Positions 1-64,000 of a stretch of 64,000 bases of DNA are shown here, piece after piece. Each line of letters opens with the position of its first letter. The first letter of the stretch is position 1. The stretch comes from Pseudoselenomonas ruminantium. GTDB taxonomy: Bacteria; Bacillota; Negativicutes; Selenomonadales; Selenomonadaceae. The DNA is taken from NCBI RefSeq assembly GCF_900104055.1, contig NZ_FNJQ01000009.1, forward strand, positions 1-64,000. Direction: 5' to 3'. The notes beneath the pieces were generated by a model that searched no databases, was not told the DNA's origin, and worked only from the letters and a program-made list of their open reading frames with translations. The translations under genes were made by a program, and so were the position numbers.

Positions 1-4
1 GAAT

Positions 5-121
5 ATCTGGTGACGATAGCTGAGTGGATCCACCTGTTCCCATACCGAACACAGTAGTTAAGCACTCATACGCCGAAAGTACTTGTCTGGAGACGGACTG
101 GGAGGATAGGGCGTTGCCAGT
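5..121 (+). rRNA. rrf: 5S ribosomal RNA
   Basis: The segment carries the conserved 5S core CCATACCGAACACAG (about 40-54) and the loop E/helix IV pattern ending in GGATAGGGCGTTGCCAG. The 5' strand CTGGTGAC (7-14) pairs with GTTGCCAG (113-120) to close helix I, with two G-U pairs. It is the last gene of an rRNA operon whose 16S and 23S lie left of the window. A Rho-independent terminator follows within 10 bases. Confidence 0.95.
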
Positions 122-128
122 TAAGCTG

Positions 129-153
129 AAAGCACCCTGTGGGGTGCTTTTTT
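129..153 (+). terminator. Rho-independent terminator of the rRNA operon
   Basis: AGCACCC (131-137) pairs with GGGTGCT (142-148) across a short loop and is followed by a T-run. It ends the operon directly after 5S. Confidence 0.85.
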
Positions 154-164
154 GTGTTATATGA

Positions 165-193
165 GTGACGAAGATGTCCGCATATGATATACT
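165..193 (+). promoter_or_regulatory. Sigma-A type promoter for the HAD hydrolase gene
   Basis: GTGACG (165-170, 4/6 to the -35 consensus), a 17-base spacer and TATACT (188-193, 5/6 to the -10 consensus). It lies about 40 bases before the start codon of the following gene. Confidence 0.55.
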
Positions 194-232
194 ATCAATG
201 TTGTGTTCATTTGATTTGCTTAGGAGATTTGC

Positions 233-1036
233 ATGATAAAATTAATCTTTTCGGATATGGATGGTACGTTGCTGGATGAGAATGGTCAGTTGCCGGCCGA
301 GTTTGATGCGGTGATGGGGCAGCTGCAGGAACGCGGGGTACAGTTTGCGCCTGCCAGCGGCCGGCAGTATTTTTCACTGCTAAAATCCTTCCATAAATAT
401 GAAGATCAGTTTATCTTTGTCAGTGATAATGGCACGATCGTGCGCCAGCATGGCAAGGAACTGTTTTCGGATATAATCGAACGGGATACGGCCCGGGAAA
501 TCTTTAATCTGGTCAATGATATCGATGGCATTTACAATGTCTTTTGTGGCAAGGAAACGGTTTATCTGTTGAAGCGCAAGAATCCGGAAATCCAGATGGA
601 CGAGCTGAAGAAGTATTTCCGGGCGGTAGAGATCGTGGATAGCTTTGATGATATACCCGAGGAGCCAATCAAGGTTTCTTTCTTTACGCCGGATGCGGAT
701 GCTGCTGAAAAGATCTATCCCCTGTTTGCGCCGTATTATGACTCCATGCAGGTAGTGCTGGCTAGTGCGTTCTGGGTGGATGTGACCAACAAGGGCGCCA
801 ACAAAGGGATGGCAGTGAAGGCTTTGCAGGAAAGACTGGGGTTGAAGCCGGAGGAATGTGCGGTATTTGGGGATTATATGAATGATCTGGAAATGATGGG
901 GGCGGCTTACTATAGCTACGCTATGGAAAATGCGTATCCCCCGCTCAAGGAAGCAGCCAGATTCATTGCACCCAGTAATGCGGAACATGGGGTGATGAAG
1001 ACTATCAAAGAATTCATCGCGCAGGGACTTTGTTGA
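233..1036 (+). CDS. Cof-type HAD-superfamily phosphatase
   Basis: Predicted cytoplasmic Mg-dependent phosphatase of the HAD superfamily, Cof subfamily IIB (267 aa, normal length). HAD motif I is DMDGT at residues 8-12, giving nucleophile D8 and general acid/base D10. Conserved lysines appear near residues 187-191 (NKGANKG), and the Mg-binding motif IV GDYMND is near residue 212. The cap domain lies between motifs I and IV. Cof proteins dephosphorylate varied sugar phosphates and cofactors, and the substrate cannot be read from sequence. It appears monocistronic, with its own promoter. AGGAG lies 7 bases before the ATG. A perfect 22-bp inverted repeat overlaps the stop codon. Confidence 0.9.
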   Translation: MIKLIFSDMDGTLLDENGQLPAEFDAVMGQLQERGVQFAPASGRQYFSLLKSFHKYEDQFIFVSDNGTIVRQHGKELFSDIIERDTAREIFNLVNDIDGIYNVFCGKETVYLLKRKNPEIQMDELKKYFRAVEIVDSFDDIPEEPIKVSFFTPDADAAEKIYPLFAPYYDSMQVVLASAFWVDVTNKGANKGMAVKALQERLGLKPEECAVFGDYMNDLEMMGAAYYSYAMENAYPPLKEAARFIAPSNAEHGVMKTIKEFIAQGLC

Positions 1037-1084
1037 CATCAAGAGGCGAAGATATTTGAAAGTCTTCGCCTCTTGATGTCAACA
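1031..1084. repeat. Perfect 22-bp inverted repeat spanning a stop codon
   Basis: The arms at 1031-1052 and 1063-1084 are exact reverse complements of 22 bases around a 10-base loop. The left arm contains the last codon and TGA stop of the HAD gene. No T-run follows directly, so by itself it is not a classical terminator; one follows immediately at 1084. Confidence 0.9.
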
Positions 1085-1107
1085 AAATGTGTTCGAGCAC
1101 ATTTTTT
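1084..1107 (+). terminator. Rho-independent terminator after the HAD gene
   Basis: AAAATGTGT (1084-1092), loop TCGA, GCACATTTT (1097-1105), then further T residues. The stem contains one G-U pair. Confidence 0.7.
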
Positions 1108-1118
1108 GGCATAACCTA

Positions 1119-1147
1119 TTGAAATACCAATTCGTGTGGTGTATGAT
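1119..1147 (+). promoter_or_regulatory. Promoter of the araD-like gene
   Basis: TTGAAA (1119-1124), a 17-base spacer and TATGAT (1142-1147), both 5/6 matches to consensus. It lies about 75 bases before the AraD start. Confidence 0.65.
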
Positions 1148-1223
1148 ATGAGTGTAAGTAATTTGGAAAAATAGAAATTAGTAAGAAATTATGTGCATGG
1201 CACATTCTGTTGGAGGGGAACGT

Positions 1224-1928
1224 ATGTTAGAAGAACTCAAAGAGAAAGTCTATGAAGCCAATATGCTTTTGCCGAAGCATCATCTGATTACTTTTACTTG
1301 GGGAAATGTATCTGGTATTGACCGGGAGAAGGGGCTGTTTGTCATCAAACCGTCCGGGGTTGAGTATGATGTTATGAAGCCGTCGGATATGGTGGTTGTG
1401 GATCTGGATGGCAACAAGGTGGAAGGTGACCTCAATCCTTCTTCGGATACGGAAACGCATCGGATTTTCTATAAGGAATTCCCGAACATTGGCGGCGTGG
1501 TGCATACGCATTCCCGCTGGGCAACGATCTTTGCGCAGGCTGGCCAGGGCGTGCGGGCTTATGGTACGACGCAGGGGGATTATTTCTACGGCGAGATTCC
1601 CTGCACCCGGGATATGACGGAAGAAGAGATCAAGGGTGAATATGAGTACAACACTGGTGTAGTGGCAGTGGAACGGTTCAAGAAATACGGCATCAATCCG
1701 GACTATGTGCCGGCAGTGCTCGTGAAGAACCATGGCCCCTTCACCTGGGGGACGGACTGCTTCAATGCGGTGCATAACGCAGTCGTGCTGGAAGAAGTCG
1801 CCATGATGGCCTTCCATACGCAGATGCTAACGGGTGACCGTGATCCCATGCCGCAGGTGCTGCTGGACAAGCATTTCCTGCGCAAGCATGGCCCCAATGC
1901 TTATTACGGGCAAAAGAAAAAAGGCTAA
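1224..1928 (+). CDS. araD: L-ribulose-5-phosphate 4-epimerase (class II aldolase family)
   Basis: Predicted to interconvert L-ribulose 5-phosphate and D-xylulose 5-phosphate in pentose catabolism, using a zinc ion. Length is 234 aa (E. coli AraD is 231). Zinc-ligand motif HTHS gives H94 and H96, a third ligand lies in KNHGP near residue 170, and the phosphate-loop region (TWGNVSG) is near residue 25. The C-terminus AYYGQ matches the AraD end with its catalytic Tyr. The ATG at 1224 is chosen because GGAGGGG lies just upstream and the family begins there; an in-frame ATG at 1191 would add 11 residues without a good ribosome site. No other arabinose genes lie nearby, so an UlaF/SgbE-type role on a related pentulose phosphate is possible. 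Confidence 0.88.
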
Positions 1929-1970
1929 AAAATTCCCAGCTGCTTCAAAAAGCAGCTGGGAATTTTTTTA
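1929..1970. terminator. Bidirectional terminator between convergent genes
   Basis: AAAATTCCCAGCTGCTT (1929-1945) pairs perfectly with AAGCAGCTGGGAATTTT (1950-1966) around CAAA. It has a T-run on the plus side and an A-run before it, so it can serve both converging genes. It reaches the stop codon of the minus-strand gene. Confidence 0.9.
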
Positions 1971-2420
1971 TTTTTTGCCTCGCAGAAGCTTGATGATGTT
2001 GAGGCCGCTTTCTTTTTCGCTCTTTTTCTTGCCCGTGAGATACTTGCGTCTTGCTTCCTGGGCGAGACGGTTGGCGTTGGCCGTGGCCTGCTGGACAGCC
2101 TGCTGGCAGGAAGAACAGTAGACGCCTGTATTGATAAGCTTGCCGCAGCGGCTGCAAGGATAGGCAATCTTGCCGCTCATGGCGAACTGACCGCTTTGGA
2201 TCATCTTAGAGGCAATCGCCAAAGGTGCACCGGTTTTCTTGACGATATCGCCAGCGGTGCAGTTGGGATTAGCTTCTACGAAATTCCGGATTTCTTCTTC
2301 ATAGTTTCGGTATGCATCATAACATTTCTGACAGGCCCCGGAGCCGGCATCTGCGTACAACTTGCCACAGATGGGACAGTTTTTCAGCACGGGGCGGTTT
2401 TTGCTATAGTATGTCTTCAT
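1968..2420 (-). CDS. Zinc-ribbon / helix-turn-helix protein, YvyF-like
   Basis: A 150-aa cytoplasmic protein with two cysteine pairs near the N-terminus (CPICGK and CQKC), a central helical part resembling a small winged helix (TAGDIVKKTGAPLAIASKMI), a second CxxC pair set (CSRCG, CSSC), and a basic C-terminal tail. The arrangement resembles the YvyF/TIGR03826 flagellar-operon proteins, but no flagellar genes are nearby, so the function is unknown. ATG at 2420 is preferred: GAGGAAGGG lies 9 bases upstream, whereas TTG at 2453 and ATG at 2429 have no correctly spaced ribosome site. An extended -10 (TGCTATAAT, minus strand, about 2483-2491) lies upstream. Confidence 0.75.
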   Translation of the reverse strand: MKTYYSKNRPVLKNCPICGKLYADAGSGACQKCYDAYRNYEEEIRNFVEANPNCTAGDIVKKTGAPLAIASKMIQSGQFAMSGKIAYPCSRCGKLINTGVYCSSCQQAVQQATANANRLAQEARRKYLTGKKKSEKESGLNIIKLLRGKK

Positions 2421-2593
2421 GGTAATCATCCCTTCCTCAGCAATAGGGGACAATGCTTCCCTGCAAGCGGACTACTAAGCACATTATAGCATAGACGACA
2501 GAAATAGTATATAATTCAGAAAAATAAATTATCTTACCGGCGGGGCGATTTGTGTTAAAATGATGGAGACTATCTGGTAAGGAAGTGAAGTGA

Positions 2594-3157
2594 ATGGCAA
2601 GCAATCAGCCGCCTAAAAGTGTTTTGAAACGGCTGGCGGAGCTGGAAAGGATATGTGAGGAATTGACTGGTCAGGTAGAGGCTTTGACAGCAGAGCGCAA
2701 TGCCTTTAAGGTCAAGTATGAAGATATCCTGTTGGAAAATATTCGCCTGCAGGAAAAGATGAGGGAATATCGGGAGCGTTTGCGACGCCATGAACCGATT
2801 GAGGTAAAAGCGGTGGTGGTGGAAGAAGCGGCAATGGAAGAGGACGCAGAGCCGAAGAAAGGTGAGCTGGATGCATTTGCGGATCTGCCCTTGAAGATCG
2901 CGGTGATTGGCGGTACGGATGCCTGGCAGGCCAAAGTTATGGAACGACATCCGGGATTCAAGGTCATTGGCAGCAGCAAGAATTTCGATCGGGATAAGCT
3001 GAGTGGTACGGATATCCTCGTCATCAACACCAATGCCGTATCCCATGCCTGCACGCAGAAGGCTAAGGGCGAAGTGGACAAGGGGACAGAGATACTCACG
3101 ATTTCCACCAATAATCTGGAGATTCTCGATAAGAAAATCATGGACATCCTAGCATGA
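2594..3157 (+). CDS. Coiled-coil protein with C-terminal DUF2325 domain
   Basis: A 187-aa cytoplasmic protein. Residues about 8-70 form a charged heptad-rich coiled coil. After an acidic linker (about 75-95), residues about 100-187 match the DUF2325 pattern: a beta strand ending in IGG, a second strand with an acidic loop, TDILVINTNAVSHAC, and a final STNNLEIL segment. DUF2325 domains resemble Rossmann-like receivers and have no settled biochemical role. Here the domain could report on a bound ligand through the coiled coil; that is inference. An extended -10 (TGTTAAAAT, 2553-2561) precedes the ATG, and GGAAGTGAAGTGA is the ribosome-binding region. It is monocistronic. Confidence 0.75.
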   Translation: MASNQPPKSVLKRLAELERICEELTGQVEALTAERNAFKVKYEDILLENIRLQEKMREYRERLRRHEPIEVKAVVVEEAAMEEDAEPKKGELDAFADLPLKIAVIGGTDAWQAKVMERHPGFKVIGSSKNFDRDKLSGTDILVINTNAVSHACTQKAKGEVDKGTEILTISTNNLEILDKKIMDILA

Positions 3158-3187
3158 TAAGTTTTTGAAAAAATTATCACCTATCTA

Positions 3188-3216
3188 TTGATTTTCATTC
3201 TCAATAGTGTTATATT
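3188..3216 (+). promoter_or_regulatory. Promoter overlapped by a Fur-box-like palindrome
   Basis: TTGATT (3188-3193), a 17-base spacer and TATATT (3211-3216). The -35 and spacer coincide with TTGATTTTCATTCTCAA (3188-3204), whose inner 15 bases match the Fur half-site pattern TGATAATnATTATCA at 11 of 14 defined positions. A Fur-type repressor bound here would block the promoter. Confidence 0.5.
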
Positions 3217-3222
3217 ATATTC

Positions 3223-3302
3223 AGGCTTTCGTTAAAGCTCTCCTAAAATATAATACACAGCAAAGCACCCCTTCGTACTGCTCATGCGAAGGGGTGCTTT
3301 GT
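3223..3302 (+). ncRNA. Candidate Fur-regulated small RNA
   Basis: Transcription from the promoter at 3188-3216 should begin near 3223 and reach the strong hairpin at 3262-3300, giving an RNA of about 80 bases with no start codon or ribosome site. The 5' part forms a small hairpin (GCTTT-CGTT-AAAGC) followed by unpaired CTCTCCT, which is complementary to Shine-Dalgarno sequences. This is the plan of iron-sparing RNAs such as RyhB and FsrA, but no homology to them is claimed. Confidence 0.35.
3262..3300. terminator. Strong hairpin, probable terminator
   Basis: AAAGCACCCCTTCG (3262-3275) pairs perfectly with CGAAGGGGTGCTTT (3287-3300) around an 11-base loop. The T-tract is short (TTT then GTAT), so termination strength is uncertain. 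Confidence 0.6.
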
Positions 3303-3368
3303 ATCCGGATTTATGGATTTTGACCGCTGAATATGATAAGATTAGGTGACACGGAGGAGGGAAAATCC

Positions 3369-3737
3369 ATGAAGAGAATCCTTATGTTTTTGAAATTATT
3401 CAGATATGATTTGTTGGTAATGCTGGTGGCCTTGAAGCATCGGGATACGCCGAAGAATGTGAAGGGGCTTTTGCTGGCAGCAATCCTTTATCTGGTTAGT
3501 CCAATCGATCTGATTCCTGATGCCGTTCCGTTGGCGGGAATTATCGATGATGCGGTGATCGTACCAGCGGCGGTGATGGGGCTTACGAATATGCTGCCGC
3601 GTAATGTACGTTATCAGGCCGAAGCACAGGCTGATAAGATGCTGCGCTATATGCCGGTGATATTAGGGGCGGCCACGCTCTTTATCATCTGCTGGCTCGG
3701 CCTTATCGTGTACGGGCTTTATAGATTGATCTTTTGA
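3369..3737 (+). CDS. YkvA family membrane protein (DUF1232)
   Basis: A 122-aa protein with the DUF1232 signature SPIDLIPDAVP (about residues 51-61) inside a hydrophobic helix pair, and a C-terminal transmembrane helix (about 97-119). The family is widespread and without a proven function. ATG at 3369 is chosen because GGAGGAGGG lies 7-8 bases upstream; an in-frame ATG at 3333 lacks a ribosome site. Its TGA stop overlaps the Shine-Dalgarno of topB, so the two genes are probably cotranscribed and translationally coupled. Confidence 0.82.
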   Translation: MKRILMFLKLFRYDLLVMLVALKHRDTPKNVKGLLLAAILYLVSPIDLIPDAVPLAGIIDDAVIVPAAVMGLTNMLPRNVRYQAEAQADKMLRYMPVILGAATLFIICWLGLIVYGLYRLIF

Positions 3738-3749
3738 GGTGTATTGAAA

Positions 3750-6236
3750 TTGCGTTTATATATTGCCGAGAAACCCAGCATGGGGCGGGAAATCGCCAAG
3801 TGCCTGAAGGGGCCGGTGCGCCGCTGTGATGGGTACTTAGAAACCGGGGAAGGAGTCGTGACCTGGCTGTTTGGCCATATCCTGCGGCAGGCAGAACCGG
3901 ATGAATACGATCCGAAGTATAAGAGATGGCGGGCTGAAGACCTGCCGATTATCCCGCAGCAGTGGAAGCTGTTTGTCGATAAATCCTGCGAAAAACAGTT
4001 TGCCATCGTCAAGGGGCTTATTGACCGCTGTGATGAAATCGTCCATGGCGGAGACCCGGACCGCGAGGGGCAATTGCTGGTCGATGAGGTGCTGGACTAT
4101 CTGGGCAATAAGAAGCCTGTCAAGCGCATCCTGCTCAATGCTTTGGATGAAGCCAGCATCAAGAAGGCTAATGCCAATCTGCGGGAGAACAGCGAGTTCT
4201 TCAATCTCAAGCAGTCAGCACTGGCCCGGGCGCGGGCAGACTGGCTGATCGGCATGAATCTGTCCCGGGCTTATACGCTGGCGGCAAGGCGGGCTGGTCA
4301 TGATAAATTGGTACTGCCCATTGGCCGTGTCAAGACGCCGACGCTTTCGCTGGTAGTACGGCGGGAACGGGAAATCGAGAATTTCAAACCCGTGGACTAC
4401 TATACCATCAAGGCCGAGTTTGCCCATGCGAACGGCACTTTCGCTGCCCAGTGGAAGCCCAAGGACACCATGGCAGGGCTGGACAGTGAAAACCGCCTGA
4501 TTGACAAGAAAATCGCCGAAGAAAAGCTTGCCGAGTTCCAGCAGGAGCCGCGGGAAGGCGTGATTTCGGCCTATCAGAAGACGAAGAAGCAGGAGCCGCA
4601 GCCCCTGCCCTTTTCCCTGTCTTCCTTGCAGGTGCTGGCAGGCAAGATGTTTGGCTATGCACCGCAGGTGGTGCTCGATACGGCGCAAAAGCTCTATGAG
4701 AAAAAGCTTACGACCTATCCGCGTTCGGATTGCGAGTATCTGCCGACCAATCAGTTCGGCGATGCGGTGAAGATCATCACGAATCTGGCGCAGGCAGGGG
4801 ATGAACGTCTGGCAGGCTGGACAAGTGGTGTAGATACGAAGACAAAGAGCCGTGCCTGGAATGACAAGAAGATTTCAGCTCATCATGCGATTATCCCCAC
4901 TACCGTCAAGGCCAATATGCAGACGATGACCACGGAGGAGCGTAATCTGTATTTCCTGATTGCCCGCGGCTATATGGCGCAGTTCTATCCCGTGCATCTT
5001 TATGACCAGACAAAGGTGGAGGTCACCTATAAGGATGAACTCTTCACGGCCAGCGGCCGCACGGAGCGGGACCTGGGCTGGAAGGTCATGTATCAGGCGG
5101 CGAAGAAAAAGACTGCCGATGATGACAGTGATAATGAAAGCGACAATGAGGAAAATGACGGCACTTTGCCGGCTATGAAGAAAAAGGACAGCGTCACCTA
5201 CGAGAAGGGCGCAATCACCCAGCGGGCGACCAAGCCGCCCGTGCGGTTTACGGAGTCCACGCTTTTGGCCGGCATGAAGGAAATCCATAAATATGTGAAG
5301 AATCCCGAAGCCAAGAAGCAGCTCAAGGACGTCTATGGTATTGGCACGGAAGCTACCCGTGCGACGATCATCGAAGATCTCGTCAAGCGCAAATTCATGC
5401 AGAAGCAGGGCAAGAAGAAGTATCTCGTGCCCACGCCAGCGGCCTATCTGCTCGTTGATGCCTTACCCGATGAAATGACTTATCCGGATTCCACGGCCAT
5501 CTGGGAGGATAAGCTCCATTCGATGTCGGAGGGGGACGGCACGCTCGATGAATTCCTGCGCGGCCAGATCGAGTTCACGAAGAAACTCTGCGGCAAGGCT
5601 GGCAATGCGCAGATGGAAGTCACCGGAGACAATGTCTGTCCCCGCTGCCATAGCGGCGTATTGACGCAGCGCAAGGGGAAGAATGGCCTGTTCTGGGGTT
5701 GTTCCAACTATCCAAAATGCCGCATGACCTGCAATGACAAGGACGGCAAACCGGATCTTGAGGATGCCAAGGCACGCGTGGCACGGTCTGTCCGTACTAG
5801 TGCGCCGGCGGCTGTGTCGGCCAGCCAGTTGGCACGGCAAAGCAGTGCTGCGGGCTATAAAACGCGGCCGATGGCGGCGGTGGCATATGCGCAAAGTGGC
5901 AATGGCCCCAGCGCACAGGACATGGCGGATCTGAATTCGCTGTTTGCGGCGGCGGATTACGAGGCACAGATGGCCGCGGATATGGCCAGCTATGAAGCGG
6001 CCCAGCCTAAGCGCGGCTGGCAAAATTGGGGAGATAAGCCTAAATTTTCGGCCAGCCCGCTGGAAAAAGCGGCAAAAGAAAAGACACAGGCAAATGATAA
6101 ATACCTGTGTCCTAAGTGCCGGGAAGGGCATTTACGCCTGATTCGCGGCAAGAACGGAGCGTTCTGGGGGTGCACCAACTATCCGCGGTGCACGGCTACT
6201 TTCGATGACAGCAAAGGGGCACCTTTATTAAGTTAG
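3750..6236 (+). CDS. topB: DNA topoisomerase III
   Basis: Type IA topoisomerase that relaxes and decatenates DNA by single-strand passage. Visible parts: N-terminal Toprim domain (RLYIAEKPS at the start, DPDRE metal motif about residues 104-108), the active-site tyrosine in TTYPRSDCEYLP (about residue 321), an acidic insertion near 460 (DDDSDNESDNEEND), and two C-terminal topoisomerase zinc ribbons (CPRC...CSNYPKC about 630-656; CPKC...CTNYPRC about 787-814) joined by an Ala/Ser-rich linker. Length is 828 aa; the extra length over E. coli TopB comes from the linker and ribbons. TTG at 3750 is chosen because it aligns with the family start MRLYIAEKPS and has AGGTG 8 bases upstream; the TTG at 3744 sits too close to that site. 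Confidence 0.93.
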   Translation: MRLYIAEKPSMGREIAKCLKGPVRRCDGYLETGEGVVTWLFGHILRQAEPDEYDPKYKRWRAEDLPIIPQQWKLFVDKSCEKQFAIVKGLIDRCDEIVHGGDPDREGQLLVDEVLDYLGNKKPVKRILLNALDEASIKKANANLRENSEFFNLKQSALARARADWLIGMNLSRAYTLAARRAGHDKLVLPIGRVKTPTLSLVVRREREIENFKPVDYYTIKAEFAHANGTFAAQWKPKDTMAGLDSENRLIDKKIAEEKLAEFQQEPREGVISAYQKTKKQEPQPLPFSLSSLQVLAGKMFGYAPQVVLDTAQKLYEKKLTTYPRSDCEYLPTNQFGDAVKIITNLAQAGDERLAGWTSGVDTKTKSRAWNDKKISAHHAIIPTTVKANMQTMTTEERNLYFLIARGYMAQFYPVHLYDQTKVEVTYKDELFTASGRTERDLGWKVMYQAAKKKTADDDSDNESDNEENDGTLPAMKKKDSVTYEKGAITQRATKPPVRFTESTLLAGMKEIHKYVKNPEAKKQLKDVYGIGTEATRATIIEDLVKRKFMQKQGKKKYLVPTPAAYLLVDALPDEMTYPDSTAIWEDKLHSMSEGDGTLDEFLRGQIEFTKKLCGKAGNAQMEVTGDNVCPRCHSGVLTQRKGKNGLFWGCSNYPKCRMTCNDKDGKPDLEDAKARVARSVRTSAPAAVSASQLARQSSAAGYKTRPMAAVAYAQSGNGPSAQDMADLNSLFAAADYEAQMAADMASYEAAQPKRGWQNWGDKPKFSASPLEKAAKEKTQANDKYLCPKCREGHLRLIRGKNGAFWGCTNYPRCTATFDDSKGAPLLS

Positions 6237-6244
6237 TGCGTATA

Positions 6245-6416
6245 GGCAGGCGGGGACATATTTTTCGGACTGCGCTGAATGTCTGGTATGAGGATGAGTA
6301 CCTCGTTGATGCTTGTGCCGGTTACCACGGCACATTGACATCGCCGTGTATTGTTTGTGCCAGCAACCAGCCAGCGGAGCAATCGCTCCGTTCCGAAAAA
6401 TACGTCCCCGCCTGCC
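6245..6416. repeat. Family A palindromic element, copy 1 (172 bp)
   Basis: The terminal 25 bases (6245-6269 and 6392-6416) are inverted repeats with one mismatch, of the form G-rich block, ATATTTTTCG. A central stem GTGCCG (6315-6320) / CGGCAC (6328-6333) lies inside, with AATGTCTGG on one side and CCAGCCAGCGG on the other. Copy 2 at 8131-8302 has the same length and layout. It sits between the convergent topB and DUF4127 genes and could stop transcription in both directions. Confidence 0.85.
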
Positions 6417-6444
6417 ATCCGTCTATTGTATTGAACTAGAACTT

Positions 6445-8043
6445 TTAAAAATCAATTTCGCATTCGAATAGGCGGTTCCATGGGTGGGAGATATGGAGTT
6501 TGTCCAGAGAGAGTCCTGCGGGCAGGGTGATGTTTTGCTGGGCGAATTCTTTCAGCCAGTCGGTTCCCTGTTTGGCGGCGAAGTCTTTTGCTCCGTCCAG
6601 ATTGCCGGTCTGCTGGTTGTAGCCGGGCTGGCTCCAGACGGCGGCGCCGAGTTTCTGCCGGACGTTGGCCTGATAGCCCCATTCTTCGAGGTAACGGGTG
6701 AGCATGAGTTCCTCCCGAGCCTGTTTATCCATCCATTTCGTGAGCATGCCGGTACCAATCAGGAAGCCGGTGGTATTGGTGGCGGTGTTCCAGCCGCCGT
6801 AGGCCTGCAGTTTGAACTGCAGGTCTTTTTTGTGCAGTTCGTTCATCAGGGCATTATCGGCGCCGTTGCCATAGGCGATATCGGCTACGGCAGTGGGATA
6901 GCCTTTGCTTACAAGCTCACTGACCAGATTGACAAAGGGCATGGTTCCCTTGCGGGGCTGGATGGTGTTGGCGGGGCCGTTGGCTTCGCCGGTTGTTCCG
7001 TCTGGGTTCGTACTGATGGCCATGACCAGTTCAGCTCGTTCTGGCGCAGGAACCTGTAGGCCGCCGGCGGCGATGATGGTATTATCGACGTCCAGGCCGA
7101 TTTTTTCATTGCAGTAGGCGGGGATGGTTTCACGGCCCTTGCCGATATTGTAGATGGTGTAGACAAAGGGAATATCTCCCTTGTCGTCGCAGATGGCCCG
7201 GCACAGCATGACCATGCCGAGTTCATCGGCACCGGAGGTCAGCTGCAACTTGGTCTTGTCAATATTCTGCCCGTATTCCCGCAGATGACGGGTTTCGTAA
7301 TGGGTTTGGGAGTAGAGGGCGCCGTCGTCACCGCCGAGGAACAGGAAGGAGAAAACGCCCTGCCCTGTGAGGTCAATCAAGGCTTTGTTGGCATTGTAGT
7401 TAAGGCCATGGCGGTGCGTCCAGTCTTCCATGGCGGCAGGAACGATTTCCTGTTCGAGCTTGGCAAGCTCCCGTTTTTCCTTCTTGGAGGCAAGGCCCAG
7501 TTCAGCCTTGTCGCGCAGCATGCTGTAGTCGCGGATTTTTACGGCATTTTGCTGGTAAATAGCCGGTTCCATGCCGTTGCCGGAGTGGGTAGCGGTCAAA
7601 AGTGTGCGCAGGATGGTGCCAAAGCCGTAGACGGGCAGGCGCGGATGGTCTTCGTGGAACGTGCGGAAGCGTTCTACGCGTTCGTTGATGGTGTCCTGCG
7701 TGAGTTCGTGATTGCGGGAGGCGACGAGGCTGCCATAGAGCATGGCATCGGTGGAGACTACCGCGGCTTTGGCACCGGAGGCGTTCTCGTTCAGCCACTG
7801 CCAAAGACCGTCCGGATCACCGGGCTGTTCTCGGGTTCCCAATAATTTTTCGGGAGGGACGACAACATCATAGCCGAGTTTTTCCGCCACCTGACGAGTT
7901 TCCTTGTCCGTAATCGGACGGTTGTCGAGCGGTACGAACAGGATTTTCTTCCCCTGCGCGGGGGAGACGGCTTCTGCTGCTGTCAGGTTCGGGATGAATG
8001 AAAAGGTTATGGCGAGTGCTATTAGCATGAATATTTTTTTCAT
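6445..8043 (-). CDS. Exported DUF4127 family protein
   Basis: A 532-aa protein with a cleavable signal peptide (MKKIFMLIALAITFSFIP, cleavage expected near LTAAEA). The rest matches the DUF4127 pattern: ILFVPLDNRPITDKET after the signal, a DAMLYGSLVASR segment, LGGDDGALYSQT, a TSGADELGM segment, and a late VADIAYGNGADN...LQAYGGWNTATNT block. The family has no established activity; the conserved Asp, Asn and His residues suggest an enzyme of the cell envelope (inference). ATG at 8043 has AGGAGG about 9 bases upstream; a frame start at 8067 would add 8 basic residues. An extended -10 (TGGTATTAT, minus strand, about 8069-8077) is the likely promoter. The gene is flanked on both sides by family A repeats. 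Confidence 0.82.
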   Translation of the reverse strand: MKKIFMLIALAITFSFIPNLTAAEAVSPAQGKKILFVPLDNRPITDKETRQVAEKLGYDVVVPPEKLLGTREQPGDPDGLWQWLNENASGAKAAVVSTDAMLYGSLVASRNHELTQDTINERVERFRTFHEDHPRLPVYGFGTILRTLLTATHSGNGMEPAIYQQNAVKIRDYSMLRDKAELGLASKKEKRELAKLEQEIVPAAMEDWTHRHGLNYNANKALIDLTGQGVFSFLFLGGDDGALYSQTHYETRHLREYGQNIDKTKLQLTSGADELGMVMLCRAICDDKGDIPFVYTIYNIGKGRETIPAYCNEKIGLDVDNTIIAAGGLQVPAPERAELVMAISTNPDGTTGEANGPANTIQPRKGTMPFVNLVSELVSKGYPTAVADIAYGNGADNALMNELHKKDLQFKLQAYGGWNTATNTTGFLIGTGMLTKWMDKQAREELMLTRYLEEWGYQANVRQKLGAAVWSQPGYNQQTGNLDGAKDFAAKQGTDWLKEFAQQNITLPAGLSLDKLHISHPWNRLFECEIDF

Positions 8044-8130
8044 TGTAAAATACCTCCTTCGAGTCATAATAATACCATTTTCCTATTCGTGGCGAAAGTT
8101 GTTTTTCCTTCTTTTTAGGTTAGGTTGTTC

Positions 8131-8302
8131 TGGGGGAGGGGGCATATTTTGCGGGTTCCACTAAATGTCTGGCATGTATTGTGCGTGGCGTATAGGGACA
8201 AGCGCCGGTTACCACGGCGCGTTTACATCGTTTTTCTTTGTTTTTTCTGGAAGCCAGCCAGCAGAGCAGTAGTTTCACCCGCAAAATATGCCCCCTCCCC
8301 CA
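8131..8302. repeat. Family A palindromic element, copy 2 (172 bp)
   Basis: The terminal 26 bases (8131-8156 and 8277-8302) are perfect inverted repeats (TGGGGGAGGGGGCATATTTT and complement). The central stem is GCGCCG (8202-8207) / CGGCGC (8215-8220) with the same GTTACCA loop as copy 1, and flanking AAATGTCTGG and CCAGCCAGCAG are shared. Ends differ from copy 1 at several positions but stay complementary to each other. It lies between divergently transcribed genes. Confidence 0.87.
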
Positions 8303-8356
8303 AGTTACGCCTTTGTTTATTTTGGTACGAAGTTTTGTGCGCAAGTCTGCCTTTTA

Positions 8357-8520
8357 TGGTATAATTTTTTCGTAATATATGGCGTATTATCGATAGAGAA
8401 AAAGAAAAAAGATTCTTAGAGCTCCAGATGAAGGCGCTCTGTAAGAGTAATGACTGGCAAATTGGCAATTGTGTCCCCGCTCTAGGCACGTATTAACAAC
8501 TACCAAGAAAGGCAAGGAAA
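8357..8520 (+). promoter_or_regulatory. Extended -10 promoter and long leader of the helicase gene
   Basis: TGGTATAAT (8357-8365) is a consensus extended -10; no good -35 is visible. The transcript would carry a leader of about 145 bases before the ATG, with an A-rich stretch and a hairpin (AGAGC...GCTCT, about 8418-8440). Long structured leaders are usual for cold-shock RNA helicase genes, but no specific element is recognised. Confidence 0.5.
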
Positions 8521-9759
8521 ATGAACAAATTTATAGAATTAGGCATCAGCGAAGCGTTAGTCGATGTATTAAAGAAGCAGGGCATCGAATCCCCCATGCA
8601 GGTACAATCTGCCGTTATCCCTAAAATAATCGGCGGCGGCAATCTTGTTGCCCAAGCCCCCACAGGCACAGGTAAAACTTTGGCCTATCTTCTGCCTGCT
8701 CTGCAAAAGATTGATGTTTCCTCCCGCGATGTGCAGGTAGTGATTTTAGCACCGACCTATGAGCTGGCCATGCAGATCATGAATGTAGCCCGTGACCTCT
8801 CGCAGGGCGCAAAACTCGGTATCAAGGTGCAGGGGCTTATCGGCGGGGCCAATATTGCCCGGCAGATGGATAAACTCAAGGACAAGCCGCAATTGATTGT
8901 AGGCTCTGCCGGCCGCATCATTGAGCTGGCGCAGAAGAATAAACTCAAGCTGCATAAGGCAAGGATGCTCGTGCTCGATGAATTCGACCGGCTTTTCGAT
9001 GACCAGAACATGACAAATACCGCCGATGTGGTGCGCCTCTTGCCGGAAGACCGTCAGGTCATCATGGTATCGGCCACAGCGCCGAAAAAGGCCTTGGAGC
9101 GGGCGGATTTCCTGCAGCAGCCGGAAATCGTCAAGGTGGAGGCAGATCCTGCAGCACAGAGCCAGCGGGAAAATCTCTATCGCATGACACCGTTCCGCAG
9201 CAAAGTGGAAACCGTGCGCCATCTGGCCCGGCGGCTGGCGGTGAAGCGTGGCCTCGTGTTTATCAACAAGGTCTTCGATGCTGAGCGGATTCTCGCGCAG
9301 CTGCGCTATGAAGGCTTTATGGTTGGCACGCTTTTGGGGCATAACAACAAGCAGGCCCGACAGAAGGCCATAGCCGATTTCAAGGCCGGCCGTATCAAAC
9401 TGCTGCTCTCTACGGATCTGGCAGCGCGCGGGCTGGATATTCCCGATGTAGACTATGTATTCAACCTTGATCTGCCGGAGAGTGCGGAGATCTATCTGCA
9501 CCGTGCAGGCCGTACGGCCCGGGCTGGGGCAAAAGGAACAGTTATCACGCTGGCCGATAATAAGGAGGCCTATAAGCTTGAACAGCTCGAACGGAAGCTG
9601 GGCATCGATTTCCAGCCGCTGAAGGGCGGGGAGAAAGCTGCGCCTGCCAAGAAGAAAAATGCAGTGAAAAAAGGCAATGATACAGCGCCGAAAAAGTCTG
9701 CAGCCAAGAGTAAGAAACATACCAATCGGCAGGGAAAACGGAGAGCTGCGGCGAAGTAA
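8521..9759 (+). CDS. DEAD-box family ATP-dependent RNA helicase (DEFD variant)
   Basis: A 412-aa cytoplasmic RNA helicase with the Q motif (GIESPMQVQ, about 21-29), Walker A APTGTGKT (46-53), motif II written DEFD instead of DEAD (about 153-156), motif III SAT (about 183-185) and motif VI HRAGRTARAG (about 326-335). The two RecA-like domains are complete. A lysine/alanine-rich tail of about 45 residues (PAKKKNAVKKG...) probably adds nonspecific RNA binding. Such proteins remodel rRNA or mRNA duplexes, often in the cold. CAAGGA upstream of the ATG is a modest ribosome site. Whether it corresponds to CshA, CshB or another paralogue cannot be decided. Confidence 0.9.
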   Translation: MNKFIELGISEALVDVLKKQGIESPMQVQSAVIPKIIGGGNLVAQAPTGTGKTLAYLLPALQKIDVSSRDVQVVILAPTYELAMQIMNVARDLSQGAKLGIKVQGLIGGANIARQMDKLKDKPQLIVGSAGRIIELAQKNKLKLHKARMLVLDEFDRLFDDQNMTNTADVVRLLPEDRQVIMVSATAPKKALERADFLQQPEIVKVEADPAAQSQRENLYRMTPFRSKVETVRHLARRLAVKRGLVFINKVFDAERILAQLRYEGFMVGTLLGHNNKQARQKAIADFKAGRIKLLLSTDLAARGLDIPDVDYVFNLDLPESAEIYLHRAGRTARAGAKGTVITLADNKEAYKLEQLERKLGIDFQPLKGGEKAAPAKKKNAVKKGNDTAPKKSAAKSKKHTNRQGKRRAAAK

Positions 9760-9778
9760 AACTAAAATAACAGAGATA

Positions 9779-9866
9779 GGCCACCTCATCCGTCAGCCCT
9801 TTGGGCTGCCACTGCCGGGGAGTCCACTGGACTCCCGCGCCTGGTGGCGCCCCCTCAAGGGGAAGA
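9779..9866. repeat. Intergenic run of four consecutive hairpins (family C repeat)
   Basis: Four perfect stem-loops lie in series: CAGCCC/GGGCTG (9794-9808), GGGAGTCC-ACT-GGACTCCC (9818-9836), GCGCC-TGGT-GGCGC (9837-9850) and CCCC-TCAA-GGGG (9851-9862). The lead-in CACCTCATCCGTCAGCCC resembles short dispersed repeats seen in many Firmicute genomes (recollection, not checked). It lies between the helicase stop and the next ribosome site. Confidence 0.7.
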
Positions 9867-9904
9867 CTGTGGGGAATTATTTGCAAATTTGGAGGGAATA
9901 CAAT

Positions 9905-11233
9905 TTGGACATTGTACCGATACTATTGCAGTTAGTACTGGTAGCATTTTTGATTTTTATGAATGGTTTTTTTGTGGCGGCGGAGTTTGCCTGCGTGAAG
10001 ATCCGTTCGTCACGATTGGAGACCTTGATTGCGGAGGGCAGCCGGCGGGCAGTATATGCCAAGCGCCTTACGGACCATCTGGATGCGTCCCTGTCGGTGA
10101 CGCAGCTGGGCATCACTCTGGCTTCGCTGGGGCTTGGCTGGGTAGGTGAACCTGCCGTAGCCCAGCTAATCCTGCCTTTGACTCGTTTGGCTGGGATGGA
10201 CGATATGGTAGGGCACACCCTGTCGCTAGTAGTGGCGTTTTCCATCATCACTGCGGGCCATATCGTGCTGGGGGAACTTACCCCGAAGACCATGGCCATC
10301 CAAAATGTGGAAAAGATTATGCTGTCCGTGGCTTTGCCCATGCTGATCTTCCATCGGATCATGTATCCGTTTGTCTGGATACTCAACCATGTGGCCAATT
10401 GGGTGACAGCTCGTATGGGCTTTGAAGCGGCCAGTGAGAGCGAGTCGGCCCATACCGAAGAGGAAATTCGCCTGCTGATGGAGGAAAGCCACCGGCAGGG
10501 GTTGATTGATGATACCGAAGCGGATTTTGTGGACAATGTTTTTGACTTCACGGAGCTCAATGTCCGGGAAATCATGACACCGCGCACGGATATGGTTGTC
10601 ATTTATCTGGAGGACAGCTGGCAGGAAAATATGGATGTGATCCTCTCGGAGCAGATGACGCGTTATCCCATCTGCAAGGAGGACAAGGACCATATCATCG
10701 GCTTCCTGCATGTGAAAGACCTCATGAAAACCATGGCCAGCGGCAAGCGGCCGAATTTCCGCAAGCTGGCGCGCAAGGCGCTGGTGGTGCCTGAAAGCAT
10801 GGATGTTAACGTACTTTTGAAGACCATGCAGGGCAGCCATAGCCAGATGGCCATTGTGGTGGACGAATACGGCGGTACGGCCGGCATGGTGACCATTGAG
10901 GACATCATGGAGGAGATTGTCGGCGACATTCAGGATGAGTTTGATGAGGAGCGCCCCACGGCAGAAGACCGGGGGGATAATGTCTACTCCGTGGATGCCA
11001 AGATGCTGCTGGAAGAACTCGAAGACATCTTGGAAATCACCATTGAAGATGAAGATGTAGACAGCGTGGGCGGCTGGCTTTATGACCAGATCGGCAGTGA
11101 GCCGAAGGTCGGCCAGATGGCTGCCGCTGCAGGCAACTTCTTCTATGTGGAGGAAGTGGAAGGCGCACGGATTACCCGTGTGTTGATAAAATTAGCTCAT
11201 GAACTCACAGAAGAGCATGAGGAAATCGTTTAG
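9905..11233 (+). CDS. CNNM/CBS-domain membrane protein (hemolysin C / CorC-like)
   Basis: A 442-aa inner-membrane protein of the CNNM (DUF21) family, linked to divalent cation, mainly Mg, efflux or homeostasis. It has an N-terminal transmembrane domain (residues 1 to about 180, with NGFFVAAEFACVKI and the ASLGLGWVGEPA motif), paired CBS domains (about 215-335, MTPRTDMV...YPICKEDKDHIIGFLHVKDL) and a C-terminal CorC_HlyC domain (about 355-440). TTG at 9905 is chosen because GGAGGG lies 8 bases upstream and the hydrophobic helix starts there; longer frames run back through the family C repeat. The SBP gene follows by 22 bases. Confidence 0.88.
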   Translation: MDIVPILLQLVLVAFLIFMNGFFVAAEFACVKIRSSRLETLIAEGSRRAVYAKRLTDHLDASLSVTQLGITLASLGLGWVGEPAVAQLILPLTRLAGMDDMVGHTLSLVVAFSIITAGHIVLGELTPKTMAIQNVEKIMLSVALPMLIFHRIMYPFVWILNHVANWVTARMGFEAASESESAHTEEEIRLLMEESHRQGLIDDTEADFVDNVFDFTELNVREIMTPRTDMVVIYLEDSWQENMDVILSEQMTRYPICKEDKDHIIGFLHVKDLMKTMASGKRPNFRKLARKALVVPESMDVNVLLKTMQGSHSQMAIVVDEYGGTAGMVTIEDIMEEIVGDIQDEFDEERPTAEDRGDNVYSVDAKMLLEELEDILEITIEDEDVDSVGGWLYDQIGSEPKVGQMAAAAGNFFYVEEVEGARITRVLIKLAHELTEEHEEIV

Positions 11234-11255
11234 TTTTTTGGGAAAGGGAGTGGGG

Positions 11256-12188
11256 ATGTTGAAGATTTTTCGTACATTATTAGGACTGATGCTGATTGCA
11301 GTCACCATGCTGGCCTTTACGGGCTGCGGTGGCGGCAGTACGGCCTCGGGAACGGTGTTTTACCTGAGTCATCAGGATGGCGACGGATTTACGGATATGA
11401 TCCGCAAGTCCTTCAGTGACAAGGCCAAGGCTGCCGGTATCCCTGTGGAATACCGGGATGCCAAGGGCGATGTCAATATGCAGATCGACCAGATGAAGGA
11501 GGCCATCGCGGCCAAACCCAGCGCGATCGTGTTGCTGGCGGTGGAGGGCACGGCGTTGGTGCCCATGGTGGAAAAGGCCAATGAGGCCGGGATTCCCATC
11601 ATCATCACCAATCGTGGCCTGAACGGCGGTAAATACCTGTCCTGTATGGTCGATGAAAAACAGGCGGGCATCATGCAGGGGGAATATATGGCCAAACACC
11701 TGCCGCCCAATGCCAAAGTGGTTTATCTCGAAGGCGAGAAGGGGTTTGAAGGCAGCGTGCTGCGCTGGCAGGGATTCAAGGAAGCCTGCCTGGACAAGCG
11801 CCCGGATGTACAGCTGCTGGCCAGCACCTCAGCCAATTGGCGCACCTCAGATGCTCTCAGGAACGTAGCGCTCTGGACAAAACTCTTCCCGCAGATTGAC
11901 GGCGTGATTGCGGCCAATGACAGTATGGCTGTTGGTGCTGTGCAGGCACTCAAAGATGCAGGCCGCCTGGATGGCTGCCTGATATCCGGCGTTGATGCGG
12001 TGGATGAGGCATTGAAACTCATCGATGCCGGTGAAATGAGCCAGACCGTCCAGCAGGATGCGAATGCCTTGGCAGACGGCACCTTCAAGCTGGTGGATTC
12101 CTGCCTGAAGGGGACAATCCCCACGGAAAACATCGTTGTGGAATTCAAGTCCATTACCAAGGATAATATCGCGCAGTTCCGCAAATGA
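11256..12188 (+). CDS. Sugar-binding periplasmic lipoprotein (Peripla_BP_4 type)
   Basis: A 310-aa exported lipoprotein. A hydrophobic signal ends in LAFTGC, the lipobox cysteine at about residue 24, followed by a Gly/Ser linker. The remainder is a type I periplasmic-binding fold like the ribose/galactose-binding proteins: [62 protein letters not shown] and a closing [13 protein letters not shown]. No ABC transporter genes accompany it. The next gene, starting 17 bases later, is a chemoreceptor, so it probably delivers a sugar signal to that receptor. ATG at 11256 follows GGGAG; an upstream in-frame ATG at 11199 lies inside the preceding gene. Confidence 0.85.
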
Positions 12189-12205
12189 GGAAGGGGGATG
12201 CTGTC

Positions 12206-13912
12206 ATGGAGAATTTAAGCGTAAGAATCAAGATCCTGCTGCTGGCGGCAATTATGCTGGTCATCACCTGCGTAGTGGCGGCTGTGGGAATCTTTTCCAA
12301 TCAGAAATCCAAGCAGGCTTTGGATGATATGTATAATTACAATCTTATGGCCACACAGTACCTCAATGATGCCAACAACCATCTGCGCGGCATTGATGTG
12401 GATGTAGCCTATATGCTCCAGCAGGATTTCTCGGCCGACAGCCGCAAGGTCATGCTGGCAGATATCAAGGGACGCCTGCAGTCCATCAAAGGGGATATCG
12501 ATAAAGTCAAGGAAATCGACCGCAGCCCCCGGGCGCAGGAAATCATTGCCAGCCTGGAGAAAAATCTCGCAACGGCAGAAAGCAAGGTCAAGGAATGTGA
12601 AACCTTAGGAAACACCAATGAAGACAAGGTGAAAACCTTCGAAAACCTTTCCGCTACCGGCATTATCGCTAACGATATGGCGGTACTGACGCCCGACAAC
12701 GTGTCGCAGGGCAAGGTGCTCTTCGATGAAAACAACGCCAACTATGAACTGACCATCAAGATCTTCCTGAGCATCATCCTGATTGGCCTGTTGGTGGGGA
12801 TTGCCGTGGCATTCTTCATTGCCCGTAATATCGCCTCGCCGCTGGCAACGTCTATTGAGCATCTGAATGCCGTGGCCGATGGCGATCTGACGCAGGAAAT
12901 TCCGCAAAAACTGTCTGCACGGCAGGATGAAGTGGGCCTCGTCATGCAGGCTTTGGGCAGGATGCAGAAGGCCTTGCGCAGTGTCATCAAAAATGTCCAC
13001 GATGAGGCAGAAAACAGTGCCAATATGGTCACGGAAGTGCAGGGCCTGGTGGATTCGCTTAATGAGAGCGCACAGGATATGTCAGCTGTAACCGAGCAGA
13101 TGGCTGCGGGCATGGAAGAAACGGCCGCGTCCACGGTCAGCCTGCAGAACCTTGCCGATCATCTGCGCGATAAGATCCATGCTTCGGCCAAGGGCGCTGC
13201 GGACAGTGAAGGCTATACGGTGGAAATCGCCCAGCGGGCCAGCAGCCTCAAGACCAGTATGGAAGAATCCAGCCGGGAAGCCAAACACATATACAACGAC
13301 ACCAAAGTGTCATTGGAAGAATCCATCGCATCGGCCAAAGTGGTGGATAACATCAGCCTGCTCACGCAGGACATCAGCGAGATCGCCGCTCAGACCAACC
13401 TGCTGGCGCTCAATGCCGCGATTGAGGCCGCCCGGGCTGGTGAATATGGCCGCGGCTTTGCCGTGGTAGCAGATGAGGTGCGCAAGCTGGCCGAGCAGTC
13501 CCATGATACGGCCGAAAAGATTAAGGAACTGACCGGTCAGGTGACCAGTTCGGTACAGGATCTCTCGTCAGGGGCCTTTGACCTGCTGAAGTTCATGGAT
13601 GAAAAGGTCGTCAAGGACTATGATCTGCTCAATGAGACTGCTATCCACTATCAGGAGGATGCCGATTACGTCAACGACTTTGCCCAGAAGAGCAACATTT
13701 CTGCGCAGGAGCTGATTCGTTCGGTAGATGTCATGAATCAGTCCATGGAAGAGATTGCCAAGGCTACCCATGAAGGGGCCGTGGGCAATACCACCGTGGC
13801 GGAGAAAGTCACGGTGGTGGCCGAGAAAGCCAACGATATTCTCGATAAGATGAACGCCTCCATGGAAGGGGCAGAGAACCTCAAACAGCAGGTTGCTAAA
13901 TTTAAAGTATGA
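12206..13912 (+). CDS. Methyl-accepting chemotaxis protein
   Basis: A 568-aa chemoreceptor: TM1 (about 8-30), a helical periplasmic domain of about 150 residues (four-helix-bundle type), TM2 (about 188-210, [13 protein letters not shown]-like), HAMP (about 211-262) and a cytoplasmic signalling domain with the highly conserved hairpin tip ([20 protein letters not shown], about 395-414). It passes ligand state to CheA/CheW. The preceding lipoprotein gene ends 17 bases upstream, so periplasmic sugar-binding protein and receptor probably act as a pair. ATG at 12206 has AGGAAGGGGG with correct spacing; an ATG at 12185 overlaps the previous stop but lacks a ribosome site. No che genes are in the window. 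Confidence 0.93.
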
Positions 13913-13921
13913 TTTATGTGA

Positions 13922-13961
13922 AAATGACCAGTTAATGTCCGCGTTGACTGGTCATTTCTAT
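13922..13961 (+). terminator. Terminator after the chemoreceptor gene
   Basis: A 16-bp stem (13922-13937 with 13942-13957, two G-U pairs) closes on a TCCG tetraloop and is followed by CTATTG after ATTT. The T-tract is imperfect, but the hairpin is strong. Confidence 0.65.
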
Positions 13962-13973
13962 TGTGGTTTGGAC

Positions 13974-14002
13974 TTGCCATTGTGAGAAATTTGCTATACA
14001 AT
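13974..14002 (+). promoter_or_regulatory. Promoter of the division and cell-wall cluster
   Basis: TTGCCA (13974-13979), a 17-base spacer and TACAAT (13997-14002), each 5/6 to consensus. The start point is expected near 14009, directly before the MraZ repeats. Confidence 0.75.
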
Positions 14003-14013
14003 AAAAAGGAATA

Positions 14014-14040
14014 AAAGTGGGATAAAGTGGTGAAAAGTGG
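14014..14040 (+). promoter_or_regulatory. MraZ operator: three AAAGTGG repeats at 10-bp period
   Basis: AAAGTGG occurs at 14014, 14024 and 14034, exactly one helical turn apart, just upstream of mraZ. MraZ is known to bind short GTG-containing direct repeats before its own gene and to repress the cluster, so this is the likely autoregulatory site. Confidence 0.8.
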
Positions 14041-14070
14041 CACAAGATGAAGCAAAGGTGGTGAGGCAGG

Positions 14071-14508
14071 ATGTTCATGGGCGAGTACACCCACTCCATT
14101 GACGCCAAGGGGCGCATTATCCTGCCTGCAGATTTCCGGCAGGAACTCGGCGTCACCTTTATCATTGCCAAAGGGCTGGATAAATGTCTGTTTCTATACG
14201 GCCAGCAGGCCTGGGAGGAACTGGCGGCGCGGCTGCGTGCCCTGTCGCTGGTGAAACCGGAGGCCCGGGCTATGAACCGCTTTTTCTTTGCCGGAGCCCG
14301 TACGCTGGAATGCGACAAGCAGGGACGTTTCCTCGTTCCTGCGAATCTGCGCAATTATGCGGAGATCACCTTGAAGCAGGATGTGATCCTCACAGGTGTG
14401 GACAACCGCATTGAAGTATGGAGCAAGGAAAACTGGAACCGCTATAATGGCGAGGTGGAGCCGGATGTCACGGCGATTGCCGCATCGCTTGCAGAACTAG
14501 GTATTTAA
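14071..14508 (+). CDS. mraZ: Transcriptional regulator MraZ
   Basis: A 145-aa DNA-binding protein of the SpoVT-AbrB fold that represses the division and wall cluster. It has the usual two MraZ repeats: MGEYTHSIDAKGRIILPADFR (residues 3-23) and a second DKQGRFLVPANLR (about 83-95). Family length is normal (about 143-152). MraZ rings bind tandem repeats, and three such repeats lie 31-57 bases upstream of its ATG. It is first in the operon with rsmH 18 bases behind. Confidence 0.95.
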   Translation: MFMGEYTHSIDAKGRIILPADFRQELGVTFIIAKGLDKCLFLYGQQAWEELAARLRALSLVKPEARAMNRFFFAGARTLECDKQGRFLVPANLRNYAEITLKQDVILTGVDNRIEVWSKENWNRYNGEVEPDVTAIAASLAELGI

Positions 14509-14526
14509 GGAAAGGATTACAGTTAC

Positions 14527-15486
14527 ATGGAGTTTCATCATATCAGCGTGATGCTGGAGGAGACCGTCAAAGGTCTTGTGACAACTGAAGAGGGAACCTA
14601 TGTGGACTGTACTCTGGGCGGCGGCGGTCACTCAAGCCTGATCGCGTCAATGCTGACTGAAAAAGGGCGGCTGATTGGCATCGACCAGGATGCGGCGGCC
14701 ATTGCAGCGGCCAGCGAGCGGCTCAAGGATGCCAAATGCCGCGTGGATATCGTTCACAACAACTTCCGCAATCTGGAGCAGATTCTCGCGGATGAGGATG
14801 CCCAGCTCGTGGATGGTGTGGTTTTTGACTTAGGTGTGTCTTCCCATCAAATTGACACGGCCGAACGCGGTTTTTCCTATATACAGGACGCGCCGCTCGA
14901 TATGCGCATGAATCCCGAAGCGGATTTCAGTGCCTATGATGTGGTCAACACTTACGAGGAAAAAGAACTCAACCGCATATTCAAAGAGTATGGTGAGGAA
15001 CGCTGGAGCAAGCGTATTGCCCAGTTTATCGTGCAGGAACGGACGCAGAAACCGATTGAGACTACCGGGGAACTGGTGGACATTATCTGCAAGGCTGTGC
15101 CCAAGGCGGTGCGCCAGGCGGCGGGCGGCCATCCGGCCAAGCGGATTTTCCAGGCCATCCGCATTGAGGTCAATGACGAGCTGGGAATCCTGGAGAACGC
15201 CTTCCGTACGGCGGTGGCGCATTTGAAGCCCGGCGGCCGCATTGCGATCATCACCTTCCATTCGCTCGAAGACCGCATTGCCAAGAATGTACTCAAAGAA
15301 CTGGCTCGGGGCTGTATCTGTCCGCCGGAACTTCCGGTATGCATGTGCAGCCACCAGCCGGAGATCAAGATAATCGGCAAGCCGATTCAGGCTACAGCTG
15401 ATGAGTTGGAGCACAATTCCCGCTCCAAGAGCGCCAAGCTGCGCATTGCCGAGAAATTGCCGCCAAAAGAGAAGGGAGGCAGATGA
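14527..15486 (+). CDS. rsmH: 16S rRNA (cytosine(1402)-N(4))-methyltransferase
   Basis: Methylates N4 of C1402 in 16S rRNA with S-adenosylmethionine. The 319-aa protein starts with the family signature HHISVMLEETV, has the SAM-binding DCTLGGGGHSS (about residues 27-37), the VFDLGVSSHQID motif, the ERGFSY segment, the ITFHSLEDR motif (about 240-248) and the late NSRSKSAKLR. AAGGAAAGG precedes the ATG. Its stop overlaps the start region of ftsL in an ATGA arrangement, so translation is coupled. Confidence 0.96.
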   Translation: MEFHHISVMLEETVKGLVTTEEGTYVDCTLGGGGHSSLIASMLTEKGRLIGIDQDAAAIAAASERLKDAKCRVDIVHNNFRNLEQILADEDAQLVDGVVFDLGVSSHQIDTAERGFSYIQDAPLDMRMNPEADFSAYDVVNTYEEKELNRIFKEYGEERWSKRIAQFIVQERTQKPIETTGELVDIICKAVPKAVRQAAGGHPAKRIFQAIRIEVNDELGILENAFRTAVAHLKPGGRIAIITFHSLEDRIAKNVLKELARGCICPPELPVCMCSHQPEIKIIGKPIQATADELEHNSRSKSAKLRIAEKLPPKEKGGR

Positions 15487-15488
15487 CC

Positions 15489-15869
15489 ATGTTAGCCAGA
15501 CAGGAAGAATATTATGAGGAAGAAGCTCATGTCCTTACGCCCGATGAGGAGGAAACGGAATTGCGCAAGGCTCCGAAGGAGCCGCTCTTCAAGACGGTAT
15601 TGGACACCAGGCTGCGCACCCATGGCCAGCTGCTGTTCCTGACCATGACGGTGCTGGCGCTTTTGGTGACTGTCGGCAGCGGCATCAGCGCCAGCCGGGG
15701 GTATGAGCTCGTCGCCATCCAGCAGCAGGCGGATCAGCTCGAACAGGAAAATGACCGCCTCAAGATCGAGATTGCCAAGTTGAAGTCCCCGGAACGCATC
15801 AAGAGCATTGCGCGGGACCAGCTCGGAATGGAAGTTCCGCGGCAGACTTACTTTAGCAGTGAGAAATAA
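15489..15869 (+). CDS. ftsL: Cell division protein FtsL
   Basis: A 126-aa single-pass membrane protein: acidic cytoplasmic N-terminus (about 1-50), one transmembrane helix (about 51-70, LLFLTMTVLALLVTVGSG) and an extracytoplasmic leucine-rich coiled coil (QQQADQLEQENDRLKIEIAK) ending in IARDQLGM, the usual FtsL/DivIC tail. It forms the FtsQLB complex that activates septal wall synthesis. ATG at 15489 has GGGAGG 9 bases upstream; the ATG at 15483 overlaps the rsmH stop and is too close to that site. Identity rests on position and architecture because FtsL sequences diverge strongly. A terminator follows where ftsI normally stands. Confidence 0.85.
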   Translation: MLARQEEYYEEEAHVLTPDEEETELRKAPKEPLFKTVLDTRLRTHGQLLFLTMTVLALLVTVGSGISASRGYELVAIQQQADQLEQENDRLKIEIAKLKSPERIKSIARDQLGMEVPRQTYFSSEK

Positions 15870-15881
15870 TGACCAGATATC

Positions 15882-15923
15882 AAAAATTACAGGATTTTTC
15901 GCAGAAAAATCCTGTAATTTTTT
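15882..15923 (+). terminator. Strong terminator between ftsL and murE
   Basis: A perfect stem of about 19 bp (15882-15900 with 15904-15922) around a GCA loop is followed by a T-run. It separates mraZ-rsmH-ftsL from the mur genes. Confidence 0.9.
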
Positions 15924-15935
15924 GCTATTTTGCCG

Positions 15936-15941
15936 TATAAT
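15936..15941 (+). promoter_or_regulatory. -10 element of a murE promoter
   Basis: A perfect TATAAT lies 13 bases after the terminator and about 40 bases before murE. No good -35 is visible at 16-18 bases, so the assignment rests on the -10 and the context. Confidence 0.5.
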
Positions 15942-15980
15942 AGTTAACGGTTCGCATTATTAGGCGAGGGAGGATATTAT

Positions 15981-17480
15981 ATGAAGACATTAGCGCAGCT
16001 GGCAGAGCTTGTCGATGGCTCTGCAATCCATGGCGATAGCAATATAGAAATCACCGGCATTGAACATGATTCCCGCAAGGTAGAAGCGGGCACGCTCTTT
16101 GTGTGCATTGCTGGTTTCCATGTGGACGGACATAAGTTCATTCCGCAGGCGGTGGAGAAGGGCGCCAAGGCGATCCTGACCACCCGCAGTATTGAGGAAT
16201 TGGAAGTGCCGGAAGGCATTGCGGTACTGCAGGTACCGGAGCTCAAGGAAGCGCTCGATACCATCGTGCCCTTCTTCCATGATTACCCGGCACAGAAGCT
16301 GCGCGTGATCGGCATCACGGGCACCAATGGCAAGACTACGACGAGCTATCTGATCCGCGCAATCCTGCGCGAAGCAGGTTACAAGGTGGGGCTTATTGGC
16401 ACCATTCAGATCATGATGGAAGAGGAAGTCTTCCCCATCCATAATACGACGCCCGACGTGGTGGAACTCCAGCACACTTTGGCCATCATGCGCGATAAGG
16501 GCATGGACTATGTGGTCATGGAGGTTTCCTCCCATGCGCTCGATCAGAACCGCGTAGCCGGTATCGAATTCGATACGGCCGTGTTCTCAAATCTGACGCA
16601 GGACCATCTGGACTATCATAAGACACTGGAAAACTACAAGCTGGCCAAGGCTAAGCTCTTTGAACTGCTGGGCAGGGAAGGCGTCAAGGAAAACAAGACT
16701 GCCGTGGTCAATGCGGACGATGAAGCAGGTAAGACCATGCTCGAACATGCTCACTGCCGTCATCTGACCTATGGTATCGACAATAAGGCCGCTCTGCAGG
16801 CCACCAATGTGGAAGTGCTGGCCAGTGGTGCCAATTTCACGCTGGCCGAGGAATTCCTCGGCGAAATGGACCTCAAGCTCCATATCACCGGTATCTTCAA
16901 TGTCTATAATGTGATGGCTGCTGTGGGAGCAGCGATTGCCGAGAAGATCGATCCGGCCATCATCCATAAGGCGCTCGTGAACTTCACCAGCGTGCCGGGA
17001 CGCTTTGAACTCGTCAAAGCCGGGCAGGATTTCTCCATTATCGTGGACTATGCGCATACGCCGGACGGGGTGGAAAATGTGCTCAATACAGCTCGCCGCA
17101 TCGCAAAAAAGAAAATTATCGCTGTATTCGGTTGCGGTGGCGACCGCGACCGCACGAAGCGTCCGATCATGGGACGTCTGGCCGCAAAACTTGCCGATGT
17201 GGTCATTGCGACCTCGGATAATCCGCGCAGTGAGGATCCGGCCTTCATCCTCTCTGAAGTTGAAGCCGGCGTCAAGGAGACCATTGGCGCGAAGCACCAT
17301 GAGTGTATCATCGACCGCCGTGAGGCGATTTTCCGCGCTGTGGAACTGGCGGAGACCGACGATATCGTGATCATTCTGGGCAAGGGCCATGAGGATTATC
17401 AGATCCTTAAAGACAAGACCATTCACTTTGACGATAAGGAAGTTGCCCGCGAAGCCGTGGCAGCGAAAAAAGGAGCTTGA
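15981..17480 (+). CDS. murE: UDP-MurNAc-L-Ala-D-Glu:meso-diaminopimelate ligase
   Basis: Adds the third stem-peptide residue to the cytoplasmic muropeptide precursor using ATP. The 499-aa protein has the Mur-ligase P-loop GTNGKTTT (about 113-120), the NLTQDHLDYH segment, and the DNPR motif (about 412-415), which marks meso-diaminopimelate rather than lysine specificity. AGGGAGG lies upstream of the ATG. A terminator and probable new promoter precede it, and murF follows with its ribosome site inside the murE end. Confidence 0.96.
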   Translation: MKTLAQLAELVDGSAIHGDSNIEITGIEHDSRKVEAGTLFVCIAGFHVDGHKFIPQAVEKGAKAILTTRSIEELEVPEGIAVLQVPELKEALDTIVPFFHDYPAQKLRVIGITGTNGKTTTSYLIRAILREAGYKVGLIGTIQIMMEEEVFPIHNTTPDVVELQHTLAIMRDKGMDYVVMEVSSHALDQNRVAGIEFDTAVFSNLTQDHLDYHKTLENYKLAKAKLFELLGREGVKENKTAVVNADDEAGKTMLEHAHCRHLTYGIDNKAALQATNVEVLASGANFTLAEEFLGEMDLKLHITGIFNVYNVMAAVGAAIAEKIDPAIIHKALVNFTSVPGRFELVKAGQDFSIIVDYAHTPDGVENVLNTARRIAKKKIIAVFGCGGDRDRTKRPIMGRLAAKLADVVIATSDNPRSEDPAFILSEVEAGVKETIGAKHHECIIDRREAIFRAVELAETDDIVIILGKGHEDYQILKDKTIHFDDKEVAREAVAAKKGA

Positions 17481-17482
17481 AC

Positions 17483-18850
17483 ATGTTTACGCTGGATGAG
17501 ATTGTAAAGGCTACTAGCGCCGATGTATATAAGGAAGAAAAGAATGATTTCTGCGCCGTAGTCACGGATACCCGCAAGATCAGCGCAGGTGTGCTCTTTG
17601 TGGCCCTTAAGGGCGAGCGCTTCAATGGTGAGGATTTCGCCGCGGAAGCCTTGGAAAAAGGTGCTGCCGGCGTGGTGGTCAGCAAGACCTGCGCGAAAGA
17701 ATCGCTCGAAAAATGTCAGGGTACGGTTCTGCAGGTTGAAGATACATTGACGGCCTATCAGCTGATTGCCAAGGCTTGGCGCGATAAGTTTCCCGAGATT
17801 CCCGTGGTCGCCATCACGGGTTCCAACGGCAAGACCACCACGAAAGACCTGACGGCGGCTGTGCTGTCGGCCAAAGGTGCCGTGCTCAAGACGCAGGCCA
17901 ACTTCAACAATGAAATCGGTTTGCCTCTGACTTTGCTGGGACTCAAGAAGGAGCATACGGCGGCCGTGGTGGAAATCGGCATGCGCGGCTTCCATCAGAT
18001 TGACGCTTTGGCGCCGATTGCCTCCCCGCAGATTGGCATTGTGACCAATGTGGGCGAGACGCATATGGAACTTTTGGGTTCGCTGGAAAATATCGCCAAG
18101 GCCAAGCAGGAACTGGTGGAGTCCATTCCGGCGGGCGGCACGGTGATCCTGAATGCCGACAATGAGTATGTGGCCGGCATGCGCTCGGCTGCCAAAGAGG
18201 GCGTGAAGGTCATGACCTTCGGCATCGAAAAGGATGCGGACGTCAAGGGCGAAGCCCTGCATACGGAAGGCACGGTCACGAAATTCATGGTGACCTATGC
18301 CAATGAACGCCATGAATATGCGGTCAATATGGTGGGACGCCATAATGTCTATAATACGCTGGCAGCCATTGCCGCCGGCTTTGCCATGGGCCTGACGCCG
18401 GATGAGGTACGTCAGGGCCTTGACAATCTCGAAGCCACGAAGATGCGCTTTGAACTGCAGCAGGTCAAGAAATGGAACGTGGTCAATGACGCCTATAACG
18501 CCAGCCCCATGTCCATGACGGCGGCCATCAATACGCTCAGTGAACTGGTCAAGGGACGCAAGATTGCCGTGCTCGGCGATATGCTCGAACTGGGCAGCGT
18601 ATCCGAAGAGGCACATCTCCATGTGGGCGAGGAAGTGGCTGAACATGGCTTTACGGCCCTCGTTACCCGCGGTGAAATGGGCGAATTTATCGCTAAAGGC
18701 GCGGAAGATAAGGGCATGACGGCGGTTTACCGTTGCAAGAGTCATGAGGAAGCGGCGGATAAGCTCCATGAATTGCTGCAACCCGGCGATACCCTGCTGT
18801 TCAAGGGCTCCCGCGGCATGGCAATGGAAAAGATCATCGATTTACTGTAA
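17483..18850 (+). CDS. murF: UDP-MurNAc-tripeptide:D-Ala-D-Ala ligase
   Basis: Joins D-Ala-D-Ala to the UDP-MurNAc tripeptide. A 455-aa Mur ligase with P-loop TGSNGKTTTK (about 110-119), the conserved FNNEIGLPLTLL, EIGMRGFHQI and ETHMELL segments of MurF, and AYNASPMSM near residue 335. ATG at 17483 is chosen: AAGGAG lies 7 bases upstream, and the in-frame TTG at 17477 overlaps the murE stop. Confidence 0.95.
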   Translation: MFTLDEIVKATSADVYKEEKNDFCAVVTDTRKISAGVLFVALKGERFNGEDFAAEALEKGAAGVVVSKTCAKESLEKCQGTVLQVEDTLTAYQLIAKAWRDKFPEIPVVAITGSNGKTTTKDLTAAVLSAKGAVLKTQANFNNEIGLPLTLLGLKKEHTAAVVEIGMRGFHQIDALAPIASPQIGIVTNVGETHMELLGSLENIAKAKQELVESIPAGGTVILNADNEYVAGMRSAAKEGVKVMTFGIEKDADVKGEALHTEGTVTKFMVTYANERHEYAVNMVGRHNVYNTLAAIAAGFAMGLTPDEVRQGLDNLEATKMRFELQQVKKWNVVNDAYNASPMSMTAAINTLSELVKGRKIAVLGDMLELGSVSEEAHLHVGEEVAEHGFTALVTRGEMGEFIAKGAEDKGMTAVYRCKSHEEAADKLHELLQPGDTLLFKGSRGMAMEKIIDLL

Positions 18851-18877
18851 TAGAAGTTAGATAGTGAGGCATTGAAG

Positions 18878-19828
18878 TTGGATAGCTTTTTATTGGCGGC
18901 TGTGATTGCCGCAGGTTTCGTACTGTTGACCGGACCTTTTTTCATTCCGGAACTGCATAAGCTGAAGTTTGGCCAGAGTATCCGCGAGGAAGGCCCGGCA
19001 AGTCATCAGGCCAAGAGCGGCACGCCGACCATGGGCGGCATCATGATCATCTTAGGTATCACCATTGCTACGTTGGTTGCGGCACCGCTCTCCACGAAAA
19101 TCATCCTGGCGCTGTTTATCATGCTGGGACATTTCGTGCTGGGCTTCCTCGATGACTATATCAAGGTGGTCAAGAAACGCAATCTGGGACTGAAAGCGAA
19201 GCAGAAGATGCTGGGGCAGATCATCATTGCGGTAGTCACCATGGTTATCGGTACGAAGATGCTGGGTATAGATACCACGGTCTGGCTGCCGGTGCTCAAT
19301 ACCAACATCAATATCGGCATCGGTTATTATGCGTTTGTGCTGTTTGTGATGGTGGGCGCCAGCAATGCGGTCAACCTCACGGATGGTTTGGACGGCCTGG
19401 CTTCCGGTACGGTGGCCATTGCCGCCAGCACCTATGCCGTGGTCTGCATGCTGATGGGGCATAGTGACCTGGCTGTCTTTGCCACGGCTATTGCCGCAGC
19501 CTGCGTGGGCTTCCTGCGCTTCAACGCACATCCGGCCAAGGTGTTCATGGGCGATACGGGTTCGCTGGCTCTGGGCGGCGCCATCGCGGCGCTGGCCATC
19601 CTGACGCATACGGAAGTGCTGCTGGCATTGATTGGTTTTATCTTTATGTGTGAGGCCCTGTCCGTAATCATACAGGTGGCCTCCTTCAAATCCACTGGCA
19701 AGCGGGTGTTCCGCATGAGCCCCATCCATCATCATTTTGAGCTGGGGGGCTGGTCCGAGTGGAAGGTGGTCTTCGTCTTTTGGACGGTGCAGCTGATCAC
19801 CTGCGTGGCGGCTTTGATGTTACTCTAA
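18878..19828 (+). CDS. mraY: Phospho-N-acetylmuramoyl-pentapeptide transferase
   Basis: Integral membrane enzyme forming lipid I from UDP-MurNAc-pentapeptide and undecaprenyl phosphate. The 316-aa protein has about ten transmembrane helices and the family motifs: GTPTMGG (about 48-54), FLDDYIKVVKKRN with the catalytic Asp pair near 92-93, NAVNLTDGLDGLA (about 163-175), FMGDTGSLALGG and the PIHHHFEL loop. TTG at 18878 is chosen because GAGG ends 8 bases upstream; TTG at 18872 is too close to it. Confidence 0.95.
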   Translation: MDSFLLAAVIAAGFVLLTGPFFIPELHKLKFGQSIREEGPASHQAKSGTPTMGGIMIILGITIATLVAAPLSTKIILALFIMLGHFVLGFLDDYIKVVKKRNLGLKAKQKMLGQIIIAVVTMVIGTKMLGIDTTVWLPVLNTNINIGIGYYAFVLFVMVGASNAVNLTDGLDGLASGTVAIAASTYAVVCMLMGHSDLAVFATAIAAACVGFLRFNAHPAKVFMGDTGSLALGGAIAALAILTHTEVLLALIGFIFMCEALSVIIQVASFKSTGKRVFRMSPIHHHFELGGWSEWKVVFVFWTVQLITCVAALMLL

Positions 19829-19841
19829 GGGGGATATGATC

Positions 19842-21206
19842 ATGGATTTAACGGGCAAGAAGGTACTGATTATCGGAGCGGGCATCAGCGGTTTTGCGGC
19901 GGCGAAAATCACCCGCCGTTTGGGCGCGCAGGTAACGCTCAGCGATGCTAAGAGCGAGGCAGATTTAACGGATAACTTTGACGAGCTCCGGGATATGGGC
20001 ATAAACTGCGTGTTCGGTCCGCAGTCCGAGGAACTCCTCGATGGTGTGAGCCTGGTGATCGTTTCGCCTGCGGTACCGGCCCGTATTCCCTTGATTCAGG
20101 CCGCATACAAGCGGAAGATCCGCGTGGCCAGCGAAGTGGAGCTGGCTTACCGTCTCAAGAAGGCGCCAATCTGTGCTGTGACCGGCACCAATGGCAAGAC
20201 CACGACGGTAACGCTCCTCGGCCTGCTGCTGGAAACGCATTTCGATAAGGTCGGCGTGGGCGGCAATATCGGCGTACCCCTGTCGGAAGTTGCGCTGGAG
20301 ATTCCTGCCGACGGCTGTATCGCTGCTGAGATTTCCAGCTATCAGATGGAAGTCACCGAAGACTTCCATCCCCATGTAGCCACGGTCCTCAATGTCACGC
20401 CCGACCATATCGTGCGCCATGGCTCCATGGAGGAATACCAGCGCATGAAAGAGCGCATGTTTGCTCAGCAGGTGGGCAGGGACTTCCTCGTGCTCAACTA
20501 CGATGATGAACGCGTGCGCGATATGGAAAAACGCGCGAGTGCCCATGTGGTCTATTTCAGCCGTCAGGTGCACCTTCATGAAGGTGCCTATCTCGAAGGC
20601 GATATGCTGACCATTGCCTGGAACGGAGAGGATTTCCCGCTCTGCACCATCGGCGAGCTGGGCATCAAGGGTGCCCACAACGTGGAGAATGCGCTGGCTG
20701 CCGCTATGTCGGCATTCCTGGCTGGTTGCACGGCAGAAGAGATGATTCCCGTACTCAAGTCCTTCCGGGGCGTGGAGCACCGCATCGAGTATGTGCGCAC
20801 GCTGGACGGCGTGGAATACTACAACGACTCCAAGGCCACGAATACGGATTCGGCCATCAAGGCGCTGGAAACCTTTGCCGATGGCATCGTGCTGCTGGCT
20901 GGCGGCGATGATAAGATGACGGACCTGACCGATTTCCTGGCACGCGTCAAGGAACGGGTGACGGATCTGGTGCTTGTGGGTGCCGCCGCTGACCGCTTCG
21001 AACAGGAAGCCTTGAAGCATGGCTATCCGGCCGAGCATATCCATAGGGCAGGCTTCTCCATGGAAAAGGCTGTGGAACTGGCCCATGAACTAGCCAAGGC
21101 GCCGCAGGTGGTGCTGCTTTCCCCGGCCTGCGCCAGCTTCGATATGTATAATGGCATGGCCGAGCGAGGCCGTCACTTCAAGGATTTAGTGAATAAATTA
21201 CAGTAA
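19842..21206 (+). CDS. murD: UDP-MurNAc-L-alanine:D-glutamate ligase
   Basis: Adds D-glutamate, the second stem-peptide residue. A 454-aa Mur ligase with an N-terminal Rossmann domain (VLIIGAGISGFAAAKI), P-loop TGTNGKTTT (about 113-121), NVTPDHIVRHGSME and late YNDSKATNTDS and LLSPACASFDMY motifs. ATG at 19842 has GGGGGA 7 bases upstream; an ATG two codons earlier is closer to the site. ftsW would usually follow; here murG follows after 12 bases. Confidence 0.95.
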   Translation: MDLTGKKVLIIGAGISGFAAAKITRRLGAQVTLSDAKSEADLTDNFDELRDMGINCVFGPQSEELLDGVSLVIVSPAVPARIPLIQAAYKRKIRVASEVELAYRLKKAPICAVTGTNGKTTTVTLLGLLLETHFDKVGVGGNIGVPLSEVALEIPADGCIAAEISSYQMEVTEDFHPHVATVLNVTPDHIVRHGSMEEYQRMKERMFAQQVGRDFLVLNYDDERVRDMEKRASAHVVYFSRQVHLHEGAYLEGDMLTIAWNGEDFPLCTIGELGIKGAHNVENALAAAMSAFLAGCTAEEMIPVLKSFRGVEHRIEYVRTLDGVEYYNDSKATNTDSAIKALETFADGIVLLAGGDDKMTDLTDFLARVKERVTDLVLVGAAADRFEQEALKHGYPAEHIHRAGFSMEKAVELAHELAKAPQVVLLSPACASFDMYNGMAERGRHFKDLVNKLQ

Positions 21207-21218
21207 GAGGGATTTTGC

Positions 21219-22340
21219 ATGAATATCATTGTTTCCGGTGGCGGCACCGGCGGGCATATCTACCCGGCGCTGACCATCATGCGCACCATTGAGGAAAAAT
21301 ACCCCAATACCAAGTTTCTTTATGTAGGTACAAATAAGGGGCTTGAAGCTGATATCATTCCCAAGGAAAATATCCCCTTTGCTACAGTGGATATCCAGGG
21401 ATTCAAGCGCAGTTTGTCCCCGGCGAATTTCGTCCGGGCGGGCTTGGCGGCCATCGGCGTGGCCAAGGCTATGAACGTGGTGCGGAAATTTAAGCCCGAT
21501 GCGGTAATCGGCACGGGCGGCTATGTCTGCGGCCCGGTGCTTATGGCGGCCAGCATGCTCGGAATTCCGACGCTGATTCAGGAACAGAATGTCGTGCCGG
21601 GTATCACCAATAAGATCCTGGCTAAGTTCGTGACGAAGATTGCGGCAGGCACGCCCGAAGCGGCCAAGCATTTCCCGCAGGGCAAGGTCACCTGCACGGG
21701 GAATCCCATCCGCAAGGAAGTCATGACGGCTGCCAAAGAGGACGGAGCCAGAGCCTTTGGCTTCGATCCCGCGAAAAAGACCGTGCTGATTTCCGGCGGC
21801 AGCCGCGGTGCCCGCAGCATCAATAACGCCATGATTGATGTATTGGTGGAAGCAGCGAAGCAGACTGAAGTTCAGTACCTGCATGTGACGGGGAAGCTCG
21901 ATTACGAGGATATCATCGGCCGTCTGGCCGAGAAGGGCGTGAACCTTGCCGAAACGCCAAATATCAAGGTAGAGCCCTATCTTTACAATATGCCGGCGGC
22001 CATGGCCATGGCGGACCTCGTGGTCTACCGTGCCGGAGCTACAGGACTGGCAGAACTTACGGCCAGAGGTATTCCGGCAATCCTGATTCCCTATCCCTAT
22101 GCGGCGGAGAACCATCAGGAACACAATGCCCGTGCATTGGAGGCAGCAGGTGCGGCCAAGGTAATCCTCAACCGGGAGCTGAAGAGTGAGAATCTCCAAA
22201 GCACCCTGCAGGAACTGCTGGCCGATAAGGAAAAGCTTGCGGCCATGGCTGCAGCAAGCAAAGCCTTGGGCAAGCCGCAGGCGGCAGAGGATATCGCGAA
22301 CATGGTTATTGAAATGACACAGGGGAGACAGACGAAATGA
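21219..22340 (+). CDS. murG: UDP-GlcNAc:lipid I N-acetylglucosaminyltransferase
   Basis: Membrane-associated glycosyltransferase that converts lipid I to lipid II. The 373-aa GT28 protein begins with the glycine-rich GGGTGGHIYPALT (residues 7-19), has GTGGYVCGP (about 92-100), a second glycine motif SGGSRGARSINNA (about 191-203) and the UDP-GlcNAc motif YRAGATGLAEL (about 270-280). Its TGA overlaps the murC ATG. Confidence 0.96.
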   Translation: MNIIVSGGGTGGHIYPALTIMRTIEEKYPNTKFLYVGTNKGLEADIIPKENIPFATVDIQGFKRSLSPANFVRAGLAAIGVAKAMNVVRKFKPDAVIGTGGYVCGPVLMAASMLGIPTLIQEQNVVPGITNKILAKFVTKIAAGTPEAAKHFPQGKVTCTGNPIRKEVMTAAKEDGARAFGFDPAKKTVLISGGSRGARSINNAMIDVLVEAAKQTEVQYLHVTGKLDYEDIIGRLAEKGVNLAETPNIKVEPYLYNMPAAMAMADLVVYRAGATGLAELTARGIPAILIPYPYAAENHQEHNARALEAAGAAKVILNRELKSENLQSTLQELLADKEKLAAMAAASKALGKPQAAEDIANMVIEMTQGRQTK

Positions 22341-23728
22341 AACGGCTGAAAGAGCTAAAAGATATTGAAAAGATCCATTTTGTAGGCATCGGCGGTGCCG
22401 GCATGAGCCCGCTGGCTAAGATCATGGTGGAGCTGGGCTATGAAGTTACCGGCTCCGACCGGGCTGATTCCGAAGTGATCCAGAACCTCAAGAAGCTGGG
22501 CGCAAAAATCACTTTGGACGGCCAGAAGGGGGAAAATGTCAAGGGCGCGGATGCGATTGTCGTATCCACGGCTATCCCCTATGACAATCCGGAAGTGCTC
22601 GCAGCCCGCGACCTCGGCATCCGCAAGCTGCATCGTTCCGATATCAATGCAGCGCTCGTCAACGAGTACAAGGGCATTGCCGTAGCTGGTGCCCATGGCA
22701 AGACCACCACGACGTCCATGCTGGGCGTGGCGCTGACCAAGGCGGGTGTTTCCCCGACGGTGGTCGTGGGCGGTGAAATGCCGGATCTCGGCACCAATGC
22801 CATCTTAGGCGAGAGTGAATACCTGACCTCCGAGGCCGACGAAAGCGATGGTTCCTTCCTGAAACTGCGTCCCCATATCGCCGTGGTGACCAACGTCGAA
22901 GACGACCATATGGACCATTATGGCACGATGGAGAACATCATCAAGGCCTTCACGCAGTTCATCCAGAACGTGGACAAGGAAACGGGCTATGCCGTGCTCT
23001 GCTTCGATAACGAAAACCTGCGCAATATCGCCAAGACCGTGGATCGGAAATACTATACCTACGCCATCGACCATGAAGCCGACTATATGGCCCGGAACAT
23101 CAAGACCAATGGCAAGGGCATTGCCTTTGATGTCGTCCATGGCGAAGAGATGCTCGGGCATGTGTCCCTGAACATCCCCGGCCGCCATAACGTGCTCAAT
23201 GCGCTGGCCTGCATCGTAACGGGGCTGTCCATGGGCGTAGAGTTTAAGAAGCTCGTGGCTGGCCTGGCTGAATTCCACGGTGCCAAACGCCGCTTCCAGA
23301 CCAAAGGCCGTGCCAAGGGAATCTGGGTGGTGGATGACTATGCTCATCATCCGACGGAGATTGCTGCCACACTCAAGGCCGCCAAGGAACTCAATCCGAA
23401 CCGTCTGGTCTGCGTGTTCCAGCCGCACCGCTATTCCCGTACGCAGCTGCTGCATGAGGAATTTGGCAAGGCCTTTGTCTCTGCCGATATACTGATCCTC
23501 ACGGATATTTATGCCGCTGGTGAAGCACCGATTGAAGGCATCAATGGCGAGACCATCCTCAATGAAGTGCGCAAGCAGTCTGGTCAGGATGTCATCTACA
23601 TTCAGGCCCGGGAAAAGCTGGCCCATTACCTGGAAAATGAAGCGCAGGATGGCGACCTCATCATCACTATGGGCGCCGGGGATATCTACAAGACCGGTGA
23701 GGAATTAGTAGAACTTTTGAACAAGTAA
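22337..23728 (+). CDS. murC: UDP-N-acetylmuramate:L-alanine ligase
   Basis: Adds L-alanine to UDP-MurNAc, the first stem-peptide step. The 463-aa Mur ligase has IHFVGIGGAGMSPLA (residues 13-27), P-loop GAHGKTTTT (about 118-126), ADESDGSFL, NVEDDHMDHYG and VVDDYAHHPTEI motifs. It overlaps murG by four bases (ATGA). In many Firmicutes murB follows; here ddl comes next, 21 bases later. Confidence 0.96.
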   Translation: MKRLKELKDIEKIHFVGIGGAGMSPLAKIMVELGYEVTGSDRADSEVIQNLKKLGAKITLDGQKGENVKGADAIVVSTAIPYDNPEVLAARDLGIRKLHRSDINAALVNEYKGIAVAGAHGKTTTTSMLGVALTKAGVSPTVVVGGEMPDLGTNAILGESEYLTSEADESDGSFLKLRPHIAVVTNVEDDHMDHYGTMENIIKAFTQFIQNVDKETGYAVLCFDNENLRNIAKTVDRKYYTYAIDHEADYMARNIKTNGKGIAFDVVHGEEMLGHVSLNIPGRHNVLNALACIVTGLSMGVEFKKLVAGLAEFHGAKRRFQTKGRAKGIWVVDDYAHHPTEIAATLKAAKELNPNRLVCVFQPHRYSRTQLLHEEFGKAFVSADILILTDIYAAGEAPIEGINGETILNEVRKQSGQDVIYIQAREKLAHYLENEAQDGDLIITMGAGDIYKTGEELVELLNK

Positions 23729-23749
23729 GGAAAGCAGGATTTAGATACA

Positions 23750-24682
23750 ATGAAACAGGATAAAATCGTAGTTGTCATGGGTGGCACCTCCACCGAAGCC
23801 GAAGTTTCCCGCCGTACGGGCAAAGCCATTCTGGATGCCCTGCTGTCCAAGGGCTACAATGCCGAAGGCATGGAGCTCAATCCGAAGACATTCGCCATGG
23901 ATATCCAGCAGGCTGGTGCCAAGATGGTCTTCAATGCGCTGCATGGCAAGTTCGGCGAAGATGGGCTTCTGCAGGGGACGCTCGATATGCTCGGGATTCC
24001 CTACACGGGGTCCGGCGTGCTGGCTGCGGCCATCACGATGGACAAGGCCGCTTCCAAGCGCGTCTTCATCAGCGAGGGCATTTCTACGCCCAAGTGCCAT
24101 ACCTATAACAGCTTCGAACAGAAGCGTGACCTGGCTGCTGAGATCCAGGCTGAATTCGGCCTGCCGGTCGTGGTCAAGGCTGCTTCTCAGGGGTCCAGCA
24201 TCGGCGTCTATATCGTCGAAAAAGCAGAAGAACTGGCACCGGCCATCAAGGAAGCATTCTCCTACAACGATGAGATCGTGGTCGAGGAATTCATCAAAGG
24301 CCGCGAGATGACCGTAGCCGTCTGGGGCGATGAGGATAAGAAGGAGGCCTTCCCAATTATCGAAATCACCACGACGTCCGGCCGCTATGACTATGCGAGC
24401 AAGTATACGAAAGGCGCATCCGCCCATATCATCCCCGCACCGGTCAGCGAGGCTAAGACCAAGGAGATGCAGGAACTGGCCATCAAGACTTATACGGCCT
24501 GTGGCTGCAAGGGCGTAGCCCGCGTGGATATGATGTACAGTGAAGATGAGACGCCCTACGTCATCGAAGTAAACAGCGTGCCTGGTATGACGGAAACCTC
24601 CCTGGTTCCCGATGCCGGCCGTGCCATGGGCGTAGAGTTCCCGGAACTCTGCGAACGCATCCTGGAAATGGCAGGATTCTAA
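23750..24682 (+). CDS. ddl: D-alanine:D-alanine ligase
   Basis: ATP-grasp enzyme making the D-Ala-D-Ala dipeptide used by MurF. The 310-aa protein shows VVMGGTSTEAEVSRRTG (residues 6-22), LHGKFGEDG, the specificity and lid segment SQGSSIGVY (about 144-152), EEFIKGREMTVAVW and the metal-binding ARVDMMYSEDE...EVNSVPGMTETSL. This is the usual D-Ala-D-Ala form; no feature of the D-lactate ligase was noticed. Confidence 0.95.
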   Translation: MKQDKIVVVMGGTSTEAEVSRRTGKAILDALLSKGYNAEGMELNPKTFAMDIQQAGAKMVFNALHGKFGEDGLLQGTLDMLGIPYTGSGVLAAAITMDKAASKRVFISEGISTPKCHTYNSFEQKRDLAAEIQAEFGLPVVVKAASQGSSIGVYIVEKAEELAPAIKEAFSYNDEIVVEEFIKGREMTVAVWGDEDKKEAFPIIEITTTSGRYDYASKYTKGASAHIIPAPVSEAKTKEMQELAIKTYTACGCKGVARVDMMYSEDETPYVIEVNSVPGMTETSLVPDAGRAMGVEFPELCERILEMAGF

Positions 24683-24684
24683 AA

Positions 24685-24707
24685 GCCTTCCCATCAAAGG
24701 GGAAGGC
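24685..24707. repeat. GCCTTCC-type hairpin between ddl and ftsQ
   Basis: GCCTTCCC (24685-24692) pairs with GGGAAGGC (24700-24707). There is no T-run, so it is not an obvious terminator. Equivalent hairpins occur at 33647-33669 and 51797-51817. Confidence 0.7.
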
Positions 24708-24729
24708 ATAACAGAAAGGAGGCAGCAAT

Positions 24730-25542
24730 ATGGATGACAACGAAATAGCAATCCAGCAGGAACAATCTGCTCCCCACAAAAAGCGTCGCCGCAGTCCCCG
24801 CCGTATCATCAAGGGGCTGATGTTCTTAGGCATTTGCGGCGGGCTGATGTCCATTGTCGTTTATTCGCCTCTTTTCACCTTGCAGCGGGTGACGCTTCAT
24901 GGCAACACCTATCTCAAGGAGGATGACATCCTGACCAGCGGACGCCTGCATAAGGGAGAGCCGCTGTTCCAGCTTGAGACCGATGCCGTCACGCAGAACC
25001 TCATGAAGGACCTGCGCATCGAGAGCGTCGTCGTGCGGCGCAAGTTGCCGGATACACTCGATGTGGAACTCAAAGAGCGCATGCCCGTGGCCACGGTGGC
25101 CTGTGAGTATGGCTATCTGGATCTGGACCGGCAGGGCAAGGTCATCGCCAGCTACAAGAACCTGCGCAAGATGCCGATCCCGCTGATCACCGGCGTGGCG
25201 ATGCACGATAAGTATATCGGGGATGACAACACGGACGAGAACGTGAAGAAGATCTTGGAGTTCCTGTCCTTGCTCGATGCGGAAACGCTGAATCACCTGT
25301 CGGAAATCAACATCACCAATCCCAAGGCCATTACGGCCTATACCAACCAGTCCGTGCAGATCAGGCTGGGGGATTTTGACCGCTGGGAAGAAAAGGCCCG
25401 GCTGACGAAAGATTTCCTGCTGAGCCTGCCCCATGCCAAACATCAGATAGAGTTCGTGGACTTCAGTTATACAGCACCGTTTATCCGGCTCAAAGAACAG
25501 TTGGTAGATTCGGAGATCGAAGTCCATAAAGGGGCACAATAG
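24730..25542 (+). CDS. ftsQ: Cell division protein FtsQ/DivIB
   Basis: A 270-aa bitopic membrane protein: basic cytoplasmic N-terminus (HKKRRRSPRR, about 17-26), one transmembrane helix (about 30-50), an extracytoplasmic POTRA domain (VTLHGNTYLKEDDIL...GEPLFQLET, about 55-125) and the FtsQ beta domain behind it. It scaffolds the FtsQLB complex. AAAGGAGG precedes the ATG at good spacing. ftsA, which often follows, is absent; ftsZ lies about 300 bases on with its own signals. Confidence 0.92.
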   Translation: MDDNEIAIQQEQSAPHKKRRRSPRRIIKGLMFLGICGGLMSIVVYSPLFTLQRVTLHGNTYLKEDDILTSGRLHKGEPLFQLETDAVTQNLMKDLRIESVVVRRKLPDTLDVELKERMPVATVACEYGYLDLDRQGKVIASYKNLRKMPIPLITGVAMHDKYIGDDNTDENVKKILEFLSLLDAETLNHLSEINITNPKAITAYTNQSVQIRLGDFDRWEEKARLTKDFLLSLPHAKHQIEFVDFSYTAPFIRLKEQLVDSEIEVHKGAQ

Positions 25543-25572
25543 CAGCCTGGAGTTACATCGATATACAAAGGC

Positions 25573-25642
25573 GCCCGGTGGCTGACAATACTTTTTCCTT
25601 CGCCCAAGCTTGGCTGCGGAAAAGCATCATCAGTCCCCGGGC
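25573..25642. repeat. Family B palindromic element, copy 1 (70 bp)
   Basis: GCCCGGTGGCTGACAATACT at the left pairs with the complement of GCATCATCAGTCCCCGGGC at the right. It lies just downstream of the ftsQ stop. The left arm is nearly the same as in copies at 40910-40991 and 42667-42746. The rest of the ftsQ-ftsZ gap (25643-25848) is AT-rich and holds the probable ftsZ promoter region. Confidence 0.85.
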
Positions 25643-25749
25643 TTATTGCTGTTTTTGCCGGTGACGATGAATAGGAACAGTGATGGTAACACAGATTTTC
25701 GTTTTTTTTCACTTTTTTTATGAAAGTTATAGCATTATGAGCAGATAAA

Positions 25750-25758
25750 TGGTAGAAT
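25750..25758 (+). promoter_or_regulatory. Extended -10 upstream of ftsZ
   Basis: TGGTAGAAT (25750-25758) fits an extended -10 about 90 bases before ftsZ. No convincing -35 is seen. Confidence 0.35.
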
Positions 25759-25848
25759 TAAGGAGTATATTTGTGTGGACTAGGAATCCTGGTGGACGAA
25801 ATGACGTTTGCACGGGATATAGAATAGAACATCATGGGGGTTAACGCT

Positions 25849-26982
25849 GTGTTTGAATTGGATGATAACGGCCTCGATCAAGTGGCCAAAATTAAGGTAA
25901 TCGGTGTAGGCGGCGGCGGCAGCAATGCTGTGAACCGCATGATAAACTATGGACTGCAGGGAGTCGAGTTTATCGCAGTGAATACGGATGCACAGGCACT
26001 TTTGAAGTCTCTGGCTCCGAAGCGTATGCAGATTGGCGAGAAGCTCACCCGGGGATTAGGTGCAGGTGCTCGTCCGGAAATCGGCCAGAAAGCGGCTGAG
26101 GAAAGCCGTGACGATATTCTCGAAGCTCTGCGTGGCGCAGATATGGTCTTTGTTACCGCTGGTATGGGGGGCGGCACTGGTACTGGTGCAGCACCGGTGG
26201 TAGCTGAATGTGCCCGCGAGATCGGCGCACTGACCGTAGGTGTTGTAACCCGTCCGTTCGGCTTTGAGGGGAAAAAGCGCGAACGCAACGCCGAATCCGG
26301 TATCGCTAATCTGAAACAGCATGTGGATACGATCATTACGATTCCGAATGACCGCTTGATGCAGGTCGTGGATAAGAAGACGCCGATCAATCAGGCGTTC
26401 AGCATTGCCGATGATGTGCTCCGTCAGGGTGTCAAGGGCATTTCCGACTTGATTTCCCAGCCAGGCCTCGTAAACCTCGACTTTGCCGATGTCAAGAGCA
26501 TCATGAGCAATGCCGGCTCGGCGCTGATGGGGATTGGCGAAGCTTCCGGCGAAGGCGCTGCGATTGCGGCAACGAAGATGGCTATCGAATCTCCGCTGCT
26601 CGAAACGACCATCGATGGCGCGCGCGGCATCCTGATCAACATCACCGGTGCCGAGGAATACCTCAGCATGGTGGAAGTACAGGAAGCCTCCGCGACTGTG
26701 CATGATGCAGCTGATGACCAGGCAAACATCATCTGGGGTACGTCTATCGATAACACCATGGGCGATACGGTGCGTGTGACGGTTATCGCTACGGGCTTTG
26801 ATGCACCGGAAACTGTTGGTATCCAGCCGCAGATGCCTCCATCTGCCGCTCAGCCGGTACAGCCGAACAATACTGGCATGAACTTTGGCATGCCGAATCA
26901 GGCCGCACCGGTGGAACCGCAGCAGACGGTTACGCCTGCCGCTGATTTCATCGACATTCCGGTCTGGATGCAGAAAAAATAA
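25849..26982 (+). CDS. ftsZ: Cell division protein FtsZ
   Basis: Tubulin-like GTPase forming the cytokinetic ring. The 377-aa protein contains [16 protein letters not shown], the tubulin signature GGGTGTG (about 106-112), the T7-loop [11 protein letters not shown], a Pro/Gln-rich linker and the C-terminal peptide DIPVWMQKK that binds membrane tethers. GTG at 25849 is chosen: GGGGG lies 8 bases upstream and the family usually starts as M-x-E-(F/L)-D. The in-frame ATG at 25834 has no ribosome site and would add five residues. The usual tether gene ftsA is not adjacent. Confidence 0.96.
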
Positions 26983-27001
26983 ACAAAATTTAAAATAAGT
27001 A

Positions 27002-27030
27002 TTGACAAGCGTTGAGAACTCGGATATAAT
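27002..27030 (+). promoter_or_regulatory. Consensus promoter of the tRNA pair
   Basis: TTGACA (27002-27007), 17-base spacer, TATAAT (27025-27030): a perfect sigma-A promoter, starting transcription about 35 bases before tRNA-Tyr. Confidence 0.93.
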
Positions 27031-27071
27031 ATTTCTTGTTCTTAACGCTTGTTTTGTTAAGAAGTTCATAT

Positions 27072-27157
27072 GGGTAGGTGGCCGAGTGGTTAAAGGCAAC
27101 AGACTGTAAATCTGTCATCTTCGGATTACGATGGTTCGAATCCATCCCTGCCCACCA
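27072..27157 (+). tRNA. tRNA-Tyr (GTA)
   Basis: Acceptor GGGTAGG (27072-27078) pairs with CCTGCCC (27147-27153) with one G-U pair; the anticodon stem-loop CAGACTGTAAATCTG carries GTA. It has the long class II variable arm of bacterial tRNA-Tyr, a GGTTCGAATCC T-arm and an encoded CCA end. Confidence 0.97.
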
Positions 27158-27162
27158 CTTTT

Positions 27163-27239
27163 GGCGGCATAGCTCAGTTGGCTAGAGCATGCGGTTCATA
27201 CCCGCAGTGTCAGGAGTTCAAATCTCTTTGCCGCCACCA
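27163..27239 (+). tRNA. Elongator tRNA-Met (CAT)
   Basis: Acceptor GGCGGCA pairs with TGCCGCC; anticodon loop GGTTCATACCC carries CAT; CCA is encoded. The paired first acceptor position and overall likeness to Bacillus elongator tRNA-Met argue against the initiator. A lysidine-modified tRNA-Ile is less likely but not fully excluded. It lies 5 bases after tRNA-Tyr, in one transcript. Confidence 0.93.
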
Positions 27240-27251
27240 ATACGAAGTCTT

Positions 27252-27282
27252 GAGCACATCTTCCGGGGTGTGCTTTTTATTT
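27252..27282 (+). terminator. Terminator of the tRNA transcript
   Basis: AGCACATC...GGGTGTGCT hairpin followed by TTTTTATTT. Confidence 0.8.
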
Positions 27283-27399
27283 GCGCAGTTCCGGATATGG
27301 GGCTGAAGTCCTGCTTGTATTCATAGAAAATGTACATGTTTTTTTCAGAAAAGAGGGCTATAATATAATCCGTTTGTTGGTAAGATTAGGATGGATGGC

Positions 27400-28014
27400 A
27401 TGAAACGCAGAGATTTCTTGAAAAACATGATACTTTTAGGTGCAGGTACCGCAATACTGCCACAGTTGTGGACAGCAAAAGCAGCAGAAGCGGCCTGGAA
27501 TGCTGGCGGAAGTGCTGCAGGAGGCGTAGATCCGTTACTGGGGATTTCAATCAGAGAAACGAATCTGGAATTTTCCTCACTGCAGAATCGCCGTACCACC
27601 GATGCGATCGTGATCCATCATGTAGGTGGGACTAATCGGGATGTGTCAGCAGAGGAAATTGATGGCTGGCACAAGAACAACGGCTGGGCCGGCATTGGCT
27701 ACCATTTTGTCATCCGCAAGGACGGTACCATCGAACGGGGGCGGCCGATGAATATGCTCGGCGCGCATTGTTATGATCATAACTGGCATACGGTGGGGGT
27801 AAATATCGTAGGCGAGTTTGATGCGCATGTGCCGGAGCCGGCGCAGATGGATTCGGCAGCGAAACTGCTGGCGGCTTTGTGCCGTTACTATGGTTTCGAG
27901 CCCAATCGTCAGCATATCAAGGGGCATCGGGAGTATAACTCCACGGCCTGCCCGGGGCAGAATCTCTTTGACCGACTGCCGCGTCTGGTCACGATGACAC
28001 GCAAATATTACTGA
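27400..28014 (+). CDS. Tat-exported N-acetylmuramoyl-L-alanine amidase (Amidase_2)
   Basis: A 204-aa protein that should cleave the MurNAc-L-Ala bond of peptidoglycan. The N-terminus MKRRDFLKNMILLGAG fits a twin-arginine signal (RRDFLK) followed by a hydrophobic stretch and AKAAEA cleavage region. The mature part is a zinc amidase/PGRP fold: IVIHHVGGT with the first zinc His, GIGYHFVIRKDGTIERGRP, GVNIVGEFD, and GHREYNSTACPG with the other ligands. ATG at 27400 is chosen for the compact Tat signal and AGGA upstream; ATG at 27391 adds three residues. It probably forms a two-gene unit with the next gene. Confidence 0.88.
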   Translation: MKRRDFLKNMILLGAGTAILPQLWTAKAAEAAWNAGGSAAGGVDPLLGISIRETNLEFSSLQNRRTTDAIVIHHVGGTNRDVSAEEIDGWHKNNGWAGIGYHFVIRKDGTIERGRPMNMLGAHCYDHNWHTVGVNIVGEFDAHVPEPAQMDSAAKLLAALCRYYGFEPNRQHIKGHREYNSTACPGQNLFDRLPRLVTMTRKYY

Positions 28015-28053
28015 CAAGACTAAGAACACTACAACAACTGAGAGGTGACGGCA

Positions 28054-28389
28054 ATGCGTTACCGTTGGTTCGCCAACAAGGATAAGCAGACCGATGAATA
28101 CGGTGTGCCCGTGAGCCGGGCGGCTTATGATGAAGCGCTGCATCCACAGAAGAAATCGCTGTACACTCGGGGAGAGGTGCTGGCGATCCTGGTGGTTACT
28201 TTCGTCCTGCTCTATGAGTGGAATGAGGATTACAGTCCGATACTGTACATGTGCGTTGCCTTCCTGACCTTTGAAGCACGCCCCGTGGTGAAGTTCTTCC
28301 TGGGGGAGAAGGGCAAAGCAGTCAGCAATGCCTTGACCGGCTTCAGTGTCGCCATGTTTGTGGCAGCTGTTTTTTGGACGATGTTGTAA
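28054..28389 (+). CDS. Small membrane protein of unknown function
   Basis: A 111-aa protein not recognised. A polar N-terminus of about 40 residues (RYRWFANKDKQTDEYGVPVSRAAYDEALH) precedes about three hydrophobic helices (EVLAILVVTFVLLYEW; SPILYMCVAFLTF; ALTGFSVAMFVAAVFWTML). AGAGGTG lies 7 bases before the ATG at 28054. It follows the amidase gene by 39 bases, suggesting cotranscription. Confidence 0.65.
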   Translation: MRYRWFANKDKQTDEYGVPVSRAAYDEALHPQKKSLYTRGEVLAILVVTFVLLYEWNEDYSPILYMCVAFLTFEARPVVKFFLGEKGKAVSNALTGFSVAMFVAAVFWTML

Positions 28390-28550
28390 GTTTATTTATT
28401 ATTAATGTAAATTTTCAGTTATTTGCCAAAAATGGTTCTAAAAAATTATTTACATTTTTTTTAGAAAAAAGCAGGAAAATAACGCATAAAAGCGAATTAT
28501 TAAAACATAGATTGATTGTTAGCGAAAAGCAATCGACGGTCGTTGCATCC

Positions 28551-28586
28551 TGTCAGTGCCATGACATATGTCATAATATCATGACA
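28551..28586. promoter_or_regulatory. Cluster of TGTCA/TGACA half-sites upstream of glgC
   Basis: TGTCA (28551) - 6 bases - TGACA (28562) - 2 bases - TGTCA (28569) - 8 bases - TGACA (28582). The middle pair forms a perfect 14-base palindrome ATGACATATGTCAT (28561-28574), and the first pair has the 5-6-5 layout of CRP/FNR-family sites with a variant half-site. It lies about 160-195 bases before glgC and is a candidate operator for the glycogen genes. The stretch 28390-28550 before it is AT-rich and shows only a weak A/T palindrome (about 28436-28467). Confidence 0.5.
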
Positions 28587-28648
28587 AATGTAACAATTTT
28601 ATAACCTGCAGCAAAAAATACAGAAATAGCAGGGAAAAACTGTATACT

Positions 28649-28666
28649 AACAGATGAAAATCTGTT
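28649..28666 (+). promoter_or_regulatory. GNRA-loop hairpin in the glgC upstream region
   Basis: AACAGAT-GAAA-ATCTGTT is a perfect 7-bp stem with a GAAA tetraloop. It directly follows a possible -10 (TATACT, 28643-28648), so it would be at the 5' end of that transcript, where it could protect the mRNA. Confidence 0.45.
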
Positions 28667-28744
28667 AAAATATATACATAAAAGTAAACTGTAGTCGAAT
28701 AAGGGGAGATTATTGTTTACTACGATATCCAAGGGGGATTTTTT

Positions 28745-29899
28745 ATGAGAAAGACAGAATGCTTGGCCATGATCTTGGCCGGTGGTCAGGGCAGCCGCCT
28801 CGGCGCGCTCACCAAAAAGATTGCAAAACCGGCTGTACCGTTTGGGGGAAAGTACCGCATTATTGATTTTCCGCTCAGTAACTGCGCGAATTCTGGTATC
28901 GACAAGGTCGGTGTCCTCACCCAGTATCGTCCGCTGGAGCTGCACAACTACTTAGCTTCCGGCAGCGCCTGGGATCTGGACCAGAAGGATGGCGGTATCT
29001 TTATCCTGCCGCCGTATGCTCGTGAAAAGGGGGCTGACTGGTATCAGGGCACAGCTGATGCCATCTATCAGAACCTGAACTTCATTGATTTAGCAGATCC
29101 TGAGTACGTTCTCATTCTGTCTGGTGACCACATCTACACGATGGATTATTCCTGGATGCTGGAAGCTCATAAGATGAACAAGGCCGAGGCTACGATCGGT
29201 GTTATCGAAGTGCCTTGGGATGAAGCACCGCGCTTCGGTATCATGAACACGGACAAGACGGGGCGCATCGAAGAATTCGAAGAAAAGCCTGCGAAACCGA
29301 AGAGCAATCTCGCCTCCATGGGTATCTATATTTTCAACAAGAATTTCCTCAAGAAATATCTGGAAGAAGATGCCAAGGACGAAACCAGCAGCCATGACTT
29401 CGGCAAGAACATCATTCCGAAGATGCTCGCTGACAAGGCTCGTCTGTACTCCTACGCATTTGAGGGGTATTGGAAGGATGTCGGCACTATCGAAAGCCTC
29501 TGGCAGGCCAATATGGACCTGTTGCAGGATCAGCCGCCCTTTGACCTCAAAGGCGAGAAGAAGATCTATTCTTCCAATGCCTCCATGCCGCCGCATTACG
29601 TCGGTCCGGATGCCAAGATCAAGAATTCCATGATCAGCGAAGGTTCCATGATCCTCGGTGAAGTGGAGAACTCCGTGATCTTCCCGGGCGTGCGCATTGG
29701 CAAGGGTGTTAAGGTAACTAACTCGGTGGTTATGCCTTCGACTGTTATCCGTGACGGTGCCGTAGTGGATTATGCTATCCTGGCTCAGAACTGCGAAGTC
29801 GCAGCAGGAGCTAAGGTCGCAGGCGAATTAGGTGCTATCACTGTGGTAGCTGAGGGTGAAACTGTACTGGCCGAAGCCAGCGGCAAGCAGGCCGGCTGA
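28745..29899 (+). CDS. glgC: Glucose-1-phosphate adenylyltransferase, catalytic subunit
   Basis: Makes ADP-glucose from glucose 1-phosphate and ATP, the committed step of glycogen synthesis. The 384-aa protein keeps the pyrophosphorylase loop [13 protein letters not shown] (residues 14-26), [15 protein letters not shown], the [10 protein letters not shown] Asp motif, [11 protein letters not shown] and the [13 protein letters not shown] glucose-1-P region, and ends in a left-handed beta helix ([14 protein letters not shown]...). AAGGGGG precedes the ATG. It heads the glycogen gene series and pairs with GlgD encoded next. Confidence 0.96.
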
Positions 29900-29946
29900 G
29901 TATTTCCCTATCAATACAGCCTAGATACAGCAAGGAGTGGAAGAAA

Positions 29947-31053
29947 TTGAAAGATGTAATGGGGATTATTAATCTTCAGGAAGATAATAAATTAATTCGT
30001 GAACTGACGGAAAGACGTGCGGTGGAGTCCATGCCGTTCGCAGGACGCTATCGTCTGATTGACTTTACTTTATCCAGCATGGTGAATTCAGGTATCCTGA
30101 ATGTAGGGGTTATGCTTCCCGATAAGCCCCGTTCCGTGCTTGACCATCTTCGTTCCGGTAAGGATTGGGACCTGGCCCGCCGTCATGACGGCCTGTTCTA
30201 CCTGCCGTCCCCCAGCGAAGAAGACAGCATCCGTAAAGGCGATTTAAAGAACTTCTATCACAATCTGGATTTCTTCGAACACAGCAGTCAGAAATATGTA
30301 CTCCTGACCAGCGGCAGTTTCGTTTATAATGTAGACTTTTCCCAGCTCCTGCGCTTCCATCAGAACACCTCGGCGGATATCACGATGGTGTACTATACGG
30401 CGAAGGAAGAGCAGGCTGGCCGCAATGTGGTTCTCGAGACTGCAGAGAATGGTCTGGTAACGGATTTGGCCGAAAAACCGGCTATTTACGATGATTCCAA
30501 GGTAGCGATGAATGTTTATCTCATCGAAAAGCGCATCTTCGTGGAACTGGTGCGTTACACCTATGAGCATGGCGGACAGGACCTCCTGATGGACGGCATC
30601 ATCCGTCGCGCGAGCGAGTATAATATCTATGCTTGTGAGCACGATGGCTATGTGGCCCATGTGGATTCTACTTCCGCATATTACAAGGCGAACATGGACA
30701 TCTTGGAACCGGAGGTTTGGGAAGAGCTCTTCATGGGCAACAATTCCATTTACACCAAAGGCAAAGATGAAGTTCCAGTTCAATATAAGGAGACAGCCAA
30801 AGTCAAGAACTCGCTGATCGCCAACGGCTGCGTGATTCGCGGCGAGGTCGAAAACAGCATTTTGTTCCGTGGTGTCACCGTAGGCAAGGGCGTAAAAATC
30901 AAGAATTCCATTATCATGCAGAAATGTGATATACAGGATGATTCCTTGGTGGAAAATGTCATCTGCGATAAGAACGTGGTTATCTCGAAGGAAAAATGGC
31001 TTAAAGGTGCCAATAATTACCCGCTGATCGTCACGAAGAATGTCGTCATCTGA
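29947..31053 (+). CDS. glgD: Glucose-1-phosphate adenylyltransferase regulatory subunit GlgD
   Basis: A 368-aa GlgC paralogue. It keeps the fold (GRYRLIDFTLSSMVNSG, the C-terminal beta helix) but lacks the GGxGxRL pyrophosphorylase loop; the equivalent place reads LQEDNKLIRELTERRA. In Bacillus and other Firmicutes GlgC-GlgD heteromers have higher activity than GlgC alone, with GlgD noncatalytic. TTG at 29947 is used: AAGGAG lies 9 bases upstream and the protein then begins as the family does (x-GIINLxxDN). Confidence 0.93.
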   Translation: MKDVMGIINLQEDNKLIRELTERRAVESMPFAGRYRLIDFTLSSMVNSGILNVGVMLPDKPRSVLDHLRSGKDWDLARRHDGLFYLPSPSEEDSIRKGDLKNFYHNLDFFEHSSQKYVLLTSGSFVYNVDFSQLLRFHQNTSADITMVYYTAKEEQAGRNVVLETAENGLVTDLAEKPAIYDDSKVAMNVYLIEKRIFVELVRYTYEHGGQDLLMDGIIRRASEYNIYACEHDGYVAHVDSTSAYYKANMDILEPEVWEELFMGNNSIYTKGKDEVPVQYKETAKVKNSLIANGCVIRGEVENSILFRGVTVGKGVKIKNSIIMQKCDIQDDSLVENVICDKNVVISKEKWLKGANNYPLIVTKNVVI

Positions 31054-31060
31054 TATTTAG

Positions 31061-31120
31061 AAGGCCGTTGTAACGAGGCAATCTGCCTATAACGGGCATA
31101 AGCCAAGTTATGACGGCCTT
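31061..31120 (+). promoter_or_regulatory. Three-way-junction-like RNA structure between glgD and glgP
   Basis: AAGGCCGTTGTAAC (31061-31074) pairs over 14 bp, two of them G-U, with GTTATGACGGCCTT (31107-31120). Inside lie two small hairpins, AGGCA-ATC-TGCCT and GGC-ATAA-GCC. A short T-stretch (TTTATTGTTGT) follows. It may be an attenuator or processing site between glgD and glgP. Confidence 0.5.
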
Positions 31121-31158
31121 TATTGTTGTGTTAAGGCTGAAAAAAGGGAGTGTTTTTT

Positions 31159-33633
31159 TTGGCAAAGGAAAAGAAAAAAGTAAATGAGGCTGAGTTTAAG
31201 AAACTCAAGGAAAAATTGAAAGCCCGTTTTATCGCTACGGCTCATATCATGTGGGGCCGTGAGCTGGACGAGCTGTCGGAAAATGAAATATATCAGACTG
31301 TAGCCGCTACGGCTAAGCAGTATATCTCCGAAAACTGGATCAAGACCAACAAGGCCTATATGGAACGGGAAGAGAAACAGATCTACTACTTCTCCATCGA
31401 GTTCCTGATGGGACGCCTGCTGAAATCCAACCTGATCAATTTAGGCTTGGAAGAGGCTTTGCGGGATGTGCTGGGGGATTTCAAGCTGAACCTTGACAAG
31501 GTCTACGAGGAAGAACCTGATGCCGGTCTGGGCAATGGTGGTCTGGGCCGACTCGCTGCCTGCTTCATCGATTCCATGGCTGCCCATCATCTGCCGGGCC
31601 ATGGCTGCAGCATTCGCTATCAGTATGGCCTGTTCGAGCAGAAGATCATCAACGGCAACCAGGTTGAGATCCCGGATAACTGGCTCAAGAACGGCTTTGC
31701 CTGGGAATACCGCAAGCCGGATAAAGCCATCGATGTCAAATTCTACGGCAATGCCTATATGAAGGAAATGCCGGACGGCAGCCTGAAACTGGTGCATGAG
31801 AATCCGATGGTCGTCATGGCCGTACCTTATGATGTGCCTATCGTGGGCTATCATAACAGTACGGTCAACAACCTGCGTCTCTGGAATGCCGAGGTAAACC
31901 GTGACTTCTCCGACTACGGCTATCTCACGCAGGAACAGATCCGTCAGAAGAATGAATACCGCTCTTTCGTGGAAAGTATCACGCGTTATCTCTATCCGGA
32001 TGACAGCACCTGGGATGGCCGCAAGATGCGCCTGATTCAGGAATACTTCATGACTTCTGCCGGCGTGCAGAGTATTGTCCGCCATTACAAGAAGACGGGC
32101 ATGAAGATCAAGGATCTGAGCCAGAAGATTGCCATCCATATCAATGATACCCATCCGGCTGTAGCAGTACCGGAACTCATGCGTATCCTGCTCGATGAGG
32201 AAGGTCTGGAATGGAGCGAGGCTTGGGCAATCACCAAGAACACCATCGCCTATACCAACCATACGATCATGCCGGAAGCCCTCGAAACCTGGCCGGTGGA
32301 TATGTTCAAGGAACTGCTGCCGCGCGTTTACATGATCATCGAGGAAATCAATCGCCGTCATCTCGAAGAGGTGCGTGAGCGCTATCCGAACAACGATGGC
32401 AAGGTACAGGCCCTGTCCATTCTCGAAAATGGCATGGTCCATATGGCAAGACTTGCCATTGTCGGTGGTCACAGCGTCAACGGCGTAGCCAAGATTCACT
32501 CCGATATTCTCAAGGCTTCCACGCTGCATGACTTCTATGAATTCAATCCGAAGATGTTCAACAACAAGACCAACGGCATCACGCATCGCCGCTGGCTGAT
32601 GGGCGCCAACCCGGAGCTGGCCGGTCTGATCGATGAGACATTGGGCAGCCGCCGCTGGCACCGTTATCCGGAACAGCTTGACCTCTTGAACGATTTCGTC
32701 AATGACAAGCCGTTCCTGGCTGAACTGGGCAAGGTCAAGCATCTGCGCAAGGAACATCTGGCGCAGTACATCCTGGAACACAACCTGATCAAGGTCAACC
32801 CGGACAGCATCTTCGATATCCAGGTCAAGAGAATCCATTCCTATAAGCGCCAGCTCATGAATATCCTGCATATCATGTATCAGTATAACCTGCTCAAGCA
32901 TGACAAGGGTTATGACATGATCCCGACCACCTATATCTTCGGCGGCAAGGCTGCACCGGGCTATTATATCGCCAAGGAGACCATCCGCCTGATCAATGCG
33001 GTGGCCGAGAAGGTCAACAACGACCGGTCCATCAAGGACAAGATGAAGATCGTCTTCATCGAGAACTTCGGCGTGTCCATCGGCGAGATCGTCTATCCGG
33101 CAGCGGATGTCAGCGAGCAGATTTCCACGGCCTCCAAGGAAGCCTCCGGTACGGGTAACATGAAGTTCATGATGAATGGTGCGATTACCCTTGGTACGAT
33201 GGACGGTGCTAACGTGGAAATCCGTGAAGCCGTCGGTGGCGACCAGGGTGGTGACGACCACTGCGTGATCTTCGGCCTGCGGGCAGAAGACGTCCTGACC
33301 TACTATATGACGGGTTCTTATTCCGCTTGGGATGAATACAACAACAATGAGATGGTGCGCTTCGTGATGAACCAGCTCATTGACGGTACCTATGGGGATT
33401 TCCGTTCCCTCTACGATTATCTGATCCATGGCAACGATGAGTTCTTCATCCTGAAAGACCTGGGCTCCTATGCTTGGGGGCATGAAGAAATCATGCGCCG
33501 CTATAAGAATAAGCTGGGTTGGCTGACCTCTTCGGCCATGAATATCGCCAACTCCGGCCGGTTCTCGTCTGACCGTACCATAGACGAATATGCGAACGAA
33601 ATCTGGCACGTAAAACCGGTCCGTATTTCGTAA
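31159..33633 (+). CDS. glgP: Glycogen/alpha-glucan phosphorylase
   Basis: PLP-dependent enzyme releasing glucose 1-phosphate from the non-reducing ends of glycogen. The 824-aa protein contains YYFSIEFLMGR, EEPDAGLGNGGLGRLAACF near the N-terminus, NDTHPAVAVPELMR, the THRRWL segment and the PLP-lysine region EASGTGNMKFMMNGAITLG (Lys near 668). TTG at 31159 is chosen: AAAGGGAG lies 8 bases upstream and the protein opens MAKEKKK; a GTG at 31150 overlaps the ribosome site. It combines storage breakdown and synthesis in one locus. Confidence 0.96.
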   Translation: MAKEKKKVNEAEFKKLKEKLKARFIATAHIMWGRELDELSENEIYQTVAATAKQYISENWIKTNKAYMEREEKQIYYFSIEFLMGRLLKSNLINLGLEEALRDVLGDFKLNLDKVYEEEPDAGLGNGGLGRLAACFIDSMAAHHLPGHGCSIRYQYGLFEQKIINGNQVEIPDNWLKNGFAWEYRKPDKAIDVKFYGNAYMKEMPDGSLKLVHENPMVVMAVPYDVPIVGYHNSTVNNLRLWNAEVNRDFSDYGYLTQEQIRQKNEYRSFVESITRYLYPDDSTWDGRKMRLIQEYFMTSAGVQSIVRHYKKTGMKIKDLSQKIAIHINDTHPAVAVPELMRILLDEEGLEWSEAWAITKNTIAYTNHTIMPEALETWPVDMFKELLPRVYMIIEEINRRHLEEVRERYPNNDGKVQALSILENGMVHMARLAIVGGHSVNGVAKIHSDILKASTLHDFYEFNPKMFNNKTNGITHRRWLMGANPELAGLIDETLGSRRWHRYPEQLDLLNDFVNDKPFLAELGKVKHLRKEHLAQYILEHNLIKVNPDSIFDIQVKRIHSYKRQLMNILHIMYQYNLLKHDKGYDMIPTTYIFGGKAAPGYYIAKETIRLINAVAEKVNNDRSIKDKMKIVFIENFGVSIGEIVYPAADVSEQISTASKEASGTGNMKFMMNGAITLGTMDGANVEIREAVGGDQGGDDHCVIFGLRAEDVLTYYMTGSYSAWDEYNNNEMVRFVMNQLIDGTYGDFRSLYDYLIHGNDEFFILKDLGSYAWGHEEIMRRYKNKLGWLTSSAMNIANSGRFSSDRTIDEYANEIWHVKPVRIS

Positions 33634-33646
33634 GCTGGGGGACTGC

Positions 33647-33672
33647 AGCCTTCCTCGTTGAGGAAGGCTTTT
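33647..33672 (+). terminator. GCCTTCC hairpin, weak terminator after glgP
   Basis: AGCCTTCCTC-GTT-GAGGAAGGCT with four T residues, just before the glgB ribosome site. Partial termination or 3'-end protection of glgP mRNA is likely. Confidence 0.6.
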
Positions 33673-33686
33673 GAGGGGGATTATTT

Positions 33687-35876
33687 TTGAAAACTTCTGA
33701 TTTGAGTGAGTTTGACCGCTATTTGTTTCATCAGGGAACGAATTACCACACTTATGAGATGCTGGGCGCTCACTTTGTGGAGCAGGATGGCAAACAGGGG
33801 ATTCGCTTTGCCGTCTGGGCACCGCATGCCAAGGGTGTCAGCGTGGTGGGGGATTTCAACAGTTGGGATACCAGGGTGAATCCCATGCACAAGATTGGCG
33901 ATGGGGAAATCTGGGTGACCTTCGTGGAAGCGTTAGGCGAGGGCGAGCTTTATAAGTACGCCATTGAACCCCAATGGGGCGGTCCGCATATCATGAAGGC
34001 AGATCCTTATGGTTTCTACGCTGAGAAAAAGCCGGAAACGGCTTCGCGCACCTTTGACATGAACCATTACAAATGGAACGATGACAGTTGGAAGGTGCAG
34101 AAGCGCAAGGAATCTTCCTATGACCGTCCAATGCTGACCTATGAGGTGCATATGGGCTCCTGGCGGCGCAATGCCGAAGGGGAGTATCTGACCTATCGGG
34201 AGGCTGCGGATCAGCTGATCGATTATGTGAAGGATATGAACTACACCCATATCGAATTCATGCCGCTTTGTGAGCATCCCTTCGATGGCTCCTGGGGGTA
34301 TCAGGCCACGGGGTACTATGCGGTGACCAGCCGCTATGGCACGCCGGATGACTTCCGTTATCTGGTGGACCGGGCGCATCAGCAGGGCATCGGCATCATC
34401 ATGGACTGGGTGCCGGGGCATTTCTGCAAGGATGAGCAGGGCCTGCGGCATTTCGATGGCCTGCCGCTCTACGAATCCGACAATGAGCAGCGGGCGGAGA
34501 ACTGGGAGTGGGGCACCACGAACTTCGACTATGGCCGGACGGAAGTACAGAGTTTCCTGATTTCCAATGCCATGTTCTGGTTCGAGGAGTTCCATATCGA
34601 TGGCCTGCGCATCGACGCGGTGGCCAATATGCTCTATCTGGATTATGGACGCAAGGATGGCGAGTGGATGCCCAATAAATATGGCGATACTGGCAACCTT
34701 GAGGCCATGGACTTCCTGCGGAAACTCAATGAAGCGGTTTTCAAATTCCATCCTCAGGCACTGATGATTGCCGAGGAATCCACTTCCTGGCCCTTGATTT
34801 CCAAGCCGGTCTACATGGGCGGCATGGGCTTCAACTACAAGTGGAATATGGGCTGGATGAACGACATGCTGAAGTATGTGAGCCTGGATCCCATTTATCG
34901 CAAATGGAATCATGATAAGGTGACCTTCTCCTTCATGTATGCGTTCTCGGAGAATTTCGTCCTGCCCCTGTCCCATGACGAAGTGGTACACGGCAAGTGT
35001 TCGCTGATCAGCAAGATGCCCGGAGATTACTGGCAGAAATTTGCCGGACTCCGTTCCTTCTTCGGCTATTGGATGGCTCATCCCGGCAAGAAGCTGCTTT
35101 TTATGGGCGGCGAGTTTGCTCAGTTCATCGAGTGGAATTTCGATGATGAGCTGGATTGGCACCTGATCAAGGAATTTGATAAGCATGCCAAGATGCTGGC
35201 TTTCTCCAAAGCCCTCAATAGATTCTATCTGGATACCAGAGCATTCTGGCAGGTGGACTTCGACTGGAACGGCTTCCAGTGGATCGATCCCAATGACAAC
35301 AACAACAGCATCGTGTCCTTTATCCGCAAGGCGGAGGACCGCAATGACTTTGTCATTGTCATCAGCAACTTCACACCGGAGGTGCGCACGGACTATCGCA
35401 TCGGCGTGCCGGCCAAGGGCAGCTATATCGAAGTATTCAACTCCGATGAGGAGGCCTTCGGCGGCAGCGGCGTGAAGAATGTGGGCGAGATCCAGAGCCA
35501 GGATAAACCCTGGCATAACCGGGAGCAGTCCATCAGTCTCACTATCCCGCCATTGGCGACCATCTATCTGCGCCTGAAGCGCCAGGATGGTTCCAATGTA
35601 TCCTTTCCCGAGGAGCACAGTGATGTAGAAGCCAAAGGCTTCGAAGTGGGAGAAGATAAATCCTCTACGGCCGCCATAGCGGCAACGAAGAAAGCTCCAG
35701 CAAAAAAATCAACGACGAAAAAAACAACTACTAAATCTACAACTAAGACCAGGAAAACGACAGCAAGCAGGAAGACGACAGCTGCCAAGGCACCGAAAGC
35801 CAAGACAGCCAACAGAACTGCTACTCGTAAGCGAGCGGCCAAGCCCCTTGTGGAAGATGCCGCAGTTAATGCCTAA
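33687..35876 (+). CDS. glgB: 1,4-alpha-glucan branching enzyme with histone-H1-like tail
   Basis: Creates alpha-1,6 branches in glycogen. Domains: N-terminal CBM48-like region (about 20-115, GIRFAVWAPHAKGVSVVGDFN), GH13 catalytic barrel with YEVHMGSWRR, GLRIDAVANMLYLDYGR (nucleophile near 309), AEEST (acid near 361) and LSHDEVVHGK (Asp near 431), and a C-terminal beta domain to about 650. The last 65 or so residues (from about 664) are an unusual Lys/Thr/Ala tail (KKAPAKKSTTKKTTTKSTTK and on) with no counterpart in standard GlgB; the body alone has the usual length. The tail's codons are A-rich compared with the body. Start is TTG at 33687 after GAGGGGGA. Confidence 0.94.
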   Translation: MKTSDLSEFDRYLFHQGTNYHTYEMLGAHFVEQDGKQGIRFAVWAPHAKGVSVVGDFNSWDTRVNPMHKIGDGEIWVTFVEALGEGELYKYAIEPQWGGPHIMKADPYGFYAEKKPETASRTFDMNHYKWNDDSWKVQKRKESSYDRPMLTYEVHMGSWRRNAEGEYLTYREAADQLIDYVKDMNYTHIEFMPLCEHPFDGSWGYQATGYYAVTSRYGTPDDFRYLVDRAHQQGIGIIMDWVPGHFCKDEQGLRHFDGLPLYESDNEQRAENWEWGTTNFDYGRTEVQSFLISNAMFWFEEFHIDGLRIDAVANMLYLDYGRKDGEWMPNKYGDTGNLEAMDFLRKLNEAVFKFHPQALMIAEESTSWPLISKPVYMGGMGFNYKWNMGWMNDMLKYVSLDPIYRKWNHDKVTFSFMYAFSENFVLPLSHDEVVHGKCSLISKMPGDYWQKFAGLRSFFGYWMAHPGKKLLFMGGEFAQFIEWNFDDELDWHLIKEFDKHAKMLAFSKALNRFYLDTRAFWQVDFDWNGFQWIDPNDNNNSIVSFIRKAEDRNDFVIVISNFTPEVRTDYRIGVPAKGSYIEVFNSDEEAFGGSGVKNVGEIQSQDKPWHNREQSISLTIPPLATIYLRLKRQDGSNVSFPEEHSDVEAKGFEVGEDKSSTAAIAATKKAPAKKSTTKKTTTKSTTKTRKTTASRKTTAAKAPKAKTANRTATRKRAAKPLVEDAAVNA

Positions 35877-35913
35877 AGCTCAGGTTTTTTAATGGTTAGG
35901 GAGGAAATCCGAA

Positions 35914-37350
35914 ATGAAAGTTCTTTATGTAGCATCGGAAGCAGTACCATTTGTCAAGACGGGCGGTTTGGCCGACGTGGCCGGCTCTTTGCCCAAGGCG
36001 CTTTTGAAAGAAGATGTGGACATCCGTGTCATCATGCCGAAATACGGTGCCATTGGCAAGGAATATGTTGACCAGATGGAACACGTCTATGATGGTGAAC
36101 TCGAAGTGGCCTGGCGCAGCAAATATGTCGGTCTGGACAAGTTGGAAAAAGACGGCGTGACCTATTACTTCGTAGATAATCAGGAATATTACAACCGCGA
36201 GGGTTTCTATGGCTACGATGATGACGCTGAGCGCTTCTCCTTCTTCAGCCGGGCCGTGCTGAACCTTCTGCCGGCCATGGACTTCTGGCCGGATGTCATC
36301 CATAGCAATGACTGGCATGCAGGCCTCGTCAATGTGTTCCTGAAACTGGAGCATATGGATGATGAGCGCTACCAGCATATCAAGACGCTCTATACCATCC
36401 ACAACCTGAAATATCAGGGTGTATTCCCGAAAGATATCATGTCGGATGTGCTGGGGCTTGACTGGAAATACTTCAATAACGGCGATCTGGAATTCTTCGA
36501 TGCAGTCAACTTCATGAAGGGAGGTATCATCTACTCCGATTATGTATCCACCGTCAGCAAGACCTATGCTCAGGAAATCCAGTATGAATACTTCGGTGAG
36601 CATCTGGACGGCCTGCTGCGCAGCCGCCGCGATGACCTGTTCGGTATCGTCAATGGTATTGACTATGATGTCTATAATCCGATGACGGACAAGAACCTCT
36701 TTGAGACCTATGATGTGGACAGCCAGGACCGCAAGATGGACAACAAGGTGGCCCTGCAGAAGATGCTGGGGTTGCCGGAAGGCCGCCGCACGCCGGTAGT
36801 CGCTTTGGTTTCCCGTCTGGTGGCAGCCAAGGGGCTTGACCTCATCGTGCGCATGATGGACGAGATCCTCATGCATGAAGATATCCAGTTCGTGGTTCTG
36901 GGTACCGGTGACAAGGAATATGAAGACTGGTTCAAAGGTTTGGCTTGGCGTTTCCCGCATAAGGTCTCGGCCAACATCAGATTCTCCAATGAACTGGCAC
37001 AGCGCATCTACGCTGGTGCGGACATCTTCCTGATGCCGTCCAACTATGAGCCGTGCGGCATCGGTCAGATCGTCGCCATGCGCTATGGCACGATTCCGGT
37101 GGTCCGTGAGACGGGCGGCCTCAAGGATACGGTTCAGCAGTACGACAAGTACACGCAGACCGGCAATGGCTTTGTCTTCAGCGATTACAATGCACATGAG
37201 ATGATGTATGCACTGAAGCGGGCCCTGAGCGCTTATGGCAATTATGAAGAATGGAACAACATCGTCCATAATGCCATGGCTACGGACTTCAGCTGGAACA
37301 ATTCGGCGAAGGAATACAAGAAGCTCTATGAGCAGCTGGTAAATAAATAA
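35914..37350 (+). CDS. glgA: Glycogen synthase (ADP-glucose)
   Basis: GT5 enzyme that extends alpha-1,4 glucan from ADP-glucose. The 478-aa protein begins VLYVASEAVPFVKTGGLADV (residues 3-22, with the KTGGL ADP-glucose motif), has the SNDWHAGL motif, TIHNLKYQGVFP, NGIDYDVYNP, and the C-terminal PSNYEPCGIGQIVAMRYGT donor-site segment. GGGAGG precedes the ATG. It stands after glgB in the same direction. Confidence 0.96.
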   Translation: MKVLYVASEAVPFVKTGGLADVAGSLPKALLKEDVDIRVIMPKYGAIGKEYVDQMEHVYDGELEVAWRSKYVGLDKLEKDGVTYYFVDNQEYYNREGFYGYDDDAERFSFFSRAVLNLLPAMDFWPDVIHSNDWHAGLVNVFLKLEHMDDERYQHIKTLYTIHNLKYQGVFPKDIMSDVLGLDWKYFNNGDLEFFDAVNFMKGGIIYSDYVSTVSKTYAQEIQYEYFGEHLDGLLRSRRDDLFGIVNGIDYDVYNPMTDKNLFETYDVDSQDRKMDNKVALQKMLGLPEGRRTPVVALVSRLVAAKGLDLIVRMMDEILMHEDIQFVVLGTGDKEYEDWFKGLAWRFPHKVSANIRFSNELAQRIYAGADIFLMPSNYEPCGIGQIVAMRYGTIPVVRETGGLKDTVQQYDKYTQTGNGFVFSDYNAHEMMYALKRALSAYGNYEEWNNIVHNAMATDFSWNNSAKEYKKLYEQLVNK

Positions 37351-37357
37351 GGCCAAG

Positions 37358-37393
37358 GGTTAACGGGGCGGCAATTATTTGCCGCCCTTAACC
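37358..37393. repeat. Hairpin between glgA and the GH13-GH77 gene
   Basis: GGTTAA-CG-GGGCGGCAA pairs with TTGCCGCCC-TTAACC around TTAT, with CG bulged. There is no T-run; the next ribosome site (GGAAGAGGTGGG) follows at once. Confidence 0.7.
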
Positions 37394-37413
37394 GCAGGAA
37401 GAGGTGGGATCAA

Positions 37414-40400
37414 GTGCTTACGAGGAATGAAGTAGAGCATAACTCGCATAATGTGTACTATCGCTGCCCCCGGGGTGCGGCTGAAGCAGGGAGCAAGGTC
37501 AGGCTCGGGCTGCAGATACGGAGCAAACAACAGATCAATCAGGTGCTTTTGCATGTCTGGCAGGGGAAGGTGGGGGAAAAACTTCTGCCGCTGCAGACAA
37601 AAGATCCAATGGAGGCGCCACAGCGGTATTATTTTATCGACTATGAGATGCCGGAAAAAGGCGATCTGCTCTGGTATTATTTCATTATCTCCTGCAGCGA
37701 TGGTACCTGTTACTATGGCAATAACCATGAGCAATGGGGCGGGCCGGGAGACGTTTATCCCCATGTGCCGCCAGCCTATCAGATCACGGTCTACAACAAG
37801 GGAGCCAAGACGCCGGACTGGTTCAAGCATGCCATCATGTATCAGATATTCCCCGACCGGTTCTATCGCAAAGGGGATAAGCTGATCGAAAAGGAAGGCG
37901 CGGTCTATCATGCCAGCTGGACGGATGATCCCTGCTATTACAAGGATCCCGATACGAAAGATATCGTTTCCTATGACTTTTTTGGCGGCAATATCGCCGG
38001 ACTGATGGATAAGCTCGACTATCTGAAGGATATGGGCATCAGCGTGATCTATCTGAATCCCGTGTTCGAGTCAGAGAGCAATCATCATTATGATACGGGG
38101 GATTACCATAAGATCGATCCAATCCTGGGCACGAATGAAGAATTCCATGAATTGGTGGAAACGGCAGAGAAAAAGGGAATCCGGATCATCCTGGACGGCG
38201 TGTTCAGCCATACCGGCAGCAACAGCCGCTATTTCAACCGCAAGGGCAAATACGATGGCGTAGGCGCTTTTCAGTCAGAAAAGTCACCCTATTATGAATG
38301 GTACAGTTTCCGCAATTTCCCTTATGAATACGATTGCTGGTGGAATTTCGATACCCTGCCTAATGTGCGGGAGACCACGCCGTCCTATATGGATTTTATC
38401 ATCCGGAATCCGGACAGCGTGCTGCATCATTGGCTCAAGGAAGGCATTGCGGGCTGGCGTCTCGATGTTATTGACGAACTGCCCGAGCCCTTCTCGCAGA
38501 GTTTCTATGCGGAACTCAAGAAGACCAATAAGGATGCCGTGATGATCGGCGAGGTCTGGGAAGATGCCTCCAACAAGGTCGCCTATGGCACGCCGCGCAA
38601 ATACCTCTGCGGGCAGGAAATGGATTCGGCCATGAACTATCCCTTCCGCAAGATCCTGCTGGATTATCTGCTGGGCTATGTGACCGGGCGTAATACCATG
38701 CGTCAGTTCAACAGCTTGCGGGAAAATTATCCCCTGGAAAACTTCTATGCCATGATGAATCTGATTGGCAGCCATGATGTGCAAAGAGCGATTACGATCT
38801 TCGGGGAGACGCCTTACTATGATGGCATGCCGGCCATCGAGCAGTGCAAGGCCAAGCTCTCGCCGGAAATGTATCAGGTAGGCAAGGCACGCCTCAAGAT
38901 GGCTGCCCTGTTCCAGATGACTTATCCCGGTGTGCCCTGCATCTACTATGGGGATGAGATTGGCATGGAGGGGTTCAAGGATCCCACGAACCGACGTCCC
39001 TATAAATGGCAGGGCGGGGATGAGGAATTGCGCGAATTCTACCGCACGATCATCAAGGCCCGCAATGATAATATGGCCCTGCAGACCGGTGAACTCCTTT
39101 CGCTGAACGCAGAGGGCGATATCATCGCTTTTGCCCGCGTGGTGCGCAGCGGGCATGATGTCTTCGGTGTGGATGCAGATAACGGCGCCTTCATCAGTGT
39201 CTTCAACCGCAGCCGCACGGAAAGCCATGTGGTGCATCTCGATATCAGCGACTTTGCCGACGGGCAGTTTGTGGATATGGTGCCGGTGGCAGGGGAGAAA
39301 ACAGAGCCGTTGCTTTCTCATCGGGGCAAATTGGATGTGAAGATGCCGCCGCTGACTGGCCGGCTGCTGCGCTATGAACCATTGCCGCGGAAATACGAGC
39401 GGGCGGCGGGAATCCTGCTGCATCCGACTTCCCTGCCTTCCAAGTATGGCATTGGCGACTTGGGCAAAGAAGCCTATCGGTTCGTGGACTTTTTGGCTGA
39501 AGCCGGCTTGAAGGTCTGGCAGATATTGCCCCTTGGCCCGGTGGGCTTTGGCTATTCGCCCTATCAGTCTCCTTCGGCCTTTGCGGGCAATCCCTTGCTG
39601 ATTGATGTGGATGAGCTGTTAGAGCATGGCTGGATCACAGCAACTGAAGCCCGGGTGCCCTATGCCAGCAAATCCTCCTTTATCGACTTTGAACGGGTGA
39701 TCTCATTCAAGAAGAAGTGCTTCAAGAAGGCATGGGCATCTTTCCAGAAGTCCAAGGATGTGGAGATGCAGGGGCAGTTCCAGGCATTTTGCGAAGCATC
39801 AGCCAGCTGGCTGGATGATTATGCCCTCTTTGATGCAGCGAAAAAAGAATATAAGAACAAACCCTGGTATGAATGGCCGGAAAACCTTGTGCGCCGGGAC
39901 TCCAAGGCGCTGCAGAAACTGGCTGCGCATATGGAAGAGGCCGTGGGCTATGCCAAGTTCGTCCAGTTCCTTTTCCATAAGCAATGGGTTAAACTCCATA
40001 AATACGCCAATAGCAAGGGCATCAAGATCATGGGGGATATGCCCATCTTCATCTCCCATGACAGCGCCGATGTCTGGGCCAATCAGCAGCTCTTTGACCT
40101 GAATCCGGATGGCACCGCCAACACGGTAGCGGGTGTACCGCCTGATTACTTCAGCGCTACGGGACAGCTTTGGGGCAATCCTCAGTATGACTGGAAAGCC
40201 ATGGAGAAGGAGGACTATAGCTGGTGGAAGCGGCGCTTCAGGAATCTGCACCGGCTCGTGGATATCGTGCGCATTGACCACTTCCGCGGCTTTGAATCCT
40301 ATTGGGAAGTGGATGGCAAGGCAGAAACCGCCATCAACGGCCATTGGCGCAAGGGCCCGGGCAAGGCGTTCTTCGATATCATCAAGAAGGAGATCGGGGA

Positions 40401-40887
40401 CATGGAAATCGTGGCCGAAGACCTGGGCATCATCACCGATGAGGTGGAAGCCCTCAGAGAGTCTTGCGGCTTCCCCGGTATGAAGGTGCTGCATTTCACC
40501 CTGCACTTCAATGAACAGGGCAGGATGGGCTTTGTGGCTCCGGAGAACAGCATCGTCTACACGGGGACACACGATAACAATACCACTGTGGGCTGGTATA
40601 AGCGGGATATTGACGATGCCACTCGGGCAGCTGTGGCCGCACTGGTCAATGCCCCATTGGATCGTCCCTGGGAGGTGGACAAAGGCTTGATGAAATTTGG
40701 CCTGGCCTCCGAGGCAAGGCTGGCCATTGCCCCCATGCAGGATGTTCTGGGGCTGGACGAGCGCGCCCGCATGAACACGCCGGGCACCGTAGGATTGAAT
40801 TGGAAATGGTGCCTGAAGCCGGATTATCTGCTGGAAGTGGATGTTGAGAAGATCCGGAGGCTGTGCAAGAAATACGGACGCTGCTAG
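37414..40887 (+). CDS. GH13 alpha-amylase-family / GH77 4-alpha-glucanotransferase fusion
   Basis: A 1157-aa two-enzyme polypeptide. Residues 1 to about 130 form a CBM34-like beta domain. About 135-655 is a GH13 neopullulanase/cyclomaltodextrinase-type domain (YQIFPDRFYRKGDK, GWRLDVIDEL with nucleophile near 350, IGEVWED acid near 379, IGSHD near 454). About 660-1157 is a complete GH77 MalQ domain (LLHPTSLPSKYGIGDLG, IVRIDHFRGFESYWEV near 950, AEDLGIITDEV near 1001, TGTHDNNT near 1050). Together the domains can hydrolyse branched or limit dextrins and disproportionate the oligosaccharides left by GlgP. Start is GTG at 37414 after GAGGTGGG. All catalytic residues seen in both halves appear intact. 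Confidence 0.93.
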   Translation: MLTRNEVEHNSHNVYYRCPRGAAEAGSKVRLGLQIRSKQQINQVLLHVWQGKVGEKLLPLQTKDPMEAPQRYYFIDYEMPEKGDLLWYYFIISCSDGTCYYGNNHEQWGGPGDVYPHVPPAYQITVYNKGAKTPDWFKHAIMYQIFPDRFYRKGDKLIEKEGAVYHASWTDDPCYYKDPDTKDIVSYDFFGGNIAGLMDKLDYLKDMGISVIYLNPVFESESNHHYDTGDYHKIDPILGTNEEFHELVETAEKKGIRIILDGVFSHTGSNSRYFNRKGKYDGVGAFQSEKSPYYEWYSFRNFPYEYDCWWNFDTLPNVRETTPSYMDFIIRNPDSVLHHWLKEGIAGWRLDVIDELPEPFSQSFYAELKKTNKDAVMIGEVWEDASNKVAYGTPRKYLCGQEMDSAMNYPFRKILLDYLLGYVTGRNTMRQFNSLRENYPLENFYAMMNLIGSHDVQRAITIFGETPYYDGMPAIEQCKAKLSPEMYQVGKARLKMAALFQMTYPGVPCIYYGDEIGMEGFKDPTNRRPYKWQGGDEELREFYRTIIKARNDNMALQTGELLSLNAEGDIIAFARVVRSGHDVFGVDADNGAFISVFNRSRTESHVVHLDISDFADGQFVDMVPVAGEKTEPLLSHRGKLDVKMPPLTGRLLRYEPLPRKYERAAGILLHPTSLPSKYGIGDLGKEAYRFVDFLAEAGLKVWQILPLGPVGFGYSPYQSPSAFAGNPLLIDVDELLEHGWITATEARVPYASKSSFIDFERVISFKKKCFKKAWASFQKSKDVEMQGQFQAFCEASASWLDDYALFDAAKKEYKNKPWYEWPENLVRRDSKALQKLAAHMEEAVGYAKFVQFLFHKQWVKLHKYANSKGIKIMGDMPIFISHDSADVWANQQLFDLNPDGTANTVAGVPPDYFSATGQLWGNPQYDWKAMEKEDYSWWKRRFRNLHRLVDIVRIDHFRGFESYWEVDGKAETAINGHWRKGPGKAFFDIIKKEIGDMEIVAEDLGIITDEVEALRESCGFPGMKVLHFTLHFNEQGRMGFVAPENSIVYTGTHDNNTTVGWYKRDIDDATRAAVAALVNAPLDRPWEVDKGLMKFGLASEARLAIAPMQDVLGLDERARMNTPGTVGLNWKWCLKPDYLLEVDVEKIRRLCKKYGRC

Positions 40888-40909
40888 CTTAACATCATAG
40901 TGCCAAGAC

Positions 40910-40991
40910 GCCCCGGCGGCTGGTAATACTTTTCCTTCGCTTTGACAAAAAGCGTCAAACGCTGCGGAAAAGCATCACCAGCCGCCGGGGC
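40910..40991. repeat. Family B palindromic element, copy 2 (82 bp)
   Basis: GCCCCGGCGGCTGGTAATAC at the left is matched by GCATCACCAGCCGCCGGGGC at the right (ATAC versus GCAT the main difference). An inner stem TTTGAC/GTCAAA sits at the centre. It lies just after the GH13-GH77 stop codon. Confidence 0.88.
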
Positions 40992-41040
40992 TTAGTCTGT
41001 ATTTTATAGACATCCCAGCCTTTTCAAGTGACATTTCCTA

Positions 41041-41049
41041 TGATATAAT
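41041..41049 (+). promoter_or_regulatory. Extended -10 promoter of guaA
   Basis: TGATATAAT (41041-41049) is a consensus extended -10. The expected start (about 41056) lies 35 bases before the TTG start of guaA. No purine riboswitch fits in so short a leader. Confidence 0.6.
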
Positions 41050-41090
41050 CGTTAAAAAGCTTTATGGACAAGATACAGGAGGACGATATT

Positions 41091-42644
41091 TTGAGCAAGC
41101 CAGCAAATGAAATGATTTTGGTGTTGGATTTTGGCGGACAGTACAACCAGCTGATTGCCCGGCGGGTGCGGGAAAATCATGTGTACTGCGAGGTGCATCC
41201 CCATACCCTGTCTTTAGACAAGATCCGGGAAATGGCACCGAAGGGCATTATCCTCACCGGCGGCCCCAACAGCGTTTATAAGGAAGATTCCGCAACCTGC
41301 AGCGAGGAACTCTTCCAGCTGGGCATCCCTGTGCTGGGCATTTGCTATGGTTCCCAGCTGATGGCGCATAAGCTCGGCGGCAAGGTGGATACGGCTCCTA
41401 CCAGCGAATACGGTAAGACGGAAGTCACCATCAAGGAAGCAGCATCCAAGCTGTTTGCGGATGTGGACGCTAAGACCATCTGCTGGATGAGTCATACGGA
41501 CTATATCGCTGCCGCTCCGGCCTCCTTCACGGTAACGGCGAACACTCCCGTCTGCCCGGTAGCTGCCATGGAAAATGCAGCCGAAAATCTCTATGCCGTG
41601 CAGTTCCATCCGGAAGTCATGCATACGGTACAGGGACAGACCATGCTCCGGAACTTCGTCTATAAGGTCTGCGGTTGTGCTGGTGACTGGAAGATGGATT
41701 CCTTCGTGGAAAAGACCATCGCTGAACTCAAGGCAAAGATCGGTAACGGCAAGGCACTCTGCGCTCTGTCCGGCGGCGTGGATTCCTCTGTGGCTGCTGT
41801 GCTCATGTCCAAGGCCATCGGCAAGCAACTGACCTGCGTGTTCGTTGACCATGGCCTCCTGCGCAAGGACGAAGGCGATCAGGTGGAGGCTGTGTTCGGC
41901 GAGAACGGCCCCTATGATGTGAACTTCATCCGCGTCAATGCCAAGGATCGTTTCTATGCAAAACTCAAGGGTGTGACGGAACCGGAAGCAAAGCGCAAGA
42001 TCATCGGCGAAGAATTCATCCGCGTATTCGAGGAAGAGGCCAAGAAGATTGGCGCCGTGGATTTCCTCGTACAGGGTACGATCTATCCGGACGTCATCGA
42101 GAGCGGTCTGGGCAAATCTGCCGTGATCAAGTCCCACCACAATGTAGGCGGCCTGCCGGATTTCGTGGATTTCAAGGAAATCGTGGAACCCCTGCGCCTG
42201 CTCTTCAAGGACGAAGTGCGCAATGCCGGTCGTGAGCTGGGTATCCCCGAATACCTCGTAAGCCGTCAGCCCTTCCCGGGCCCGGGCCTTGGCATCCGCA
42301 TCATCGGCGAAGTCACCGAAGAAAAGGTCAAGATCGTGCAGGAAGCTGACGCTATCTACCGTGAGGAAGTGGCCAAAGCCGGTGCCGACAAGAACCTCGG
42401 CCAGTATTTTGCCGCCCTCACGAATATGCGTTCCGTGGGCGTTATGGGCGACGGCCGTACCTATGACTATGCCATTGCCCTGCGTGCGGTCATGACGAGC
42501 GACTTCATGACGGCGGAAAGCGCACAGCTTCCCTGGGAAGTCCTGCAGACCGTTACCACGCGCATCGTCAATGAGGTCAAGGGCGTCAACCGCGTCATGT
42601 ATGATTGCACGGGCAAACCGCCGGCAACGATTGAATTTGAATAA
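41091..42644 (+). CDS. guaA: GMP synthase (glutamine-hydrolysing)
   Basis: Converts XMP to GMP with glutamine and ATP. The 517-aa protein has an N-terminal class I glutamine amidotransferase domain ([28 protein letters not shown] with nucleophile Cys, QFHPEV), an ATP pyrophosphatase domain with PP-loop [12 protein letters not shown] (about 223-234), and the C-terminal dimerisation domain ([14 protein letters not shown], ending PPATIEFE). TTG at 41091 is chosen because AGGAGG lies 8 bases upstream; an in-frame ATG at 41064 has no ribosome site and lies 8 bases from the expected transcription start. Confidence 0.96.
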
Positions 42645-42666
42645 GATAGAAAATATATGCTAAGGC

Positions 42667-42746
42667 GCCCGGTGGCTGGCAATTACTTTCCTTTGCTTTG
42701 ATAAAAAGCATCAAATGCTGCGGAAAGCAATCGCCAGCCACCGGGC
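42667..42746. repeat. Family B palindromic element, copy 3 (80 bp)
   Basis: GCCCGGTGGCTGGCAATTAC at the left matches the complement of GCAATCGCCAGCCACCGGGC at the right; an inner stem GCTTTGAT/ATCAAATGC is at the centre. It follows guaA by about 20 bases and precedes the SRP RNA promoter. Confidence 0.88.
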
Positions 42747-42771
42747 TTAGTGTGTTGTGTTAAACAAAGTA

Positions 42772-42800
42772 TTGACGAAACAGGATAAAAATGATACAAT
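42772..42800 (+). promoter_or_regulatory. Promoter of the SRP RNA
   Basis: TTGACG (42772-42777), 17-base spacer, TACAAT (42795-42800), each 5/6 to consensus. Confidence 0.85.
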
Positions 42801-42839
42801 CATAGCTGTTCTTATGCGGATTCCCTTTTTCCGCATGAT

Positions 42840-42986
42840 ATTCTTTTTCAGGTCGGGCTGTAGCGTCTTGGTCTTGCGCAATGGAGTCCTGTGAACCTCG
42901 TCAGGTCCGGAAGGAAGCAGCGATAAGCGGGGTGCTCCATGTGCCGCGAGGGTGCCTGGGGGCTGCAGTTCGACGTGGAAAAGAAT
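42840..42986 (+). ncRNA. ffs: Signal recognition particle RNA (4.5S/SRP RNA)
   Basis: The universally conserved Ffh-binding apical sequence GTCAGGTCCGGAAGGAAGCA (about 42900-42919) is present, framed by the expected hairpin arms (CAATGGAG/CTCCATG and lower pairs). The outer helix is closed by ATTCTTTTTC (42840-42849) with GTGGAAAAGAAT (about 42975-42986). An additional hairpin (ATGCGGA...TCCGCAT, about 42814-42836) lies between the promoter and this core and may belong to the primary transcript. The RNA directs membrane targeting together with Ffh. It precedes dnaX, as in many Firmicutes. Confidence 0.93.
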
Positions 42987-42997
42987 GGATGAATTGG

Positions 42998-43021
42998 GAC
43001 AGCCGTGAGGCTGTCTTTTTT
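42998..43021 (+). terminator. Terminator of the SRP RNA
   Basis: GACAGCC-GTGA-GGCTGTC followed by six T residues. It ends 36 bases before the dnaX start. Confidence 0.9.
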
Positions 43022-43057
43022 GGTGTATGGATTAGAAATTTTATGTGGGGGAGCAGC

Positions 43058-44782
43058 ATGGCCTATATTGCACTTTATCGTAAATGGCGTCCCGGGACTT
43101 TTGCAGATCTGGTGGGGCAGGAGCATATCAGCAGGACGCTTTCTAATGCCATCAATACCGGCCGGATTGGTCATGCGTACCTGTTCTCCGGGCCGCGGGG
43201 CACAGGTAAGACCAGTACGGCGAAAATCCTGGCCAAGGCGCTCAACTGTGAACATGGGCCCACACCGGAGCCTTGCGGTGAGTGCAAGGCCTGCCGGAAA
43301 ATCAATGACGGTTCCACGATGGATGTGTTTGAGATCGATGCGGCTTCCAACCGTGGTATCGATGAGATCCGTGACCTGCGGGAAACGGTGAAGTTTGCGC
43401 CGGTGGATGGCCGTTATAAGGTCTACATCATCGACGAAGTGCATATGTTGACTACCGAGGCGTTCAATGCGCTGCTCAAGACCTTGGAGGAGCCGCCCGC
43501 TCATGTGGTGTTCATCCTGGCGACGACGGAAGCCCATAAGGTGCCGCCGACAATCCAGTCCCGCTGCCAGCGCTATGATTTCAAGCGCATCACGGTGGAG
43601 GAAATCCGCGGGCGGCTGGAAACGGTCACGACGGAAATGGGGCTGAAAGCCGAGCCGGAAGCCCTGAACATGATTGCCATCCAGGCCGATGGCGGTCTGC
43701 GCGATGCGCTTTCTTTGTTGGACCAGTGTTCGGCGCTGGCCGATGGGGAACTCACGGCTGCCCGGGTGCGGCAGACCTTGGGGCTTATCGGCCATGAGTC
43801 AATCTACAAGCTCACGGAGGCCATCTATGCCCATAAAAGCCAGAAAGCGTTAGAGGTTTTGGCGGACCTCCTGCGGGATGGCAAGGAATTGAAGCAGGTG
43901 CTTACGGAACTATCCCTGCATCTGCGCAGCCTGATGATTTACCAGTCTACGGGCACGCTTGCACAGATGGATCTCTATGCCGAGCCGGATGAAGTCCTGC
44001 AGACGCAGGGGAAATTCTTCTCGGCTGCAGAGGTCATGGCCATGATCAAGAAACTCCATGAGGCTTTGGCGGAGCTCAAGTGGTCGCCGCAGCCGCGCAT
44101 TACGGTGGAGGTCGCGCTGCTGGCATTATGCAATCCGGCAGACAGCGGCGCCGTACCGGTGCAGGCAGCTGCTCCCGCCGTGGATAGTGGACGTCTGGCC
44201 AGCCTCGAAGCAAAACTTTCGCAGATGGCGGCACAGCTGGCGGCCCGTCCGGCAGCGCCTGCCCAGCCTGCGGCGAAACCTGCTGCGGCAGTAACGCAGC
44301 GCCCGTCCCGTCCCATGCCGGCGGCCGCACCTGTACAGGAAGTACAGGCCGTGCCGATTACCGCCAGCGATGCGGAAGTCTGGGATAAACTGCTGCAGGC
44401 GCTGAAAGAACGCAAGATGCCTGCCTTTGCCTGCATGAATCAGGGACAGTTTGCGGGCATGACGGAAACGCAGTTCCTGGTGAAGTTTCAGGGCGTGCTG
44501 ATGGCAGATCTGGCCATGCGCAATTATCGCACGTTGATCGAAGAGATATTACAGGAGCTTACAGGGCGTTCCCTGCGCCTGCATTGCAGCGGAGAGAATA
44601 CGCCAGCGGCACCGCCGCCGCGTCCTGTGCCGAAGAAAAAAACTTTGCCGCCACCTCCGCCGGAGGAGCCGACGATACATGTTGATTTGGATTCTATGCC
44701 TCCCGAGGAGCGCGCCCCCTTGGAGAAGGCCTTTGAGATTTTTGGGGACCACGTGGTGGAAATCGAGGAGGACAATAAGTGA
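43058..44782 (+). CDS. dnaX: DNA polymerase III subunits gamma and tau
   Basis: Clamp-loader ATPase of the replisome. The 574-aa protein begins MAYIALYRKWRPGTFADLVG, the family start, with Walker A GPRGTGKT (45-52), the zinc-binding cysteines CEHGPTPEPCGECKAC (about 63-78), DEVHML, and LEEPP with ATTEAHKVP. A Pro/Ala-rich linker and a tau-like C-terminal domain follow. ATG at 43058 has GGGGGAG upstream; longer frames run through the SRP RNA. No obvious slippery A-run for gamma frameshifting was noticed beyond AAGAAAAAAAC near 44635, which could be examined. The regulator gene that follows overlaps its stop codon. Confidence 0.95.
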   Translation: MAYIALYRKWRPGTFADLVGQEHISRTLSNAINTGRIGHAYLFSGPRGTGKTSTAKILAKALNCEHGPTPEPCGECKACRKINDGSTMDVFEIDAASNRGIDEIRDLRETVKFAPVDGRYKVYIIDEVHMLTTEAFNALLKTLEEPPAHVVFILATTEAHKVPPTIQSRCQRYDFKRITVEEIRGRLETVTTEMGLKAEPEALNMIAIQADGGLRDALSLLDQCSALADGELTAARVRQTLGLIGHESIYKLTEAIYAHKSQKALEVLADLLRDGKELKQVLTELSLHLRSLMIYQSTGTLAQMDLYAEPDEVLQTQGKFFSAAEVMAMIKKLHEALAELKWSPQPRITVEVALLALCNPADSGAVPVQAAAPAVDSGRLASLEAKLSQMAAQLAARPAAPAQPAAKPAAAVTQRPSRPMPAAAPVQEVQAVPITASDAEVWDKLLQALKERKMPAFACMNQGQFAGMTETQFLVKFQGVLMADLAMRNYRTLIEEILQELTGRSLRLHCSGENTPAAPPPRPVPKKKTLPPPPPEEPTIHVDLDSMPPEERAPLEKAFEIFGDHVVEIEEDNK

Positions 44783-45621
44783 AAGGTCTAATCAAGCAGT
44801 TACAGGAGCAGGAAGGGTTTTCGGAATCCGAGCGGATGATTGCCAGTTATCTGCTGGCGCACTTCCGCAATCTACCGGGCATGTCCACGCGGCAACTGGC
44901 TAAGGAGACATTCACGAGTTCGGCGGCAATCGTGCGCTTCAGCCAGAAGCTTGGCTTTGGCGGTTATACCGAGTTCCGCGTGAAGTTCCTGGCTGATATG
45001 ATGCGCTATACTGACCGTCCCCATGGCGAAGAACTGGCGATGACGGATAAGGATTCGGTGCACAGCATATTGGACAAGGTAACGAGCATTGAGATTGACT
45101 CGCTTAAGGAAACCCGTGCCATGCTCGAGCCGGGGGATTTTGTTCGGGCGCTCACGATCATCAATAAGAGCGACCATGTCGATTTCTACGCCATGGACAA
45201 CAACCTGGATATTGCCAATATGGCAGCCACGGGCTTTATCATGGCCAACAAGTGTTCCACGGTTCATCCGGCCATGACCATGCAGTATCTGCAGGCCACG
45301 GGCGCACCCAAGGAGCATGTGGCCTTCTTCATCAGCCGCACCGGGGAAAACCGGATGCTCCTCGATATCGCCCATCTGTTGAAACTGCGTGGCAATCCAA
45401 TCATCGTGCTGACAGCCTCGACCAAATCCAGCCTGGCCAGCCTGGCCGACGTGGTGTTCCCCGTTGCTACGGTGAATTCCATGGAGGAACTGGGGCCACG
45501 GGTGTTCCTGCTGGGGGCCAAGTATGTGATGGATATCTTGTTCGCCGTGCTGATGACGCGTGTGGATTTCCATAGTGCACAGCAGAAAGAACAATGGCTG
45601 AGCAAGCATTTCTACTATTAA
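44779..45621 (+). CDS. RpiR/MurR family transcriptional regulator
   Basis: A 280-aa regulator: N-terminal RpiR-type helix-turn-helix (about 1-77, STRQLAKETFTSSAAIVRFSQKLGF) and a C-terminal SIS sugar-phosphate-binding domain (about 105-250, HVAFFISRTGENRMLLDIAHLLKLRGNPIIVLT). Such proteins sense phosphosugars. It starts with GTG overlapping the dnaX stop (GTGA) and precedes a cellobiose-type PTS operon, so it is probably that operon's regulator, sensing for example a phosphorylated disaccharide. A 25-base inverted repeat in front of the PTS genes is a candidate site. Confidence 0.9.
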   Translation: MKGLIKQLQEQEGFSESERMIASYLLAHFRNLPGMSTRQLAKETFTSSAAIVRFSQKLGFGGYTEFRVKFLADMMRYTDRPHGEELAMTDKDSVHSILDKVTSIEIDSLKETRAMLEPGDFVRALTIINKSDHVDFYAMDNNLDIANMAATGFIMANKCSTVHPAMTMQYLQATGAPKEHVAFFISRTGENRMLLDIAHLLKLRGNPIIVLTASTKSSLASLADVVFPVATVNSMEELGPRVFLLGAKYVMDILFAVLMTRVDFHSAQQKEQWLSKHFYY

Positions 45622-45625
45622 AATC

Positions 45626-45654
45626 TTGCAGGTTCATATTGACTATGTTATACT
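45626..45654 (+). promoter_or_regulatory. Promoter of an orphan transcript after the regulator gene
   Basis: TTGCAG (45626-45631), 17-base spacer, TATACT (45649-45654) with TG one base upstream (extended -10). Confidence 0.5.
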
Positions 45655-45660
45655 TTAGGC

Positions 45661-45746
45661 ATAGGCAAACGTTGTGAAGAGTCGTTAAGCAACAAAACGG
45701 AAAGGCCCGCTAGGAAGGTTAGGAGCTTCCTAGCGGGCCTTTTTTG
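45661..45746 (+). ncRNA. Candidate small RNA or terminated leader
   Basis: From the promoter at 45626-45654 a transcript of about 85 bases would end at the strong terminator at 45701-45745. No open reading frame with a ribosome site is inside. The 5' part can fold by GTTG/CAAC and AACG/CG(T)T pairs and contains unpaired AAAACGGAAA. No known riboswitch family is recognised. Confidence 0.4.
45701..45745 (+). terminator. Strong Rho-independent terminator
   Basis: AAAGGCCCGCTAGGAAG (45701-45717) pairs with CTTCCTAGCGGGCCTTT (45726-45742) and ends in six T residues. It separates dnaX-regulator transcription from the PTS operon. Confidence 0.93.
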
Positions 45747-45784
45747 CATATAAAAGGATAAATATTCTAAATATAAGCAATCGA

Positions 45785-45809
45785 TGTAACAGTGCTACAT
45801 GCTGTTACA
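45785..45809. promoter_or_regulatory. Inverted-repeat operator candidate for the PTS operon
   Basis: TGTAACAG-TGCTACATG-CTGTTACA, a perfect 8-bp inverted repeat with a 9-base centre, lies about 50 bases before the -35 of the PTS promoter. Three TTTCG words at 45837, 45848 and 45861 follow between it and the promoter. Confidence 0.5.
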
Positions 45810-45857
45810 CATATTACGATTATCCGTGTATCAGTGTTTCGTATTGGTTTCGATTTA

Positions 45858-45886
45858 TTGTTTCGTGATTTGCGCTATGTTATATT
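45858..45886 (+). promoter_or_regulatory. Promoter of the PTS/beta-glucan operon
   Basis: TTGTTT (45858-45863), 17-base spacer, TATATT (45881-45886) with an upstream TG (extended -10). The weak -35 suits a regulated promoter. Confidence 0.55.
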
Positions 45887-45907
45887 AGAATCACCTTAAG
45901 GGGAACG

Positions 45908-45927
45908 GGGGTTAAGCGCATAACCCC
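45908..45927 (+). promoter_or_regulatory. Leader hairpin before the PTS IIC gene
   Basis: GGGGTTA-AGCGCA-TAACCCC is a perfect 7-bp stem near the expected 5' end of the mRNA. It is not followed by T residues and is more likely an mRNA stability element than an attenuator. Confidence 0.4.
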
Positions 45928-45964
45928 ATGCAATAATAAAAAACTTTTGGAGAGAGGAAAGAAA

Positions 45965-47326
45965 ATGACTAAGCAAGAGATGTTCGATAAGTTTATCGAA
46001 TTCATGGGCGAGTTTGCACAGATCAAAGCTGTCGCCGCCCTGCGTGATGGCTTCATCATGACCACGCCATTCACCATCTGCGGTTCAGTATTCCTGCTGT
46101 TGGCAAACTTACCGCTGCCGGGTTATCCGGAATTCATGGCTTCAATCTTCGGAGCAGATTGGACGGCACCGCTCAATGCGGTTGCTGGTGGTACGTTCAG
46201 CGTTTTGGCACTGATCGTTGTGTTAGCAATCACGTATAAATTTGTGGAGAATGAAGGCTGCGATGCCATTATGGCTTCGATCTTGTCCTTGTCCACGTTC
46301 CTGATCCTGATGCCGCCGGAAATCATCAGCAAGGGTGGGGAAACCGTTGGTGACATCATTCCGAAAGCCTGGGTGGGCAGTAACGGTGTAATCACCGCCA
46401 TCCTGATTGCCTTCTTCGTTTCTTATGTGTTCTGCTACTGCGAAAAGAACCACATCGGCATCAAGATGCCGGATTCCGTACCCTCCGGTGTGGCCAAAGC
46501 CTTCACGGCTCTGGTACCGGGCATGATCTTCTTCACTTGTGCTTCTGTACTCTATGGCCTCTGCCATTACATCGGCGCAACCACGCTGCCGGAACTCGTG
46601 TTCAAAGTAATTCAGACGCCGCTGCAGGGCCTGTCTGATTCCCTCGCCGGCGGTTCCATTATCGTAGGTCTCCAGAGCATCCTGTTCTGGGCTGGTATCC
46701 ATGGCCCGAACGTGGTGGGCGGCGTTGTAAGCCCGCTCTTGATTGCCAACTCCCTCGACAACCAGCATCTGATTGATGCCGGTATGAGCCTTATCAACAA
46801 CCCCGAAGCAAAGATCTTCACCTGCCAGATCAACGATGTGTTCGTTAAGAGCGGCGGCTGCGGCCTGACGCTGGGCCTCCTGTTTGCCGGTATCTTCACG
46901 GCTCGTTCCCAGCAGCTCAAATCCCTGATGAAGATGGCTTTCGTTCCCGGCCTGTTCAACATCAATGAACCGATTATCTTCGGTCTGCCAATCGTATTCA
47001 ACCCGTATCTGCTGGTTCCGTTCGTTATCGTGCCGCTGATTGCGATGTTCGTAACCTACTTCGCCATCACGACGGGCTTTATGGCTCCGTTCAGTGCCGT
47101 ACAGGTTCCCTGGACGACGCCGCCGGTCATCGCAGGCTTCCTGCTCAACGGCTGGCAGGGCGCAGTGGTACAGATCATCAATCTGGCCATCGCTACGGTA
47201 ATCTACTTCCCGTTCCTCAAAGCACAGGATAAAGCATTCCTGAAAGAGGAAATGGGCGATATGGAAGAAGAAGCAAAAGAAGATAATGCAGTAAAGGCAG
47301 AAGTAAAGCCGGCTGCTGAACAGTGA
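45965..47326 (+). CDS. celB: PTS lactose/cellobiose-family transporter subunit IIC
   Basis: A 453-aa inner-membrane sugar channel of the PTS Lac family with about ten hydrophobic helices. It opens with an amphipathic helix typical of CelB (MFDKFIEFMGEFAQIKAVAALRDGF), then ICGSVFLLLANLP. The family signatures GIHGPNVV and FNINEPIIFGLPIVFNPYL are present near residues 241 and 337. The C-terminus is a charged tail (EEMGDMEEEAKEDNA). It works with the IIB and IIA proteins encoded after the porin. Substrate is inferred as a beta-glucoside such as cellobiose from the GH1, GH16 and GH9 neighbours. Confidence 0.93.
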   Translation: MTKQEMFDKFIEFMGEFAQIKAVAALRDGFIMTTPFTICGSVFLLLANLPLPGYPEFMASIFGADWTAPLNAVAGGTFSVLALIVVLAITYKFVENEGCDAIMASILSLSTFLILMPPEIISKGGETVGDIIPKAWVGSNGVITAILIAFFVSYVFCYCEKNHIGIKMPDSVPSGVAKAFTALVPGMIFFTCASVLYGLCHYIGATTLPELVFKVIQTPLQGLSDSLAGGSIIVGLQSILFWAGIHGPNVVGGVVSPLLIANSLDNQHLIDAGMSLINNPEAKIFTCQINDVFVKSGGCGLTLGLLFAGIFTARSQQLKSLMKMAFVPGLFNINEPIIFGLPIVFNPYLLVPFVIVPLIAMFVTYFAITTGFMAPFSAVQVPWTTPPVIAGFLLNGWQGAVVQIINLAIATVIYFPFLKAQDKAFLKEEMGDMEEEAKEDNAVKAEVKPAAEQ

Positions 47327-47386
47327 GATTATTGAATTAGAGAATAAAGACTTTATGTGGATGCGATAGAGAAAAGAGGATGTAGG

Positions 47387-48877
47387 ATGATTAATCAGAA
47401 AAGGACTGCCGCCGTACTTCTTGGACTTACCATGGGCCTTTCCGGCAGCGTATTCGCTGCTCCGGCTGCTGATGGTGCTGATCAGGATCTGGCTGCCCGC
47501 ATTGCGGCTATTGAAGCACAGCAGCAGAAATTAAATCAGCAGCTGGATGCTTTGAAGAAGGAAAATGCCCAGCTCAAACGCACCAAGAAAGTAGCAGAAA
47601 GCAATAAGAATGCAATCAAAGGCTTGAAAGAAGCACAGAATCGCGTACAGTTGCATGGTTTTGGTCGTGTAACTTGGGATAATGATAACATCAAGGGATA
47701 TATTGACCGCAATGACAATCGCCGGTTCTATCTGGATTTGAAAGGGCAGTTCAAAGTTAATGATAAGTGGAATTTCAACTTTGAAAGTGAAACAAATCCT
47801 CGTTATGCCAATTATGTAATGGCTGATGGTACGCTCAAGTCTCATTGGGGTCGTGATGATGAAGATGGTGTAATTCAGCGTATTTGGGCTGATGGTAAGA
47901 TTGGGGTATTTGACTTCGATATTGGCCGCAGATGGCGTGGACTGGGCTTCCAGAATGTTCTTCTCGGTAATGAAACCGATGGTGTGGTAGTAAGCACGCC
48001 GATTAATAAAAAAGGCTTGAAGGCTTCTGCATTCTATCTCACGCCGACTGACAAGGGATATGATTTCAGCGTTGCTGGTGTTGGCATTCAGGGACAGGTT
48101 GCTCCGAAGCTGCAGATCAACTGTGCATTTGCCAAACTTAATGTGGGCAAGGGCGATTCCTTAGGCCAGAATGTTTATGATAAGACCACTACCTACAAGA
48201 TTGAAGGTTCTGATGTAACGATTAAGGATATCAGCGGTAAGCTTAAAGCCGGCGGTGAATTTAAGTGGTATGGTTCTGCTAGTGGGGACACTTCTTACGG
48301 TGAATTTAACAGCGGTGAGGGGTTATCACTTTACTATACTGACGGTATTAAAGGTAAGGTAGATGCTACGGGTAATGTAACGCTTACGGAAACTGTTTCG
48401 GAACTCCGCAATACGGCCGGTTCCCATGGTTTTGTTCTGAGTGCGATGTGGAATCCAATGAAGAATATCTTCCTTATCGGTGATTATGCTAGGACAAATG
48501 CTCGTTCTTATAATATTGGTGAATGGGGTGCAGGTGGCTATACAGAAACCAAGTATAACAAGAAGGATTGCATGGCATTCCGTCTTAACTATCGTTGGTC
48601 CAACGTCGATAATCCGGGATCTTTCCAGCTTTATGCCCGCTGGTATGATTATGCTAAGAACGCCAATAATTTAGTGGGTATCATGGGCGATAAGGAATGG
48701 GGCCTCCTGCAGCCAGGTTCTCATGGCTGGGTAGTTGGCTTCAAGTATGTACCGGCAAAGAATATTGAGTGGGAAACCATGTATTCCATGGCTACGGCTC
48801 AGAACACTCTGTACGGTCATAAGAATGAGTCCTATCATCGTAACTTCATCCGCACCCAGATTGATTACCATTTCTAA
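47387..48877 (+). CDS. Outer-membrane carbohydrate porin with N-terminal coiled coil
   Basis: A 496-aa exported protein. A signal peptide (RTAAVLLGLTMGLSGSVFAA) is followed by a coiled coil (about 28-75, DLAARIAAIEAQQQKLNQQL) and then a long Gly/aromatic/charged beta-barrel region starting VQLHGFGRVTWD and ending in IDYHF, the aromatic C-terminal signature of outer-membrane barrels. This layout matches ScrY and BglH of enterobacteria (coiled coil plus LamB-type barrel) but the sequence is not close enough to name. Unlike most Negativicute porins it shows no SLH domain. Its place inside a PTS operon suggests passage of beta-glucan oligomers. Codon use is more T-ending than in its neighbours. 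Confidence 0.85.
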   Translation: MINQKRTAAVLLGLTMGLSGSVFAAPAADGADQDLAARIAAIEAQQQKLNQQLDALKKENAQLKRTKKVAESNKNAIKGLKEAQNRVQLHGFGRVTWDNDNIKGYIDRNDNRRFYLDLKGQFKVNDKWNFNFESETNPRYANYVMADGTLKSHWGRDDEDGVIQRIWADGKIGVFDFDIGRRWRGLGFQNVLLGNETDGVVVSTPINKKGLKASAFYLTPTDKGYDFSVAGVGIQGQVAPKLQINCAFAKLNVGKGDSLGQNVYDKTTTYKIEGSDVTIKDISGKLKAGGEFKWYGSASGDTSYGEFNSGEGLSLYYTDGIKGKVDATGNVTLTETVSELRNTAGSHGFVLSAMWNPMKNIFLIGDYARTNARSYNIGEWGAGGYTETKYNKKDCMAFRLNYRWSNVDNPGSFQLYARWYDYAKNANNLVGIMGDKEWGLLQPGSHGWVVGFKYVPAKNIEWETMYSMATAQNTLYGHKNESYHRNFIRTQIDYHF

Positions 48878-48903
48878 GATTTTACAAAAAGGAAGTATTT
48901 ACC

Positions 48904-49206
48904 ATGAAAAAGATTGTTTTACTCTGTGCCTCCGGCATGTCCACCAGTATGCTCGTCAAGAAGATGCAGGAAGCTGCTGCTGCTGCTAACTATGACTGCT
49001 CCATCGATGCGTTCTCCGCAACGGATGCCGCTACGAAGGCCAATGATGCGGACTGCATCCTGCTCGGTCCTCAGATTCGTTTCCAGAAGAACAAGATTGC
49101 GGAACAGGTTCCCGGTGTTCCTGTAGACGCCATCGACATGCGCATGTATGGTCGTATGGACGGCAAAGCAGCACTGGAATTCGCTCGTAAATTGATGAAT
49201 GACTAA
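48904..49206 (+). CDS. celA: PTS cellobiose-type subunit IIB
   Basis: A 100-aa cytoplasmic phosphotransfer protein. It has the IIB phosphate loop VLLCASGMSTSMLV (residues 5-18) with the phosphorylated Cys at residue 8, and the ILLGPQIRFQ segment near 56. It takes phosphate from IIA and passes it to the sugar moving through IIC. The normal family length is about 100. Confidence 0.95.
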   Translation: MKKIVLLCASGMSTSMLVKKMQEAAAAANYDCSIDAFSATDAATKANDADCILLGPQIRFQKNKIAEQVPGVPVDAIDMRMYGRMDGKAALEFARKLMND

Positions 49207-49224
49207 TAAAGATTGAGGTATATC

Positions 49225-50975
<1,751 letters not shown>

Positions 50976-50988
50976 GGAGGAAATAAAA

Positions 50989-51780
50989 ATGATGAATATC
51001 CGCAAAAAAGCAGTAGCAGCAGCTGTGCTGATGGCTCTGGCAGCTCCCGTATCGGTTTCCATGGATCTCTTCACTCCGGCTGTGGTTTCTGCCGCACCGG
51101 CAACGGAAACCAAGGCCAGCGATGCTTTTGAAGTAGATCTGACCAAAGGCGAAAATAGTCTCTTTGAAGCTTCCGACGGCTGGACGAACGGCATGCCCTT
51201 CAACTGCTTCTGGCATAAGGAAAACGTGACCTTCGAAGATGGCGCACTGCAGCTGACGATTGATGAATCACCGAATCCGGCAGCCGACAAGGTTCCGTAC
51301 TCCGGCGGCGAATACCGCAGCAAGGCCACCTATGGTTATGGCCGTTATGAAGTCGTGATGAAGGCCATCAAGAATGACGGCGTGGTTTCTTCCTTCTTCA
51401 CTTACACGGGCCCCTATGATGGCGATCCCTGGGATGAAATCGACTTCGAAGTGCTCGGCAAAGACACCACGAAGGTACAGCTCAACTACTTCCGCAACGG
51501 CAAGGGCGGCCATGAAAAGATGATTGACCTGGGCTTCGATGCTTCCGAAGATTTCCATACCTATGCTTTTGAATGGCATAAGAACTCCATTATCTGGTTC
51601 GTCGATGGCAAGGAAGTATTCCGCCGCGAAAACGAAGACCTGCCGGTGACCAAGCAGAAGATCATGATGAATGCATGGCCGGGCAAGGGCGTAAATGAAT
51701 GGCTCAAAGAATTCAAAGATGACAATATGCCGCTGACGGCGGAATATAAATCCATCAAATATACTCCGTTCTCTGAATAA
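50989..51780 (+). CDS. Exported GH16 beta-1,3-1,4-glucanase (lichenase type)
   Basis: A 263-aa secreted glucanase. A signal peptide (about 1-38, ending VVSAAPA) is followed by a GH16 jelly roll with YGRYEVVMKAIKNDGVVSSF and the catalytic motif DEIDFE (nucleophile and acid/base Glu around 149 and 153). The YFRNG and HTYAFEWHKNSIIWFVDG segments match bacterial lichenases, which cut beta-1,4 bonds beside beta-1,3 bonds in cereal glucan. GAGGAGG lies 8 bases before the ATG. It probably supplies oligomers for the porin and PTS. Confidence 0.92.
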   Translation: MMNIRKKAVAAAVLMALAAPVSVSMDLFTPAVVSAAPATETKASDAFEVDLTKGENSLFEASDGWTNGMPFNCFWHKENVTFEDGALQLTIDESPNPAADKVPYSGGEYRSKATYGYGRYEVVMKAIKNDGVVSSFFTYTGPYDGDPWDEIDFEVLGKDTTKVQLNYFRNGKGGHEKMIDLGFDASEDFHTYAFEWHKNSIIWFVDGKEVFRRENEDLPVTKQKIMMNAWPGKGVNEWLKEFKDDNMPLTAEYKSIKYTPFSE

Positions 51781-51796
51781 GCAATAGCTATGAAAT

Positions 51797-51817
51797 GCCT
51801 TCCCCACTGGGGAAGGC
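51797..51817. repeat. GCCTTCC hairpin between the GH16 and GH9 genes
   Basis: GCCTTCCCC-ACT-GGGGAAGGC, a perfect 9-bp stem with a 3-base loop, 17 bases after the GH16 stop. AAAATTTTGG follows, so termination is doubtful. Confidence 0.7.
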
Positions 51818-51841
51818 AAAATTTTGGGAGATGATACGATC

Positions 51842-53635
51842 ATGCAGAGTAAGAAAAAACTTTGTCAACTCGTTTTAGCAGGTCTGGCCATGGTAGGTAC
51901 CTGCGGGGCAGCAACTTTGGTAGAAGCCGCTGACGCAGGCATGCACGTGGATCAGGTTGGCTATCTTACCGGCCGTGATAAGACGGCGATGGTAACGGAT
52001 TCCAAGGAAACGGATTTCAGTCTCGTCGATGCCAAGAGCAATAAGGTCGTCTATACCGGCAAGCTGTCTGAGGCCAAGGCCGATGCCATGTCGGAAGAGA
52101 CATTGCGCAAGGCAGATTTCACGAACTTCAATACGCCCGGCACGTACAAGCTCAAAGTCGGCAATCGTGAATCCTATGAATTTGCCATTGGCGATAATGT
52201 CTATGCAGTTCCCAATGTGCAGACCTGGCGTTCTTTCACCCTGTCCCGCTGCAGCACGTCTATCGATGATAAGGACGTGACCGGCCTCAAGGTAAAGATG
52301 GGCCATCCGCAGGACACGCAGGCGCAGGTTTACTTCACCGACAAGCTCAACAAGAAGGGCGACAAGGTGGATGTATCCGGCGGCTGGTATGATGCCGGTG
52401 ACTATGGCAAATACACGACGACGGGCGCGATTGCGGCCGCAGAACTCCTGCTGGCCTATGAAGCCCATCCGGATCATTTCACCAAAGGACAGCTGCTCTT
52501 CCCGGCAGGTGTCACGAGTGACAAGAATCTCCCCGATGCACTCAGCGAAGTGAAGTATGAATTCGACTTCCTCAAGAAGATGATGCGCAAGGACGGCAGC
52601 ACATTCCATAAGGTGTCTGGTGCGCAGTGGCCTGGTTTTGACAAGAGTCCGGATTCTGACACGCAGGATCGCTTCCTCTATAGCACCTGCACCGCCAGCA
52701 CGGCTATGTACGGTGCGAGCCTCGCCATCGGCGCCCGCGTCTACAAAGGCCTCGATGCTTCCTATGCCAAGTCCCTGCAGAAGGATGCCGATAAGGTCTG
52801 GAATTATCTTTCCAAGACCAAGGAATCCATCTACCGCGTGGACGAAGGCCAGGAAAGCGGCTCCGGCCCCTACAACGACACGAATGATATACAGGAACGC
52901 CTCTGGATGGCAGCGGAAATGTTCCGCACCACCGGCGACAAGAAATATGAAGACTATCTCAAAGCCAACAAGGCAGAGCTCTTGAAGGCACCGGGCTTCT
53001 TCACCTGGGATAATACGCTGGCTCTGGCGCAGTTCGCCTATGCCATTGCGTCTAAAGCCGATGCCGGCTTCCAGTCCGAGGTCAAGAAGGTCTATCTCGA
53101 TTATGCGGACATGATTGCCGGCAAGATCCAGAAGGATGGCTTTGGCTGCGCCCTCTCCAAAGAGGAATACACCTGGGCTTCCACGAAGAACGCCCTGACG
53201 CAGGGCGACATGCTGCTGATGGCTTATCAGCTGCAGCCCAAGGCAGAGTATGAGGAAGGGGCACTGGCCCAGATCCACTATATGCTCGGCCGCAATTCCC
53301 TCGATAAGAGTTTCCTGACCGGCATGGGTTCCAACCCGCCGGAACATCCGCACAACCGCATCCATGAAAGCACTGGTGCCTATGTGCCCGGCCTGCTCGT
53401 TGGCGGCCCGAACCATATCAAGGGCGGCGATCCCGACCAGACCAAGTACCTCGAAGAGAACAAGGTCCCCGTGGCCAAGTCTTATATCGATGTGCTGAGC
53501 TCCTGGTCCACCAACGAATACGCCATCGACTACACCGGCACGGCAGCCTATGCCCTGGCATGGTTCGCCAAACCCGTGAACGTCACGGCCAAAGATCTCA
53601 AGTTAACCAGGAATTTCCCTTCTATAACAAAATAA
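51842..53635 (+). CDS. Exported GH9 endoglucanase
   Basis: A 597-aa cellulase. A signal peptide (about 1-28, ending LVEAADA) is followed by an N-terminal CelD-type immunoglobulin-like domain (about 30-115, MHVDQVGYLTGRDKTAMV) and a GH9 catalytic domain: SGGWYDAGDYGKYTTTGA (catalytic Asp pair, near 182-185), GMGSNPPEHPHNRIHEST (His motif) and NEYAIDYTGTAAYALAWF with the catalytic Glu near 560. GGGAG lies 12 bases before the ATG, a little far; TTG at 51824 has no better site. Cuts beta-1,4 glucan outside the cell or in the periplasm. It ends the operon. Confidence 0.93.
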   Translation: MQSKKKLCQLVLAGLAMVGTCGAATLVEAADAGMHVDQVGYLTGRDKTAMVTDSKETDFSLVDAKSNKVVYTGKLSEAKADAMSEETLRKADFTNFNTPGTYKLKVGNRESYEFAIGDNVYAVPNVQTWRSFTLSRCSTSIDDKDVTGLKVKMGHPQDTQAQVYFTDKLNKKGDKVDVSGGWYDAGDYGKYTTTGAIAAAELLLAYEAHPDHFTKGQLLFPAGVTSDKNLPDALSEVKYEFDFLKKMMRKDGSTFHKVSGAQWPGFDKSPDSDTQDRFLYSTCTASTAMYGASLAIGARVYKGLDASYAKSLQKDADKVWNYLSKTKESIYRVDEGQESGSGPYNDTNDIQERLWMAAEMFRTTGDKKYEDYLKANKAELLKAPGFFTWDNTLALAQFAYAIASKADAGFQSEVKKVYLDYADMIAGKIQKDGFGCALSKEEYTWASTKNALTQGDMLLMAYQLQPKAEYEEGALAQIHYMLGRNSLDKSFLTGMGSNPPEHPHNRIHESTGAYVPGLLVGGPNHIKGGDPDQTKYLEENKVPVAKSYIDVLSSWSTNEYAIDYTGTAAYALAWFAKPVNVTAKDLKLTRNFPSITK

Positions 53636-53641
53636 CCCTTG

Positions 53642-53677
53642 AAAATGGCCTGCGGAATAATTTTCGCAGGCCATTTT
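53642..53677 (+). terminator. Terminator of the beta-glucan operon
   Basis: AAAATGGCCTGCG (53642-53654) pairs with CGCAGGCCATTTT (53665-53677), followed by ATAATTTTAT. Confidence 0.85.
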
Positions 53678-53689
53678 ATAATTTTATAC

Positions 53690-53799
53690 AAGAAAAAACC
53701 ACCCTCGACCAAAAGGGTGGTTTTTAATGTCCAACCGCGGACCTATGCGCTGCAGATGACGGTGTTGGGCGACCATCATTGTGGTTCGTCCTCTTCTTA
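53690..53799 (-). ncRNA. Candidate minus-strand small RNA with its own terminator
   Basis: A consensus-like minus-strand promoter (53806-53834) would start an RNA near 53799. It would end at the hairpin AAAAACCACCCT/AGGGTGGTTTTT (53694-53725), which has a T-run on the minus strand. The RNA of about 110 bases contains the repeated word GACG/CGTC and a GGTCCGCGGTTGGAC inverted repeat. A 31-codon frame (ATG at 53779) runs through the terminator and is probably not real. The overall look recalls antitoxin RNAs of type I systems, but no toxin frame is visible. Confidence 0.45.
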
Positions 53800-53805
53800 T
53801 GACTA

Positions 53806-53834
53806 ATTATATCATTTTCTTTATAGACAAGCAA
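53806..53834 (-). promoter_or_regulatory. Minus-strand promoter of the candidate small RNA
   Basis: On the minus strand: TTGCTT (53834-53829), 17-base spacer, TATAAT (53811-53806) with TGA just upstream (extended -10). Confidence 0.6.
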
Positions 53835-53892
53835 GGACTGGTATTTCTCAATACGAGATGCTATATTAAGGACACGAATACTTGATGTACTC

Positions 53893-53931
53893 GAACCCCC
53901 CTCAGCTTTGCCCAGTTGCTGAGGGGGGTTC
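53893..53931. terminator. Hairpin after the zinc-ribbon gene (minus strand)
   Basis: GAACCCCCCTCAGC (53893-53906) pairs perfectly with GCTGAGGGGGGTTC (53918-53931). No T-run follows on either strand, so the terminator role is probable only by position. Confidence 0.5.
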
Positions 53932-53962
53932 TCTACTACTTTGCCATATCTTAATGTTCCTT

Positions 53963-55192
53963 TTACTCGTTCAGCATGCTGCTTTTGCTCTCATTATAGT
54001 TGGCAATAAAGGCAGCATATTCTTTTTGCACGTTTTCGTTGATTTTCTTGGCTTCTTCCTCTTTCTGGTAGGCGCTGGCGTAATAGCGGTTGAATTGCAG
54101 GTTGGCGCCGATTTTCATCACGTCGCAGTAGCGGACGGAATCGTCGAGTACCTGCAGGAAGTCCTTGCGCAGCTGGTCGGTTCCCTGCGGGCATTTCATG
54201 TTGTTTACCTTATAGCGTACGCCCTCGCGGTCGTTTCTGGCCTGGTTCAGTACCCGGAAGTAGTCTGCCCAGATCATGCCGCCGTTGCGCAGGGATTCCA
54301 TCATGCCGCCTGTATCGGCCTTGGCACTGTTGTAGCGTTCAATAGCTTCGTCCATTTCAGCGAAGAATGTTTTCAATTCGTTCAGGCGGGCCTGTTTTTC
54401 GGCTTCGATGCGTTTTCGTTCTTCTTCGAGCTTGCGCTGCTCCGTCACATAGGCTTTGAGCTGGGCGGGCAGCACGGTGATATCGTCATCGAGCGTCATT
54501 ACCGTATTGGAGACGTTGATCTGGCCGGACAGATTCTTGATTTGCTCCGTATTGTCTTTGACCTCATTCAGGGCGTTGTCTACATCTTCATTCAAGGGGG
54601 ATTTGATTACCTGAATCGAAGTTTCCAGCACGCTGCTTTCTTTCTGCAGCAGTTCAATCATGGCTTCATGCTGGGCCGTATAGCCGGCAAAGGGCTTGCG
54701 GGAGGTAAAGGATTTCATTTCTTCGTCGATTTCGTCTTTCTCCGACTGCAGCTGCTTGCTGAGTTCCTCTGCGTTTTCCGGCTTGATGGCACCGGGCTTG
54801 GTGTTGGTCACGACGATGCTGGTGGCATCATTCAGGCTGCGGTGTGCCTCAGCGTACATCTTCAGGTAATTGCCTTCATTCATATTATTGAAGTAGTAGG
54901 ACGAGCCGGCGATGGAGACAATCAATAAGGCCAGGGCAATCATAATGTGTTTGAAATATTTATATTCCCTGAAGCGCTGGATGTAATCATCGATATTGAA
55001 TTGATGGCTGTCATGGTCCTGCGCTTCACCGCAGTTTTTACAAAATTTTGCGTCTTTGTCATTCAGTGTGGCACAGGAACGGCACTTCCATTCACCCTGA
55101 TGGATGGCTGCACCGCAATAGGGGCAGAACATTGCTCCATCATCATGAATCTCCTTTTGGCAGGCGCTGCATATTCTGTTTTGACTTGTCAC
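53963..55192 (-). CDS. Zinc-ribbon membrane protein with long coiled-coil domain
   Basis: A 409-aa protein not assigned to a named family. The N-terminus has three CxxC pairs and one further pair of zinc-ribbon type (CSACQK, CPYCGA, CRSC, CKNCGE; about 9-56), one transmembrane helix (about 80-103, FKHIMIALALLIVSIAGSSYYF) and an extracytoplasmic helical region of about 300 residues with strong coiled coil (about 255-290, EQRKLEEERKRIEAEKQARL). GTG at 55192 is preferred (GGAAG 11 bases upstream); a TTG at 55231 would add 13 residues. Such proteins place a metal-binding sensor in the cytoplasm and helical bundle outside; the function is unknown. A perfect 8-bp hairpin (GCCTGTTG/CAACAGGC, 55240-55259) lies in the leader. 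Confidence 0.72.
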   Translation of the reverse strand: MTSQNRICSACQKEIHDDGAMFCPYCGAAIHQGEWKCRSCATLNDKDAKFCKNCGEAQDHDSHQFNIDDYIQRFREYKYFKHIMIALALLIVSIAGSSYYFNNMNEGNYLKMYAEAHRSLNDATSIVVTNTKPGAIKPENAEELSKQLQSEKDEIDEEMKSFTSRKPFAGYTAQHEAMIELLQKESSVLETSIQVIKSPLNEDVDNALNEVKDNTEQIKNLSGQINVSNTVMTLDDDITVLPAQLKAYVTEQRKLEEERKRIEAEKQARLNELKTFFAEMDEAIERYNSAKADTGGMMESLRNGGMIWADYFRVLNQARNDREGVRYKVNNMKCPQGTDQLRKDFLQVLDDSVRYCDVMKIGANLQFNRYYASAYQKEEEAKKINENVQKEYAAFIANYNESKSSMLNE

Positions 55193-55278
55193 GATTTTTA
55201 ACGCTTCCTTTCTTATTCTCGTATTTTCCAACTGGTTCTGCCTGTTGGCCGCAACAGGCGGCAGGCAGTCATGAATTT

Positions 55279-55307
55279 AGGATAGCATATCTGCCAGGGC
55301 CTAGCAA
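55279..55307 (-). promoter_or_regulatory. Promoter of the zinc-ribbon membrane protein gene
   Basis: On the minus strand: TTGCTA (55307-55302), 17-base spacer, TATCCT (55284-55279) with TGC upstream. Confidence 0.6.
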
Positions 55308-55372
55308 GGGAATTCTAATTTTTCTTTAATGATTCGATGCCTTCCATAATACTAAGGCAGAGCCTTTTTTCC

Positions 55373-55401
55373 TTGACGGAAGCTTTTTATTTTGGTAGTC
55401 T
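55373..55401 (+). promoter_or_regulatory. Promoter of ybaB-recR-bofA
   Basis: TTGACG (55373-55378), 17-base spacer, TAGTCT (55396-55401) with TGG upstream. A short AAGGC/GCCTT hairpin with T residues (about 55354-55370) lies just before it. Confidence 0.65.
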
Positions 55402-55448
55402 AAGAGATGTTGAAATGTAAAAATTTACCTTTGAGAGGAGTTACAAAT

Positions 55449-55784
55449 ATGTTTGGTGGAATGGGCAACATGGGCAATATGGCCGGCATGATGAAAAAAG
55501 TCCAGAAGATGCAGAACGACATGAAGAAGATGCAGGATGAGCTCAAGCGCAAGACCGTGGACGTTACGACGGGCGGCGGCGCTGTGAAGATCGTCATGAA
55601 CGGCGAGAAGCAGGTGCAGAGCCTCACGATCGATCCGGCTGCTGTTGATCCGGAAGATGTGGAAATGCTGCAGGATCTCATCACTTCTGCTTTCAATAAC
55701 GCCACGAAGAAAGTGGACGATATGATGGCCTCGGAAATGGGCAAGCTCACGAGCGGTCTTGGCCTGCCGCCGGGACTCTTTTAA
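55449..55784 (+). CDS. Nucleoid-associated protein, YbaB/EbfC family
   Basis: A 111-aa DNA-binding protein. Met/Gly-rich start (MFGGMGNMGNMAGMMKK), an N-terminal helix with KVQKMQNDMKKMQDELKRKTV, the family strand TTGGGAVKIVMNGEKQV and the EDVEMLQDLITSAFNNA helix. AGGAG precedes the ATG. The gene stands before recR as in most bacteria. The region upstream is taken up by the beta-glucan locus instead of dnaX. Confidence 0.94.
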   Translation: MFGGMGNMGNMAGMMKKVQKMQNDMKKMQDELKRKTVDVTTGGGAVKIVMNGEKQVQSLTIDPAAVDPEDVEMLQDLITSAFNNATKKVDDMMASEMGKLTSGLGLPPGLF

Positions 55785-55793
55785 GGAGCAGGC

Positions 55794-56390
55794 GTGCAGT
55801 ATATTGCCCCGCTGGCAAAGTTAATAGAGCATTTTCGCGCACTGCCGGGTATAGGTAACAAAACGGCAGTGCGCCTTGCTTATCATGTGCTGGATATGGA
55901 CGCTGAGCAGGCGAAGAAACTCGCAACAGCCATTATCGAGGCCAAGGAGAAAATCGGCTATTGCAATACCTGCTTCAACTTAAGCGACCAGAATCCCTGC
56001 GCCATCTGTGCAGCGGAAGAACGCGACCACTCAATCATCTGTGTGGTGGAGCAGCCTCAGGATGTGGCAGCCATGGAACGCATGCGCGACTATAGAGGTG
56101 TATACCATGTGCTTCATGGTGCGTTGTCGCCATTGGAAGGCGTTGGCCCCGACCAGATCCGCATCAAGGAACTTTTGGCCAGACTCACGGATGACAAGGT
56201 GAAGGAAGTCATCATGGCCACGAACCCCAATGTGGAGGGCGAGGCCACGGCTATGTATTTAGCCAAACTGTTGAAGCCTATGGGCGTTAAAGTCACCCGC
56301 ATTGCCCACGGCCTGCCGATTGGCGGTGATCTGGAATACGCGGATGAAGTGACGCTTTCCAAGGCGATGGAAAACCGGAGGGAAATCTAA
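55794..56390 (+). CDS. recR: Recombination mediator RecR
   Basis: A 198-aa protein of the RecFOR pathway, loading RecA on gapped DNA. It shows the helix-hairpin-helix [20 protein letters not shown] (residues 9-28), the zinc finger [16 protein letters not shown] (about 57-72), the Toprim domain with [10 protein letters not shown] (about 81-90) and a C-terminal [22 protein letters not shown] start at 55794 follows AAGGAG. Confidence 0.96.
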
Positions 56391-56624
56391 ATGGAAATTA
56401 TCGCCGCTTTTGCGGTCGGGCTGATTGCCCTGTGTCTGATTGGCAAGCTGGTAGCCCTGCCCATGAAACTTCTGTGGAAGATGATCACCAACAGCATTGT
56501 TGGTGCGTTGGTCCTATGGGTAGTCAATATCTTTGGCGCCGGTGTGGAAATCACATTCCTCAAGGCATTGATAGCTGGTGTCTTAGGGGTGCCGGGGGTT
56601 ATCATCGTCCTGTTGATGAAATGA
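56391..56624 (+). CDS. bofA: BofA family membrane protein (pro-sigma-K processing inhibitor homologue)
   Basis: A 77-aa protein with two hydrophobic helices and the family core KMITNSIVGALVLWVVNIFG followed by a second TM segment near the C-terminus. BofA inhibits the SpoIVFB protease in spore formers. It starts at the base after the recR stop, matching the recR-bofA order of Bacillus and clostridia. No other sporulation genes are in the window, so in a non-spore-forming relative it may be a remnant or reused. Confidence 0.82.
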   Translation: MEIIAAFAVGLIALCLIGKLVALPMKLLWKMITNSIVGALVLWVVNIFGAGVEITFLKALIAGVLGVPGVIIVLLMK

Positions 56625-56632
56625 GAAAGAAT

Positions 56633-56665
56633 ATACTGTCTCCTTTTGGGGGCAGTATTTTTTTT
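56633..56665 (+). terminator. Terminator after bofA
   Basis: ATACTG-TCTCC pairs with GGGG-CAGTAT around TTTTG and is followed by a long T-run. Confidence 0.85.
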
Positions 56666-56777
56666 ATGAAAAAAATGGAAATCGGGAAAATTAGAGAAAG
56701 ATTAGGACTTACTTAAAAAATAATTAAGAAAAAATGAAAATAAAATGAGAAAAAGCCTTTTTGAGAACAAATTTCCG

Positions 56778-56904
56778 TGGTATACTAGTGTACGTTGGTA
56801 AGCTTATTGGTCATATGAATTTATGGGCATATTGTGGGTAAAGGCTTTCCAAACCAATAGTTACGGGCTTCGGCACGGACGAAATAGTAAAGGAGATTTG
56901 CAGA
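56778..56904 (+). promoter_or_regulatory. Extended -10 promoter and structured leader of the exported-protein operon
   Basis: TGGTATACT (56778-56786) is an extended -10. The leader of about 110 bases can fold: TATTGGT (about 56799-56805) pairs with ACCAATA (about 56855-56861), enclosing ATATG/CATAT and a GGTAAAGGCTTTCC segment, followed by CGGGCTTCGGCACGG and AAAGGAG. No known riboswitch was recognised. Nothing else is seen in 56666-56777, which is very A-rich. Confidence 0.45.
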
Positions 56905-57741
56905 ATGAAGAAAAAAGCTTTAGGAATCACGTTGACGTTAGCGATGGGACTATCTGCCCAATTTGTACAGGTGGATAGCCTGATGACCGGTAATATGTCC
57001 CAGGCTGTAGGGATGCAGCAGGCAGAAGCCGGCATCATGAATGGTTTTGCAGGCTCCATTGACAAGATGAAACATAAGGTTGTGTCCGATGCCAAGAAAG
57101 AGGCCAAAGCTGCTGTCAAGAAGGCTTTGAATGTGGACATGAATGGTATGAACGACCATATCAGAGCTATGAAGGCTCATCTGGAACTGGCTACGCATTT
57201 CACGGCAGGTGCTCAGTATAAGCTGGAAGAAGCAGCAGGCCTGCAGAACAACAGCCATTTCAATGAATTAGGCAATATCTCGAATGTATCCCGTTCCAAC
57301 TTCAGCGATCTGGGCAGTGCGTACCGTTATGCTTCTATCCCGGGGGTTGACAGCAACATTGGTAATATGATTGAAACCCGTTTGAACTCTCAGGATGAGC
57401 AGGCTAAGAAGAAGACGCTGGAACGCCTGTCCTGGGCTAAGGAAGATCGTTCCATGGCAAACTGGTACAAGGCTTTGGCCCTCCGTGATGCTGTGTTTGT
57501 GGTGAAGGAAGCTGCTAAGGGCATTGCCCAGGCTGGCAAGAGCGGCAGCTATCAGGATGTGCTCAACACCCTGAAACATTATAAATCTGTAGCTGATGAT
57601 ACGCAGTCCATCTGCAAGAATCTCGGCAGCAAGACCGGTGATATGGACAAAGCCCTCAAGAAAGTAGATGCTAATAACAATATCAAGGCACCTTCCAAGG
57701 AACGTCAGAAACAGATTGCCAACAGCATCATGCCGGAATAA
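56905..57741 (+). CDS. Exported helical protein, first gene of the FlgT/LPP20-like operon
   Basis: A 278-aa protein not recognised. It has a signal peptide (KKKALGITLTLAMGLSAQFV, cleavage perhaps near QAEAG) and then almost wholly helical sequence with repeated Ala/Lys and Met-rich segments (KKEAKAAVKKALNVDMNGMN; ERLSWAKEDRSMANWYKAL). No cysteine lipobox or anchor is visible, so it is probably periplasmic. AAAGGAG lies before the ATG. It heads five genes in one direction with gaps of 6 to 23 bases. Confidence 0.7.
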   Translation: MKKKALGITLTLAMGLSAQFVQVDSLMTGNMSQAVGMQQAEAGIMNGFAGSIDKMKHKVVSDAKKEAKAAVKKALNVDMNGMNDHIRAMKAHLELATHFTAGAQYKLEEAAGLQNNSHFNELGNISNVSRSNFSDLGSAYRYASIPGVDSNIGNMIETRLNSQDEQAKKKTLERLSWAKEDRSMANWYKALALRDAVFVVKEAAKGIAQAGKSGSYQDVLNTLKHYKSVADDTQSICKNLGSKTGDMDKALKKVDANNNIKAPSKERQKQIANSIMPE

Positions 57742-57760
57742 GCATTAGGGGATGAATTTG

Positions 57761-58912
57761 ATGAATTGTAAAAAAATCATGCGTTCCCTGCTGGTGGCAG
57801 GTATGGCGCTGTCCATGACCATGTCACAGGCTATGGCCAAGGAGAGCAGCCTGCAGGTCAGCTGGTATCCGGAAGTCTATACGATGCACGCAGGGCAGGA
57901 CAATCTGCTGAGCAACAATGCACGTCAGCAGATTAAGGATGCCATCAGTGCACGGCTGAAGGATCTGGCTGCGGCCGGGAAGCTGCCTTTCGCAGTGAAA
58001 CAGGGGGCAAGCGGCAGTCTGAACAATGTGCAGGAAAGCTTCAGCGATGATGTCCCTTTGAGCCTGCTGCCCATCGTAGTAGTGGATGAATCCTTTGATA
58101 CGCATATTACGATCGGTGATACTTCTGCCTGGCGTCACGTTATTGCCAGTGGCTTGAATATCGCCATCTGCAGTGCAGGTACGGCCGATGATGCCGGTAT
58201 GAAGATGCTGGCAGTAGTTCCGCTGAGTGGTTATACGGTCATTGGCGATCCCAATGAAAATGGCGGGAAAATCATGCCGAAGGCTTTGACAGCTACTGAA
58301 AAGAGCAATGCTTATGCGGCTCTGTCCGTAGCCATGATCAAGGATATGGACTTCAATACGGTAGCCAAGGCGCTCAAGAACTGGCAGAAGGATAAAGTTT
58401 CGCCTGTAACCACGCAGGTAGCGGATGTGAAGATTTCCTCGAAAAAAGCTCAGGGGATTTTCCATGGGAAAGGTGTGCAGCTTCGCAACCTGATTGCCAA
58501 CGTCTATTCGGCAGAATATCAGAAGGCCACGGGCAATCTGGTGATGCCGCCGCGTATTGCAACCTCCTTCCAGCAGCAGGCGCAGAAGAATATGTATGCC
58601 TTTGAGATGCATTGTCCTTCCGGTAAAGTGATGATGTCCATGGGCGAACCGGGCAAGACCGTGGTACTGGATTTCTCTGGTGCTGCCGAAGCGGAAGTGA
58701 CGGGCAAGAAGGCTTCCAACATCCGCAAGGATGTTCTGTACAAAGCATGGCTGAAAAAGACGACGGATGATGGCAAAGAGGTTGTATTGGATGACTACAT
58801 GGTGGAACCGCAGTTCAAGAAAGCCGGCTCCAACATTGATGTGGACAAAAAGGATATCTACGCTCGTCTGGAAATGAAGCTGGCCAAGAAAATGGCTGCG
58901 CAGAAAAGGTAA
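57761..58912 (+). CDS. Exported protein of unknown function, operon gene 2
   Basis: A 383-aa secreted or periplasmic protein: signal peptide (about 1-27, MRSLLVAGMALSMTMSQAMA), then an alpha/beta region with SWYPEVYTMHAG, a repeated hydrophobic strand pattern (LPIVVVDESFDTHI; LAVVPLSGYTVIG) and a basic C-terminal part with KKASNIRKDVLYKAWLKK. It resembles no family I can name. ATG at 57761 is chosen with GGGG 9 bases upstream; ATG at 57752 touches that site. Confidence 0.65.
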   Translation: MNCKKIMRSLLVAGMALSMTMSQAMAKESSLQVSWYPEVYTMHAGQDNLLSNNARQQIKDAISARLKDLAAAGKLPFAVKQGASGSLNNVQESFSDDVPLSLLPIVVVDESFDTHITIGDTSAWRHVIASGLNIAICSAGTADDAGMKMLAVVPLSGYTVIGDPNENGGKIMPKALTATEKSNAYAALSVAMIKDMDFNTVAKALKNWQKDKVSPVTTQVADVKISSKKAQGIFHGKGVQLRNLIANVYSAEYQKATGNLVMPPRIATSFQQQAQKNMYAFEMHCPSGKVMMSMGEPGKTVVLDFSGAAEAEVTGKKASNIRKDVLYKAWLKKTTDDGKEVVLDDYMVEPQFKKAGSNIDVDKKDIYARLEMKLAKKMAAQKR

Positions 58913-58918
58913 GAGCAG

Positions 58919-60079
58919 ATGAAGAAAAAGACAGTTTTTAGTGCAATCTTAGGTTTCACGCTGCTATGGGGCAGCTGGGGGAATCCCTCAGCCTGCCATG
59001 CGGAAGTTGTGACGGGGCAGGCTGCTATCGTCAATGGTGATCTGGCCAAGGCGAAGCAGGATGCCATGAAGGATGCGATGCGCACGCTGCTGGAACAGAA
59101 GGTTGGCGTGCAGGTCACCAGTGAAACGCAGGTGGAGATGGGGATGGTCGTCCGTGATGAGATCCTTTCCCGTTCCACAGGCTGCATTCTGGTCAACAAG
59201 GTCATGCGGGAATGGCAGAACGGCGGTATCTTCTGTGTGGAGGCTGATCTGACAGCCAACGAAAAGCAGATTGAAACCACCGTAGCAGATCTGAAAGCCC
59301 GTCTGCAGGCCTTGGGCAACCAGCAGACCAGCCGTTCCACGCTGGTGCTTGCCGTCAGCGGCCGGGATGAGAATGGGCGTCCGAAACCGATTGAATCCGT
59401 GCGTAAGTATATTCAGGCCCGTTTGGGTGCGCAGGGATTCACGGTAGGGGCTGACGATGACATCAACAGTTATCTCGATGCGCAGAGTGATCTCGATAAT
59501 CCTCAGGTCAGCGTGGAGGTACGCCGCCTGGCGCGCAACAGTTTCAGCGGTGCCAACGCTATCCTGCGTGGTACGCTGACAACGCAGAAGGCTGCGCGTC
59601 AGAATGGTTTCTATGAAGCCATGGTACATGCTTCCTTCGAAGTCGTGGGCATTGACAGCAATCTGTCTGACAGCTTCGATGATTATTTCACGGCGGTGGA
59701 TGCTGACCGTGACAAGGCCATCCATAAAGCCGAGGAAATGGCCGTCAGCAAGGCGGCTGAATCTTTGGGCAAGCAGGCCTTGAGTACCGTACAGACGGAA
59801 TCACAGGGCGCTGACCGCCTGTTGAAGATGGTGCTGGTCGTCAATGGTATGACGGACCGCAATGCACAGCTTACGGCTTTGCGTCAGAAATTGGGGGGCC
59901 TGCACTGCCGGATCATCCGTTCCGGTTTTATGGGCGGCACCCTGCAGATGCTGGTCGAGGCCAGCGGCTATGCCACCACCGACGACCTGTCGGCGGCTAT
60001 CAGCGGTGCAACCGGCCTGCAGCCCGGTGATGAAAATATGAATGCAGCTGGCGCGAAAAAGCTTTATTTCAGCTATTGA
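58919..60079 (+). CDS. Exported FlgT-like protein, operon gene 3
   Basis: A 386-aa periplasmic protein with a signal peptide (about 1-29, ending ACHAEV). Residues about 30-125 match the N-terminal FlgT/LPP20 pattern: a helix of the form AKQDAMKDAMRTLLEQKVGV, then VTSETQVEMGMVVRDEILSR, then a strand with NGGIFCVEADLTAN. The remainder alternates strands and helices (LVLAVSGRDENGRPKPIESV; ANAILRGTLTTQ), possibly a FlgT middle or CsgG-like fold. In Vibrio FlgT builds a periplasmic flagellar ring; a flagellar role here is inference only. Confidence 0.72.
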   Translation: MKKKTVFSAILGFTLLWGSWGNPSACHAEVVTGQAAIVNGDLAKAKQDAMKDAMRTLLEQKVGVQVTSETQVEMGMVVRDEILSRSTGCILVNKVMREWQNGGIFCVEADLTANEKQIETTVADLKARLQALGNQQTSRSTLVLAVSGRDENGRPKPIESVRKYIQARLGAQGFTVGADDDINSYLDAQSDLDNPQVSVEVRRLARNSFSGANAILRGTLTTQKAARQNGFYEAMVHASFEVVGIDSNLSDSFDDYFTAVDADRDKAIHKAEEMAVSKAAESLGKQALSTVQTESQGADRLLKMVLVVNGMTDRNAQLTALRQKLGGLHCRIIRSGFMGGTLQMLVEASGYATTDDLSAAISGATGLQPGDENMNAAGAKKLYFSY

Positions 60080-60093
60080 GTGAGGGCAGATTG

Positions 60094-60954
60094 ATGAAAA
60101 GAATCATAAAAGCAATGCTCTGCACATTGCTGGCGTTTGCCTGTTTTATGCCGCAGGTTATGGCGGCACCTGTGCCGGTGAAGGTACGGGGAACGGCTGC
60201 GGCAGGTGACACTGCCCATGCACAGCAGGATGCACAGAAGAAAGCCGTATACCGCGTGCTTTCTACGCTGCTGGATAACAGCGATAAGGATAATGAGGTG
60301 GTCAACAAGATCATGTCCCATTATCAGGAATATACTGGCAAGGTAGCCGTGAATAAGAAAGTCACGGAGGCCAACAAACTTTATTTGAATGCTACCGTGA
60401 TGGTGGATGCAGACAAACTGCGAGATGCCGTCCATGATGGCGTGGCCAAGGAACAGAAGGCCCATCGTGATGATGTGAGTGCCTTCCTGATCCGCGTAGT
60501 GGATGAAAACGGCAAGGTTGTTCCGGAAGACAATATCATGGTGCAGAAGGTCTATGATACAACCTTCAAGAACCGCGGCTTCAGTACGGATACTGCCGAT
60601 GATTTCAATACCTGGGTATTAGGGCATAATGAACCGTATGCGGATTTTGTTCAGCAGACGGCGGCAAAGGCGCAGTCCGATTATATGTCCGTGACCATGG
60701 CGGTGATTGGTGAAGTGCGAATCATCAAATGTCAGGAAACGGCAGAGGCGTTCAATGTAGAGGCCAAAGTACAGTTGAAGGCACTGGATATGTGCAAGGA
60801 GGGCAAGGTTGTGGCAAACTTCGCCGAGGATTGTACGCTGGCAGTGGTAAAGGATGCAGGCCGTAAGCAGGCCATCAATCAGTTGCTCTATAAGGCGGCT
60901 ATGAATTCTTCCGGTTATCTGGCAGAACAGACGTTGGCTTATTGGCATAAATAA
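60094..60954 (+). CDS. Exported FlgT/LPP20-like protein, operon gene 4
   Basis: A 286-aa protein with a signal peptide (about 1-24, ending QVMAAP). Residues about 28-110 repeat the gene 3 pattern (VRGTAAAGDTAHAQQDAQKK helix, then NKKVTEANKLYLNATVMVDA), so it looks like a shortened paralogue. A C-terminal alpha/beta region ends in SSGYLAEQTLAYWHK. ATG at 60094 has GAGGG 7 bases upstream; the TTG at 60076 overlaps the previous gene. Confidence 0.7.
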   Translation: MKRIIKAMLCTLLAFACFMPQVMAAPVPVKVRGTAAAGDTAHAQQDAQKKAVYRVLSTLLDNSDKDNEVVNKIMSHYQEYTGKVAVNKKVTEANKLYLNATVMVDADKLRDAVHDGVAKEQKAHRDDVSAFLIRVVDENGKVVPEDNIMVQKVYDTTFKNRGFSTDTADDFNTWVLGHNEPYADFVQQTAAKAQSDYMSVTMAVIGEVRIIKCQETAEAFNVEAKVQLKALDMCKEGKVVANFAEDCTLAVVKDAGRKQAINQLLYKAAMNSSGYLAEQTLAYWHK

Positions 60955-60977
60955 CATATACATAAGGAGATGTAAAG

Positions 60978-61913
60978 ATGAATCGTATTTGCAAAGCAAT
61001 GCTGTGTCTGGCAGGAAGCATGATGTTCCTGGCCGCCAGCGCAACCTCGACTTTTGCCATGGGCAATGGTACGGGTGAGATCGACTATGAAGGTGGCGTG
61101 GTCCGTGCACAGGGCATGGGCATTGCCCCGGCTAAGGCAGTGAACATGGCGCAGGCCCGCATCATGGCCCGCCGTGCAGCTGTAGTAGATGGCTGGCGTC
61201 AGCTGGCTGAAACGGTCAAGGGCGTGGACATCGACTCTGAAACCACGCTGGAAATGAACATGGTACAGAGCGATGTGGTCCGCTCCAAGATGTCCGCTTC
61301 CATCAAGGGCGCTCGTGTCGTGGAAGAACATATGGAAGCAGATGGCGCTTATGTGGTGACCATGGAAGTGCCGATGTTCGGTGTTTCCGGTTCCGTTGCT
61401 GCCGCTGCTATGCCGAAACCGGAAGTGAAGGAATCCTTCCCGCAGCCGGTGGCTGATGTAGCTCCCGCTGCTCCTGTTACCCAGACCGTGCATGTGGATG
61501 TAACGGTCAACACGCAGACGCCTGCTCCGGCAGCCCCGGTCAAAGGTTCTTCTGCTGCCGCTGCTCCGTCCGGCAAAGCTATCGGCGGTTTCACCGGCCT
61601 GATCGTGGACTGCCGTGGTATGGGCCTCAAACCGGTCATGAGCCCGGTCATCAAGAATGCCAACGGCCAGCCCATCTATGGTTACAAGAACCTGGACTAT
61701 GATGGGGTTATCGCCAACGGCATGGCTGGTTACACCAGCGATATGAGCCGTGGTGTTGCCCGTGCTGGTTCCCATCCGCTGGTCGTGAAGGCCGTGAGCC
61801 TCGACAACCACAATGGCAACCCGGTGCTGTCTGTAGCCGATGCCAACCGCGTACTGATTGAAAACGGTGCAACGGGCTTCCTGGATAAGACCAATGTGGT
61901 ATTTGTACGTTAA
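60978..61913 (+). CDS. Exported LPP20/FlgT family protein, operon gene 5
   Basis: A 311-aa protein with signal peptide (about 1-28, ending STFAM). Residues about 35-135 are the clearest LPP20-type domain: AQARIMARRAAVVDGWRQLA, GVDIDSETTLEMNMVQSDVV, and DGAYVVTMEVPMFG. A Pro/Ala linker (about 140-195) leads to a C-terminal domain FTGLIVDCRGMGLKPVMSP... with NPVLSVADANRVL, a beta-rich fold often attached to LPP20 domains. It is not a lipoprotein here (no lipobox). AAGGAG precedes the ATG. Confidence 0.75.
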   Translation: MNRICKAMLCLAGSMMFLAASATSTFAMGNGTGEIDYEGGVVRAQGMGIAPAKAVNMAQARIMARRAAVVDGWRQLAETVKGVDIDSETTLEMNMVQSDVVRSKMSASIKGARVVEEHMEADGAYVVTMEVPMFGVSGSVAAAAMPKPEVKESFPQPVADVAPAAPVTQTVHVDVTVNTQTPAPAAPVKGSSAAAAPSGKAIGGFTGLIVDCRGMGLKPVMSPVIKNANGQPIYGYKNLDYDGVIANGMAGYTSDMSRGVARAGSHPLVVKAVSLDNHNGNPVLSVADANRVLIENGATGFLDKTNVVFVR

Positions 61914-61939
61914 TTATACGTATTTCTAATAATAAATAA

Positions 61940-61968
61940 TTATAAATTAGCGGGGATTGTGCTATAAT
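61940..61968 (+). promoter_or_regulatory. Promoter of hydG
   Basis: TTATAA (61940-61945), 17-base spacer, TATAAT (61963-61968) with TGC directly upstream (extended -10). Confidence 0.7.
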
Positions 61969-62005
61969 CGTAGTGGAGAGCTATTCTGAAAGGAAGATGA
62001 CCACT

Positions 62006-63454
62006 ATGTATGAGTACAATCCCCGTTCTTTGCGTGCAGAAGAGTTTATCAACGATGCGGAAATCCAGGAGACACTGGCTTACGCAGAGGCTAACAAAGA
62101 AAACTATGAACTGATCGATGAGATTCTCGAAAAAGCCCGGCCGGTGAAACAGGGCAGCGGTTATGTGTGCCGCGGGCTCAGTCACCGGGAAGCATCGGTG
62201 CTGCTGGCTTGCGAGAACCCGGACAAGATTGCGCGGATGTTTGCGATTGCTGAGGAAATCAAGCAGGCGTTCTATGGCAACCGCATCGTGCTGTTTGCAC
62301 CGCTTTACCTGTCCAACTACTGTGTCAATGGCTGCGTCTACTGTCCTTATCATGGGCAGAACAAGCATATCCCGCGCAAGAAGCTCACGCAGGAGGAAGT
62401 GAAGGCCGAGGTTATCGCCCTGCAGGATATGGGGCACAAGCGGTTGGCGATTGAGGCCGGGGAGGATCCCGTCAACAATCCCATCGAGTATATTCTGGAT
62501 TGTATTCATACCATCTACAGCATCAAGCATAAGAACGGCGCCATCCGCCGCGTCAATGTCAATATCGCTGCGACTACGGTGGAGAACTACCGCAAGCTCA
62601 AGGAAGCGGGCATTGGCACCTATATCCTCTTTCAGGAAACCTATAATAAAGAAAGCTACGGCCGCCTGCATCCCACGGGGCCGAAGCATGATTACGCCTA
62701 TCATACCGAGGCCATGGACCGGGCAATGGAGGGCGGCATAGACGATGTGGGCATTGGCGTGCTCTTTGGCCTTGATGGTTATAAATACGAGTTTGCCGGC
62801 CTGCTGATGCACGCCGAACACCTCGAAGCTGTGCATGGCGTTGGCCCGCATACGATTTCCGTGCCGCGCGTGAAAAAAGCCGATGATATCGATCCGGAGG
62901 CTTTTGATAATTCCATCAGCGATGAGATTTTCACGAAGATTGCGGCCTGCATCCGTCTGGCCGTGCCCTATACCGGCATGATCATCTCCACGCGGGAGTC
63001 GGAACAGGTGCGCGAAAAGATGCTGCAGGTGGGCATCAGCCAGGTCAGCGGCGCCAGCCGTACCAGCGTGGGCGGCTATACGGAAGCAGAGCGTCCTACT
63101 GATACGGAACAGTTCAATGTATCCGACCAGAGAACGCTCGATGAAGTCATCAAATGGCTGATGGAAACGGGCCATATCCCGTCCTTCTGCACGGCCTGCT
63201 ATCGCGAAGGCCGCACGGGCGACCGGTTCATGAGCCTTTGCAAGAGTGGCCAGATTGTCAACTGCTGCACGCCTAATGCGCTGATGACGCTTACGGAATA
63301 CCTCACGGACTATGCCAGCGAGGAAACGAAAAAACTTGGCTACAAACTGATTGACGAAGAATTGAAGAAAATCCCGAAGGAAAAAGTAAGAGAGATTGCT
63401 GCCGAACATATCGAGGCCATCAAAAATTCCGATAAGCGGGATTTCCGATTTTAA
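62006..63454 (+). CDS. hydG: [FeFe] hydrogenase H-cluster radical SAM maturase HydG
   Basis: Radical SAM tyrosine lyase that makes the CO and CN ligands of the H-cluster. The 482-aa protein has the cluster motif CVNGCVYC (about 104-111, CX3CX2C), a TIM barrel (AIEAGEDP, ILFQETYNKESY) and the HydG C-terminal motif CTACYREGRTGDRFM...CCTPNA, which binds the auxiliary cluster. ATG at 62006 is preferred: GGAAG lies 9 bases upstream; ATG at 61997 touches that site. hydE and hydF are not in the window. It implies an H2-metabolising anaerobe. Confidence 0.95.
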   Translation: MYEYNPRSLRAEEFINDAEIQETLAYAEANKENYELIDEILEKARPVKQGSGYVCRGLSHREASVLLACENPDKIARMFAIAEEIKQAFYGNRIVLFAPLYLSNYCVNGCVYCPYHGQNKHIPRKKLTQEEVKAEVIALQDMGHKRLAIEAGEDPVNNPIEYILDCIHTIYSIKHKNGAIRRVNVNIAATTVENYRKLKEAGIGTYILFQETYNKESYGRLHPTGPKHDYAYHTEAMDRAMEGGIDDVGIGVLFGLDGYKYEFAGLLMHAEHLEAVHGVGPHTISVPRVKKADDIDPEAFDNSISDEIFTKIAACIRLAVPYTGMIISTRESEQVREKMLQVGISQVSGASRTSVGGYTEAERPTDTEQFNVSDQRTLDEVIKWLMETGHIPSFCTACYREGRTGDRFMSLCKSGQIVNCCTPNALMTLTEYLTDYASEETKKLGYKLIDEELKKIPKEKVREIAAEHIEAIKNSDKRDFRF

Positions 63455-63455
63455 G

Positions 63456-63490
63456 AAAGGGGGGGCTGTAAATACACAGCCCCTCTTTTT
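63456..63490 (+). terminator. Terminator of hydG
   Basis: GGGGGCTGT-AAATAC-ACAGCCCC followed by TCTTTTT, starting two bases after the stop codon. Confidence 0.9.
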
Positions 63491-63547
63491 GTAAATTGCA
63501 GTTTGTTGGTGCTTGCTTGAACGTTATTGGTTACAGAGCAGTGTGGC

Positions 63548-63738
63548 GGAGGTGGGGATACTTTTTCGCCGCCTCCACTAAATGACCCGCCAGCAGGATT
63601 ACCTGCCTTTTTAGCTACCTGCGCCGGGCAGGCCGGCGGCGCGTATGTTCAGCTCAGTTTCCAGCAACGTTTGTTTGCGGGCCAGCCTTCACTTCGTTCA
63701 GGCAGTCGTTCCGTCGGCGAATAAGCATCCCCGCCTCC
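63548..63738. repeat. Family A palindromic element, copy 3 (191 bp)
   Basis: GGAGGTGGGGATACTTTTTC (from 63548) is an imperfect inverted repeat of the right end (63715-63738). CTCCACTAAATG follows the left end as in copy 2 (TTCCACTAAATG). The central stem is GCGCCG...CGGCGC as in copy 2, with a longer loop. The stretch 63491-63547 before it and 63739-63855 after it hold no gene. Confidence 0.75.
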
Positions 63739-63855
63739 ACCCAAAGCTTCGTTTGTGCCTGCAGATATGTTCCGGCTGGAAGCCGCAATTACATCGATGT
63801 TCTTGTTACGGGAGCAACGATTCGTGCTAATTGTCAATTCCGTTTCTTGGGTTCA

Positions 63856-64000
63856 CGGGGGAGTGCTTTTGCTGTGGGAGCGACAGTCTGAGCGCCAGCG
63901 AAGACCGGCCCGACGCAGGTAGTAACTAGAAAGCACGCTGAAAGACGCGCCGTTGGCCTGCCCGGCGCATCCAGCTAAATAACTCTAAACTGCCAGGGAG
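63856..64000 (-). repeat. Family A element, copy 4, inverted and cut by the window edge
   Basis: Read on the minus strand, TTTAGCTGGATGCGCCGGGC...GGCGCGTCTTTCAGCG aligns with TTTAGCTACCTGCGCCGGGC...GGCGCGTATGTTCAGC of copy 3, and the end GCAAAAGCACTCCCCCG corresponds to the right terminus of the family. Its left end lies beyond 64000. Copies 3 and 4 are thus oppositely oriented neighbours. Confidence 0.65.

Follow-up and report, generated by a model that had tools for sequence, protein, structure and literature searches.

Some of the bcr elements of the Bacillus cereus group are structured RNAs. As a set (bcr1–bcr18) they are dispersed repeats of 100–400 bp, and bcr1 is present in tens of copies per strain (PMC6542083). 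REP palindromes are approx. 20–40 bp long, the GTAG/CGTC palindromic repeats having stems of 5–13 bp and loops of 2–20 (PMC3733652), and in the case of REPINs it has been argued that doublets move and singlets decay (PMC3116915). As judged from sequence comparison, the two palindromic elements described here, c1 and c2, belong as solo copies to a dispersed family of structured repeats of ~170–200 bp in Selenomonadaceae. We place the family among the structured, probably non-autonomous interspersed repeats and not in a category of its own; no description of these Selenomonadaceae repeats was found in open-licence papers.

The window, i.e. the whole 64,000-nucleotide stretch of Pseudoselenomonas ruminantium contig NZ_FNJQ01000009.1 that was analysed, carries the two A-type elements (172 bp each) at positions 6245–6416 (c1) and 8131–8302 (c2), where the preliminary description had placed them. 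They are located on either side of a DUF4127 gene, an assignment borne out by a PF13552 match (E 1.2e-134). This gene has a topoisomerase gene on one side and a DEAD-box helicase gene on the other; 8 bp separate c1 from the preceding topoisomerase ORF and 28 bp from the stop of DUF4127, and c2 is 63 bp upstream of the DUF4127 ORF. The arms of the long closing stem (P1) are indeed complementary within each copy and different between the copies. In c1 (6245–6269 and 6392–6416) they match over 25 nt (96%), the single A.C mismatch on the plus strand being a G.U pair on the minus strand, and in c2 (8131–8156 and 8277–8302) 26–27 bp pair perfectly. The common fold continues with short inner pairs and an inner helix, P3 (CTGGT at 6283–6287 with ACCAG at 6366–6370 in c1; CTGGC at 8169–8173 with GCCAG at 8253–8257 in c2), placed around the hairpin P4. 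The latter reads GTGCCG-GTTACCA-CGGCAC in c1 (6315–6333) and GCGCCG-GTTACCA-CGGCGC in c2 (8202–8220), which confirms the T-A to C-G compensation reported for the central stem. The internal words AATGTCTGG, GTTACCACGG and CCAGCCAGC are present in both elements, as had been noticed, and 13-bp terminal inverted repeats were detected neither at c1 and c2 nor at the other A-type copies inspected.

Inverted repeats of this size (arms of at least 24 bp, one mismatch at most, spacer of 60–200 nt) were absent from all 50 simulated Markov windows and occurred once in the real window (c2; c1 was missed by the greedy extension). When folded as single sequences, 150-nt pieces without the right arm did not outperform shuffled sequence (z −0.64 and 0.08), and the case for the fold is therefore comparative, not thermodynamic.

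The genome contains four exact occurrences of the core GGTTACCACGGC, all within such elements, and these four copies were used to build a covariance model (R1, which included a P2 hairpin). Further copies in the genome were sought with this model; the scan returned 58 rows which, once opposite-strand echoes had been removed, correspond to at least 51 distinct places (c1 and c2 included, as is the pair at 63547–64040; one of the 51 is a weak partial match, E 0.017), a lower bound because 150 of 697 candidates were scored. R1 matches were obtained in 17 of 31 genomes (our own and 30 relatives), counting G027, whose weak match (E 0.83) was treated as noise; they were absent from G007, G009 and G018, which belong to the same genus. 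A second model (R2), built from 42 copies, scores c1 at 127.5 bits and c2 at 140.3 bits, in both cases on the minus strand. When 150 genomes were sampled across the class, 9 gave R2 matches; in a sample of 121 genomes from the Selenomonadaceae, matches were found in 15, which represent 4 of 30 genera. Most of the Selenomonas ruminantium-group genomes searched contain tens of copies, the majority of them intergenic. According to a crude ORF caller, overlap with an ORF is limited to 1 of 59 contexts in this genus (L056), 1 of 35 in genus g14 (L223) and 2 of 13 in genera g77 and g84 (L231, L233). No fixed gene neighbour or orientation was observed among the loci examined.

In named genomes the core pattern was detected in 11 stretches, seven of which are from Selenomonas ruminantium; the other four were rejected as chance matches, since the model fit covers only 22–27 nt of hairpin. 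The phage records gave no match to the paired B-type unit described below, and the plasmids none to c1; the A core pattern was not found exactly in any of the viral contigs. The B unit matches one plasmid record, NC_002139.1 (pSR1), a small Selenomonas ruminantium record in which a partial B-type unit (81% identity) is located at 4406–4691 and which also carries radical-SAM and HAMP genes. At gathering threshold, no Rfam family was identified for c1, c2, the B-type unit of the window or the g14 elements scanned.

The fold was analysed in four alignments. A4 contains 23 A-type copies from this genus; L018, L045, L049 and L062 (weaker) were omitted, as were duplicates, opposite-strand echoes, 69-nt stubs and partner-type copies. 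A5 comprises 42 copies of all types from this genus, hand-picked from 74 distinct copies, and A7 and A8 consist of every one of the 35 copies from g14 and of the 13 copies from g77 and g84, respectively. Three copies with disturbed P1 arms or registers (L039, L055, L056) were retained. Within these aligned sequences, which come from four genera, compensatory change preserves the common fold. RNAalifold, applied to A5 without a supplied structure, recovered P1, a two-base helix and P3, and the distant two-base helix (columns 36–37/174–175) also covaries; the same helices emerged from A7, and P1, the short inner pairs and P3 again from A8. In P3 (5–11 bp, with arms ~75–95 nt apart), double-changed pairs amount to 6/7 in A5, 6/9 in A7 and 5/11 in A8. 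P4 varies little (double-changed pairs: 1/6 in A4, 2/6 in A5, 0/5 in A7) and is missing from the alifold structures of A5 and A8. The A7 consensus additionally contains conserved blocks outside the helices.

Standard pairs occupy 96.1% of the cells in A4 (82.1% when shuffled, 35–46% when slid), 95.5% in A5 (75.1% shuffled), 96.6% in A7 (80.3%) and 88.3% in A8 (68.5%), values which are inflated because the copies beyond the first four were found by models that reward pairing. For all four alignments, none of 500 shuffles attained the covariation score. Related copies are not independent and make this control look too strong, and for A5, A7 and A8 the tested structure was derived from the same alignment. 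In A4, double changes were found in 26 of 40 pairs, and none of five measures was reached by the 500 shuffles; in A5 and A8 the count of pair types was reached by one shuffle of 500 and the remaining measures by none. The better argument is the variety of compensated pair types, together with the recurrence of the fold in disjoint sets of copies. Support for selection on structure, originally proposed from two copies, extends far beyond them, the same main helices being recovered from three sets of sequences that do not overlap. The P2 hairpin was dropped for the A-type copies as unsupported, an A/G position covarying with a distant base instead. The A-type copies may also form a pseudoknot, GAUGU/ACAUU (87% paired, one of five pairs double-changed).

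These analyses refer to the strand opposite to that used in the preliminary description. On this strand, G.U exceeds A.C (34 versus 17 distinct site-types in two genera, p 0.024; 13 versus 8, not significant, in the first genus alone), and in 56 of 74 copies it is also the better-folding strand. This hints at a strand-specific fold, of RNA or of single-stranded DNA, with the minus strand as the tentatively favoured one in c1. The covariation by which structured RNAs are recognised is present in these repeats, and a folded DNA strand would display it as well.

Analysis of the arrangement of the repeats revealed inverted pairs. In the single-contig genome G010, 30 pairs account for 60 of 70 places; the orientation is the same in every pair, and 27 have gaps of 110–116 nt (150 of 611 candidates scored). 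In our draft genome (G000), 20 of 51 places are paired, again with a single orientation (10 of 10 pairs), many units being split at contig ends; all 14 contig ends that were read stop inside such units. Genus g14 has six opposite-strand neighbours no more than 400 bp apart, all with that same orientation, and also tandem copies, e.g. three in a row at L208. At the latter locus, equal-score tRNA genes on the same strand (9848–9921 and 10341–10414) flank a structured element.

Some of the pairs are enclosed in B-type units, which are ORF-free, ~605 bp long and bordered by 13-bp terminal inverted repeats (AATTGCAGTTTGT...ACAAACTGCAATT). Among 31 units chosen for having these repeats, 27 are 595–610 bp in length and four are shorter. 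One of the 31 begins near the end of the window: it is complete (63494–64097), lies behind a terminator-like hairpin and explains the inverted repeat at 63610/63945. Its left terminal repeat, AATTGCAGTTTGT, is at 63494–63506 (plus strand), followed by the left structured half at 63547–63739 (minus strand, R2 158.3 bits) and the inverted right half at 63852–64000 (plus strand, R2 82.4 bits), which is cut by the window end and runs to 64040; the unit itself ends at C50:64097, beyond the window. The G017 counterpart of this site contains 5.8 kb of other DNA. Among the matches listed for G017, there are 20 near-identical B-type copies, 16 of them without an IS interruption, and in 15 of these 16 the similarity stops at the terminal repeats on both sides (L118 is without the right one). 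Identical termini were found in G009 and G018, which yielded no R1 matches, around units whose palindromic arms are unrelated (L171, L183, L190, L196, L199; 427–698 bp, ORF-free in appearance); the interior is thus exchangeable.

No constant target duplication was found among the 31 units (TA is present on both sides of 10), and 31 flank-joined queries against the loci examined gave no clean empty site. Approx. 20 of the 31 adjoin a terminator-like hairpin (judged by eye); near-identical hairpins of the GTCAGCGGGC type are present in B-unit flanks at many unrelated loci, as if they were repeats themselves. In the loci read, the terminal repeat occurs in ORF-free units or singly, and no transposase with matching ends was identified. 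The suggestion that the elements are relics of non-autonomous transposons suits the paired B branch, with its ~605-bp units and terminal inverted repeats, but not c1 and c2, which have no such termini. A DUF772/DDE insertion sequence in G017 B-type units was rejected as the autonomous partner: its termini fall within the units and are unlike those of the units themselves, which makes it a passenger. Of its six full copies (L241, L243–L247), five are within B-type units and the sixth is outside any; four of the five occupy the same stem position, in both orientations, like some insertion sequences in REPs.

The comparison of orthologous sites revealed presence and absence of the elements. Among 13 DUF4127 loci, c2 is of full length in four (G000 and its orthologues in G005, G010 and G011), shortened to 69 bp in G003, G008 and G031, fused with a neighbour in G016, reduced to a remnant in G004 and absent from G013 and G017; G002 and G006 have other neighbours. 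In several relatives a second, inverted A element accompanies c2 near the helicase gene, and it is complete in G003, G005, G008, G010 and G011. In the window, a likely remnant of this element (the end of P1) was recognised by eye at 8466–8487 (plus strand), alignments to the relatives starting at 8466, and c2 thus probably once had a partner. A 188-bp stretch including the second A element is missing from G031 compared with G008, with GC at both junctions (by eye), which can be a plain deletion. At the c1 site, a full-length element is present in G000 only; at the other loci its place is taken by a remnant, by hairpins of another kind, by B units or by DNA that is unrelated. The convergent topoisomerase–DUF4127 gap (L063–L075) is an insertion hot spot, many relatives having another repeat or insertion there. 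In L004 (~1385–1645) a coreless A-type element appears, as judged by eye, to carry a second A-type element inserted in its stem loop. The window also harbours a second repeat family, hairpins of ~95 bp at 25561–25656, 40899–41004 and 42655–42760, with arms (AATACTTTTCC / GGAAAAGCAT) similar to those of P1 in the B type; hairpins like these occupy the c1 site in G004, G008, G011 and G016.

Comparison with the bcr repeats was by description only: these are likewise restricted to one bacterial group, dispersed and endowed with mobile features, and inverted pairs are not mentioned in the portion of that description considered here (PMC6542083). The GTAG/CGTC repeats are also intergenic palindromes that form head-to-head dimers, and those of the CGTC type are without a dedicated transposase, but their stems of 5–13 bp contrast with a P1 of up to 27 bp and several helices in our elements (PMC3733652). 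There is a close likeness to REPINs as presented in the part of PMC3116915 considered, i.e. intergenic, inverted, related palindromes with a spacer, compensatory changes in the stems and singlets resembling leftovers; the inverted doublets of G010 agree with this organisation. In contrast to REPINs, the halves are 170–200 nt long with nested helices (versus 20–40 bp for a REP), no RAYT is needed, some pairs are framed by terminal inverted repeats, and the stem feet of c1 and c2 are devoid of a GTAG or CGTC tag.

In spite of this shared architecture (PMC3116915), there is next to no probability that the repeats are true REP, BIME or REPIN elements mobilised by a RAYT transposase, and the REP/BIME-like membership suggested earlier was not upheld. 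The elements (~170–200 nt) far exceed the REP size range, and Y1_Tnp (PF01797) gave no match in 7 of the 16 same-genus genomes with R1 matches, five of these seven being at least 99% complete. No match was obtained in G001, G002, G010, G011 and G017, each of which has 24–74 model matches (echoes included). Size, the tag (at c1 and c2) and the missing Y1_Tnp rule out a REP/RAYT origin, and RAYTs are excluded as the general driver of these repeats. Another explanation of the complementary stems, homogenisation of palindromes by template switching between the arms without any selection, would account for P1 arms that are near-perfect within copies and different between them. It is nevertheless very improbable: P3, with its short and distant arms, covaries too (6/7, 6/9 and 5/11 pairs), so that homogenisation alone is not a sufficient explanation, and the covarying distant two-base helix and the conserved blocks outside the helices also speak against it.

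A host-serving family of multi-copy non-coding RNAs, each transcribed and acting through its fold in cis or in trans, and multiplied via recombination or hitch-hiking, would fit the conserved blocks of the A7 consensus, the strand bias (34:17 for G.U over A.C; better folding in 56 of 74 copies) and the retention of the c2 locus in several species. We regard it as rather unlikely, since gene neighbour and orientation are not fixed in the loci examined, only four of the 13 loci have the c2 element intact (four others have it shortened or fused, and one has a remnant), and the distribution is patchy (15 of 121 genomes, with no match in the same-genus G007, G009 and G018). Miniature inverted-repeat transposable elements (MITEs) offer a further model. 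In an ordinary DDE-type MITE only terminal repeats and spacing would matter, the palindromic stems being unselected by-products; the ~605-bp ORF-free units with their 13-bp terminal inverted repeats, the many near-identical copies in G017 and the use of the same terminal repeat around unrelated arms are all MITE-like. This model does not predict the compensatory change in P3 and the short inner pairs, i.e. large conserved internal folds, or the solo elements which have the same fold outside any such unit, and neither a target duplication nor, at the loci read, a parental or partner transposase was found; we therefore consider it clearly unlikely.

The reading that we find probable is that these are non-autonomous mobile repeats that depend on their structure, have the organisation of outsized REPINs and are moved by an enzyme, supplied in trans, that reads the fold. 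We infer this mobilisation in trans from sequence data. The enzyme would recognise the folded strand, either single-stranded DNA or a short RNA, and spreading would continue only for copies still able to fold, a restriction that would generate covariation among paralogues. By parallel with REPINs, the inverted pair would be the mobile unit and c1 and c2 leftovers, c1 residing in a high-turnover gap between two convergent genes. No mobilising enzyme was found at the loci read, and Y1 transposases do not co-occur with the repeats. As a long shot, the paired units could be RNA-dependent non-autonomous DNA elements, whose halves would encode an outward-read structured RNA employed by a trans-acting protein in the manner of bridge RNA or omega RNA.

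If the RNA-dependent reading were true, the family would represent a portable RNA module that is found in varied terminal-repeat frames, in tandem arrays or alone. Structured units of this kind account for contig breaks in the draft genome, and intergenic gaps containing them should be annotated with caution, as they are neither plain terminators nor REPs. Most of the palindromic repeats described in the papers considered are tiny, whereas this family has a multi-helix fold that is maintained across genera and a single pair orientation, and the existence of both solo and terminal-repeat forms makes it possible to ask whether movement requires the fold, the terminal repeat or both.
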